From assembly GCA_016793305.1 (NCBI GenBank), contig JAEUHU010000029.1, positions 1 to 40,653 of the forward strand: DNA of 40,653 bases, written 5' to 3'. Shown here piece after piece: positions 1 through 40,653 of this stretch. Position 1 is the stretch's first letter. Each line of letters begins with the position of its first letter. The position numbers were made by a program, and so were the translations under genes. The DNA comes from Planctomycetota bacterium (GTDB lineage: Bacteria > Planctomycetota > UBA1135 > UBA2386). The notes below the pieces were generated by a model, which saw only the letters and a program-made list of their open reading frames with translations, did not search any database and was not told where the DNA came from.

Positions 1-564
1 GTCGGCAAGAAGGAGCGCAAGCTCGGCCTGCGCGGCTCGCCGACCACCGAGATCGTCTGCGAGAACGTCAAGGTTCCGGCCGACTGCCTGATCGACAAGG
101 AGGGCAACGGCTTCACGATCGCCCTCGACACGCTCGACGGCGGTCGCCTGGGCATCGCCTCGCAGTCGCTCGGCATCGCCAGGGCGGCGATCGAACTGAT
201 CCGCGTGCACCTCGCGGCCCAGGTCGACGCCAAGGGTCGCTCGTCCTCGACGCAGCCCGACCAGTGGCAGCTCGCCGATCTCGCCGCCGACCTCGACGCC
301 TACCGGTTCCTGACCTGGCGTGCGGCGATCCTGCGCGACCAGGGCGTGCGCTGCAGCACGGAGGCCGCGATGGCCAAGTCGTGTGCGTCGCGGCTCGCCA
401 ACCGGGCCGCGCGAGCCGCAGTGGCGATCCTCGGCCAGCAGGGCGTCGACGGCAGCACCGCCGCCGAACGGGTGTTGCGCGACGCGCGCATCACCGAGAT
501 CTACGAAGGCGCCACCGACATCCAGCGCCTGGTCATCGCGCGTGGCCTGCTGAGCCCCGCATGA
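1..564 (+). CDS. Acyl-CoA dehydrogenase, C-terminal part (5' end outside window)
   Basis: Reading frame 1 is open from the first base and gives about 187 residues, so the N-terminal half lies outside the window. It starts in the middle beta domain (GLRGSPTTEIVCENVKVP) and continues through the C-terminal helical domain (LDGGRLGIASQSLGIA). It ends with the family's catalytic-loop motif ITEIYEGATDIQR, where the Glu (residue 169 of the fragment) is the expected alpha-proton-abstracting base. The family performs FAD-dependent alpha,beta-dehydrogenation of acyl-CoA thioesters and passes electrons to ETF. The stop overlaps the sppA start as ATGA, so the two are probably co-transcribed and translationally coupled. 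The acyl chain preference cannot be read from the fragment. Confidence 0.93.
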   Translation, partial: VGKKERKLGLRGSPTTEIVCENVKVPADCLIDKEGNGFTIALDTLDGGRLGIASQSLGIARAAIELIRVHLAAQVDAKGRSSSTQPDQWQLADLAADLDAYRFLTWRAAILRDQGVRCSTEAAMAKSCASRLANRAARAAVAILGQQGVDGSTAAERVLRDARITEIYEGATDIQRLVIARGLLSPA

Positions 565-1688
565 GCTCCCAACCGCCGAACTCGCTGCCGCCCGGCTCAC
601 CGCCGAGTCCGCCGCCGGGTGTGCCGCCGCAGGCGCCACAGTGGCCGAACGGTTGGCCCGTGCAGGCTGCAGCACCGCGCGAGTCGCGCGGCGTGGCGTT
701 CTTCGTCGCCATCTTCCTCGGCATCCTGCTGGTGGCCTCGGCCGGCTTGAACGTGCTGTTGCTGCTGCTGAGCCTCGGCTCGTTGACCAGCGGGGGGCTC
801 GGTGACGTCGACAGTGCCGTCTACGACGAGGTCTACGTGACCGGCGTGCGCGGCGGTCGCGACAAGGTGCTGCAGATCGGTGTGCGCGGGGCGATCGCGG
901 AGAGCGGCAGCCCCGTGCTCGGAGCGGCGGGTGGTTCGGTGTCGCAGGTGAAGCGCGGGCTGCGCATGGCGGCGGCCGACGAGGTGCTCGGTGTGCTGCT
1001 CTACGTCGACTCGCCCGGCGGTGGCGTCACCGACTCCGACGAGATCTGGCGGCTGATCCGCAAGTTCCGCAGCGAGCACCCGCAGAAGCCGGTGGTGGCC
1101 TTGTTCGGCGACCTCGCGGCGTCGGGCGGCTACTACGTGGCGGCCGCCTGTGAACACATCGTCGCCCACCGCAGCACGATCACCGGCAGCATCGGTGTCA
1201 TCATGAGCGGTTGGAACTTCGCCGAGGCAGCGAAGAAGTTCGGGGTCGAACAGGTCGCCATCAAGTCCGAGCGCACGCCGTTCAAGGACATCCTGTCGCC
1301 GACCCGGCCGATGCGCGACGACGAGCGAGCGCTGCTGACCAAGCTCGTCGACGAGCTGCTCGACCAGTTCATCACCGTCGTCGACGAAGGGCGCAAGGGC
1401 CTCGATCGGGACGCGGCGACGCGGGTCGCGAACGGCGCCATCTACTCGGCCTCGCAGGCGCTCGAGAATGGCCTGATCGACGAGATCGGCGACCTCGACA
1501 CGGTGCTCGCGTGGTTCGACCGCCGGCTCGGCAAGGCCGTCACGATCGTCGAGCCACGCCGCCGTGCCGGGCTCGGCGACCTGCTGTTCGGCGCCTTCGG
1601 CGGCAAGCGCCCCGAGGCGTCCCTCCCCGACCTTCTCACGTCGTCGACCGGCCCCCGCTTCCTCTACTACTGGCAGGGCGGGCGCTGA
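561..1688 (+). CDS. sppA: SppA-type signal peptide peptidase (S49 family)
   Basis: This 375-residue membrane-anchored serine protease of the S49 family should cleave remnant signal peptides or membrane peptides. The N-terminus is a Pro-rich cytoplasmic tail (about residues 5-35), followed by one hydrophobic segment (about 45-75). The protease domain contains YVDSPGG and then AASGGYY, in which Ser188 is the predicted nucleophile. Next come TGSIGVIMSG and KSERTPFKDILSP. Counting against the Bacillus SppA Ser147/Lys199 arrangement places the general-base Lys at 242, with a two-residue insertion. The length fits the short single-domain SppA class rather than the double-length E. coli form. The ATG overlaps the upstream acyl-CoA dehydrogenase stop (ATGA), which fixes the start. 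Lying between two acyl-CoA dehydrogenase genes is unusual and probably reflects operon packing rather than a shared pathway. Confidence 0.92.
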   Translation: MSSQPPNSLPPGSPPSPPPGVPPQAPQWPNGWPVQAAAPRESRGVAFFVAIFLGILLVASAGLNVLLLLLSLGSLTSGGLGDVDSAVYDEVYVTGVRGGRDKVLQIGVRGAIAESGSPVLGAAGGSVSQVKRGLRMAAADEVLGVLLYVDSPGGGVTDSDEIWRLIRKFRSEHPQKPVVALFGDLAASGGYYVAAACEHIVAHRSTITGSIGVIMSGWNFAEAAKKFGVEQVAIKSERTPFKDILSPTRPMRDDERALLTKLVDELLDQFITVVDEGRKGLDRDAATRVANGAIYSASQALENGLIDEIGDLDTVLAWFDRRLGKAVTIVEPRRRAGLGDLLFGAFGGKRPEASLPDLLTSSTGPRFLYYWQGGR

Positions 1689-1705
1689 GTCGCATTGGAG
1701 ATCGC

Positions 1706-2755
1706 ATGCACAACCTGCAGCTGACCGAAGACCAGGAAATGATCGTCGACACCGTCCGCAAGTTCGTCGCGGACGCGGTCGCTCCGAAGGCCCAGGAACT
1801 CGACGAGCACCGCACGTTCGTCCAGGAACAGTTCGCTGGCCTCGCCGAACTCGGTGTGTTCGGCCTGTGCGTGGGCGAAGCCGCCGGTGGCGTCGGCATG
1901 GGGCTGCTGCCCTTCGTCGCCGCCCTCGAAGCGGTGGGTGCACACAGCAGCTCGCTGGCCCGGCTGTGGATCGGCCAGGTGCAGGCGGCGCTGGCCCTCG
2001 AAGCCGCCGGCGGCGACCTCGGGGAAGTGCTGGCCGGCTCGTCGGTCGCGGCGTTCGTCGGCCCCGAGCACGGCCTCGTGCTCGACGGCGGCAAGCTGCG
2101 GGGCCTCGCCCGGGTGGTCCCCGCCGGGGCCGAGGCTCTGCTGTTCGTCGTCGCAGCCCAGCAGAACGGATCGCCGGTGCTGGTCGTCCTGCCCGGGGGC
2201 GAACCGAAGCGCTGCGCGCTGAAGGGGCTCGGCCTCGCCAGCGCCGCCTGCGCCGCGGTCGACTTCACCGGCGTCGCCGCGAGTGCGCTGGCGAGCGGGG
2301 CTGCGGCCACGGGCGCGATCGAGAAGGCGCAGCGCGCGGCCTGGATCGGCGTCGCCGCGACCGCGATCGGCGGTGGACACGGCGCGATCGCGCAGGCGAA
2401 GAAGCACGCCGGCGAGCGCATCGCGTTCGGCAAGCCGTTGCTGGTCCAGGAAGCCGTGCAACGCAAGCTCGTCGAGTGCAAGCGCGCGGTCGACGCTGCC
2501 CGCCAGCTGACCTGGCACGCGGCGCGACTCGCCGACCTCGGTCAGGACGCCAGCGAAGCGGCCTTGGCGGCCCGCATCGGTGCGGTCGACGCGATGGTGC
2601 TCGCCGCCGACGAGGCGATCCAGATCCACGGCGGCTTCGGCTACACGGTCGAGTACCACGTCGAGCGCCACTACCGCGACGGCAAGATGCTCGAAGTGCT
2701 CGACGGTGGCAGCGAGTCGATGCGCAACCGGCTCGCGGCGCTGCAGCTGGCCTGA
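1706..2755 (+). CDS. Short acyl-CoA dehydrogenase-like protein with altered catalytic loop
   Basis: This 349-residue protein begins with the usual family N-terminus (LTEDQEMIVDTVRKFV). It ends with the FAD-site motif IQIHGGFGYTVEYHVERHYRD. It is shorter than typical 375-390 residue members, mainly because the middle beta domain is eroded and lacks the conserved segment that contacts FAD and substrate. At the position where relatives have YEGTSEIQR it reads LDGGSESMR, so the expected catalytic Glu appears to be Asp333. Some members place the base elsewhere in the fold, so loss of activity is not proven. It starts 17 bp after sppA and is likely in the same transcription unit. It could pair with the upstream dehydrogenase as a heteromeric partner, as in actinobacterial steroid-side-chain dehydrogenases, but that is inference. 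Confidence 0.88.
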   Translation: MHNLQLTEDQEMIVDTVRKFVADAVAPKAQELDEHRTFVQEQFAGLAELGVFGLCVGEAAGGVGMGLLPFVAALEAVGAHSSSLARLWIGQVQAALALEAAGGDLGEVLAGSSVAAFVGPEHGLVLDGGKLRGLARVVPAGAEALLFVVAAQQNGSPVLVVLPGGEPKRCALKGLGLASAACAAVDFTGVAASALASGAAATGAIEKAQRAAWIGVAATAIGGGHGAIAQAKKHAGERIAFGKPLLVQEAVQRKLVECKRAVDAARQLTWHAARLADLGQDASEAALAARIGAVDAMVLAADEAIQIHGGFGYTVEYHVERHYRDGKMLEVLDGGSESMRNRLAALQLA

Positions 2756-2768
2756 GTCGGCCCAGCGT

Positions 2769-4328
2769 TCAGTCGCCGCGCGCTCGACCGGCCCCGGCAT
2801 CGCCGCCGCGGGCGGCTTCCAGGTCGGCTTCGGCGAGCCACGCGGCGAGCCGGGCCTCGATCTCGGCGACTCGGGCGTCGGCGAACTGCACCTCGCGCAG
2901 CTGCACGCGCAGCAGGTCGCTGCGGCCGAGCTCGAACGCGCGACGTTCGGCGTCCACCAGCTGGCCGGCCAGCTCGCTGTTGCGGCGACTCTCGGCCAAC
3001 TGCTGCAGCGCGGCGTCGAGAGCCGAGCGTGCATCGGCCACCTCGGTGACGATGCGATCGCGCGCGAAGCGCGAGTCGATCTCGAGCCGGGCCCGTTGCG
3101 CCGTCGCCTGCTCGACGCGGCCGAGGGCGTCGCGTCGCCACAACGGCAGCTTCAGCTCGCCGCCGACGAACAGCTCGGTGCGCTCGATGTCGCCGTAGGT
3201 CGCATCGCCGAGCGAGCGGGTCGCTTCGACGACGAGGTCGAGGTTCGGCAACGACTGGTTGCGGGCCAGCTCCAGTTCGGCCTCGGTGCGGGCCAGCAGG
3301 TGCTGCAGCCGCCGCAGCTCCGGGCGCTGTTGCAGGGCCTGTGCCGCGTCGGCCGTCACCGACGTGATCGGCCGAAGTGGCTCGCCGATCGCGTCCGGCA
3401 GGTTGCCGCGCTCGGGCACGATCGGCGCATCGTCCGGAGCGCGCCAGAACAGCGACAGCTCGAGTGCCGCCTGCTGCAGTTGTCGTTCGGCGCGGACCAC
3501 GAACAGGCGGCGTTGCGCGATCAGGCGTTCGTTGTCGGTGACGTCGATCGGCGCCAGGAACTGCCGCTCGACCGCGCGAGTCAGGTCGTCGACGCGCTGT
3601 GTCGCCAGGGCGAGCAGCTCCTCGGCGACGCGCAGGCGCTGGCCCGCGGCCACCCAAGCGTGATAGCTGCGCGCGGCAGCGCGCACGAAGTCGAGCCGGG
3701 CCCGCTCGATGACCGGCTCGGCGAGTTCCTGGTCGATGCGCGCCTGCAGCACGCCGGCGCGGCGTCGATCGAAGCCTCGGTCACGCAGCAGCGGGATGCG
3801 GCCCCCGACCACGAAGGCGCCGCTGTCCTGGGTGCGGTCCTTGTCGTAGTCCGGCAGGAAGCCGTCGCTGACCCGGTAGCCGCCGTAGAGCGTGTCGCCG
3901 GTCGCGAGCGGCTGCTCGAGCAGGGCCTGCAGCGTGGTCGCTTCGTAGTAGCCCTGCACCTGACCGCCCAACTTGGCGGTCAGGTTCGGGTCGAAGCCGC
4001 CGAGCGCCTGCGTCAGTCGGCCCGAGGCGAGGTCGCGCTCGAGCAGTGCACTCAGCAACGGCGGATACCGTTCGGTCACCGAACGCAGCACCGTCGTCAG
4101 CTGCAGCGGTCCACGCGGCGCCGGCATGGGTGCCGGCAACGGCGGCTCGTCTGGGGCTGGCGGCAGCTCGCCCGTCGCTGCGACGGGCGAGGAGGTCGGG
4201 GCACCGCGCACCGGCCTGCGCAGGCTCGTGTCGAGCGGCTCCGGTCGGTACGGCGCGATCGTGCACGCCGAGACGACGGCGAGCGCCAGCCAGCAGGCCA
4301 CCCGGTGCCCACGTGCGAGAACGGTCAC
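2769..4328 (-). CDS. TolC-family outer membrane efflux lipoprotein
   Basis: This 519-residue outer-membrane channel component begins with a signal peptide ending in LALAVVSAC, a lipobox with Cys as predicted first mature residue. A Pro-rich linker follows, then two copies of the outer membrane efflux domain rich in long amphipathic helices. Typical motifs are NLTAKLGGQVQGY, PLLRDRGFDRRRAGVLQARID, the repeat-like NQSLPNLDLVVEATRSLG and FVGGELKLPLWRRDALGRVEQA. It should form the trimeric exit duct of a tripartite exporter. The start is GTG at 4326-4328, overlapping the stop of the HlyD-type adaptor gene as GTGA, which supports both the start choice and coupled expression. It is the last gene of the kinase/ABC/adaptor/channel operon and ends 13 bp from the convergent acyl-CoA dehydrogenase gene. 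Confidence 0.9.
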   Translation of the reverse strand: MTVLARGHRVACWLALAVVSACTIAPYRPEPLDTSLRRPVRGAPTSSPVAATGELPPAPDEPPLPAPMPAPRGPLQLTTVLRSVTERYPPLLSALLERDLASGRLTQALGGFDPNLTAKLGGQVQGYYEATTLQALLEQPLATGDTLYGGYRVSDGFLPDYDKDRTQDSGAFVVGGRIPLLRDRGFDRRRAGVLQARIDQELAEPVIERARLDFVRAAARSYHAWVAAGQRLRVAEELLALATQRVDDLTRAVERQFLAPIDVTDNERLIAQRRLFVVRAERQLQQAALELSLFWRAPDDAPIVPERGNLPDAIGEPLRPITSVTADAAQALQQRPELRRLQHLLARTEAELELARNQSLPNLDLVVEATRSLGDATYGDIERTELFVGGELKLPLWRRDALGRVEQATAQRARLEIDSRFARDRIVTEVADARSALDAALQQLAESRRNSELAGQLVDAERRAFELGRSDLLRVQLREVQFADARVAEIEARLAAWLAEADLEAARGGDAGAGRARGD

Positions 4329-5779
4329 CTGCCGCCACCCTTGCCGTCGTCGCCGGCGCCGTTGCCCTTGTCGGGAAGCGACTCCGGGCTCGGCACCTTC
4401 GACTTCGGCGGCGGCAGCTGCGGGGGGAAGCCGTTCAGCTGGCGCCAGATCTCGAAGCCGAGCGAGACCTCGTCGAGCACGATCCAGCCGCGGGCGCGCA
4501 CGCCCTGGCGTAGCCAAGGATCTCCGGGCCAGGCGTGGGGATTCTCCGCCGCGTGCACCTTCTCGAAGGTGATCCGCCGCCGCAGCCACTCGACGAACGG
4601 GCCCTCCGGCTCGCGGAACGGCCGCTCGTCGGGAAGCACCATCACACGGAACCGGCCGGTGCCGTCGTCGAAGCGATCCACGAACGCGACGCGGCCGCCG
4701 AACGTGCCGACCGCCGCGGACGGCCAGCCGACCCACTGGATCGCCGGCCAGCCCTCGAACTGAAGCCGCACGTGGCGGCCGACCTCGACGAACGTCACGT
4801 CGTTGCCGTCGACGAACAGCTCGACCGCGAGCTGCTTGCTCCGTGGTACCAGCACGGCGAGCGTCGTGCCCTGCTTGACGAACCCGCCGCCCTGGCCGTT
4901 CGCGGTCAGGTTCTGCACGAAGCCGGCGACCGGGGCGGTGAGCCGCTGCTGGCGCTGTCGCTCGAGGTCGCGCTGCGCCCGCAGTACGCTGCCTTCGGCC
5001 TCCGCGAGTTCGCCGGTGGCGCTGTCGCGGTTGGCCTTCACCGTCTGCACCTTGACCTGCTCGTCGCGCTCGACGCGCACCCGCGCACTGGTCCTGGCGC
5101 GCAACTGGGCCATGCTGCCCTGCACCGCGGCCTCGCGAGCCTTCAACTCGGCCTTGGCGATGCCGAGCTGCTGGCGGGCGTTCTCCAGCTCGACGCCCGC
5201 ACCGATGCGGTCGGTGACGAGCCCCTGCCACATCGTGGCGTTGAACTCGCGGAAGCGCACCGTTTCCTGCGCCACGGCCACGCCTTGCTCGGCGACCACG
5301 ACCGCCTGCTCGGCGGCGGCGATCTCGTCGTCGGCGAGGCGCATCGCGGCCGACCTCGCCTGCTCGGCCTCGGCGATCTGCAGCTCGTACTGGGCGAGCT
5401 TCTGGCTCGCGGCGGTGCGCTTCTGTTCGGCTGCGGCCAGCTGCTCCTGCAGTCGCTCGAGCAGCATCGCGTCGTTGTCGGCGAGATCGACGATCGGTTC
5501 CCCTGCTTCGACGAGCTGGCCCTCGCGCACGTGCCAGCGCAGCACCAGGCCGTCGGTGCGCGCCTGCAACGGCATCGGCCGGTCGACCGGGTCGAACTCG
5601 ATCACACGCCCGTCGCCGGGCAGGTTCTGCTGCCAAGGCGCGAAGGCGAGCACGAACGGAGTCACCAGCAGCATCAGCAGCAGCATGCGGCCGATGCGGC
5701 GCGTCACCCGACGTCGGCCCACCAGCTTCAGTGCCGGCAGTTCCATCGCCGGGAACGTGGGTTGGTGCGTGCTGGTCAC
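4325..5779 (-). CDS. HlyD/RND-type periplasmic adaptor (membrane fusion) protein
   Basis: This 484-residue adaptor has one N-terminal membrane anchor (MLLLMLLVTPFVLAFAPW). A biotinyl-lipoyl-like half motif follows (LQARTDGLVLRWHVREGQ, then LVEAGEPIVDL). A long coiled-coil hairpin rich in Gln, Ala, Glu and Arg comes next, then the second lipoyl half (LTAPVAGFVQNLTANG) and a beta-barrel region. Such proteins bridge an inner-membrane ABC transporter to a TolC channel. GTG at 5777-5779 overlaps the ABC gene's stop (GTGA) and gives the reported start. An in-frame ATG at 5744-5746 would give a protein 11 residues shorter with a more typical MELPALKLVGRRR beginning, so the exact start is open. The downstream stop overlaps the TolC-like gene. 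Confidence 0.9.
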   Translation of the reverse strand: MTSTHQPTFPAMELPALKLVGRRRVTRRIGRMLLLMLLVTPFVLAFAPWQQNLPGDGRVIEFDPVDRPMPLQARTDGLVLRWHVREGQLVEAGEPIVDLADNDAMLLERLQEQLAAAEQKRTAASQKLAQYELQIAEAEQARSAAMRLADDEIAAAEQAVVVAEQGVAVAQETVRFREFNATMWQGLVTDRIGAGVELENARQQLGIAKAELKAREAAVQGSMAQLRARTSARVRVERDEQVKVQTVKANRDSATGELAEAEGSVLRAQRDLERQRQQRLTAPVAGFVQNLTANGQGGGFVKQGTTLAVLVPRSKQLAVELFVDGNDVTFVEVGRHVRLQFEGWPAIQWVGWPSAAVGTFGGRVAFVDRFDDGTGRFRVMVLPDERPFREPEGPFVEWLRRRITFEKVHAAENPHAWPGDPWLRQGVRARGWIVLDEVSLGFEIWRQLNGFPPQLPPPKSKVPSPESLPDKGNGAGDDGKGGGR

Positions 5780-7485
5780 GAGCGACCCTCCGCCTCGGTC
5801 GAGGCGCTGCTGGGATCGAGATCGATGCGTCGGTCGCAGACGGCGACGACGTCCGGCATCTGCGTCACCACCAGGAGGGTCCAGGCGTGCCTTCGATCGA
5901 ACAGATGGGCGAGCACCCGGCGCCGGATGCGCGGTTGCAGCACGTCGAGGGCCCCGTCGAGCAGCAGCAGGCGTGGTTCGCCGAGGATCGCGCGGGCGAT
6001 CATCAGCCGGCTCGCCTGGCTGCTGGACAACGGGTGGCCGCGGGTCGACAGCGGCGTCTCGAGGCCGAGCGGGAGCTGCAGCACCTCGTCCCACAGCTCG
6101 ACGGCCATCAGGGCGTCGCGCACCGCTTCGGCCCCGACCGAGTCGCGGCCGAAGCGGAGGTTCTCCAGCAGCGTGCCCTCGACGATCTCGGTGCCGTGCA
6201 CCAGTGCGATCTCGTCGCGCATGCGGCCGAGCTGCAGTTGGCGCAGGTCGAGGCCGCCGATCGTCACGTGCCCTTCGGTCGGCGGCCGCAGGCCGAACAG
6301 CACGTCGAGCAGGTAGCTGGCACTGCCCCCGGTCGTGCCGACGATGGCGATGCGTTCGCCCGCCGCGATGCGCAGGTCGAACTCGCGCAGCGAGTGGGGG
6401 TTGTCGGGCACGCCACAGCCGACCGTGCCGAGTTCGACCGCGAGCCCCTTGCCGGCCGGCAAGGGCGCGCCGTCCTGGCGTTCGAGCGGCAGGTCGACGA
6501 GGTGACCGATCTTGTCGCTCGCGGCGCAGACGTCGTAGAAGCCCTGCAGGATCTCGCCGAGTTTCGTCAGGTTCGCCACCACGGCCGTGACGATCAGCTC
6601 GCTGGCGACCAGCTGGCCGGGCGTCAGCTGCTGGTCGATCACCAGCCACCCGCCGATCGCGAGCACCGCCGTGCTGGCCAGGACCTGCAGCCCGAGGCTG
6701 CCGCAGACCTGGCGGAACCAGATCCGGAAGTGTCGGCGACGTGCCAGCAGGTAGTCGCGGCACAGCATGTCGGTGCGTTGCAACGCGAACTCGGCGCCGC
6801 CCTTCGTGCAGAACGCCGTGGTGTGGCGGGCGAGTTCCTGCAGCCACGCGGCGACCTCGAACTTCGCGATCGATTCGGCGACCGAAGTGCGCACGCCACG
6901 CACTCCGAAGCCGAAGATCAGCACTGCGACGGCGGCCAGCAGGCACAGCACGAAGAACAGCAGGAACGGGTGGTAGAAGGCCAGCACCGCCATGCCGACA
7001 CCGCTCTGCAGGACCACGTTGGTGACGGCGAGCAGCAGCTTCGAACTGCTCTTCTGCACGGTCACCGTGTCGAAGAACCGGTTCAGCAGCTCGGGGCCGT
7101 AGCGGCGGTCGAACGCAGTGATGTCGACGCGCGGCAGTCGCCAGGCGAGGTCGCCGGCGACCCGCACGAAGATGCGTCGCTCGATCGTCTCGGCGACGAA
7201 GACCTGCAGCGCGCGCAGCACGCCCTGCAGCAGCAGGCAGCCGAGCAGCACGGCGACCAGCACGACCAGCGGCGTCAGCAGCGTGCCGAACGTCAGGTTG
7301 CTGATCAGCGCGTCGACCGTGAGCGGCACGGCGAGCGTGAGCACGGCACTCGCAGCGCCGTAGACGACGATCGTCGCCATGTCGCTGCGCTCGGGCCGGA
7401 GCAGGTGCAGGAAGCGCCGCCAGGGGGGCAGGTGGTGGGAGTGGGCCGCGGCGGCCGCTGCGGGGGCAGGCTGGTCGTCGTGCAT
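5776..7485 (-). CDS. ABC exporter subunit (TMD-NBD) with fully degenerate ATPase motifs
   Basis: This 569-residue protein has the exporter architecture, with six membrane segments in about residues 35-330 and a nucleotide-binding domain from about 345. The domain keeps its spacing and neighbouring conserved residues (AAGERIAIVG, GTLLENLRFG, RLMIARAILGEPRLLLLDG) but its catalytic motifs are lost. Walker A is GTTGGSAS (383-390) with Ala389 in place of Lys. The Q-loop Gln is replaced (LVHGTEIVEGT). The signature is LSSSQ (486-490). The Glu after Walker B Asp510 is Gly511, and the H-loop His is Gln542. The frame is uninterrupted, so this is a maintained gene rather than a decaying one. It probably cannot hydrolyse ATP alone and may act as half of a heterodimer, as a passive conduit or as a regulatory subunit. 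Its stop overlaps the adaptor gene. Confidence 0.9.
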   Translation of the reverse strand: MHDDQPAPAAAAAAHSHHLPPWRRFLHLLRPERSDMATIVVYGAASAVLTLAVPLTVDALISNLTFGTLLTPLVVLVAVLLGCLLLQGVLRALQVFVAETIERRIFVRVAGDLAWRLPRVDITAFDRRYGPELLNRFFDTVTVQKSSSKLLLAVTNVVLQSGVGMAVLAFYHPFLLFFVLCLLAAVAVLIFGFGVRGVRTSVAESIAKFEVAAWLQELARHTTAFCTKGGAEFALQRTDMLCRDYLLARRRHFRIWFRQVCGSLGLQVLASTAVLAIGGWLVIDQQLTPGQLVASELIVTAVVANLTKLGEILQGFYDVCAASDKIGHLVDLPLERQDGAPLPAGKGLAVELGTVGCGVPDNPHSLREFDLRIAAGERIAIVGTTGGSASYLLDVLFGLRPPTEGHVTIGGLDLRQLQLGRMRDEIALVHGTEIVEGTLLENLRFGRDSVGAEAVRDALMAVELWDEVLQLPLGLETPLSTRGHPLSSSQASRLMIARAILGEPRLLLLDGALDVLQPRIRRRVLAHLFDRRHAWTLLVVTQMPDVVAVCDRRIDLDPSSASTEAEGRS

Positions 7486-7619
7486 CGGGGCAAGCGAGAT
7501 TCGGGTTGAGTTCGCCGTGGCGCCGCGAGTGGATGCGCTGGGCCAGGCGGTTCGACGGGCGGCAGTAGGTTGCCGGCTCGGGGCCGCCAAGGGGAGTTCC
7601 GAATGGAACCTGACCCGCC

Positions 7620-9155
7620 TCAGGAGGTGCTGTGGGCCTCGGCCCACTCCCCGGCTCGTCGGCCGGCGGTGCGCCGCAGCCGGCGCCAGGGCGAGGCCTG
7701 CAGGAGTCTCCGGTGGGCTCGTAAGTAGGCCCGAACGAACCGGGCTACGGTTGCAGCACCGCCTGGTTGGCCGGCGGCTCGGAACGCGGCGAGCAGGCGG
7801 CCGAGGTCCGCACCCCGGCCCCGGCTGTCGAGCGTCGGGCGGCGCCGGATTCCGTCGAGGTCCACCATCGCCACGTGGCCGTGGTCGGTGCGGACCAGGT
7901 TCTCGAGCTTCAGGTCGCGGTTGCCGAGGCCGTGGGCGTGCAGGCGGCCGACGGAGGTGCCGAGCGCCGTCGCGGCCAGCGCCAGTTCCTCCGGCAGCAG
8001 CGCGCCGGCGGCGAGTTCGGCGGCCAGCGACGGGCGGCGCAGGCGCTCGACGAACACGAGGCCGCGGCCGGCGTTGAGCCGCATCGCCACGGGGCGCGGG
8101 CATGGGACCTGCGCGAACTGCAGCCAGTAACTCGCCCGCCACAGCCGCCGCGCCGCCGCCGCCGGCCGTTCCTTCGCGGCGAGCTCGGCCAGCAGCCACA
8201 CCGAACCACGGCTGCCGGTCTTGTCGGGCGCGGGCAGGTTCTGCGCCAGCGCCTCGAACGCGCCCTGATCGATGGCCGGTCCCGCGCCTTCGTCCGGCAG
8301 GTGCCAGAACCACACCGGCGTGGCGCGGCGCCTCGGGGTGGTCCGCGTGTGTCGGCAGTCGCGTTCCGACCGGCGACCGAACGCCGGTAGCGCGCCAGCT
8401 CGCCAGCGCCGGGTCGCGGCTGCGAGCTCGGCGCGGAAGGTCTCGCCGAGCGAGGCGCCGTTGCCGAGGTAGGCGGCGAGCAGCGGTCGGGCGAGCGCAT
8501 CGAGGGCGCCGCCGTCGAGCTCGTGGCAGAAGAACGCCAGCGCGCGCGCTCGTTCGCGCAGGGACGGAGCTCCGCGGTGGTGGACCGAGGTCAGGTCGAG
8601 CAGGTGCAGCGAGCCGTCCTCGCCGACCAGCAGGTTGCCGGGATGCAGGTCGTTCGGCGCCATGCCGCGTTCGTGCACCGACCGCAGCAGGGCGCCGGCG
8701 GCGGCCAGGTCGCCGGCGGTGGCCGTGGCGAGCGCGAACGGCGCCCCGGCGATGGTGCGGGTCACGACGCAGCTGCGCCGCGCGCCGTCGACGGTGGCGA
8801 AGCCGTGGCCGAGTGGTTCGACGGTCGGCAGGCCCAGTTGCCATGCGCGCTGCAGGTTGTCGTGTTCGACGCGGCCGCGATCCATCCGCAACAGGTCGCG
8901 TGCACGATCGGCGAAGCGGTCCGGGCGGAACACCTTCACGTGCATCGGGATGCCGGCCAGCGTGCCGCGCAGCACGAGGCGCACGGTGCGGGCTTTCACG
9001 ACCACGAAGCCGTGCTCGGCCCAGCCGGCGACGTCGTGCCGCAGCAGCTCGGTGAAGGCTGTGGCGATGGCGGGGGAGGCACGTCCGCGGCCGTCCGGCA
9101 GGGCGAGCGATTGCGGCAACGGATCGTTGCCCTGCAGCTTCGGATGCGGAACCAT
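7620..9155 (-). CDS. Tandem kinase-like protein (two KdkA/WaaP/RIO-like kinase folds)
   Basis: This 511-residue protein appears to hold two kinase-like halves. The first has a beta-3 Lys (MHVKVFRP), an alpha-C Glu (VEHDNLQRA), a catalytic loop APNDLHPGNLLV with Asp169, and a metal-binding LLDLTSV. The second has a catalytic loop LGNRDLKLENLV with Asp414 and MVDLDGI, but its N-lobe Lys is hard to assign. The loops resemble lipopolysaccharide-core kinases (KdkA/InaA/WaaP) more than protein Ser/Thr kinases. The gene is first in the same-strand series with the ABC/HlyD/TolC set, 134 bp upstream of the ABC gene. Its start lies 11 bp from the divergent lptF start. This context suggests phosphorylation of an envelope glycolipid or exported glycan. 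The substrate is unknown. Confidence 0.75.
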   Translation of the reverse strand: MVPHPKLQGNDPLPQSLALPDGRGRASPAIATAFTELLRHDVAGWAEHGFVVVKARTVRLVLRGTLAGIPMHVKVFRPDRFADRARDLLRMDRGRVEHDNLQRAWQLGLPTVEPLGHGFATVDGARRSCVVTRTIAGAPFALATATAGDLAAAGALLRSVHERGMAPNDLHPGNLLVGEDGSLHLLDLTSVHHRGAPSLRERARALAFFCHELDGGALDALARPLLAAYLGNGASLGETFRAELAAATRRWRAGALPAFGRRSERDCRHTRTTPRRRATPVWFWHLPDEGAGPAIDQGAFEALAQNLPAPDKTGSRGSVWLLAELAAKERPAAAARRLWRASYWLQFAQVPCPRPVAMRLNAGRGLVFVERLRRPSLAAELAAGALLPEELALAATALGTSVGRLHAHGLGNRDLKLENLVRTDHGHVAMVDLDGIRRRPTLDSRGRGADLGRLLAAFRAAGQPGGAATVARFVRAYLRAHRRLLQASPWRRLRRTAGRRAGEWAEAHSTS

Positions 9156-9166
9156 GGGTCGGCGCG

Positions 9167-10231
9167 ATGTGGCGTCTGCACCGATACTACCTGAGAGAAC
9201 TGACGGTCAACGCCTCCGTCACGTTCCTCGTACTGTTCGCGATCGCGCTGGTGTCGTTCATCTACCGCGGCATCCAGCGCGCGGCCGGTGGCGCGTTGCT
9301 CGACGCCTTGACCATCACGCTGCTGTTCGCGCTCGATTCGGTGCAGCACCTGCTGACCATCTCGTTCCTGCTGGCGACGGTGATGACGTACACCCGGGCG
9401 GCCCAGGATCGGGAACTCACCGCGATCCGCGCCGCCGGCATCTCCCCGCGCGTGCCGATGATGCCGGCGCTGCTGCTCGGCGTACTGCTGTCGACGGTCG
9501 CGTCGGTCGGCGCGCACTACGTGATCCCTTGGGTGCACTACCACAAGTACCACGTGGTCGCCGACGTGGTGCGGAACATGTTCCTGAACCTGCGGCTCGG
9601 CAGCGACCGCATCAAGCTGCTCGACACCGGTTTCGTGATGGCGTTTCGCGAGCAGGACGGGCGGGAGTACCGCGACTGCCGTGTCTACTGCCCCAGGCTC
9701 CTGCAGGGCATGCAGTCGCCGATCCTGTTCGTCGAACGGGTCACCATCCCCCCCTTCGTCGAAGGGGACGAGTTCCTGTCGGTCGTACTGACCGGCGTGC
9801 GCGACCCGATCGGTGGCACCAGCAGTCGCGACGACCTGGTGTTCGCGCTGTCGGCGCCCGACTTCGGCAATCGCGGCCGCCGGCACGATGGCGACGCCGA
9901 TCTGCGCAGCGACCAGCTGCTCGCCGAGGTGTTGCGCGAAGTGCATCCGGAGCCCCAGCAGGCCTGGTTCACGTTGTTCCGCCGTTGCAGCGCGTCGCTG
10001 ATGCCGACGCTTCTGGCGCCGATCGGCTACTGCCTCGGCGAGATGTCGCGGGAGCGCGGCCGGGTGTTCGCGTTGCTGCTGACTCTGCTGCCGCTGGTCC
10101 TCTACTACGCCGGCGACTTGATCGGTGCGCGCGTGATGGTGTCGGGCGATCGGGCGTGGGTCGGCTGGCTGCCGCTGGCCCTGGTGTCGGCGCTCGCCAC
10201 GACCCTCGTCTGGAGGCAGCTGCGCCGATGA
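9167..10231 (+). CDS. lptF: LptF-like lipopolysaccharide export permease (YjgP/YjgQ family)
   Basis: This 354-residue inner-membrane protein has the family layout. Three N-terminal membrane helices (from YYLRELTVNASVTFLVLFAI) lead into a periplasmic beta-jellyroll (about residues 130-255). Three C-terminal helices follow (MPTLLAPIGYCLGEMSRERG onward). TYTRAAQDRELTAIRAAGIS is the diagnostic cytoplasmic coupling loop that contacts the LptB ATPase. It should extract LPS or a related glycolipid from the inner membrane together with LptG and LptB. It overlaps lptG by 4 bp (ATGA). No clear Shine-Dalgarno precedes the ATG, and only 11 bp separate it from the divergent kinase-like gene, so the two promoters must overlap the coding regions or each other. 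Confidence 0.9.
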   Translation: MWRLHRYYLRELTVNASVTFLVLFAIALVSFIYRGIQRAAGGALLDALTITLLFALDSVQHLLTISFLLATVMTYTRAAQDRELTAIRAAGISPRVPMMPALLLGVLLSTVASVGAHYVIPWVHYHKYHVVADVVRNMFLNLRLGSDRIKLLDTGFVMAFREQDGREYRDCRVYCPRLLQGMQSPILFVERVTIPPFVEGDEFLSVVLTGVRDPIGGTSSRDDLVFALSAPDFGNRGRRHDGDADLRSDQLLAEVLREVHPEPQQAWFTLFRRCSASLMPTLLAPIGYCLGEMSRERGRVFALLLTLLPLVLYYAGDLIGARVMVSGDRAWVGWLPLALVSALATTLVWRQLRR

Positions 10232-11352
10232 GCCTGCTCGATCGTTACGTCGGCCGCATCGCGCTCGGTGCCTTCACCGCGGCGATGGTGTTCTTCGTGT
10301 TCCTCACGGTGGTGATGCACCTGTTGAACAACGTCGGCAAGCTGGTCGCCCGGGCCGCCGAACAGCAACTTGGTGGGTTCGACCTGACCCTGCAGCTGGC
10401 CGGGTTCTACCTGCGCATGGTGCCGGTGCTGGTGACCACGGTGACGCCGTTCGCGGTGGTCACCGCGGCGATGCTCACGGTCGCGCGACTGCAGCACGCC
10501 AACGAGGTGGTGCCGATGCTGTTCGTCGGGCGCAGCATCCGCCGCATCCTGCGACCGGTGGTGCTGCTCGGGGTGCTGGCAGCCGGCGGCATGGCGGCAT
10601 GCTGGGAGTGGGTGGTGCCGGTCGTCGGCGGCGACCTCGCCAGCACCGAGGCGTTCCTCAAGGGTGGAACCGACGAACAGAAGTTCCTCGTGCACGAGCG
10701 GCTCGGCGCGGAGCAGGAGCTTCTCTACGTGCGTCGCTACTCGCCGGCGACCCGCGAGATCGTGGGTGTGGACCTCATGGTGCAGGGCGACCTCGCCGCC
10801 GACTGCACCCTGCTGAACGCCAAGTCGGCGACCTGGGACCCGGTGCGAGCCGATTGGCGACTCGTCGAAGGACGGATGACGCGGCTGGTCGGCGGTGGCG
10901 GGGCCGCGCGACAGATCGTCTACGAGCCGCGCGAATGGCTCGGTCGCCCAGACCTGACGCCCGAGCTGCTGCTGCAGCAGGGACGCGAGAGCATCGAGCC
11001 CGAACTGCTCGGCTACAGCGACCTGCTGCGCATGGTGGAAGCGCGACCGAACCGCCCGGACCTGCGGCTCGCCCTGCACCGGCACATGGCGCATCCGCTG
11101 TCCTGCCTTCTGTTGCTGCTGCTGACCCTGCCGCTCGCGGTCTACTACGAGCGCGGCACCCGCATCGAACGGCTGCTGGGTGCGATCGGGCTGTGTGCCG
11201 GGTACCTGCTGCTCGACCTGACCTGCCAGAGCCTCGGTCAGGGTGCCACGGTCGAGGGGACGACGATGCTGCATCCGGTGGTCGCCGCGTGGACCCCGTC
11301 GATCGTGTTCGGTTCGCTCGGCGCCGTGCTGTACGGGAGCATGCGCACATGA
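10228..11352 (+). CDS. lptG: LptG-like lipopolysaccharide export permease (YjgP/YjgQ family)
   Basis: This 374-residue protein is the second permease of the pair. It begins MSLLDRYVGRIALGAFTAAM, with membrane helices 1-3 in about residues 10-130. The coupling-loop segment TVARLQHANEVVPMLFVGRS contains the usual Asn-Glu instead of the Arg-Glu of many relatives. The periplasmic domain spans about 140-270. The C-terminal helices begin with HRHMAHPLSCLLLLLLTLPL. The ATG overlaps the lptF stop, which sets the start. No lptB, lptA or lptC is in the window. Its own stop overlaps a 33-codon gene, making a three-gene coupled unit. F versus G assignment rests on gene order and on general similarity, not on a phylogeny. 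Confidence 0.87.
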   Translation: MSLLDRYVGRIALGAFTAAMVFFVFLTVVMHLLNNVGKLVARAAEQQLGGFDLTLQLAGFYLRMVPVLVTTVTPFAVVTAAMLTVARLQHANEVVPMLFVGRSIRRILRPVVLLGVLAAGGMAACWEWVVPVVGGDLASTEAFLKGGTDEQKFLVHERLGAEQELLYVRRYSPATREIVGVDLMVQGDLAADCTLLNAKSATWDPVRADWRLVEGRMTRLVGGGGAARQIVYEPREWLGRPDLTPELLLQQGRESIEPELLGYSDLLRMVEARPNRPDLRLALHRHMAHPLSCLLLLLLTLPLAVYYERGTRIERLLGAIGLCAGYLLLDLTCQSLGQGATVEGTTMLHPVVAAWTPSIVFGSLGAVLYGSMRT

Positions 11353-11450
11353 CCGAGCCACGTCGCACCACCGGTGGTTGGATCGTGGCGCTGGCGCTGC
11401 TGTTCGTCGCCGCCGTCGGCGCGCTGATCGTGCTCGGCGCGCGCCGCTGA
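11349..11450 (+). CDS. 33-residue single-span membrane peptide overlapping lptG
   Basis: A 34-codon frame starts with ATG at 11349-11351, overlapping the lptG stop as ATGA, the same junction used between lptF and lptG. The peptide has a charged and polar start (MTEPRRTTGG) and one continuous hydrophobic helix (WIVALALLFVAAVGALIVLG). It ends in Ala-Arg-Arg, so the charge balance does not decide the orientation. It ends 20 bp before the convergent GNAT-like gene. The overlap, the clean membrane segment and the absence of competing frames support a real gene, but there is no recognised family. It may be a small subunit or stabiliser of the Lpt permease. It is too short for most gene callers. Confidence 0.55.
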   Translation: MTEPRRTTGGWIVALALLFVAAVGALIVLGARR

Positions 11451-11470
11451 GGCGCTCTGGCTCGGCCGAG

Positions 11471-12463
11471 TCAGACGAGGTCCGCGTCGCCGAGCGTGTG
11501 GTACCACTCGTTGGCGTAGAAGCCGCGGTCGTGCACGTCGAACTGGATCACGACCTGGAAGTAGTCGGTGCCGTAGACGTGGAAGCCGAGCTTCTGGAAG
11601 GTCAGGAAGCGCGGGTCGCGATGCTGGAACAGCGTCGCCAGCACCGCGGCACCGTGGGCGTTGGTGCGGCGTTCGGCTTCGGCGACCAGTGCCGTGGTCG
11701 CGTCGAGGTCGTCGGCCGGGGCCAGCCAATCGACCAGGAAGCATGTGTTCGGCAGCACGAAGTCGCGCTTCACCAGCACGGCGAGGCCGCGCAGTCGCCC
11801 GCTGCTTCGCTCGCGGCACTCGAGCAGTTCGTAGCGCGTCTCCGGGGCCGCGGCGTAGCGCCAGTTCAGGTAGCGCGCGTCGCGGATGCACGACAGGGTC
11901 GTCGTCTTCGCGAACTCGGCCCACAAGGCGTCGGTGTCCTGGTCGAAGCGCGCCACCTGCTGCACGAGGAGGTCGCCGGGGCTCGCGCGCGGTGGCAAGC
12001 CGCCGGGTGGCACTTCGCGGAACAGGAACGCCCAGTCGCGGATCGGCAGGTAGCGCAGGTAGCGGTTGCCGATCCGCCACGCGGTGATCGTCCAGCCGAA
12101 GTGGAACGAGTTGCGCTCCGGCCCGTCGCCGCCCCACAGCTCGTAGTGGGCGAGGCCGAGGTTGACGAACAGGCCGGGGCGGCCGGTGGCGCGGCGATGC
12201 TTCGGCAGCACCCACAGATCGACGCACTGGCCGGCGAGCCGCTCCTTGCCCTCGACCAGGTAGCGGTTGGGCATTGTCACGTAGGCGCCGACGATGCCGT
12301 CCGTCGCGTGCTCCGCGACCATCGTGTGGATGCGACCGGTCGGGTTGTCGCGGAACTTCCAATGCCAGTGCGCGAGCGAGCGCTCGGGGAAGATCTGGTT
12401 GTGGCCCGCCAGGATCCCGTGCTCGTCGCCGGGTCGGTAGGGCCGGATCGTGATCTCGCTCAT
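11471..12463 (-). CDS. GNAT-fold acetyltransferase-like protein
   Basis: This 330-residue protein begins with a GNAT-type opening (ITIRPYRPGDEHGILAGHNQIF). It has the acetyl-CoA-domain strand pattern in GIVGAYVTMPNRYLVEG and VDLWVLPKHRRATGRPGLFVNLG, where the Arg-Arg-x-Gly-x-Gly-like stretch is the candidate pyrophosphate loop. The second half (from about residue 180: TTTLSCIRDARYLNWRYAA) resembles the C-terminal half of long GNAT proteins found near glycan and cell-surface genes, where a second domain recognises the acceptor. The acceptor cannot be told from sequence. It lies 34 bp downstream of mutS on the same strand, so it may be the last gene of that group. The convergent lptFG unit ends 20 bp away. 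Confidence 0.75.
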   Translation of the reverse strand: MSEITIRPYRPGDEHGILAGHNQIFPERSLAHWHWKFRDNPTGRIHTMVAEHATDGIVGAYVTMPNRYLVEGKERLAGQCVDLWVLPKHRRATGRPGLFVNLGLAHYELWGGDGPERNSFHFGWTITAWRIGNRYLRYLPIRDWAFLFREVPPGGLPPRASPGDLLVQQVARFDQDTDALWAEFAKTTTLSCIRDARYLNWRYAAAPETRYELLECRERSSGRLRGLAVLVKRDFVLPNTCFLVDWLAPADDLDATTALVAEAERRTNAHGAAVLATLFQHRDPRFLTFQKLGFHVYGTDYFQVVIQFDVHDRGFYANEWYHTLGDADLV

Positions 12464-12497
12464 GGCAGGCAGGCTATCGGTCGGAGGCGGGGTGTCG

Positions 12498-15095
12498 CTA
12501 CGCGCGGCTCCGCTGCTCCTGCCAGCGGCGCAGCAGTTCGAGCGCCTGGCGCGGTGTCAGGTCGTCGAGGTCGAGCTTGCCGAGTTCTTCCAGCACCGGA
12601 TCGGGCGGCGGCGCGAACAGCTCCTTCTGGGCGAGGCCCGGCTTCTTGCGGTCGCGCGCGGTGACCAGCTTGTCGCGCACGGCGGCACCCTCGTCGTCGA
12701 GCTCCTGCAGCACGGCGCGCGCGCGCTCGAGCACCGGTTTCGGGATGCCGGCGATCGCCGCGACGTGCAAGCCATAGCTGCGGTCGGTGCCACCCTGCTC
12801 GATGCGGTGCAGGAACACGATCTCGTCGCCCCATTCGCGCACGGCGACGCGGCAGTTCACGATGCCGCGGCCGGGGCCGGCGAGGTCCATCAGCTGGTGG
12901 TAGTGGGTGGCGAACAGGCCGCGGCAGCGCACGCGGTCGTGCAGGTCCTCGGCGATCGCCCACGCCAGCGACATGCCGTCGTAGGTGCTGGTGCCGCGGC
13001 CGACCTCGTCGAGCACGACCAGGCTGCGTGCGGTCGCGTTGTTGAGGATGTTGGCGGTCTCGGTCATCTCGACCATGAAGGTCGAGGCGCCGCGGCTGAT
13101 GTCGTCGGCGCCGCCGACGCGCGTGAACACGCGGTCGACGAGGCCCACGTGCGCCGCCTTCGCCGGCACGAAGCTGCCGATCTGCGCCATCACGACGAGC
13201 AGCGCGTTCTGCCGGATCCAGGTCGACTTGCCCGCCATGTTCGGACCGGTGAGCAGCACGAGGCGGCGGCCCGGCGGGGCGAGGTCGGTGTCGTTCGCGA
13301 CGAACGTGCCGGCGGCGTGCGTGGCCTCGAGGACCGGGTGGCGCCCGTCCTGGATGCGCAGCACCAGCGAGTCGTCGACGACCGGACGGCAGTAGTCCCG
13401 CTCGCGTGCGACCGCGGCGAGCCCGGCGAACGCGTCGAGCTCGGCGACCGCGCGCGCGGTGCGCTGCAGGCGGTCGACCGCCTGGGCGACGCGTTCGCGC
13501 AGCGCCTGGAACAGGTCGTACTCGAGCGCCTTGCCGTTCTCCTCGGCCTTCAGCACCTTGCTCTCGAACGTGCGCAGCGCGTCGGTGACGTAGCGCTCGG
13601 CGTTCTTGGTGGTCTGCTTGCGCACGAACTCGGCCGGCAGTGCCACGTCCTTGTGCGTGTGCGTGACCTCGATGTAGTAGCCGAACACCTTGTTGAACCC
13701 GACCTTCAGGCTCGGCACACCGGTGCTGGTGATCAGCTCCTGCTGGTAGCGCGCGAGCCACTCGCTGCTGTCGCGCGCCAGCGTGCGCAGTTCGTCGAGT
13801 TCGGCCGAGTAGCCGGGGCGGATCAGGCCGCCTTCCTTGATCGTGGTCGGCGGTTCGTCCACGAGCGCTGCGGCGACCGCCGAAGCGAGGTCGGGCAGCG
13901 CGTCGAGTTCGGTGGCGAGCTCGACGAGCCTCGGCGCACGGCAGGTCCGCAGGCGTTCGGCGAGCGGTGGCAGGCGTTCGAGGCTCTGCCGCAGCCCGAC
14001 CAGGTCGCGGCCGTTGGCGCGGCCGAACGCAGCGCGCGCGCCGAGCCGTTCGAGGTCGAGCACGTGGGCGAGCTGGCCGGTGACCAGCGCCCGCAGCTCG
14101 CCGTCCTCGAACAGTTCGGCGATCGCGTCCTGGCGGCGTACGATCGCCGGCACCTCGGCCAACGGGGCCAGCAGCCAGTGGCGCAGCGTGCGTGCGCCCA
14201 TCGGCGTCTGGCTGCGATCGAGCACCTGCAGCAGCGACGTGCCCTCGGCGTCGCGCATCGTCTGCACGAGCTCGAGGCTCTGTCGGGTGGCGCGGTCGAG
14301 GCGCATGAACGCACCGTCGTGCCACACTTCGATCCGGCGCAGGTGCGGCAACGCGCACAGTTGGGTCGCTTGCAGGTAGGTCACGAGCGCGCCGGCGGCG
14401 CCGACGCCGAGCGGCAGGTCCTGCACGCCGAAGCCGGCCAGCGTCTTCACGGCGAAGAACTGCTGCAGCAGCCGCGAAGCACCGTCGGTGCCGAAGTCGT
14501 AGGCCGGCCGGAAGCTGATCGGCACACCGTCCTGCGGCAGCCAGTGGCGGTGCTCCCCACGTCGTTCTTCCGGCAGCAGCAGCTCGGCGGGCTCGATGCG
14601 CGCCAGTTCGTCGGCGAGGCGCTCTGGTGCGCACTCGTGCACGAAGAAGGCGCCCGTCGACAGTTCGACCCACGCGAGGCCGACCTTGTCCTTGCCGTGC
14701 AGCACCGCGGCGAGGTGGTTGTCGCGGCGGCCGTCGAGCAGGTTGTCCTCGGTCAACGTGCCGGGTGTGACGACGCGCACGACCGCGCGTTCGACCACGC
14801 CCTTGGCTTCCTTCGGATCCTGCATCTGTTCGCAGATCGCCACCTTGTGGCCCATCTGCACGAGGCGACGCAGGTAGCCGTCGACGGCGCGGTAGGGCAC
14901 GCCGGCCATCGGGATGGCCCCTTCGCCCTTGCTGCGGCTGGTCAGCGTGATGCCGAGCGCCTTCGCGGCCGTCTTCGCGTCCTCGAAGAACAGCTCGTAG
15001 AAGTCGCCCATCCGGAAGAACAGCAAGGCATCGGGATGGCGCTGCTTCTCCGCGAGATACTGCGCCATCGCCGGCGTGGTCGCGGTGTCGCTCAT
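12498..15095 (-). CDS. mutS: DNA mismatch repair protein MutS
   Basis: This 865-residue protein matches full-length MutS in order and size. The mismatch-binding domain contains the Phe-x-Glu motif within FFRMGDFYELFFEDA (about residues 25-40). Connector, lever and clamp regions follow. The ATPase has Walker A GPNMAGKS at 617-624, Walker B and signature segments SLVVLDEVGRGTSTYDG, and ATHYHQLMDL. A C-terminal helix-rich tail follows. It recognises base mismatches and small loops and recruits MutL, and no mutL is present here. The ATG at 15093-15095 overlaps the stop of the upstream cysteine desulfurase gene (ATGA), which fixes the start against a longer open frame. Confidence 0.97.
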   Translation of the reverse strand: MSDTATTPAMAQYLAEKQRHPDALLFFRMGDFYELFFEDAKTAAKALGITLTSRSKGEGAIPMAGVPYRAVDGYLRRLVQMGHKVAICEQMQDPKEAKGVVERAVVRVVTPGTLTEDNLLDGRRDNHLAAVLHGKDKVGLAWVELSTGAFFVHECAPERLADELARIEPAELLLPEERRGEHRHWLPQDGVPISFRPAYDFGTDGASRLLQQFFAVKTLAGFGVQDLPLGVGAAGALVTYLQATQLCALPHLRRIEVWHDGAFMRLDRATRQSLELVQTMRDAEGTSLLQVLDRSQTPMGARTLRHWLLAPLAEVPAIVRRQDAIAELFEDGELRALVTGQLAHVLDLERLGARAAFGRANGRDLVGLRQSLERLPPLAERLRTCRAPRLVELATELDALPDLASAVAAALVDEPPTTIKEGGLIRPGYSAELDELRTLARDSSEWLARYQQELITSTGVPSLKVGFNKVFGYYIEVTHTHKDVALPAEFVRKQTTKNAERYVTDALRTFESKVLKAEENGKALEYDLFQALRERVAQAVDRLQRTARAVAELDAFAGLAAVARERDYCRPVVDDSLVLRIQDGRHPVLEATHAAGTFVANDTDLAPPGRRLVLLTGPNMAGKSTWIRQNALLVVMAQIGSFVPAKAAHVGLVDRVFTRVGGADDISRGASTFMVEMTETANILNNATARSLVVLDEVGRGTSTYDGMSLAWAIAEDLHDRVRCRGLFATHYHQLMDLAGPGRGIVNCRVAVREWGDEIVFLHRIEQGGTDRSYGLHVAAIAGIPKPVLERARAVLQELDDEGAAVRDKLVTARDRKKPGLAQKELFAPPPDPVLEELGKLDLDDLTPRQALELLRRWQEQRSRA

Positions 15096-16312
15096 CGCGT
15101 GCCGGCTCCGAACGCCGACGGGCGTGGCGCCGACGCGCGCAGGCGCAGGGCCTCTTCGACGAGGATCGTCGCGGCGGCCTCGGCGTCGGCGAGGCCGGTG
15201 TCGGCGCTCCACGACAGCCGCACGACCTCGCGCGACGCAGCGCGGTCGAGGCCGATCGCCGCGAGCACCGGATTGTCCGGAGTGGGCTTCTTGGCCGCTG
15301 GCTCGTCCGCCGCCCCGTCGCCGTGCGCACCGTGGCAGGCTGCTCCGGTCGAGAACGCGAGCCCGCGCGCGTCGCAGCGCAGCAGCAGCGTCTGGCCGTT
15401 CACCGACGGCAGCCGCAGCGACAGGATGTGCGGCAGGTGGCGGGTCGGATGGCCGAGGCTCTCGCAGTCCGGCAGCGCCGTGCGCACGCGCGCCCACAGC
15501 AGGTCGCCGATGTCGCGCAGGCGCGCTTCGTGCTTCGCCTGGTGGGTGAGGCAGTGCTCGGCAGCGAGCGCCAGGCCGACCGCGGCGGCCACGTTCTCGG
15601 TGCCGCCGCGCAGACCGCCTTCCTGGCCGCCGGCGGGCAGCACCGGCGCCACGTCGGCGGTGCTCGACAAGGCGAGGAAGCCCGCGCCGCGTGGGCCGTG
15701 GAACTTGTGTCCCGACACCGCGACGGAGTCGACGTCGAACGCGTCCAGGTCGAACGGCAGCTTGCCGTAGGTCTGCACGAGGTCGACGTGCACGTGGGCC
15801 TCGGGAGCCGCGCGGCGCACCAGTTCGACCAGTTCGCGCAGCTGGCACAGCGTGCCGAGCTCGTTGTGGCCGTACATCAGCGCCACGGTGCGAACGTCCT
15901 GGCCGAGCGCCTCGAACAGCGTCTCCGGCGCGAGGTCGCCGTAGGGCGTCACCGGCAGCAGGCTCACGTGGTGGCGCAGCCGCGCCAAGAGCGGCGTGCA
16001 GTTGCGCAGCGCCGGGTGGTCGCTGGTCGCCATCAGCACGCGGCCGGGCGAACGGGCCAGCGCACTGCCGACGACGCCGAGCTGGTCCGCTTCGCTGCCG
16101 CCGGAGGTGAACACCACACGCGCGGCCCCGAGCGTGCCGCGCAGGAACTCGCGCGCGTCCTCGAGCAGGGCGCGGGCTGGTGGGCCGAAGGAGTGGAGGC
16201 TGCTCGGGTTGCCGAACTGCTCCCGCTGGATGCGCGCCATCGCGTCGACCACCGTCGGCAGCGGTGGTGTGGTGGCGGCGCAGTCGAAGTGGAGGCGATG
16301 CGGACCGGGCAT
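15092..16312 (-). CDS. Cysteine desulfurase (NifS/IscS-type, PLP-dependent)
   Basis: This 406-residue PLP enzyme has the class V aminotransferase fold: LHFDCAATTPP at the N-terminus, TSGGSEADQLGV, HPALRN, and VSGHKFHGPRG with the Schiff-base Lys203. The catalytic Cys326 lies in FSTGAACHGAHGDG, where IscS-like enzymes have SSGSAC. It should convert L-cysteine to alanine and supply persulfide sulfur. An insertion-like, polar stretch follows the catalytic Cys. I chose ATG at 16310-16312 because the family motif begins about eight residues later. The frame is open to 16393 but the extra residues look non-homologous. The enzyme overlaps mutS by 4 bp. No scaffold protein or tRNA thiolation gene is adjacent, so the sulfur acceptor is not indicated. 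Confidence 0.9.
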   Translation of the reverse strand: MPGPHRLHFDCAATTPPLPTVVDAMARIQREQFGNPSSLHSFGPPARALLEDAREFLRGTLGAARVVFTSGGSEADQLGVVGSALARSPGRVLMATSDHPALRNCTPLLARLRHHVSLLPVTPYGDLAPETLFEALGQDVRTVALMYGHNELGTLCQLRELVELVRRAAPEAHVHVDLVQTYGKLPFDLDAFDVDSVAVSGHKFHGPRGAGFLALSSTADVAPVLPAGGQEGGLRGGTENVAAAVGLALAAEHCLTHQAKHEARLRDIGDLLWARVRTALPDCESLGHPTRHLPHILSLRLPSVNGQTLLLRCDARGLAFSTGAACHGAHGDGAADEPAAKKPTPDNPVLAAIGLDRAASREVVRLSWSADTGLADAEAAATILVEEALRLRASAPRPSAFGAGTR

Positions 16313-16426
16313 CCGCGCATCATCGCGGGTCGGCCGGCACGAGGCCAGTTCGGTGGGGGCCGGTCCGTGGCAGGGTGGACCGGGCGAACGCATCCCGGTC
16401 CGCTGGCGGTCCGGCCGAGCGGCGGT

Positions 16427-18199
16427 TCAGCCGTCGAGGCAGAGGCGCTTCAGCTTCTCGTAGAGGGTCGAGACGGCGATGCCCAGCAGCTGAGCCGTCT
16501 TCTGGCGGTTGCCGCCGGTTCGCTGCAGCACGTCGAGGATGTGCTGGCGTTCGAGCTCCTCCAGTGTCGCGATCGGCGTGCTCTCGGGAGTGTCTGTCCC
16601 GGAGCCGAAGCCGGGCGGCAGGTGGCGCGGAGCGATCGGATGGTTGCCGGCCTGCGCGGTCGCCGACTCGAGCACGAGGCGCAGCTCGCGCAGATTGCCG
16701 GGCCAGCTGTGGTCGGCGAGCAGGCGCTTCGCTCGATCGGTCAGCAGGCGCGGCGAGCCGTCGGGGTTGCTGCCCATCTCGGACAGGTAGAGTTCGGCGA
16801 GCGACAGCACGTCCCGGCGGTCACTGCGCAGCGGCGGCACGTCGATGCGGTGGGGCTCCAGCCACTCGTACAACGTGCGGTCGAGCTGTTCGGGCTGGGC
16901 GGTCGCCGTCGCCACGACCAGCACTGGTGGCGCCGTCTCGTCGGGGCTCACCGAGGCCAGGGCCTCCACGAGGCGCTGCTGCAGCGCGGTCGTCAGATGG
17001 TCCACCCGATCCAGGAACAAGGTGCCCCCGCGCGTCTTGGCGAGCAACCCGCCGGGATCTCGCGCGTCGCCGAACAGATCGCGTTCGTGGCGGACGGCGG
17101 GCACGTGCGCTGCGCACCAGGGAGTGAACACCGCCTGGCGGCGCATTCCTTCGGCGTGCAGGTAACGAGCGAGGTCCTCGCGTTCGGTGCCTTCTTCGCC
17201 GACCAGCCACAGCGGCTCCGGGCTGCTGGCGCGGTTGCGCAGCTCGCTGCGGATCGACTGCAGGCGGTTGCTCAGCAGCAGCGCGTTGTGGGTGGCAGTG
17301 CCGTGGAAGCGCAGGCGCTTCACTTCGTCGCGGAGGCGCAGCCGTTCGGTCGTCTCCTGCAGCCGATGCCAGACGACGTTGCCGAGCGACTGGGCCAGGC
17401 GCAGCAGATCCTGGCCGTCCGGCGCGTCGGGCATCGGCCCTTGCAGCACCATCAACCCTTCGCCGTTGCGGCCGAGCGGCGTCAGCAGGCGGTCGATCTC
17501 GCGGCCTTGCTCGCGGGTCGTGACGATGTGTGGGCGAGCGATGCGCCGTGCCTCGCGCAGCACCGATTCGGGCAGGTGCGTCGCAGTGGCCTCGCCTGGC
17601 GGGGTGTGTGCGGCCAGCAGCTCGAGGCTGCCGCCGTTCGAGAACCGACCGACGAAGCCGGCCCGCCGCATGGTCAGGTTGCGCGCCAGGTCGAGCAGGG
17701 GTTCGGCGGCGTCGCGCAGGTCGCCGAGGTCGGCGAACGTCCACTCGATGCGATCCAGCACCTGCACCGCCGCGGCGGCGGCGGAATGTGCGGTTGCGGT
17801 TGGGTGCTCGTCGTCCGAGATCTGCCGCGACAACACCACGGTCTGGTGGTCGTTGGTGACCACGGGGGTGGCCTGTTCGCGCCGCTCGAGGATCAGGCGC
17901 GTCAGGCCGATCTCGAGCACCTGACCCGGGCGGAGCACCCCTTGGCGGAGCGGCTTGCCGTCGAGCACTGCTGGGTTGCTGCCGAGGTCGCGGAAGCGCA
18001 GTTGGCCGTCGACCCATTCGAGGTGCAGGTGCTTGCGGCTGACCGTCGGATCGCGCAGCACGATCGTGCAATCCTGCCCGCGTCCGACGGTCCAGCGGTC
18101 CCCGCGGAGGGTGATCGTGCGAACCGTGCCATCGCCGAGGATCAGCAGCCGGAAGTCGGCCGGCGTTGGGTTCCCTGGTGGTGGCGCGGACTCGGTCAT
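16427..18199 (-). CDS. FHA-domain, sigma-54-activator-like regulator with degenerate AAA+ site
   Basis: This 590-residue protein begins with an FHA phosphothreonine-binding domain (about residues 15-105; VGRGQ, TVSRKHLHLEW, DLGSNP). A GAF-like region follows (about 140-290). The AAA+ module is related to bacterial enhancer-binding proteins, and a Fis-type helix-turn-helix closes the protein (GGNRQKTAQLLGIAVSTLYEKLKRL). The AAA+ site is broken. Walker A reads GEEGTERE (334-341) with Arg340 for Lys, Walker B reads LFLDRV with Arg398 after Asp397, and the sigma-54-contacting GAFTGA loop is absent (FGDARDPGGLLAKTRGG). It keeps the DNA-binding end and the phosphopeptide sensor, so it may act as an ATP-independent repressor or scaffold. 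ATG at 18197-18199 precedes the FHA domain. It diverges from the DUF1444-like gene. Confidence 0.88.
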   Translation of the reverse strand: MTESAPPPGNPTPADFRLLILGDGTVRTITLRGDRWTVGRGQDCTIVLRDPTVSRKHLHLEWVDGQLRFRDLGSNPAVLDGKPLRQGVLRPGQVLEIGLTRLILERREQATPVVTNDHQTVVLSRQISDDEHPTATAHSAAAAAVQVLDRIEWTFADLGDLRDAAEPLLDLARNLTMRRAGFVGRFSNGGSLELLAAHTPPGEATATHLPESVLREARRIARPHIVTTREQGREIDRLLTPLGRNGEGLMVLQGPMPDAPDGQDLLRLAQSLGNVVWHRLQETTERLRLRDEVKRLRFHGTATHNALLLSNRLQSIRSELRNRASSPEPLWLVGEEGTEREDLARYLHAEGMRRQAVFTPWCAAHVPAVRHERDLFGDARDPGGLLAKTRGGTLFLDRVDHLTTALQQRLVEALASVSPDETAPPVLVVATATAQPEQLDRTLYEWLEPHRIDVPPLRSDRRDVLSLAELYLSEMGSNPDGSPRLLTDRAKRLLADHSWPGNLRELRLVLESATAQAGNHPIAPRHLPPGFGSGTDTPESTPIATLEELERQHILDVLQRTGGNRQKTAQLLGIAVSTLYEKLKRLCLDG

Positions 18200-18221
18200 G
18201 TTCCCGTCGCGAGTCTCCGGA

Positions 18222-18274
18222 AATCGGAGGGTCGTTGCAAGGGCTTCGTGAAGACGTCGAGAATCGGAGGGTCG
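18222..18274. repeat. Two copies of a 13-bp direct repeat, 40-bp period
   Basis: The 13-mer AATCGGAGGGTCG occurs perfectly at 18222-18234 and again at 18262-18274, exactly 40 bp apart start to start, which is about four helical turns. Both copies lie 23-75 bp upstream of the FHA-regulator start codon in the intergenic region shared with the divergent DUF1444-like gene. Same-face direct repeats in this position fit an operator bound by a dimer or by cooperating dimers, perhaps the neighbouring regulator itself. Binding is inference. Confidence 0.6.
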
Positions 18275-18426
18275 AGGTTGCGCTCGCCGATGCGGCACAT
18301 ACTCTCCCACCGCGGGTCGAACACGGAGTCGAGTTTTCGTCGCGGGCAACTCCCCCAGTTGGATGCCACCGGTCTGGATTCCCAGTTCGGGTTCCACCGG
18401 CTCGGCGCACATCTCGCCTTCAGCCA

Positions 18427-18448
18427 TGGTATCGAGGCGCCGATACCA
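18427..18448 (+). promoter_or_regulatory. 8-bp perfect inverted repeat abutting the DUF1444-like start codon
   Basis: TGGTATCG (18427-18434) and CGATACCA (18441-18448) are perfect reverse complements around a 6-bp loop. The right arm ends six bases before the ATG at 18455, in the place a Shine-Dalgarno sequence would occupy, and no other ribosome-binding site is visible. It may be an RNA hairpin that limits translation of the DUF1444-like gene, or a DNA operator. Confidence 0.5.
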
Positions 18449-18454
18449 CGATCC

Positions 18455-19321
18455 ATGTGGCTCTGGGTCGTGCTCGGCTGGTGCGTCTGTGCGGTCGGTG
18501 CAGCGGTCGTGCATCACCGCGTGCGTCGTGTCGAGCAGCCGTTCTCCCCGGAAGTCGCGGCGTTCCTGTTGCGCTTCGAGAACGAGCTGGCCGAATCGCA
18601 CCCGCAGGTCGACTACCTGGGCCTGCTGCCGGATCGCTTCGCCTGCCTGTTGCGGGTCGACGGCCAGGAGACGGTCGTCGGGCTGCACGAGGCGTTCCGC
18701 CACGCGGAAGCGTTCCCCGACGCCTTCTCACGCATGGTTGCGCGACTGTTGGCCGACGTGCGCGAGATCGGGCTGAGCCACGTCGAGGATGTCGACTTCG
18801 CGGCCGCCGCGACGCAGCTGCTGCCGCAGGTTCGGCATCGGGACTGGCTCGCCGCGCGCGGCGCCTTCGGCGACTCGGGGCTCGTGCACACGCCGCTGAA
18901 CGACGAACTGGTGGTCGTCTACGTGATCGACACCACGAGCAGCATGACGTTCGTGTGCCGCGAGCATCAGAAGCGCTGGCGCAAGTCCGTCGAGGATCTG
19001 CACCGGCTCGCGCTCGGCAACTTGGCGCGGCGGGGTGCTGCCGGCCTCACACAGCGGCCGCGCGACGAGGCGACGGTGCTGCAGACCGGCGATGGCTATG
19101 ACGCCGCGCGGGTCCTGCTGCTGGAGGCGCAGGAGGGCCTGCTGGTCGCTGTGCCGGATCGTGACACGCTGTGGGTCGGTCCCGAGCAGGGCCAGGATCT
19201 CGCGAGCCTGATGGCGACCACCGCCGAACTCGCCGAGCAGGCACCACACCCCGTCTCGTCGCAGGTCTACCGGGTCAAGGACGGCCAGCTCGCACCGCTG
19301 CCAGCTCGTTCGGAATCGTGA
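18455..19321 (+). CDS. DUF1444 (YtpQ-like) family protein with N-terminal membrane segment
   Basis: This 288-residue protein opens with a single hydrophobic segment (MWLWVVLGWCVCAVGAAVV), probably an anchor. The remainder resembles DUF1444/YtpQ proteins, including LPDRFACLLRVDG, LLPQVRHRDWL, and the distinctive PLNDELVVVYVIDTTSSMTFV followed by a Leu-rich helix. Family function is unknown. The ATG at 18455 is the only plausible start in frame and is preceded by an 8-bp inverted repeat. It is divergent from the FHA-regulator gene, and its last 47 bp overlap the end of the convergent gene on the other strand. Assignment is by motif memory and would need a profile search. Confidence 0.7.
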   Translation: MWLWVVLGWCVCAVGAAVVHHRVRRVEQPFSPEVAAFLLRFENELAESHPQVDYLGLLPDRFACLLRVDGQETVVGLHEAFRHAEAFPDAFSRMVARLLADVREIGLSHVEDVDFAAAATQLLPQVRHRDWLAARGAFGDSGLVHTPLNDELVVVYVIDTTSSMTFVCREHQKRWRKSVEDLHRLALGNLARRGAAGLTQRPRDEATVLQTGDGYDAARVLLLEAQEGLLVAVPDRDTLWVGPEQGQDLASLMATTAELAEQAPHPVSSQVYRVKDGQLAPLPARSES

Positions 19322-20096
19322 TCGGCCCGGCGGCCGGCACGTCGAAGGTCAAGGGTGCCTTCGCCGACAGGGGCGCGCCGAGTTCGTAGCGCCCAGCGCC
19401 GAGCAGTACCCTGGTCACGGTGCCGCGGCGCAGGAACAGTCCGCTGCTGGCGTGGTGCATCGGCAACCAGCGAGGATCGTCACTGCGGCGCAGCTGCAGC
19501 GGTCCTGCCGAGGGCGCGTTCGCTGGCAGTTGCAGCTCGACCTCGGCGAGGGCTACCGGGAAGCGCACCGGCGTGGCGCCGACCTGGCTGGCCGGGACGG
19601 TCATCCGAGCCAGATGGGCGTGCTGGGCGAAGGGCTCGCGTTGCGCCAACACGACGACCCGATCGCCGGCGGCGAACACGGGCACGCGCACGACGAAGCC
19701 GGTGGCCGTGCGTTCGCAGCGATCCAAGGGCGTCCACTGGAACTCCGAGCCGTCGAGGGCCAGGAACGACGCGCAGCCGGCTTCGGCGCCGAGCAGCGAC
19801 GCGCCGCTCACCTGCAGCTCGACGGCCAGGATCCCTGGTCGCCGTTCTCCGCTTGGCTGGCTGGCTTCGACCGCCGTTCGTGCGAAGTCGGGGCTCGTGG
19901 TCAGTCGTTCCGGCTTGGGCAGTTGTCCGATCGCGACCGGGGGCACGGCTTGGAACGGGTGGTCGGGCACCCGGGTGCGCAGGCCGACCACGCCAGCGTA
20001 GAGCATCGTGCCGGCGGCCAGCGCCAGCAGCAGGGCGAGCAAGAGATAGGCGAAGGGGCGGATGGTCGGAGCTCCTCGGGGCGGCCAGTCTAGCAC
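19275..20096 (-). CDS. Unrecognised membrane-anchored extracytoplasmic protein
   Basis: This 273-residue protein has one hydrophobic segment (about residues 15-38, FAYLLLALLLALAAGTMLYAGVV). The Ala/Val-rich remainder looks like a beta-sandwich, with alternating hydrophobic strands (GILAVELQVSGASLL, FVVRVPVFAAGDRVVVLAQ, FPVALAEVELQLP). No family was recognised, although the style resembles the carboxypeptidase-regulatory-like modules of the gene 36 bp upstream, with which it may be co-transcribed. The start is uncertain. The reported start is GTG at 20094-20096, with no obvious ribosome-binding site. A GAGGAG sequence stands about nine bases before an in-frame ATC at 20061-20063, which would be a rare start. 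The 3' end overlaps the convergent DUF1444-like gene by 47 bp. Confidence 0.65.
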   Translation of the reverse strand: MLDWPPRGAPTIRPFAYLLLALLLALAAGTMLYAGVVGLRTRVPDHPFQAVPPVAIGQLPKPERLTTSPDFARTAVEASQPSGERRPGILAVELQVSGASLLGAEAGCASFLALDGSEFQWTPLDRCERTATGFVVRVPVFAAGDRVVVLAQREPFAQHAHLARMTVPASQVGATPVRFPVALAEVELQLPANAPSAGPLQLRRSDDPRWLPMHHASSGLFLRRGTVTRVLLGAGRYELGAPLSAKAPLTFDVPAAGPITIPNELAAVRAGRP

Positions 20097-20132
20097 TGCG
20101 CGTGGCCGATCCCGAGCCGCCGCTGCATGGCC

Positions 20133-23120
20133 TCAGCGGTTGCCGGTCGGCGGGCGCGGCGTCGGCTCGGCGGCCGGCTTGCCGGCGGTCAGCTGGACCT
20201 TCTGATCGCCCGACAGGGTGATCGGCTGGGCCACTTGCTCGCGGTTGCGCACCGTCAGCAGCAGGAGGTGGCGGCCCGGCGCGATCGCGTCGAAGCGGAA
20301 CGAACCGTCTTGCAGGCGGGCGCTGAAGCTGCGGTTCTGCCGCAGCCACTCGGCCAGGTTCTCCGGCATCTGCTCGAGGCCGGGCAGCAGCTGCACCCGG
20401 CCGACGAGGTCTGCAGCGTTCACCCCGTCGGCGACCACCGTTCCCTCGATGGTGCAGGTTTGGACGTGGATCGCGACTTCGGCCACTGCGTCGGCGAACA
20501 CCTGGATCGCCTGTTCGTGCAGTGCGCCGCCGCGGGGGCTGGACGTGACGCGCAGCTGGTAGCTGCCGGCCGGCACCTTCTCGACCTTGAACTGGCCGGT
20601 CGCCGACACCAGTCCACCCAGGTTGCGATTGCCCATGCCGCCGAAGCCGCCGCGACCGCGGCCACCGCCGGGGGCGGCCTGGCCGGCATCGCCTTCTGCC
20701 ACGAGTTCGATCATCAGGCCTTCTGCCGGCCGCCCGTTGTTGGTCACGCTGCCTTGCACGGTGCCGAGCTGTGGCCGTGTCACCGTCAGGTCGAGGCGGG
20801 TCTCCTGGCCACCGGTGACGACCGCGTCCGCGGGCAGCTGGCCAGCCAGGAACTGCGGCATCAGTTCGCGCATCAGGTCCTGCGGGGCCCCGATCCAGCT
20901 GCGTACCAGGTACTCGCCGGGTGCGAGGTTCTCGAGGCGGTAACTGCCGTCGGCCGCGACCTCGGCGCTGGCGAACGGTCCATTGCCGCCGCCGCCACCA
21001 CCGCCGCCGCCCTGGCGGCCGCGGCCCATCATCGCGCCGAGCCCCTGCCCGAGCGGCACCGCGGCGACCCGCGCCGTAGCGATCTCTGCGTCGCCGAGCC
21101 CGCGCACCTTGCCGGTGATGCTGCCGAGCGCGCCGAGGCGCAACTCGACGGCGGAGCGATCGGCGGCCAGCTCGAACGGTTCGGTGCGAGCGTCGGCGTG
21201 GCCGCGGGCCTGGGCCTCGAGCCGGTAGGTGCCAAGAGGCACATGCTTGAACACGAAGGCCCCGTCGTCGTCCGTGGTGGCCTCGAGCTGCAACTGCGTG
21301 CCCATGGCCATGCGCTGGAACTCGCGTGCCATGCCGCCGAAGTCCTGGGGCTGGTTGCCGCCGCCGTTGCGGCCGCGACCGCCCAGACCGTTGTCGAGGG
21401 CCGACGGTGTGCGCAGCTGGACCCGGGCACCAGCGACGGCATTTCCGTCCTGGTCGACGACCGCGCCCGACACGAAGAAACCGCCGTGCAGCATCACCTG
21501 CAGTTCGGGGGCGCGCAGGCCGGCGCGGACCTCGAGCTCCGCCGAGCGGTAGCGTGCGTGGTCCGGCGACTGCACCTGCACTTCGTAGATGCCTTCCTGC
21601 AGCCCCGTCGCCTGGAACCGGCCGTCGGCGTGCTTGGTCGGACGGTCGAGCTCGTTGCCACCTCGTCCGCCCTGGCCGTCGTCTGGTCCTCGGCCGCCCC
21701 CCTGGCCGCCGTCCTGACCGGGCCGGCCGCCGCCCGGTCGCGCGCCTGCGAACTGCTCACGCAGGCTGCCCAGCTGCTGGCGCAGCTGCGCGCGTTCCTC
21801 CTCGCCGAGGTTCGGATCGCGCATGCGCTCCATCAACGCGCCGACATCGACGTCGGCCTGGCCTGGGGCAGGGAGACCGCGCAGGCGCACGGCACGGAAC
21901 GCGAACAAGGTCACCAGCTCGCCGTCGCCGTCCTTGACCACGCCGTCGATGCGCAGGCCGTCCTGCATGGTCAGCTCCAGCGGTCGGCCGAGCTTCGGAT
22001 CGATCGCTTCGACCCGCAGGTGCAGGTAGCCGTTGGCGTCGACATCGAGTCGCATCGCGGCTCCCGGCAAGTGCTCCAGGAAGAACTGCCCCTTCTCGTC
22101 GGTGGTGGTGCGGTGTTCGCGGCCGCCGCCAGGGTTGGCGCCGGGACCGCCTCGTCCGCCGTTGCCGCCGCGCGGCGGCCCGTCGTTGCCGGCACCGTTC
22201 GGGCGGCCGCCTTCGGAACGCATCGCCACGTTGGCCTTGGCGATCGGTTCGCCGCGCTCGTTGCGCACGGTGCCCGACACCTCGTAGCCCGGGCCGAGCC
22301 GGATGTCGGCCACCTCGACCACGCGGTCCTCTTCGACCACGAACGTCGCCGAGCGCCCTTCGGTGTGCATCTTCGCGACCGCGGTCAGCGACCAGTCCCC
22401 GTTCGCCGCGTGCGGCCGCCGGTAGAAGCCGTTGTTGTCGGTGGTGATCGGCGGCGTCGTGCGATCCCGATCGCGCGCGAAGCGTTGCGGGTTGCCGTTC
22501 TCCGGTTGCAGGCGCAGCTCGGCGTTGGCGATGCCGTTGCCGTCGAGGTCGGTGACCCGGCCGCGCACCTCGCCGCCGTTGCCGAGCATCAGGTCGCCGA
22601 GATCCACTTCGGCCGTGACGGTGCCGACGTCCTTGTCGAACGTGCCCGGCGCGAAGTGCTCGTGGGCGACCTGCAGGTTCACGCGCAGGTTGCGGAAGGT
22701 CTGGCCCTGGAAGGCGAACCGCCCGGACGCGTCGGTCGTCACCGGGTCGGGCACCCGGCGCTGCCGGTTCTGCCCGCCGCCGCGAGGCCCACCGCGGCCG
22801 AAGTCGAGCCACACGGTGGCGTTGGGGACGCCGTGCGACGACTTGTCGACCACCCGGCCGCGTAGCAAGACTTCGGTGCGTTCGTCCGCGGGGCCCGCAC
22901 CGCCGCCACCGAGCTCGGCGGCCGAGCGCTCGCTGGCCAGGTCCCCCTCGCTGGTCTCGACCGATGCGGCAGGCGTCGGGTCCACCAGATCCTCTTCGTC
23001 CGCCGAACTCCATCGCCCGATGGGCACCGCCGGGTCGGCGAGCAGCTGCGGGATGGCGATCGCGCCGGCGACGAGCAGCAAGGCGGCAGCAGCGAGGAGC
23101 AGGAGTTGGTTCTTGTGCAT
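20133..23120 (-). CDS. Secreted multi-module carboxypeptidase-regulatory-like protein
   Basis: This 995-residue protein starts with a signal or anchor segment (NQLLLLAAAALLLVAGAIAI). It then carries about eight Ig-like carboxypeptidase-regulatory-type modules. Their first strands can be followed by eye: LLRGRVVDKSSHGVPNA, VRGRVTDLDGNGIANA, VSGTVRNERGEPIAKA, IDGVVKDGDGELVTL, VSGAVVDQDGNAVAGA, ITGKVRGLGDAEIATA, VQGSVTNNGRPAEGL and IEGTVVADGVNAADL. Long Gly/Arg/Asn/Gln-rich loops are inserted between strands, including a nine-Gly run. Such arrays are common in planctomycete surface proteins and are thought to be structural or adhesive. I place the start at ATG 23118-23120. The frame is open to 23255, but the extra residues precede the signal segment. 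It lies 141 bp downstream of the propeller-like pair on the same strand, so co-transcription is possible but not shown. Confidence 0.85.
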   Translation of the reverse strand: MHKNQLLLLAAAALLLVAGAIAIPQLLADPAVPIGRWSSADEEDLVDPTPAASVETSEGDLASERSAAELGGGGAGPADERTEVLLRGRVVDKSSHGVPNATVWLDFGRGGPRGGGQNRQRRVPDPVTTDASGRFAFQGQTFRNLRVNLQVAHEHFAPGTFDKDVGTVTAEVDLGDLMLGNGGEVRGRVTDLDGNGIANAELRLQPENGNPQRFARDRDRTTPPITTDNNGFYRRPHAANGDWSLTAVAKMHTEGRSATFVVEEDRVVEVADIRLGPGYEVSGTVRNERGEPIAKANVAMRSEGGRPNGAGNDGPPRGGNGGRGGPGANPGGGREHRTTTDEKGQFFLEHLPGAAMRLDVDANGYLHLRVEAIDPKLGRPLELTMQDGLRIDGVVKDGDGELVTLFAFRAVRLRGLPAPGQADVDVGALMERMRDPNLGEEERAQLRQQLGSLREQFAGARPGGGRPGQDGGQGGGRGPDDGQGGRGGNELDRPTKHADGRFQATGLQEGIYEVQVQSPDHARYRSAELEVRAGLRAPELQVMLHGGFFVSGAVVDQDGNAVAGARVQLRTPSALDNGLGGRGRNGGGNQPQDFGGMAREFQRMAMGTQLQLEATTDDDGAFVFKHVPLGTYRLEAQARGHADARTEPFELAADRSAVELRLGALGSITGKVRGLGDAEIATARVAAVPLGQGLGAMMGRGRQGGGGGGGGGNGPFASAEVAADGSYRLENLAPGEYLVRSWIGAPQDLMRELMPQFLAGQLPADAVVTGGQETRLDLTVTRPQLGTVQGSVTNNGRPAEGLMIELVAEGDAGQAAPGGGRGRGGFGGMGNRNLGGLVSATGQFKVEKVPAGSYQLRVTSSPRGGALHEQAIQVFADAVAEVAIHVQTCTIEGTVVADGVNAADLVGRVQLLPGLEQMPENLAEWLRQNRSFSARLQDGSFRFDAIAPGRHLLLLTVRNREQVAQPITLSGDQKVQLTAGKPAAEPTPRPPTGNR

Positions 23121-23261
23121 GCAGCGGATCCGGCGGGTGCCGAAAACGAGGGCGCCATTACGTCCATCGCACGGCAACGCCGACAGCCATGGCCTGTAAC
23201 AGCTTCGCACTGTGACCGGGCCGAGACGTTCGCCCGGGGCCAAGCGGTCTCGCAAGCAGGC

Positions 23262-24593
23262 TCAGGGGCCGACCAGGAACGGGCGTGGCGCCGTGGCACC
23301 GAGCACCCCGTCGGTCGAGACGAACCCTACTTGCACCAGGGCGGTGGGCAAGCCGACCAGCCCCGGGTTCGACGTGGCGAGGCTGATCGCCCCGGTGGCA
23401 TCGAGCTGCGCCAGCACTTCGACCGTCGTCGAGGCGAGCAGGCCAGCTTCCCACCACAGTGGCTGTTCGTAGCCACCGAGGAACATCGGCATCGGCCCGA
23501 CCGGGTTCTGCAGGTCGAACACCAGCAGCGCCATGCCGTTGGCCGGACCGCCGGTGACATCGAACGAGAACGGGCCGCTCGGCAGTGGCGATGGTCCGGA
23601 CAGGGCGACGGAAGCCTCCGCCGTGTCGACCGAGGACAGCAGGTTCGTGCTGCCGAAGTCGGTGCCGTGCACCAGCATCGCGCCGTTGCGTGGCTGGAAC
23701 GGTTCGAACACGCCGAAGCCGGCGCCGGGAACGAACTGCAGGGTCGCAGGGCTCACCGGGCTGCCCACGTAGTCGAGCAGTGGGGCGCCCAGCAAGGGCT
23801 GGGACGAGCCGACGTCGTGGATCTCGCGCACGTTGTTCTGCATCCAGTCGACGTAGAAGACGTCGCCGTCGTCGTCGACCGCCAAGTCGCTCGCGGCATC
23901 CAGGCCGCCGAGCACGAGCGCAGCGCTGTTCGCTCCGAGCACCACTTGGTTCGCGATCGCCTGGTCGATCGTCGCGCGTGGGAAACGCAGCAGTTCGGCG
24001 GTGCCGGGCGGGGTCGGGAAGGCGAGGCTCGAGGTTGCGTAGAGCACGTCGCCGTTCGCCAGCAACGCCACCGGACCCGAGGCGCCAGGCAAGCTCGCGA
24101 TCGACCGCCAGCTGCCGGTCGTGAGGTCGAGCGCGACCAGGTCGTTGTCGGGCGTGGCGAAGCCGCCGAGCTTGGCCGACAGCAGCGCCGTCTGCGGCGT
24201 CAGCAGCACGGCGTCGTAGTTGTACGGCACCGTCGCCAGCGGCGCGCTCGGTGCCGGGCCCGCGAGCGGCACCAGCCAGAGGTGGTTGTTGCTGTTCTCG
24301 CCGAACAGCACGTGCTGGCTGCCCACCGGAATCGTGAACGAGCCGAACACGAACGACGACAAGCCGAGCAACGTGCGCACCGGCTGGCCCGGAGCGTGCA
24401 GCTGCAGTTCGGTGCCCGTGCACAGCACGACGCCAGCCGACGTCTGCAGCACGGCACTGGCACCCGCAGGCAGCGGCGTGTTCGTCCGCAGGTAGCCGGC
24501 AGGGGCCTGCTGGGCGGTGAGCAACGCGGTGCCGAGCAGGATCGGCAGAAGGGTCGTGGCGCTGTGCGCGAGGCAAGAAGGCATGGGAGGCAT
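23262..24593 (-). CDS. Secreted propeller-like protein, paralogue of the upstream riboswitch-controlled gene
   Basis: This 443-residue protein begins with a signal peptide (TTLLPILLGTALLTAQQ). Blade-like repeats typical of beta-propellers follow, for example ASDLAVDDDGDVFYVDWMQ. The stretch LLRFPRATIDQAIANQVVLG matches LLRFPAAAVQAAIAGGTLSIG in the neighbouring gene, so the two are tandem paralogues. It ends with an about 90-residue module (LWWEAGLLASTTVEVLAQLD, then PGLVGLPTALVQVGFVS) like that of its paralogue. It begins nine bases after its upstream paralogue's stop and is therefore probably translated from the same cobalamin-riboswitch-controlled mRNA. ATGs at 24593 and 24584 are both possible starts. 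No enzyme motif is visible. It could bind a ligand such as a corrinoid at the cell surface, which is inference from context. Confidence 0.8.
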   Translation of the reverse strand: MPPMPSCLAHSATTLLPILLGTALLTAQQAPAGYLRTNTPLPAGASAVLQTSAGVVLCTGTELQLHAPGQPVRTLLGLSSFVFGSFTIPVGSQHVLFGENSNNHLWLVPLAGPAPSAPLATVPYNYDAVLLTPQTALLSAKLGGFATPDNDLVALDLTTGSWRSIASLPGASGPVALLANGDVLYATSSLAFPTPPGTAELLRFPRATIDQAIANQVVLGANSAALVLGGLDAASDLAVDDDGDVFYVDWMQNNVREIHDVGSSQPLLGAPLLDYVGSPVSPATLQFVPGAGFGVFEPFQPRNGAMLVHGTDFGSTNLLSSVDTAEASVALSGPSPLPSGPFSFDVTGGPANGMALLVFDLQNPVGPMPMFLGGYEQPLWWEAGLLASTTVEVLAQLDATGAISLATSNPGLVGLPTALVQVGFVSTDGVLGATAPRPFLVGP

Positions 24594-24602
24594 GGGTGCG
24601 GG

Positions 24603-26009
24603 TCAGGGCAACAGCTGGGAGGAGATGGAGTTGGTGGTCGCGATCGCGCCGTTCGGCGCCTGGATCGCGGCCTGCAAGGTGATGGCGACGTCGAGGCCAC
24701 CCGCGTACGGCAGTGGCACGACCGCGACGCCGCCGCTGTCGACGACGAACGGCAGCACGAACTGGATCTGGCTCGGGTCGAAGCCGAGCCACCACGCAGG
24801 ACCGCCCGTCCAGACGAACGGGGCCTCCGGCGCGCCGGTGCCAGGCGCGATCAGCACGAGGCCGGTGCCGTTCGCCGCGGCATGGTGCACGACCAGCTGC
24901 GTGCCACTCGTGATCGAGGTCGTGGGGGTGAGCACGGCGGTCGGTCGTTCTGGGTGCACCACGATCTGCTCGACGATGGTCCAGTAGTCGCTGCAGGTGA
25001 CGTGCAGCGACGGCGCGTGGCTCGCCGGTTGGTGCGGAGCGAACGGTGCGCCGCCACCGCCGCGCCAGTGCAGCCCCGTGACGTAGCGGTTCGTCCCGGC
25101 GGCGAACCAGGTCTCGACGGCGTCCAGGCCTCCTGGCGCGGTCCGTCGCACCTCGCCGCTCGCCGGATCACTGACGTAGACGCGGTCCGCGTCGTCGACC
25201 GCGAGGTCGTAGATGCCGGCGAAGCCGGTGCCGATCTGGCTCACCTGGCCGATCGACAACGTGCCGCCGGCGATCGCCGCCTGCACGGCGGCGGCGGGGA
25301 ACCTCAGCAAGCGCGCCGCCCCAGGTGGAGGCGGCACGATCGCACCGAGTTCGGCGAGGATCAGGTCGCCGTTGCCGAACCGGTCGAGTGGCGCCGACGG
25401 CCCGACCAGCTGCAGCAGGAGTCGCGGGGCCACGCCTGGTTCGACGAGCCAGAGCCCGCTGTTGCTGCCGCCGGCCGGCCAGGTCGGATTCGCCTGCACC
25501 AACAGCCGGTCGTTCGCGAGCGGCTCGACCGCGAACGTGTTGGCGAGTCCTTGGAACGAGCCCAGCAGGGCGCCGCTGGCCTCGTCGAGCACATGCACCG
25601 TGCCGCTCCGCAACCCGCCCACGTAGAGGCGGCCGCCGCCGTCGGCTCGCGCGCAGAACGCGATGTCCTCCTTGCTCAGGTCGAACATCGGGCGCTGGCC
25701 GGCCACCAGGCTGCCATCCGTCGCGAACAGCTGCCGCCGGTGCACGACGTAGTGTTGGCCAAGACCGCGCGGCAGCACGCTTCGCACCAGGCTGGCCTGG
25801 TGGCGGGTCGTGAACGAGGTCGTCGCCGCGAACCCGTCGTCGGCGATGGTCTGGCCCGGCAGCGTCGCGAGCAGCATCGCCGTGGCCAGCGCTGCCGCGG
25901 CTGCCGACGAGGGGGGCGACGCGACAAATCGCGTCGGAACGAACGAAGAACCACCCTGCGGTCGCGCGGCAACGCGCACACCGCGGGCACGGAGCCCGGC
26001 ACCTGGCAT
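24603..26009 (-). CDS. Secreted propeller-like protein downstream of a cobalamin riboswitch
   Basis: This 468-residue protein has a long basic N-region and a hydrophobic signal segment (AAAAALATAMLLATLPGQ). Blade-like repeats follow: GGRLYVGGLRSGTVHVLDE, NDRLLVQANPTWPAG and IYDLAVDDADRVYVSDPASGE. The terminal module is AWWLGFDPSQIQFVLPFVVD with GGLDVAITLQAAIQAP. No catalytic motif, metal site or TonB box was recognised. ATG 26007-26009 has a strong ribosome-binding site (GGAGGTGG) seven bases upstream and lies about 65 nt after the riboswitch. Control by B12 implies a role in corrinoid acquisition, or a product needed only when B12 is scarce. The surface cobalamin-binding propeller BtuG of Bacteroides is a functional analogy, not a demonstrated homologue. 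Confidence 0.83.
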   Translation of the reverse strand: MPGAGLRARGVRVAARPQGGSSFVPTRFVASPPSSAAAAALATAMLLATLPGQTIADDGFAATTSFTTRHQASLVRSVLPRGLGQHYVVHRRQLFATDGSLVAGQRPMFDLSKEDIAFCARADGGGRLYVGGLRSGTVHVLDEASGALLGSFQGLANTFAVEPLANDRLLVQANPTWPAGGSNSGLWLVEPGVAPRLLLQLVGPSAPLDRFGNGDLILAELGAIVPPPPGAARLLRFPAAAVQAAIAGGTLSIGQVSQIGTGFAGIYDLAVDDADRVYVSDPASGEVRRTAPGGLDAVETWFAAGTNRYVTGLHWRGGGGAPFAPHQPASHAPSLHVTCSDYWTIVEQIVVHPERPTAVLTPTTSITSGTQLVVHHAAANGTGLVLIAPGTGAPEAPFVWTGGPAWWLGFDPSQIQFVLPFVVDSGGVAVVPLPYAGGLDVAITLQAAIQAPNGAIATTNSISSQLLP

Positions 26010-26012
26010 GTT

Positions 26013-26037
26013 CCACCTCCGGTGTCTCGAGCACCGG
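26013..26037 (-). promoter_or_regulatory. Ribosome-binding site and adjoining hairpin of the riboswitch-controlled gene
   Basis: On the minus strand GGAGGTGG (26013-26020) lies seven bases before the ATG. The first two G bases are also the end of a perfect 6-bp stem (CCGGTG/CACCGG, 26019-26037, 7-nt loop). A second perfect 6-bp stem lies just upstream (CGGTCC/GGACCG, 26052-26067). These hairpins, between the aptamer and the start codon, are the likely expression platform. No U-run follows either stem, so control of translation initiation fits better than termination. Confidence 0.6.
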
Positions 26038-26069
26038 GTCGGAGCAGTCGACGGTCCGGTCGGACCGGC

Positions 26070-26275
26070 CCGACGCGGATGTTCTGGCTTCCGGGGTCTG
26101 GCCTACTGGTCCGCCTTCCCAGCTCGCCCATCGGGGCTCGCCAGTGGCATAGAGGACGGTCGTACCCGGTGACAGCTGCGGGACAGCGCCGGAGTCTCAC
26201 CGGCTTCCCCGCGAAGGGCAGGTGGCAGGGTAGCTGCGGGGCGCACCGGCACAAGAGTCTGGGGACGAGGAGAAC
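26070..26275 (-). promoter_or_regulatory. Cobalamin (B12) riboswitch aptamer
   Basis: Read on the minus strand, the segment contains the conserved core GCCGGTGAGACTCCGGC, then GCTGTCCCGCAGCTGT (26172-26204). Further 3' it has GCCACTGG, GCTGGGAAGGCGGACCAGTAGG and GAAGCCAGAAC (26081-26150). These are in the order and spacing of the AdoCbl-type aptamer, with CCACTGG pairing to CCAGTAGG across a variable arm. Boundaries are approximate because the P1 strands were not modelled. It is oriented toward the secreted propeller-like gene starting at 26009 and away from the QueG-like gene. Binding of a cobalamin should lower expression of the downstream gene. It occupies most of the 445-bp gap between 26010 and 26454; the remainder, besides the hairpins noted, shows no gene. 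Confidence 0.9.
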
Positions 26276-26390
26276 AGCCTCGCGGCGGACCAGGTTTCGA
26301 CCACGTCAGGGGCACGACGGAGGTCCATGCACGAGACCACCGGGAACGGGGTCTTGCACAGCGGCCATCGGGAAACGAAAACGTCGCTCC

Positions 26391-26412
26391 GGCCCGCCTT
26401 GCCCGGCGGGCC
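26391..26412. other. 8-bp GC hairpin in the gap before the QueG-like gene
   Basis: GGCCCGCC (26391-26398) and GGCGGGCC (26405-26412) are perfect reverse complements with a 6-nt loop, 42 bp upstream of the QueG-like start codon. There is no T-run on either strand. It may be part of the leader of the + strand mRNA or lie between divergent promoters. Confidence 0.3.
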
Positions 26413-26454
26413 GCCCATCCGCCGATCCCGGCACCGCTCCAGGTCCCGTCAGCC

Positions 26455-27228
26455 ATGCGTTCGGAACTGCTTGCCAGCGCCCAGGAAATCGCCGTCCGGG
26501 GCGGGCTCAACCTGTTCGGCCTGGTCGACGCGTCGCGGTTCGACGGCTGCTCCCCGTGCGAGCAGCGCTTCGCGTCGCGGCACCCCCGGTGTGGCACGCT
26601 CGTGGTGCTCGGCAGCGGCGGGCGCGCCTTCTGGCAGCAGTACGCGGCATCGTTCGCATCCGGCGCCAGCGCCGACGGCCAGGACCTCTACACCGCGGCC
26701 ACGGTGCGCGCGGTCGTCGCCCGGCTGCACGAAGGTGGCGTTGCCTGCGAATCGGTGCTGCTCGCCGCGTCGCCGAAGGTCAACGCCAACCGGCTCGGGG
26801 AATGCGCTGGCTTCGGCACCGTGTCGCCGGTCTCGGGGCTGCTCGTCCATCCCGAGTTCGGACCGTGGGTGCGGGTGCGCGCCGCCCTGCTCCTCGACGG
26901 GCGACCGTTCGGCGTCGTGCCCGATGCGGCGATCTCCGATCGTTACCAGCCGTGCTGTTCGTGCAGCAAGCCGTGCGTCACGGCGTGTCCCGCGGGGGTG
27001 CACGACGGGCGTGGCAACCAGGATCTCGGTGCGTGCGCCTCGCATCGGCACGATGGCGGCTGCGAGCATGTCTGCGCGTCGCGCCTCGCGTGCCCGGTCG
27101 GCAGCCAGCATCGCGACGAAGCCGGCGAAGACGCGCACCGCCACGCGTTCCGTCTCGCGACCATGCAGCGTTGGTTCGGCTTCGGCGTCTGGCGGCTCGT
27201 GCCGACGTTCCTGCGCCATGGGCGGTGA
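26455..27228 (+). CDS. QueG/CblC-like iron-sulfur protein with atypical second Cys cluster
   Basis: This 257-residue protein resembles the cobalamin-dependent epoxyqueuosine reductase QueG in its middle. NANRLGECAGFGTVSPVSGLLVHPEFGPWVRV parallels the QueG stretch with Ala-Gly-Leu-Gly and HPEFGxW. A ferredoxin-type cluster follows (C167, C168, C170, C174, C178-Pro). The second cluster differs from QueG: the Cys set C194, C203, C207 and C213-Pro lies in CASHRHDGGCEHVCASRLAC. The protein is also shorter than QueG (usually 340-380) and lacks the C-terminal repeats. QueG shares its cobalamin fold with the B12-processing protein CblC/MMACHC. Next to a B12 riboswitch and a BtuF-like gene, reductive processing of cobalamin is as likely as tRNA modification. 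It overlaps the next gene by 11 bp. Confidence 0.68.
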   Translation: MRSELLASAQEIAVRGGLNLFGLVDASRFDGCSPCEQRFASRHPRCGTLVVLGSGGRAFWQQYAASFASGASADGQDLYTAATVRAVVARLHEGGVACESVLLAASPKVNANRLGECAGFGTVSPVSGLLVHPEFGPWVRVRAALLLDGRPFGVVPDAAISDRYQPCCSCSKPCVTACPAGVHDGRGNQDLGACASHRHDGGCEHVCASRLACPVGSQHRDEAGEDAHRHAFRLATMQRWFGFGVWRLVPTFLRHGR

Positions 27229-27982
27229 CAACCAGTGGGGGCCGCGCCGCCTCGTCAGCCTGGTGCCGAGCACGACCGAGAGCGTCTGTGCGTTCGGCGC
27301 GCGCGATCGGCTGGTCGGCTGTACGCGCTACTGCACGCATCCGGTGGGCGTCCTCGATGGAGTCGAGCGACTCGGCGGCACCAAGAACCCCGATCGCGAG
27401 AGCGTCTTGGCGCTGGCTCCGGATCTGGTGCTCGGCAACGCCGAGGAGAACCGGCCCGAGGATCTCGCGTGGCTGCAACAGCGCGTGCCGGTGTTGGTGC
27501 AGACGCCGCGTCGGATCGGCGAAGCGGTCCAGGGGCTCGCCGAACTGGCCGAGGTGCTGGGCACCGGCGAAGCGTGTGCGGCGGCGGTCGCCCAGCAGGT
27601 CGACGCGGCGCTGCGTAGGGTAGAGCAGGGCCGCGTCGGGCCGCGCGTCTACTACGCGATCTGGCGCAAGCCTTGGATGAGTGTCTCGGCCGACACGTTC
27701 GTGCACGACGTGCTGGCGCAGGCGGGCGCCCGGAACGTCTGCGCCGACGAGCCCGCGCGGTATCCCGAGGTGTCGCCGGCGGTCGCGGTCGCGCGCGCGG
27801 TCGACCGGGTGCTGTTGGCCAGCGAGCCGTGGGCGTTCGACGAAGCCCAGCGGGCCGAGCTGGCACAGCGAGGGGACTTCGGCGACGCGCGGCTCGTGCT
27901 GTGCGACGGTCGCGACTTCTGCTGGCACGGTGTGCACATGGCGATCGGGTTGCCGAGGGCGTTCGCGCTGCTCTCTGCTTGA
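27218..27982 (+). CDS. BtuF-like cobalamin-binding protein without signal peptide
   Basis: This 254-residue protein has the periplasmic-binding fold with a single helical backbone, as in BtuF. Motifs are RRLVSLVPSTTESVCAFG, VGCTRYCTHP, LGGTKNPDRESVLALAPDLV, and GNAEENRPEDLAWL followed by a run of vertical helices (VQTPRRIGEAVQGLAELAEVLG). No signal peptide or lipobox precedes the domain, so it is predicted to be cytoplasmic unless the start is misplaced. This subfamily is widespread and annotated only as cobalamin-binding. It overlaps the QueG-like gene by 11 bp, which suggests joint expression and possible hand-over of a corrinoid between the two. No BtuC or BtuD gene is nearby. Confidence 0.8.
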   Translation: MGGDNQWGPRRLVSLVPSTTESVCAFGARDRLVGCTRYCTHPVGVLDGVERLGGTKNPDRESVLALAPDLVLGNAEENRPEDLAWLQQRVPVLVQTPRRIGEAVQGLAELAEVLGTGEACAAAVAQQVDAALRRVEQGRVGPRVYYAIWRKPWMSVSADTFVHDVLAQAGARNVCADEPARYPEVSPAVAVARAVDRVLLASEPWAFDEAQRAELAQRGDFGDARLVLCDGRDFCWHGVHMAIGLPRAFALLSA

Positions 27983-28013
27983 GCCGCGTGCCCGCGGCGG
28001 CGAGCATGCCGGC

Positions 28014-28646
28014 ATGAGCGACTCCAAACCGCGCGCACTGCCCCTGCTGCTGGTCGCCGCGGCCTTGACGTTGGTGGTCACCCTGCTCCGGTTGGTCGGC
28101 GAGCGGCAAGGGTGGGATCCGAACTGGTTCTCCACCGAGCCGGGCAGCCCGCTGAATCCGTTCGGCATCGTCTGGCTGGTGCCGGTGTTCGGCTTCCTGC
28201 TCGGCCGGCGGCTCGCGGCCGCCGGCAAACCGCCGTTCGTGGCGTCGTTCTTCGTGCCGGCGTTCGGCTTCGTCGCGATGGTCGGTGCCGGTGTGTTCGT
28301 GTTGCACCACTTCGACGGCGACGAGCTGAAGGCGGCGATGCAGTGGCTGTGGATCGGTTCGCCGTGTCTCGCCCTGCTGGCGCTGTTCGCCTGGCCGCGC
28401 GCGTTCTTCGCCACGCTCGCCTACGGGCTGATGGCGCGGGTGCCGGTGGCCCTGGTGCAGTACTTCGACGTCGAGCACGGGTGGCAGACGCACTACGGCA
28501 AGGTGCATCCGAAGCTGGTCGGCATGGATGCCGCGTCGCGCCACCTGTTCCTGGCGATGGCCCAGGCGACGCAGTGGCTGCCGTTCACGATCCTGGCCGG
28601 CACCGCGTGTGCGGCCCTCGGGGCCGCGACCGTGCGGCGCAGCTGA
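28014..28646 (+). CDS. Unrecognised polytopic membrane protein
   Basis: This 210-residue protein has about six membrane segments: ALPLLLVAAALTLVVTLLRLV, FGIVWLVPVFGFLLG, FFVPAFGFVAMVGAGVFVLHH, WLWIGSPCLALLALFAWP, AFFATLAYGLMARVPVALVQYF and LPFTILAGTACAALGAA. Two polar loops carry Trp- and His-rich patches (GERQGWDPNWFSTEPGSPLNP and EHGWQTHYGKVHP). No family was recognised. It begins 31 bp after the BtuF-like gene on the same strand, so it may belong to the B12-linked transcript, but nothing in its sequence says so. Confidence 0.7.
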   Translation: MSDSKPRALPLLLVAAALTLVVTLLRLVGERQGWDPNWFSTEPGSPLNPFGIVWLVPVFGFLLGRRLAAAGKPPFVASFFVPAFGFVAMVGAGVFVLHHFDGDELKAAMQWLWIGSPCLALLALFAWPRAFFATLAYGLMARVPVALVQYFDVEHGWQTHYGKVHPKLVGMDAASRHLFLAMAQATQWLPFTILAGTACAALGAATVRRS

Positions 28647-28660
28647 TCACGGGTCGCCGA

Positions 28661-30049
28661 TCACGAGGTCGACGGCGGCGCGGCACCGCTTGCACCAGGG
28701 CCGCCTGAGGCTTCTGCCCCAGGTTGCCGCGGTTTCCCGCGCCGACGCAACGCATAGAGCGCCTGCATGTGTCGGTCGGCGGCCGCCTTGCTGCGCAGCT
28801 GGCCGAAGCCCACCAGCAGCAGGAACCCGAGCACCAGCCCGCCGAGCAAGAGGCCGATGCCGTCCATGGTCTTGCCGACCTGCAGGTCGAACTGCGTGAT
28901 GTCGGCGGCCACGAACAGCGGCGCCCTGCGGTCCGTGCCGTCCTTCGCGCTGTAGATCGACCAGCGGTAGAAGTGGCCGCGCACCTCGACCTGGCAGCGT
29001 TCGGGCAACGCCGCCACGCGCTTCGGTACCCAGACCGGCACCAGCGTGCCACCGCCGTACTCACGCACCTGCACCCACGCGGCGGTCCAGGCATCGATGG
29101 CGGCCGGGTTCGGCGGCGACACGAGGGTGCGCCGCATGATCAGCGTGCCGAAGATCCGCATCGGCGTGCCGCGCGCGATCTTGCCCGAGCGCAGGGCTTC
29201 GTGGCGGTCGTTGTTGAGCGTGCCGGCCTTGTGCCACTCGGCGTTGGTGCGCGCGCCGAACGTGTCGCGGGCGTAGGCCGCCAGGTGCCAGAGCGCTTCG
29301 GTCTGGTCCTCTTCGACGTTGCGCCAGACCGGTGCGCCGAGCGAGTACGACTCGTCGTCGACCGAGGCGAGCAGGGCTGCGTCGAGTTCGGTGACCGGAC
29401 CCCACTTCGGGTAGTCGCGCAGCAGTTCGCGGCCGACCAGCAGCGGCGCGCGGTCGATTGCCGTCGGGTAGGTCGTGTCGCGCAGCTTCAGCAGGAATCC
29501 CTCGGCCCGGGCCCAGCTGCCGACCACCACTTCAGCTGCCGGTGGCAGCGAGAACGTCAGCATCGCCGCGTCGCCGTTCTGCAGTCGCAGGGTCGCTTCG
29601 TAGATGCTGCGCCCGGCGACCGGGTGGCCTTCACGCGGCCCCGACAGGTACTCGACCTCGCCTTCGTAGAACAACCAGCGGCCGCGCCAGCGGCGTGGGT
29701 CGGCGCGCAGTTCTTCGAGGGGCACCGGATGGTCCGGCAGGCCGAGCGCTTCGGCGACGGTCGGGCCGACGTCGAGCGCCTGCTGCAGCAGATGGCGCAG
29801 AGGCTCCTTCTCGACCTCGAGCCGTTGCTCACGCGTCCCGTCGAGTGCCGTGCCGAGGATCGCCGAGTCCAGGGTCGGAACCGCGATCGCCGCTGGTGGC
29901 GGGTCAGGGTCCGGCACGGGAGCGTCCGACCATTCGACGCTGGTCAGCAGGTAGCCCAGCGCTGCGACCATCAGGCCGCCGAGCACGTAGCGAAATGCCG
30001 GCGGGATCGGCGGCAGCAGGGAGGTCCTCGCTGGCAGGAACGATGGCAT
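28661..30049 (-). CDS. Unrecognised protein with terminal membrane anchors and a large extracytoplasmic domain
   Basis: This 462-residue protein has one membrane segment near each end (FRYVLGGLMVAALGYLLTSV at about 18-38 and GIGLLLGGLVLGFLLLVGFGQL near 405-430). About 360 residues between them are predicted to be periplasmic. This region has Trp/Arg/Tyr-rich strands (WRGRWLFYEGEVEYLSGPREG; VEVRGHFYRWSIYSAKDGT) that look like two OB- or SH3-like barrels. No catalytic motif was found. I use ATG at 30047-30049 because it directly precedes the first membrane segment. The C-terminus is Gly/Pro/Ser-rich. It is convergent with the preceding gene, 14 bp away, and could be a membrane scaffold. Confidence 0.7.
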   Translation of the reverse strand: MPSFLPARTSLLPPIPPAFRYVLGGLMVAALGYLLTSVEWSDAPVPDPDPPPAAIAVPTLDSAILGTALDGTREQRLEVEKEPLRHLLQQALDVGPTVAEALGLPDHPVPLEELRADPRRWRGRWLFYEGEVEYLSGPREGHPVAGRSIYEATLRLQNGDAAMLTFSLPPAAEVVVGSWARAEGFLLKLRDTTYPTAIDRAPLLVGRELLRDYPKWGPVTELDAALLASVDDESYSLGAPVWRNVEEDQTEALWHLAAYARDTFGARTNAEWHKAGTLNNDRHEALRSGKIARGTPMRIFGTLIMRRTLVSPPNPAAIDAWTAAWVQVREYGGGTLVPVWVPKRVAALPERCQVEVRGHFYRWSIYSAKDGTDRRAPLFVAADITQFDLQVGKTMDGIGLLLGGLVLGFLLLVGFGQLRSKAAADRHMQALYALRRRGKPRQPGAEASGGPGASGAAPPSTS

Positions 30050-30120
30050 GTCCCTGCCAACGGTGCGACCTGCACTCCGGTTTGCGCGATTGCCGGCTCG
30101 CGGCGTGCTCCCGCTGCCCG

Positions 30121-30492
30121 TCACGCGCCGTCCGGCTTCTCGAAGAGCCCGCCGAGATGGAAGTTCGCGATGTCGGAGCGATCGACGATCGTCGCGGCGT
30201 TGACGCCGAGCGTGATCGCGATGACCTCGGCGATCTCGGCGCTGGTGGCGCCTTCGCGCTTGGCCTTCTTCAGGTGGCCTTCGAGGCACCCCTTGCAGCC
30301 CGAGGTCAGCGCGGCCGCGATCGCGATGAACTCCTTGGTCTTCAAGTCGATCAACGACTTGCCGTAGGTCGCCTTGTAGAAGCCCATGTAGAGCTCCTTC
30401 AGGTGCGGGGTCAGCAGCGCGTAGCTGCGCATCGAGGAACTCGGCAGGCGGCCGTCGGCCAGGGGTTCGGACTTCTTCGATTCGTCGCTCAT
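30121..30492 (-). CDS. Carboxymuconolactone decarboxylase/AhpD-like protein
   Basis: This 123-residue single-domain protein has the AhpD-like all-helical fold signature: TPHLKELYMGFYKATYG, LIDLKTKEFIAIAAALTSGC, then KGCLEGHLKKAKREGAT. The Cys-x-x-Cys with a downstream His (SGCKGCLEGH) is the redox site of AhpD-type members, which serve as thiol-disulfide reductases or peroxidase partners. The decarboxylase name comes from the family's founding member and is not implied here. A TATAC hexamer-like element lies about 15 bp before the start on the coding strand. The gene sits alone between the two-anchor protein and the Nudix gene on the same strand. Confidence 0.85.
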   Translation of the reverse strand: MSDESKKSEPLADGRLPSSSMRSYALLTPHLKELYMGFYKATYGKSLIDLKTKEFIAIAAALTSGCKGCLEGHLKKAKREGATSAEIAEVIAITLGVNAATIVDRSDIANFHLGGLFEKPDGA

Positions 30493-30540
30493 ACGTCGAG
30501 GTCGCGGGTATACGGCTTCCGGCCCGAAACGGGGCGCGGA

Positions 30541-30966
30541 TTATTGCAGGCTCGTCTGCAGCCGCACCAGCGCGTCCCGGTCGCCGGCGACCTCGAGTTC
30601 GCGGAACGCCGCTTCGAACGGCAGCCACAGCGCTTCGCCGATCATCGGGCCCGGCGTCACCGCCTGCACCGGGCAGCTCGGCGTGCCCGCTTGCCAGGCG
30701 AACGGCCACTCGACCACGCCCATGTCGCCGAACAGCTCCTTCTGCGGGCCGGTCAGCTCCATCAGGTGCACCGGCCGGCGCAGCCCGGTCTCGGCCTGGA
30801 CCTCGCGGCGGATCGCGTCCTCCAGCTTCTCCCCTGGATCGACGGCCCCGACCACGGGGCCGAGTGGCCATTCCTCGCGCGGGCGATGCCGCAGCAGCAG
30901 GAACTCGACGCGGCGGTCCAGGACCTGGAAGACGAAGACGCGCACCCGGTGCTCGAGGGAGAACAT
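30541..30966 (-). CDS. Nudix hydrolase with one altered Nudix-box residue
   Basis: This 141-residue protein begins with the family's first strand (HRVRVFVFQVLDRRVEFLLLRH). Its Nudix box is GAVDPGEKLEDAIRREVQAETGL. Matched to G-x5-E-x7-R-E-U-x-E-E-x-G-U, every key position is present except the first Glu of the metal-binding pair, which is Ala. That may weaken metal binding. Nudix enzymes cleave nucleoside diphosphates linked to another group, and the substrate is not evident here. It is encoded on the same strand as the AhpD-like gene (48-bp gap) and after the secreted esterase gene (109-bp gap containing a hairpin). Confidence 0.82.
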   Translation of the reverse strand: MFSLEHRVRVFVFQVLDRRVEFLLLRHRPREEWPLGPVVGAVDPGEKLEDAIRREVQAETGLRRPVHLMELTGPQKELFGDMGVVEWPFAWQAGTPSCPVQAVTPGPMIGEALWLPFEAAFRELEVAGDRDALVRLQTSLQ

Positions 30967-30975
30967 GGTCGGCTC

Positions 30976-31005
30976 GTGCCGGTGGGGTGTTCGCCCCGCC
31001 GGTGC
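30976..31005 (-). other. Hairpin between the esterase and Nudix genes
   Basis: CCGGTGGGG (30979-30987) pairs with CCCCGCCGG (30994-31002) across a 6-nt loop with one wobble pair, and further wobble pairs extend the stem to 30976-31005. It lies about 70 nt after the esterase stop and 10 nt before the Nudix start. No T-run follows, so it is only a weak candidate for a terminator or an attenuating leader. Confidence 0.3.
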
Positions 31006-31075
31006 TACCTCCTAGTCGGCTTCATCGACCGGTTTGCTCCCCGGGTTCTCGGTCGCAGCGCACTTTTCCGCGCCG

Positions 31076-32107
31076 CTACTTGCCGCCGCCGGGCGGAGGC
31101 GTCGCCTCGCCTGTGCCGGCCTTGCCAGCGCTCTTGCCCTTGCCAGCGGCCGGTTCGGCCTTCGCTGCTTCGGCGAACAGTTCGCCGATCATCGCGAAGG
31201 AGTAGGGCAGCGTCTGGTCCTGGAAGCCGGCTCCCCACGAGTGGCCGCCGCCTTCGATCAGGCGGAACGTGTGCGCGACCTTCTTCTTGTCGAGCGCTTC
31301 GTGCAGCAGCTGGTTGCCGTTCGCGAAGCCGTAGCGGTCGTCGGTGCCGGCGTCGAAGTAGATGCGCAGCGTCGCCAGCTGCTTCTGGTCGGTGTTGGTC
31401 GCGAGGCACAGCGGGTTGGCGCGCTGCCACGCGTCCTTCTGGATCGGGTTGCCGAACACCTCGTCGAGGCCCAGGCGCTTGGCCATGCCCTGGATGCGCT
31501 GCGGCAGCTTCTCCGGGTCCTCCTCGAACACCGCCGAGCTGTGAGCACCGACCGCGCCGAACAGTTCGGGCTTGGTGAAGGCGATGCGCAGGGCGGCCAT
31601 GCCGCCCATGCTGACGCCGGTGATCGCGCGCTGCCGGCGATCCTCGGCCACCCGGTAGTGCTTGGCGAGGTGTGCCAGCAGGTCGACGGTGACCAGGTCT
31701 TCCCACTTCTGGTCCTTGCGATTCACGTAGAGCGACGTCGAACCACCGTTCGCGGTCACGAAGATGCAGGGCGGCAGCTTGCCGTCATCGGTCGTCTTGT
31801 CGAGCACCGCAGCGCCGCCGCGGTGGTGGAACCGCATGTGGTCCTCGAACATGCCGTGCAGCCACACGACCAGTGGGTAGCGCCTGTCCTTGTTCGCCTC
31901 GTCGTCGTAGCCGAGCGGCAGGTAGAGGCCGAACTCCATCTCGCGGCCGACCGCGTCGCTCTGGAACTTCTCTTCGCGGAACGTGAACTGCTTCAGCTCG
32001 ACCGGCTGCGCTTCGCGGCGCCGGCGGCCGCGGCCTTCCTGGTCCTGGGCCGGCAGGACGGACGCGGCGAGCAGGGTGGCGAGCAGCAGGGTGGTTCGAC
32101 GGTGCAT
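31076..32107 (-). CDS. Secreted alpha/beta-hydrolase esterase
   Basis: This 343-residue protein has a signal peptide (MHRRTTLLLATLLAASVLPAQ) followed by an Arg-rich linker and an esterase-D/S-formylglutathione-hydrolase-like alpha/beta-hydrolase. The nucleophile is Ser166 in TGVSMGGMAALR. The oxyanion and strand motif is PLVVWLHGMFEDH. The candidate acid is in YFDAGTDDRYG and the His in IEGGGHSWGAGF. The end is a low-complexity Ala/Gly/Lys tail. It should hydrolyse esters in the periplasm or outside, such as acetylated or feruloylated glycans, but substrate is unproven. The start is supported by GAGGT about 10 bases upstream. It diverges from folC across 77 bp. Confidence 0.85.
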   Translation of the reverse strand: MHRRTTLLLATLLAASVLPAQDQEGRGRRRREAQPVELKQFTFREEKFQSDAVGREMEFGLYLPLGYDDEANKDRRYPLVVWLHGMFEDHMRFHHRGGAAVLDKTTDDGKLPPCIFVTANGGSTSLYVNRKDQKWEDLVTVDLLAHLAKHYRVAEDRRQRAITGVSMGGMAALRIAFTKPELFGAVGAHSSAVFEEDPEKLPQRIQGMAKRLGLDEVFGNPIQKDAWQRANPLCLATNTDQKQLATLRIYFDAGTDDRYGFANGNQLLHEALDKKKVAHTFRLIEGGGHSWGAGFQDQTLPYSFAMIGELFAEAAKAEPAAGKGKSAGKAGTGEATPPPGGGK

Positions 32108-32184
32108 GCGGATACCTCGGGGTCGGGCGGGCCGGTAGTGTTGCGGTCGTCGCGACCGTCGCCAATGCCCGGCGCGAAATCTCC

Positions 32185-33483
32185 GTGGACAAAGCCGTCG
32201 AACGCCTGGCCCCGCTGCTGCTGCAGCTCGTCAACTACGAGCGCCTGCGGCCCGACAAGCGGCTCTGGGACCTCGCCACGATGCGCCGGCTGCTGGCGCG
32301 CCCCGGAGCGCCGCCCTCGCCGCGCCCGGCGGTGCAGGTCGGTGGCAGCAAGGGCAAGGGCACGACCTGCGCGTTCCTCGAAGGGCTCGCGATGGCGGCC
32401 GGCCGACGCGTCGGCTGCTACACGTCACCGCACGTCACGACGCTGCTCGAGCGCATCCGTGTCGACGGCGCCGACATCCCGGTCGAGGTCCTGGAGCGAC
32501 TTCTTCCCGAACTGCTCGAAGCCTCCGAGGACGATCGCGCGCCGACGTTCTTCGAAGCGATGACGCTGGCCGCGGCAGCATGGTTCACGCACGAAGCCGT
32601 CGATCTGGCCGTCTGGGAGGTCGGCCTCGGTGGGCGCCACGACGCGACCACGGCGCTGCCGGTCGACGTCGGCATCGTCACCAGGATCGAACTCGAACAC
32701 ACCGACGTGCTCGGGGACACGCTCGCGGCGATCGCCGGCGAGAAGGCGCCGGTGATCCGGCCGGGTGGGCTCGGCCTGTCCGGGGCCGAGGGGGAAGCGC
32801 TGGCGGTGATCCGCGCCCACGCCGCGGCGGTCGGTGCGCGGCTCCTGGTGCTCGGCGAGCACTTCGGGGTGCGTTCGGTGCAGTGGGAGCAGGGGACGGC
32901 GCGCGGCGAGCTGTGGTTGCCCGACGGGCGACGGCTGCCGTTCCGGCTGCCGCAGGCCGCCGCCTACGAACTGCCCGCCCTGGCGCTCGCCGCGGCCGCG
33001 TTCGTCGAAGTGCTGCCGAACGCGCCGCTGCAGCTCGATCCTGCGCCGCGGCCTCGGCTGCCGTGCCGGTTCGAGGTGCACCACGAAGCCGACGGCGAGG
33101 TGCTGGTGCTCGACGGCGCCCACACCGAAGAGTCGATGCAAGCGGTAGCCGACGAACTGGGGCGCCGGTGGCCGGGCCGGGCCGCCCACGTGCTGTTCGC
33201 CTGCGCTGCCGGCAAGCGTTGGCGCGAGGGCTTGAGTCGGCTGCTGCCGGTTGCCGATACGTTCGTTGTCACCGAGCTGTCGGGCACGGTCGGCGAGGCT
33301 CCCGGCGCGATCGCCGGGTTCCTCACCGGCCTCGGTCGGCGGTGCGAGACGGTGCCGGACGCGGCGACCGGGTTGCGTGCTCTGCGCGAACGACCGGGGC
33401 CGCGGCTGGTGGTCGGCTCGTTCTACCTGGCCGGACAGGTCCGGCAGCTGGTGCGTGCCCCGACGGGCGACGAACCCCGATGA
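32185..33483 (+). CDS. folC: Dihydrofolate synthase/folylpolyglutamate synthase
   Basis: This 432-residue Mur-ligase-fold enzyme has the ATP loop VGGSKGKGTTCAFLEG, TSPHVTTLLERIRVDG, the family motif EVGLGGRHDATTALP, the metal-site His in RIELEHTDVLG, GEKAPVIRPG, and the C-terminal-domain motif LVLDGAHTEESMQ. It adds glutamate to dihydropteroate or folate using ATP. The start is GTG at 32185-32187, close upstream of the first conserved helix. Its final codons overlap the next gene's ATG (ATGA). A small 6-bp inverted repeat (32144-32158) lies in the shared promoter gap with the divergent esterase gene. No other folate gene is in the window. Confidence 0.92.
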   Translation: MDKAVERLAPLLLQLVNYERLRPDKRLWDLATMRRLLARPGAPPSPRPAVQVGGSKGKGTTCAFLEGLAMAAGRRVGCYTSPHVTTLLERIRVDGADIPVEVLERLLPELLEASEDDRAPTFFEAMTLAAAAWFTHEAVDLAVWEVGLGGRHDATTALPVDVGIVTRIELEHTDVLGDTLAAIAGEKAPVIRPGGLGLSGAEGEALAVIRAHAAAVGARLLVLGEHFGVRSVQWEQGTARGELWLPDGRRLPFRLPQAAAYELPALALAAAAFVEVLPNAPLQLDPAPRPRLPCRFEVHHEADGEVLVLDGAHTEESMQAVADELGRRWPGRAAHVLFACAAGKRWREGLSRLLPVADTFVVTELSGTVGEAPGAIAGFLTGLGRRCETVPDAATGLRALRERPGPRLVVGSFYLAGQVRQLVRAPTGDEPR

Positions 33484-34019
33484 ACGACCAACCCGACCCG
33501 CAAGGAACGTCCGCCGCCGCGGTGTTCGTCGAGGACGTGTTCCTCACCGACGTCTTCCTGATCAAGGGCCGGCTGCCGAACAAGCCGAAGCGCCTGTCGA
33601 ACCTGCTCGAGGACTGGACGCGCACGTTCCTGCCGGTGCACGACGCCACGCTGGTGTCGCTGCGCTCGCGCGAGGTGATCCGCACGCCGACGGTGATGGT
33701 CAACCTGCGCGAGGTGATCCTGGCGCACGAACTGGTCGACGTCGCCGGTGACGACACGCTGCGGCGCCTCGCCGGCAGCACCGACAAGCGTTCGCGGATC
33801 CGCGCCTTCTACAACGGCGCCACGCAGTTCGAGCTCGCCGGGCAGATCGAACCCGGGGCCTACGAGTCGCAGCCGGCGATGCCGCGCAAGTTCTTCATCA
33901 TGCAGAAGCCACAGGTGCGTGGGCTCGATCTCGCGCATCCGGAGCTGTCGCTGCTGAAGGGGCTCGACTACGCGATCCTCCGGAAGGATCGCATGGCCTA
34001 CGTCTACGACTTCGGGTAG
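33480..34019 (+). CDS. Conserved-looking protein of unknown function overlapping folC
   Basis: This 179-residue soluble protein has an ATG overlapping the folC stop as ATGA. It is rich in alternating beta and turn segments (VFVEDVFLTDVFLIKGRLP, PVHDATLVSLRSREVIRTP, TVMVNLREVILAHELVDVAGD) and ends in LLKGLDYAILRKDRMAYVYDFG. There is no signal peptide, Cys motif or catalytic signature. The strand pattern and internal symmetry suggest a small beta-barrel or PilZ-like fold, but I cannot assign a family. Tight coupling with folC suggests co-expression rather than a folate role. Confidence 0.72.
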   Translation: MNDQPDPQGTSAAAVFVEDVFLTDVFLIKGRLPNKPKRLSNLLEDWTRTFLPVHDATLVSLRSREVIRTPTVMVNLREVILAHELVDVAGDDTLRRLAGSTDKRSRIRAFYNGATQFELAGQIEPGAYESQPAMPRKFFIMQKPQVRGLDLAHPELSLLKGLDYAILRKDRMAYVYDFG

Positions 34020-34122
34020 GCGCGAGTCGGTCGGCGCCGCGCCGCGCGCCGCAAGTTGCGCCGGCCCCCCTTCCTGGGTGCGCTCCGAGCCGTAGCATGC
34101 TGCACGCGGGCTCGGGCCGGGC

Positions 34123-34142
34123 CGGAGGGAAGTCGCCCTCCG
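34123..34142 (+). other. 7-bp perfect hairpin upstream of the tandem-SUMF1 gene
   Basis: CGGAGGG (34123-34129) and CCCTCCG (34136-34142) are perfect reverse complements with a 6-nt loop, about 40 bp before the ATG at 34183. No T-run follows. It could be a leader hairpin. The rest of the 163-bp gap 34020-34182 shows nothing else. Confidence 0.3.
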
Positions 34143-34182
34143 CCGACGGGCCCCCGCCGCTCTCTTCGGCGCCACTCCAGCC

Positions 34183-36048
34183 ATGCGAATCCCTCGCACC
34201 GTCGCGATCCTGGTCGGCTCGCTGCTCCTCGCCAACGCCCAGGCCCAGTCCGGTCGGTCGATGGTGTTGCTCGCTCCAGTGGTGCTCGGTCAGACCGCGA
34301 CCATGGCGCTGGCGCATCCTCCGGCCCTCGCCGGCCGTCAGTTCGCGATGGCGATGTGTTCGCCGACGTATCCTGGCGAACTGCTCCTGACCTCGGCAGG
34401 GGTGTGGCAGGGCACCTTGCGGCTGGATCCGCTGGCCTACGGTCTGCTCGGGATCGGCGTGCTCGACGCTTCGGGGCTGAGTCCCCGGTTGGTGTTCGAC
34501 GTGCCGAACGATCCGCTGCTGGTCGGGGCGTCGTTCGACGTGCAAGGGGCCGACGTCTCGGCGACGTGGTTGACCACGCTGACCGACAACGACCTCGAGA
34601 TCGTGGTTGCGGCGGCGCCCGCCGACCCCGACATGGTGGCGATCGCGCCGGGGCCGTTCGCGATGGGCTCGGTGGCCGTGCCTGGTCGACCTTGGGAGGG
34701 GCCCGTGCATCCGGTCACGGTCTCGCGACCGTTCTGGATCGGGCGCCACGAGGTCACGCAGGCCGAGTACCAGGCGGTGATGGGTTCCAACCCCTCGACG
34801 ATCCTCGCTGCCGACCGGCCCGTGGACGGCGCCTCCTACGCCGAGGCCATGGCCTACTGTGCGGCCCTCTCCAGCCTCGAGGATGCCGCTGGCAGGCTGC
34901 CCTCGGGGTACCTGTACCGGTTGCCCACCGAAGCGGAGTGGGAGTACTGCTGCCGAGCCGGCACCAGCTCGGAGTGGAGCACCGGCGCGAGCCTCGGCTG
35001 CGGGCAGGCGAGCATCCAGGCGTGCGTCGCGGCGCCCACGGCGGTCGGGACCTGGCCCGCGAACGCCTTCGGCCTGCACGACATGCACGGCAACGTTCGA
35101 GAGTGGTGTCTCGACGGATGGGATGGCGTCATCGGCTGGCCGACCGCGAACGTCGTGGACCCCTACAGGATGGCCGGTCCAGCACGCGTGGCCCGCGGCG
35201 GTTCCGTGCTCGATGCGGCGGTCGACTGCCGGTCGGCCAGCCGCGTGGCCGTGCCGGCGGGCGCGGCCAGCCCCTTCCAGGGCTTCCGCGTGGTGTTGGC
35301 CCCCGCGCTCGTGCGCACGGACCAGCCGTCGGCGTCCAGCACCATGGTCGCGATCTCGCCGGGGTCGTTCTCCATGGGGTCCGCGGCGGTCGGTGGCTGG
35401 TCGGTTCCCGAGCACCAGGTGACCATCTCCCAGCCGTTCTGGATCGGTCGGTTCGAGGTCACCCAAGCCGAGTACGCAACCGTGATGGGCAACAACCCCT
35501 CGGGCTTCCAGGGGGTGGCGTACCCGGACAGCGGGGGGCGGCCGGTCGAAACGGTCTCCTGGAACGACGCCGTGGCCTACTGCGAAGCCGTGAGCGCGCA
35601 GGAGGCCGCCGCGGGACGGCTGCCGTTCGGCTACGAGTATCGACTGCCGACCGAAGCCGAATGGGAGTACTGCTGCCGCGCCGGCACGACGAGCGAATGG
35701 CACTTCGGGGCCAGCGTGGACTGCACACAGGCGAACCTCGCGGCGCCCAACCCGTGCTTCGGGCAGACCCGCGCCGTCGGCTCTCATCCGGCCAACGGCT
35801 TCGGTCTGCACGACATGCACGGCAACGTGTGGGAGTGGTGCCTCGACGGCTGGTCGTTGTGGGCCGGCTACGCCCCTGGAGCCGTCGTGGACCCCTACGC
35901 GACCACGGGGTCGCTGCGGATCTGTCGTGGCGGCAGCTGGGCCGACCATGTCGACCACGGTCGTTCCGCGCATCGTGGGGGGGCGTTTCCCACCTACGTC
36001 GAACACGGCATCGGCCTGCGGATCGTGTGCGCCCCGATCCTGCCGTGA
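34183..36048 (+). CDS. Secreted protein with an N-terminal sandwich module and two SUMF1 domains
   Basis: This 621-residue protein has a signal peptide (TVAILVGSLLLANAQAQ) and an N-terminal module of about 110 residues (GVWQGTLRLDPLAYGLLGIG, FDVPNDPLLVGASFDVQGAD). Two tandem formylglycine-generating-enzyme-like domains follow (about 150-376 and 388-620). Both domains show MVAI-P-G-F-MGS, FWIGRxEVTQAEY, YRLPTEAEWEYCCRAGT, and FGLHDMHGNVxEWCLDGW. The two copies are close in sequence, pointing to duplication. The Cys pair that binds copper in true FGE (in a CxxxxC-N-RYR context near the end) is missing: copy one has DCRSASR and copy two DHGRSAHRG. They are therefore unlikely to make formylglycine, and may bind ligands or act as lectin-like or enzyme-associated surface domains. 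It is convergent with the hybrid kinase gene, 14 bp away. Confidence 0.87.
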   Translation: MRIPRTVAILVGSLLLANAQAQSGRSMVLLAPVVLGQTATMALAHPPALAGRQFAMAMCSPTYPGELLLTSAGVWQGTLRLDPLAYGLLGIGVLDASGLSPRLVFDVPNDPLLVGASFDVQGADVSATWLTTLTDNDLEIVVAAAPADPDMVAIAPGPFAMGSVAVPGRPWEGPVHPVTVSRPFWIGRHEVTQAEYQAVMGSNPSTILAADRPVDGASYAEAMAYCAALSSLEDAAGRLPSGYLYRLPTEAEWEYCCRAGTSSEWSTGASLGCGQASIQACVAAPTAVGTWPANAFGLHDMHGNVREWCLDGWDGVIGWPTANVVDPYRMAGPARVARGGSVLDAAVDCRSASRVAVPAGAASPFQGFRVVLAPALVRTDQPSASSTMVAISPGSFSMGSAAVGGWSVPEHQVTISQPFWIGRFEVTQAEYATVMGNNPSGFQGVAYPDSGGRPVETVSWNDAVAYCEAVSAQEAAAGRLPFGYEYRLPTEAEWEYCCRAGTTSEWHFGASVDCTQANLAAPNPCFGQTRAVGSHPANGFGLHDMHGNVWEWCLDGWSLWAGYAPGAVVDPYATTGSLRICRGGSWADHVDHGRSAHRGGAFPTYVEHGIGLRIVCAPILP

Positions 36049-36062
36049 TCGCGGTGGCGTGA

Positions 36063-39000
36063 TCAGGCGTTCGCTGCCGGCCGTGCGGCCGCGAGGACCA
36101 GCAGTCCGTCGACCGACTGCAGCAGCTGGGTCGCGGTGAAGGGCTTGTTGAGGATCGCCGCCGGCCCCGGCGCCGTCGCCACCAGCGCCTCGCTGTCGCT
36201 CGCGTAGCCCGACATGAACAGCACCGGCGTGGTCGGGTGCGTCGCCGCCAGATGCCGCACCAGTTCGCGGCCACCGAGCTGCGGCATCACCACGTCGGTG
36301 ACCAGCAGGTCGATCTGGTTCGCGGCGGCCAGCACGAGCGCCTCTTCGCCGTTCTTCGCCAGCAGCACCCGATGGCCCGCGCGGAGCAGCGCCCGCTGCA
36401 CCAGTTCGCGCACCAGTGTCTCGTCCTCGGCGACCAGGATGGTGGCGCGGCGCGCCGGGCCGCGCGGCACCTCCACGACGGGCTCGTGGTGCAGGGTGGC
36501 GCCGACCAGCGGCAACCACACCCAGACCGTCGTGCCCTTGCCGACCGCGCTGTCGATCCGCGCAGCACCGCCGCTCTGCTTGACGGTGCCGTAGACCGTC
36601 GCGAGGCCGAGGCCCGTGCCCTTGCCGGGTGCCTTGGTCGTGAAGAACGGCTCGAAGGCGTGTTCGCGCGTCGCCAGCGACATGCCGCAGCCCGAGTCCT
36701 GCACCGCCAGCACGGCGTAGCGGCCTGGGCCGAGTTCGGGCGGCCGATCGGGCCCGGCGCGTTCGTCGTGCACCGAGGTCGCGATGGTCAGTCGCCCGCC
36801 GTCGGGCATCGCGTCGCGCGCATTGAGGGCGAGGTTCAGCACGACCTGTTCGAACTGCGCGCGATCGACGCGCGCGCAGACGGGGGTGTCGTGGCGGCGG
36901 CAGACGACCTGGACCCGTTCGCCGAGCAGCCGCTGCAGCATGTCGGCCATGCCGGCGACCACGGCCCCGAGATCGACGACCTCCGTGGTGAGGACCTGGC
37001 GGCGGCCGAACGCGAGCAGCTGCCGGGTCAGGTCGGCGGCCCGGGTCGCCGCGCGCACGATCTCGCCGGCGTCGTTGCGCAGCACGTCTCCCGTGGGCAA
37101 CCCGTCGCGCACCGCCTCCGCGTAGCCCGAGATCGCGGTCAGCAGGTTGTTGAAGTCGTGGGCGACACCGCCGGCCAGCTGGCCGATCGCTTCCATCTTC
37201 TGCGACTGGCGCAGTTGTTCCCCGAGTTCCTTGCTTCCCGTGATGTCGGTGATCGCGCCGTCGCAACAGGCGATGGCGCCCTTGGGGTCGCGCACCACGG
37301 TGGTCGACACCTGCGCCCAGAACGGGCTGCCGTCGCGGCGGTGCAGCCGTCGTTCCTGGAGACGCGTCGAGGTCTCGGTGCCGCAGAGCCACGCGAGGCT
37401 GTCGCGATGCTGGGCGTCGCCGCCTGCGGTGGCCACTTCGCGCAGCATCTCCGTCGGTGTCGCGTAGCCGAACATCGACGCGCAGGCCGGGTTCACGTGC
37501 ACCAGCCCGACTTCGGGCACGATGCGGAACAGGCCTTCGCTGACGTTGGCCTGGATCGACGCGAGCAGGCCTTCGCGCTGCTCCCGTTCGAGGGCGAGTC
37601 CGGTGAGGATCGCCGCGCGCTGCAGCAGGGCCAGGTCCGCGGCCGAGGGCTCGTGCACGTGGTCGTGGTAGACCGCGAACGTGCCGAGCACGGCTCCGGA
37701 CGCCGCGTGCACCGGCAGCGACCAGCAGGCGATCAAGCCCTGTGCCTTCGCCTGCTCACGCCACTTCGCCCACTTCGGATCGCAGCCTGTGTCGCGGGTG
37801 ACGATCAGCGTGTCGCCGTGCGCGGCCGCGCCGCAGCTGCCGCTCATCGGGCCCATCTCCAGGCCGTCGGCGAGCAGGCGGTACTCGGGTGGCAGCGACG
37901 GGGCACAGGCGACGTAGAGCCTTCGCCCTCGCGTCACCATCAGTGCGGCACGTGCGCCGAGGAACCGCTCGATGCCCTGCACGATGACGAGCAGCGCCGC
38001 GTCGAGCGGGCCACCGCTCGCGATCGCTTCGAGCGCGCGCATGTGCCAGGACATCTGCTCCTCGGCAGCGCGGCGAGCGCTGACGTCGCGCACCACGCCC
38101 AGCACCTCGCCGTTCTCCAGCGGCACGAACCGCACTTCGCGCTGGTGCGGGTGGTCTGGGGTGCGCAGGGCGTACTCGACCGGTTCCGACGGGATGCCCG
38201 AACGGGCGCGGCGCAGTTGGGCCTGCAGGTGGTCGACGTACTGCGGATCGGCCACGTCGCCGAGTCGGCGGCCGAGCAGGCGTTCCTTCGCCACCGGCAG
38301 CACGGAGCCCTCGGGCACCATGACGTCGAGCAGGGTGTCGTCCGAACCGAGGCGGTAGACGACGTCGGGCAGCACGCGCACCAGGGCCTGGCGCAGCCCT
38401 TCGCTGTGCAGCCAGCGGTGCACGTTGTGTTCGGCCGCGGCGATCAGCGCGCCGAGCACCAGCGGCACGGCGACCGTCAGGGTCACGAACACCTGCGCCG
38501 CGAAGTGCCGTTCGGGCAGCGGCACGACCTGGAACGCGCCGATGCCGTAGGTCGCGAACGCGGTGATCGTCAGCGTCGCCAGCAGGGCCTGGGTCGCAGC
38601 ACCCCGCGCCCCGTGGCGCACGGCCGCCAGCAATGCGATCGGCAGCACCGTGATCAGCAGCAGCACGCTCGACACGCTCGGTGCCAGCGCGACCATCACC
38701 ACGACCACGGTCGTCACGGTGGCGGCCGCCGCCAGCAGAGTCTCGACCGCTTCGCCGCGGCGCAGGGCTCGCCGAGCCCCGAGCCAGAGCAGTGCCGCTG
38801 GCACCACGGCCAGGGTGCCGAGCAGGTTCATGCGCCACCAGCCGTCCCAGCCCGAGTAGAACGGCAGTTCGCGGAAGTTGCCGGGGATGGTGCGCCCGAC
38901 CAGCGAGAACAGGATCGAGCCGAGTGGCGCGAGCGCCGCGGTCACCGCCAGCACCGACAGCTCGCGCAGCGACGCGAAGTCGCCGCGCAGGCCGAGGCGC

Positions 39001-39287
39001 CGCAGCAGCCAGACGCCGAGCAGGGCCTCCGTGGCGCTGCCGAGCATCGCCGGCACGTAGATGCTCGCGTCGTAGCCGACCTGCAATCGGCCGAGCAGCG
39101 TGGCGACCGGGATGGTCCAGACGGCGCGCACCCCGAGCAGCCAGAGGCCGGCGATCGCGATGCCCGTCGGCAGCCAGACGATCGCCTGCGTGATGGCCAT
39201 TGGCACCGGCTCGCAGCGGTTGCCGGCCACGATCAGGGCGGCGAGCAGCAGCATGTGTCGCCGCATGGTGGCCGGGACGAGAGCCAT
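36063..39287 (-). CDS. Hybrid sensor histidine kinase (MASE1-like/PAS/GAF/PAS/HisKA/HATPase/REC)
   Basis: This 1074-residue protein starts with a MASE1-like multi-span sensor region (about residues 10-285; [18 protein letters not shown]). A PAS-like domain follows (about 295-410). A GAF domain comes next, of the type with [21 protein letters not shown] then WKxA-like [21 protein letters not shown]. Another PAS domain spans about 570-690 ([24 protein letters not shown]). The HisKA box is [12 protein letters not shown] with His710. HATPase motifs are [20 protein letters not shown] and [12 protein letters not shown], and a C-terminal receiver has [13 protein letters not shown] with Asp998 and FMSGY/NKPF. 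It should autophosphorylate on His and pass phosphate to its own receiver, but no output partner lies nearby. Confidence 0.93.
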
Positions 39288-39364
39288 GGGGGCAGGCTAG
39301 TCGACGGAAGTGGCCAGGCAATGACCTATGGGGCCCAGGCCTGCGAACCATGACGCATGGCCCT

Positions 39365-39381
39365 CGCCGTTCGTAACGGCG
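39365..39381. promoter_or_regulatory. 7-bp inverted repeat upstream of the coiled-coil lipoprotein gene
   Basis: CGCCGTT (39365-39371) and AACGGCG (39375-39381) are perfect reverse complements separated by 3 bp. The element lies 24 bp before the ATG at 39406, and a TATACG sequence (about 39393-39398) follows as a possible -10. It may be an operator for the lipoprotein gene or for the divergent kinase gene 78 bp away. Confidence 0.35.
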
Positions 39382-39405
39382 TCCCGTCACGGTATACGTG
39401 CGTGG

Positions 39406-40191
39406 ATGCTCCGTCGGCTCGCCCTCGTACTCTCGTCGTCGATCTTGTTCGCTTGCCAAGCCTCGGTGAATCCGAGCAAGGTCGAGGAACCCGCTGCCAC
39501 CCCGCTGGCCCAACGTCCCGCCGCCGCCAGCGACGTGTCGGGCAAGGCCAACGAGAAGGCCGACGACAAGGCGACCGAGAAGGCCGCGGCGCGCAAGCAG
39601 AAGCAGAAGGAGCTGCGCCAGAAGGAGCGCGAGCTGGAGGCGGCGCGCGTCGAAGGCCAGATCCAGCAGATCGACCGGGCGATGCGCGAGGCCGGCGTCG
39701 CCGCGGCGCTGCGCCGCACGGCCACCGAGCTGGCGAAGGCGAAGCAGGACCTCGAGCTGTTCCTCGCCGAGGTCAAGCCGCGCGAGCTCGAGGAGCGTCG
39801 CATCGGCCTCGACCAGAGCATCTACCGCGCCGACCACAGCAAGGACGAACTCGGCGAGCTGGTGGCGATGTACCAGGCCGACGAGTTCGCGAAGACCACC
39901 AAGGAACTGGTGCTGAAGCGCGGCCGGCGCGAGCTCGAGTCGGCGGAGCGCTACCTCGCGGTCGCGCGGGCCGAGTTCGCGCACTTCGAGAAGGTGACCC
40001 AGCCGCAGCGCGAGCGCGAGTTGCGCGACAAGGTCGTCGATGCCGAACTCGAGCGCAGCAAGGCCGAGCAGGAGGCCGAGAAGGCGAAGCTCGAACTGGG
40101 TCTGCAGGCACAGAAGCACGAGCACCGGCTCGCCGACCTCGCCGAGGAGATCGCCGACCTGCGCGCCGAGCTCGCCAAGGAGTCGTCGTGA
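39406..40191 (+). CDS. Coiled-coil lipoprotein
   Basis: This 261-residue protein has a signal peptide ending in a lipobox (LSSSILFACQAS), with Cys17 as predicted lipidated residue. An Ala/Lys/Pro-rich linker follows. About 200 residues of nearly uninterrupted charged heptads come next (KQKELRQKERELEAARVE, LDQSIYRADHSKDELGELVAMY, AEQEAEKAKLELGLQAQKHE). It is probably an elongated structural or tethering lipoprotein in the envelope. No enzyme motif is visible. The start ATG lies 26 codons after the first in-frame ATG of the open frame and gives the correctly placed signal peptide. The stop overlaps the next gene's GTG (GTGA). Confidence 0.82.
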   Translation: MLRRLALVLSSSILFACQASVNPSKVEEPAATPLAQRPAAASDVSGKANEKADDKATEKAAARKQKQKELRQKERELEAARVEGQIQQIDRAMREAGVAAALRRTATELAKAKQDLELFLAEVKPRELEERRIGLDQSIYRADHSKDELGELVAMYQADEFAKTTKELVLKRGRRELESAERYLAVARAEFAHFEKVTQPQRERELRDKVVDAELERSKAEQEAEKAKLELGLQAQKHEHRLADLAEEIADLRAELAKESS

Positions 40192-40653
40192 GGACGGCGG
40201 CGCTGCTGCTCGCGGTGGCCGGCACCCTGGCGGCTCCGGGGGAGCTCCCGGCCCAGGAAGCTCGACCCGCCCCGGCAGCGACGCCCGTGGCGCCGCAACC
40301 GGCGCCGGTCGGCGTCGATCGCGCCGCCGGGCGCGCCGGCTTCGACCGCGCCATCGCCTTCCTGGTGAGCACGCAGAACCCGGACGGCAGCTGGGGCAGC
40401 ACGTCGTGCGAGACGACCATGGAGATGTCGTTCGCGGTCGAGACGCACTACGCGTGGGGCGTCGCCGCGCACGGCCTCGCGACGATGGCGCTGCTGCGGG
40501 CCGAGGAACGGCCGGGCCGGCGGCAGGCGCTCGACAAGGCGGTGCGCTGGTTGTGCAACTGCCGGATGACCCAGCGCGGGTCGAACTGGGACAACGACGC
40601 CGTGTGGGGTTGGCTCTACGGGGCGATCGCCAGCACGGCGATCGCGCAGGACG
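40188..40653 (+). CDS. Secreted prenyltransferase/squalene-oxidase-repeat protein (3' end outside window)
   Basis: The frame runs 155 codons to the edge of the window. GTG at 40188-40190 overlaps the lipoprotein stop (GTGA) and leads into a signal peptide (AALLLAVAGTLAAPGELPAQ). A Pro/Ala-rich linker follows, then an alpha-toroid repeat: FDRAIAFLVSTQNPDGSWGS, with the QxxDGSWG signature, and a second helical pair with ALDKAVRWLCNCRMTQRGSNW. Proteins of this sort in planctomycetes are extracytoplasmic and, unlike the terpene cyclases with the same fold, usually lack the catalytic Asp motif. The visible part shows none. It is coupled to the coiled-coil lipoprotein gene, so the two may work together at the envelope. 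Confidence 0.8.
   Translation, partial: MRTAALLLAVAGTLAAPGELPAQEARPAPAATPVAPQPAPVGVDRAAGRAGFDRAIAFLVSTQNPDGSWGSTSCETTMEMSFAVETHYAWGVAAHGLATMALLRAEERPGRRQALDKAVRWLCNCRMTQRGSNWDNDAVWGWLYGAIASTAIAQD

What the first reader, a model, noticed from the sequence alone, without database searches (positions are those of the whole stretch)
23262..27982. Cobalamin-riboswitch-linked locus pairing secreted propeller-like proteins with QueG/CblC-like and BtuF-like proteins
A clear B12 aptamer on the minus strand controls a secreted, propeller-like protein with no recognised enzyme function. Its tandem paralogue follows after nine bases. Divergent from the aptamer is a coupled pair: an iron-sulfur protein related to QueG (same cobalamin-binding fold as CblC) and a BtuF-like protein without export signal. 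No TonB receptor, BtuCD or B12-synthesis enzyme is present. B12 riboswitches normally control uptake, synthesis or B12-independent isoenzymes, so control of a secreted propeller is unexpected. In Bacteroides the surface propeller BtuG binds cobalamin with extreme affinity, so these proteins could be an independent BtuG-like corrinoid capture system. The riboswitch and gene order are seen, the propeller fold is inferred from repeats, and corrinoid binding is a hypothesis.
Basis: partly seen in the sequence, partly recalled or inferred. Interest (0 to 1): 0.82.

Follow-up and report, generated by a model that had tools for sequence, protein, structure and literature searches.

The report
B12-controlled secreted propeller proteins, Planctomycetota
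In a group of B12-dependent Planctomycetota bacteria, a vitamin B12-sensing RNA switch sits directly in front of a secreted propeller-shaped protein of unknown function, which is most likely an independently evolved B12-catching protein.

Summary
A cobalamin riboswitch (RF00174, 73.3 bits, E 2.3e-16) lies on the minus strand at 26210-26077 and leads into two tandem secreted proteins (468 and 443 aa). Both are predicted (pLDDT 84.7 and 93.6) as beta-propellers plus a C-terminal beta-sandwich. They look six-bladed and SMP-30/NHL-like rather than seven-bladed BtuG-like.

In 20 related genomes, all with one propeller locus, this riboswitch is directly upstream in 19; the twentieth is cut by a contig end. 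In ten it is the only cobalamin riboswitch found. All 20 have B12-using enzyme families; none has the CbiC synthesis marker, a BtuG-type PF16819 domain or DUF4465. A hairpin beside the ribosome-binding site recurs in 17 of 20 leaders, suggesting translational control.

The QueG-like/BtuF-like pair is divergent, outside the riboswitch transcript, and less tightly linked. Of 16 other riboswitches in these genomes, 13 also precede secreted proteins. Best reading: a separately evolved corrinoid-capture family that works like BtuG but is not a member of it. Corrinoid binding is inferred, not shown.

The parts
26077..26210 (-). Cobalamin riboswitch aptamer core (RF00174, model positions 45-169 of 189)
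   Evidence: 73.3 bits, E 2.3e-16
26019..26037 (-). Leader hairpin CCGGTG-CTCGAGA-CACCGG, likely expression platform
   Evidence: over 17 leaders 94.1% of cells pair, three cells with changes on both sides
26013..26018 (-). Shine-Dalgarno-like AGGTGG directly behind the hairpin, three bases before ATG 26009
24603..26009 (-). Secreted propeller protein 1 (468 aa): signal peptide, predicted six-bladed propeller about residues 53-354, C-terminal beta-sandwich
23262..24593 (-). Secreted propeller protein 2 (443 aa): signal peptide, predicted six-bladed propeller about residues 29-325, C-terminal beta-sandwich; the more widely kept member
26455..27228 (+). QueG-like iron-sulfur protein (257 aa), divergent, not in the riboswitch transcript
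   Evidence: canonical QueG found elsewhere in 18 of 20 related genomes
27218..27982 (+). BtuF-like protein without export signal (254 aa), overlaps the previous gene by 11 bases
28014..28646 (+). Small protein (210 aa, hydrophobic by eye) next in line, found in the same place in some relatives; relation to B12 unknown
   Evidence: (no family above cut-off)

Best explanation
The two secreted proteins are B12-repressed, extracytoplasmic corrinoid-capture proteins of a B12-dependent, probably non-synthesising Planctomycetota. When cellular cobalamin is high, the aptamer binds it and a hairpin next to the ribosome-binding site keeps the propeller mRNA from being translated. When cobalamin is low, the propellers are made, exported by their signal peptides, and bind corrinoids outside the cytoplasm, handing them to an unlinked outer-membrane TonB receptor and an unlinked importer of the BtuF-BtuC-BtuD type. 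Shown here: the riboswitch, its linkage, the predicted fold, B12-using enzyme families with no CbiC, and in all 20 relatives TonB plug domains and a FecCD permease (mostly one). Inferred: direction of regulation, location, corrinoid binding and hand-over.
For: Riboswitch directly upstream of the propeller locus in 19 of 20 genomes, the twentieth cut by a contig end; the same RF00174 search rings in 8 of 14 control genomes. It is the only cobalamin riboswitch found in 10 of 20 genomes (these are MAG records whose completeness is not told). Where the propeller is away from the QueG-like gene (L002/L114, L020/L125) the riboswitch stays with the propeller. Recurring leader hairpin at the ribosome-binding site. 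MetH, MCM and PduO families in 20 of 20, CbiC in 0 of 20, with the CbiC search ringing in 7 of 14 controls. Predicted propellers plus sandwich. Of 35 riboswitches in the 20 genomes, 19 precede propellers, 10 another secreted family, 3 a secreted BtuF-like fusion, 1 a 102-aa gene that follows that fusion in L118 and L122, and 2 a DUF6580 gene and a TonB receptor.
Against: No binding data. No sequence family links the propellers to any known corrinoid binder. The best full-length structural matches are SMP-30/NHL-type chains, a fold with many unrelated functions. BtuG chains rank lower in Foldseek with poor superposition (8blw rank 37 for propeller 1; 8bn0 and 8bmy ranks 27-28, rmsd about 9.5, for propeller 2). 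No BtuB, BtuCD or anchoring signal is linked. The two TonB receptors classified score best as haemin type, and the one permease classified scores best as BtuC, all below the curated cut-offs.
Confidence: 0.55

Rival explanations
1. The propellers are secreted enzymes or adhesins made under B12 shortage that do not bind corrinoids, for example a lactonase or hydrolase that frees B12 from bound forms or supplies another nutrient when B12-dependent enzymes fail.
For: Best VIA-align matches are SMP-30/gluconolactonase, Drp35, strictosidine-synthase and sugar-dehydrogenase propellers, a fold that hosts many enzymes.
Against: Non-enzymes of the same fold (NHL domains, Pizza designs) score nearly as high in the same lists. 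Control by a B12 riboswitch in nearly every genome fits acquisition best. Catalytic residues were not examined here.
Confidence: 0.25
2. The locus is a larger B12-handling module, compatible with the best explanation: propellers capture corrinoid, and the QueG-like and BtuF-like proteins process it in the cytoplasm (reductive removal of the upper ligand, chaperoning).
For: QueG-like gene divergent from the riboswitch in 15 of 21 loci (window plus L001-L020) and convergent beside the propellers in two more (L017, L018). QueG and CblC are the profile's best PDB matches. The BtuF-like partner matches solved B12-binding proteins and is next to the QueG-like gene in the window and 11 of 20 loci. 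Canonical QueG is separate in 18 of 20 genomes, so this copy probably has another job.
Against: The pair is not under the riboswitch. The QueG-like gene is away from the propeller in L002 and L020. The BtuF-like gene is not next to it in L014-L018 and L020; L006, L007 and L010 end too soon to tell. No B12 context was recognised around distant relatives in seven loci read by eye, and no cobalamin riboswitch in six distant loci scanned (L021, L023, L024, L026, L031, L055). The CblC match is only E 0.022 over 24 positions.
Confidence: 0.35
3. The propellers are true BtuG family members.
For: Both are predicted propellers, riboswitch-linked and secreted; BtuG and YncE chains appear among Foldseek matches, and a YVTN propeller (1l0q) heads the E-value list for protein 1.
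Against: No PF16819 match in the proteins or in 20 genomes, no lipobox by eye in the window proteins, apparent six blades, no linked btuB. The BtuG authors found homologues only in Bacteroidetes among 313 gut strains (PMC6143338, passages seen).
Confidence: 0.03
4. The aptamer is a chance or decayed hit with no link to the propellers.
For: None found, apart from the leader not folding more stably than shuffles (z -0.44).
Against: E 2.3e-16; same place in 19 of 20 genomes; recurring leader hairpin with double-sided changes.
Confidence: 0.01

Closest known systems
BtuG (Bacteroides surface B12-binding propeller; PF16819 per PMC13398666 is the propeller family next to DUF4465 genes)
   Same: Extracytoplasmic beta-propeller under a B12 riboswitch in a B12 scavenger (PMC6143338 and PMC10404256, passages seen).
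   Different: BtuG is seven-bladed, a surface lipoprotein and encoded beside btuB. The present proteins look six-bladed, have plain signal peptides, a C-terminal sandwich and no linked transporter; no sequence-family match.
DUF4465/BtuJ and BtuH (B12 binders)
   Same: Exported B12-capture proteins, in B. theta in riboswitch-regulated loci; one tested DUF4465 binder is from Mucisphaera calidilacus, a planctomycete (phylum recalled) (PMC13398666: abstract, section 11 part 1 and section 16; PMC8941943: passages).
   Different: DUF4465 has an augmented jellyroll fold. No PF14717 match in the 20 genomes.
SMP-30/gluconolactonase, NHL and designed Pizza propellers
   Different: Sequence identity 9-17% in those lists; no shared function shown.
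QueG / reductive dehalogenase / CblC
   Same: The QueG-like neighbour is matched over the central region and has conserved cysteine clusters.
   Different: Far below the QueG curated cut-off (12.2 against 200 bits); a canonical QueG is encoded elsewhere in 18 of 20 genomes.

Membership tests
Cobalamin riboswitch RF00174 | Score above Rfam gathering threshold | tested here: met
   73.3 against 31.5 bits
Cobalamin riboswitch RF00174 | Lies in the leader of a gene, with a plausible expression platform | tested here: met
   start codon 67 bases beyond the match, with a recurring hairpin at the Shine-Dalgarno
Cobalamin riboswitch RF00174 | Binds cobalamin and represses | not testable with these tools
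   needs in-line probing or a reporter
BtuG | PF16819 (DUF5074) domain | tested here: not met
   Pfam at E 1: only weak Kelch/Cuticle hits in protein 2, nothing in protein 1; no match in 20 genomes, search ringing in 3 of 14 controls including Bacteroides
BtuG | Seven-bladed propeller | tested here: inconclusive
   about 23 strands in the propeller part of each model and best full-length matches to SMP-30/NHL/Pizza6 chains (their blade number recalled) point to six; Foldseek E-value lists are led by 1l0q (YVTN) and 9dta (WD40), with worse TM-scores or rmsd
BtuG | Lipoprotein with surface export signal | tested here: not met
   no lipobox by eye in the window proteins; a loose pattern hits 2 of 38 and 8 of 117 homologues
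BtuG | Encoded beside btuB | tested here: not met
   no TonB receptor in 29 of 31 window genes; none of the plug matches listed in relatives lies beside the propeller, the nearest being about 22 kb off in G005
BtuG | Under a B12 riboswitch | tested here: met
BtuG | Binds corrinoids | not testable with these tools
   no ligand docking or assay available
QueG (TIGR00276) | Above the equivalog cut-off of 200 bits | tested here: not met
   12.2 bits
BtuF/TroA-like (NF038402) | Above the subfamily cut-off of 30 bits | tested here: met
   170.7 bits
BtuF (PRK03379 equivalog) | Above the equivalog cut-off of 234 bits and exported | tested here: not met
   50.5 bits; no signal peptide by eye

The most novel reading that the evidence does not exclude
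This clade of Planctomycetota evolved its own set of riboswitch-controlled, exported corrinoid binders, separate from BtuG, BtuH and BtuJ: a six-bladed propeller-plus-sandwich pair, a roughly 335-aa LIC_13355-like protein, and a secreted BtuF-like protein with an N-terminal domain faintly like the transcobalamin C-terminal domain. The cobalamin regulon here would consist almost wholly of capture proteins rather than transporters.
Probability: 0.4. Interest if true: 0.75.

Novelty: new variant of a known kind. Interest (0 to 1): 0.62.

Why it matters
If right, extracellular B12 capture under riboswitch control arose more than once with unrelated propellers, and it gives a direct handle on how uncultured, B12-dependent Planctomycetota obtain the vitamin. 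It also gives function candidates to several hypothetical protein families, found without similarity to known binders, from their riboswitches alone.

Tried and rejected
Homology of the propellers to solved structures by sequence: mainly NHL/Pizza-type matches of about one blade. The 335-aa family had no PDB match. A kissing-loop partner for the leader hairpin: the script found GCTCG matches in the window but no consistent partner in the loci it reached, picked other hairpins in several, and stopped with an error at L017, so no claim is made. Folding the leader alone gave no unusual stability (z -0.44). In the pair count one measure, further pair types, was no better than shuffled (456 of 500). 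B12 context of the QueG-like family farther away: in 12 loci asked, the gene call was found in seven (five labelled proteobacterial, one Chloroflexi, one Planctomycetota) and nothing B12-like was recognised among neighbours read by eye, without a family search. A transcobalamin-like N-terminal domain in the riboswitch-linked BtuF-like fusion: DUF4430 E 0.016 in 1 of 3 members, below cut-off, and no useful PDB match; kept only as a lead. DUF4430 in transcobalamins: PMC4350170, passages seen. Plasmid records hold no relative of propeller 2. Literature: no paper holds both 'cobalamin riboswitch' and 'Planctomycet'; other searches listed nothing recognisable as this family, judged by titles and abstract starts.

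Gene-call note: my codon-based caller put the start of propeller 1 at 25877; the Shine-Dalgarno and hairpin favour 26009. It also missed the QueG-like gene in L005 and L008, where one search was used.

Full report
What is there. The window holds one Rfam match above its cut-off, a cobalamin riboswitch on the minus strand at 26210-26077. The first gene after it is a 468-aa secreted protein starting at 26009, followed nine bases later by a 443-aa secreted protein. On the plus strand lie a QueG-like iron-sulfur protein and, overlapping it by 11 bases, a BtuF-like protein without a signal peptide. Because the aptamer is on the opposite strand, the riboswitch can act on the propeller transcript only.

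The set compared. A scan with the QueG-like profile found 122 relatives in the genome collection, of which 80 were kept. I used the 20 best, L001-L020 (39-63% identity): 16 are titled Planctomycetota or Planctomycetia, one Candidatus Kuenenia, and three only 'bacterium'. One more Planctomycetota record (L078, 28%) was left out. All are draft MAG records; completeness is not told.

Conservation. In the 20 whole genomes RF00174 was found in 20, 35 matches in all, and in 10 there was only one. Searches with the two propeller profiles found one propeller locus in each of the 20; other matches in these genomes were weak and limited to the C-terminal region. Comparing coordinates, the riboswitch is directly upstream on the same strand in 19 of 20; in G001 the gene runs to a contig end, and in G013 the gene is cut at its far end. 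Both propellers occur in the window and in G001, G004, G011, G016, G017 and G018, propeller 1 first. G012 and G020 have the first type only; the other 12 have the second only.

Divergent arrangement. The QueG-like gene is divergent from the riboswitch in 15 of 21 loci (window and 14 others). The gap from aptamer to QueG-like start is 82 to 375 bases, except 1.8 kb in L009. L001 and L014 are cut at that side, L002 and L020 have the propeller on another contig with its own riboswitch, and L017 and L018 have the QueG-like gene convergent at the far end of the propellers. So the riboswitch goes with the propeller, not with the QueG-like pair.

Expression platform. I compared 20 leaders: the window's and one from each of 19 genomes. 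In 17 a hairpin of the type CGGCG-CGCAAGA-CGCCG was found by pattern; its stem is imperfect in L008. It is followed by AGGTGG exactly in 9 of the 17 and by variants in the others, and by ATG or GTG a few bases on in 16 of 17 (not L005). On the alignment 94.1% of cells pair, two pairs carry changes on both sides (three cells), and the covariation score exceeds all 500 shuffles; slid versions reach at most 70.6% and one such cell; one measure (further pair types) is no better than shuffled. Rows L005 and L008 look misaligned there and count against the structure. L017, L018 and L125 lack this motif; by eye they have other hairpins near the start. This suggests translational control; that B12 represses is taken from general knowledge of these riboswitches.

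Physiology. The 20 genomes have the MetH B12 domain (20 of 20, though 17 score far lower than the other three), the methylmalonyl-CoA-mutase family (20 of 20), PduO adenosyltransferase (20 of 20), and no CbiC (0 of 20). This fits dependence on external corrinoids; one marker does not prove absence of synthesis. TonB plug domains occur in 20 of 20, one to five each, and FecCD permeases in 20 of 20, mostly one. The one permease classified scores best as BtuC and the two TonB receptors classified score best as haemin type, all below curated cut-offs. Read by eye, five of six permease contexts fetched show a binding protein, permease and ATPase together; in the sixth the contig ends after the permease.

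Other riboswitch targets. The 16 remaining riboswitches precede a family of about 335 aa, secreted by eye, without Pfam match in the three members scanned (10), related to LIC_13355 lipoproteins (10 of 10 members, best E 1.1e-10, below cut-off in the member shown); a secreted Peripla_BP_2 protein with an extra N-terminal domain (3); a 102-aa gene (1); and a DUF6580 gene and a TonB receptor on one contig of G016 (2). That the regulon is dominated by exported non-transporter proteins supports the capture reading.

Comparison with what is known. BtuG, BtuH and BtuJ/DUF4465 are exported or surface B12 binders in riboswitch-regulated loci of B. theta (PMC6143338, PMC10404256, PMC8941943: passages seen; PMC13398666: abstract, section 11 part 1 of 2, section 16). 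The present proteins work, on the best reading, like BtuG, but fail its sequence family, lipoprotein and btuB-linkage features. No description of this family was found in the searches named under Tried and rejected.

Verdict. Real, conserved, and a new variant of riboswitch-controlled B12 acquisition, with the binding step still hypothetical.

Noticed in passing
L112, L116, L117, L119, L120, L121, L123, L126, L127, L128 (riboswitch-adjacent gene in each): A second cobalamin-riboswitch-controlled family of about 335 aa with signal peptides by eye, no Pfam match in three members scanned, related to LIC_13355 lipoproteins.
   Followed up: partly
L115:547-1836, L118:5656-6885, L122:1711-3084: Riboswitch-controlled Peripla_BP_2 (BtuF-like) protein with an N-terminal domain faintly like DUF4430 of transcobalamins (E 0.016 in one of three).
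   Followed up: partly
L117:1530-3437: Behind a cobalamin riboswitch and the 335-aa gene: two Diphthami_syn_2 proteins flanking a DUF6580 membrane protein.
   Followed up: no
L111 (G016:C518): Two cobalamin riboswitches, before a DUF6580 gene and a TonB receptor followed by a PduO-type adenosyltransferase; possibly from another organism binned with G016 (GC 0.652 against 0.677 in L016, not decisive).
   Followed up: partly
G001-G016 and G019 (MetH): The MetH activation domain scores about 42-144 bits in 17 genomes (two of them cut or partial) against 381-409 in G017, G018 and G020, so it looks divergent in most of the clade.
   Followed up: no
window 20133-23255 (-): Large protein with about nine carboxypeptidase-regulatory-like stretches; a similar-looking large protein follows the propellers in many relatives.
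   Followed up: no
window 16427-18703 (-): Protein with an FHA domain, a sigma-54 interaction domain and a Fis-type HTH.
   Followed up: no
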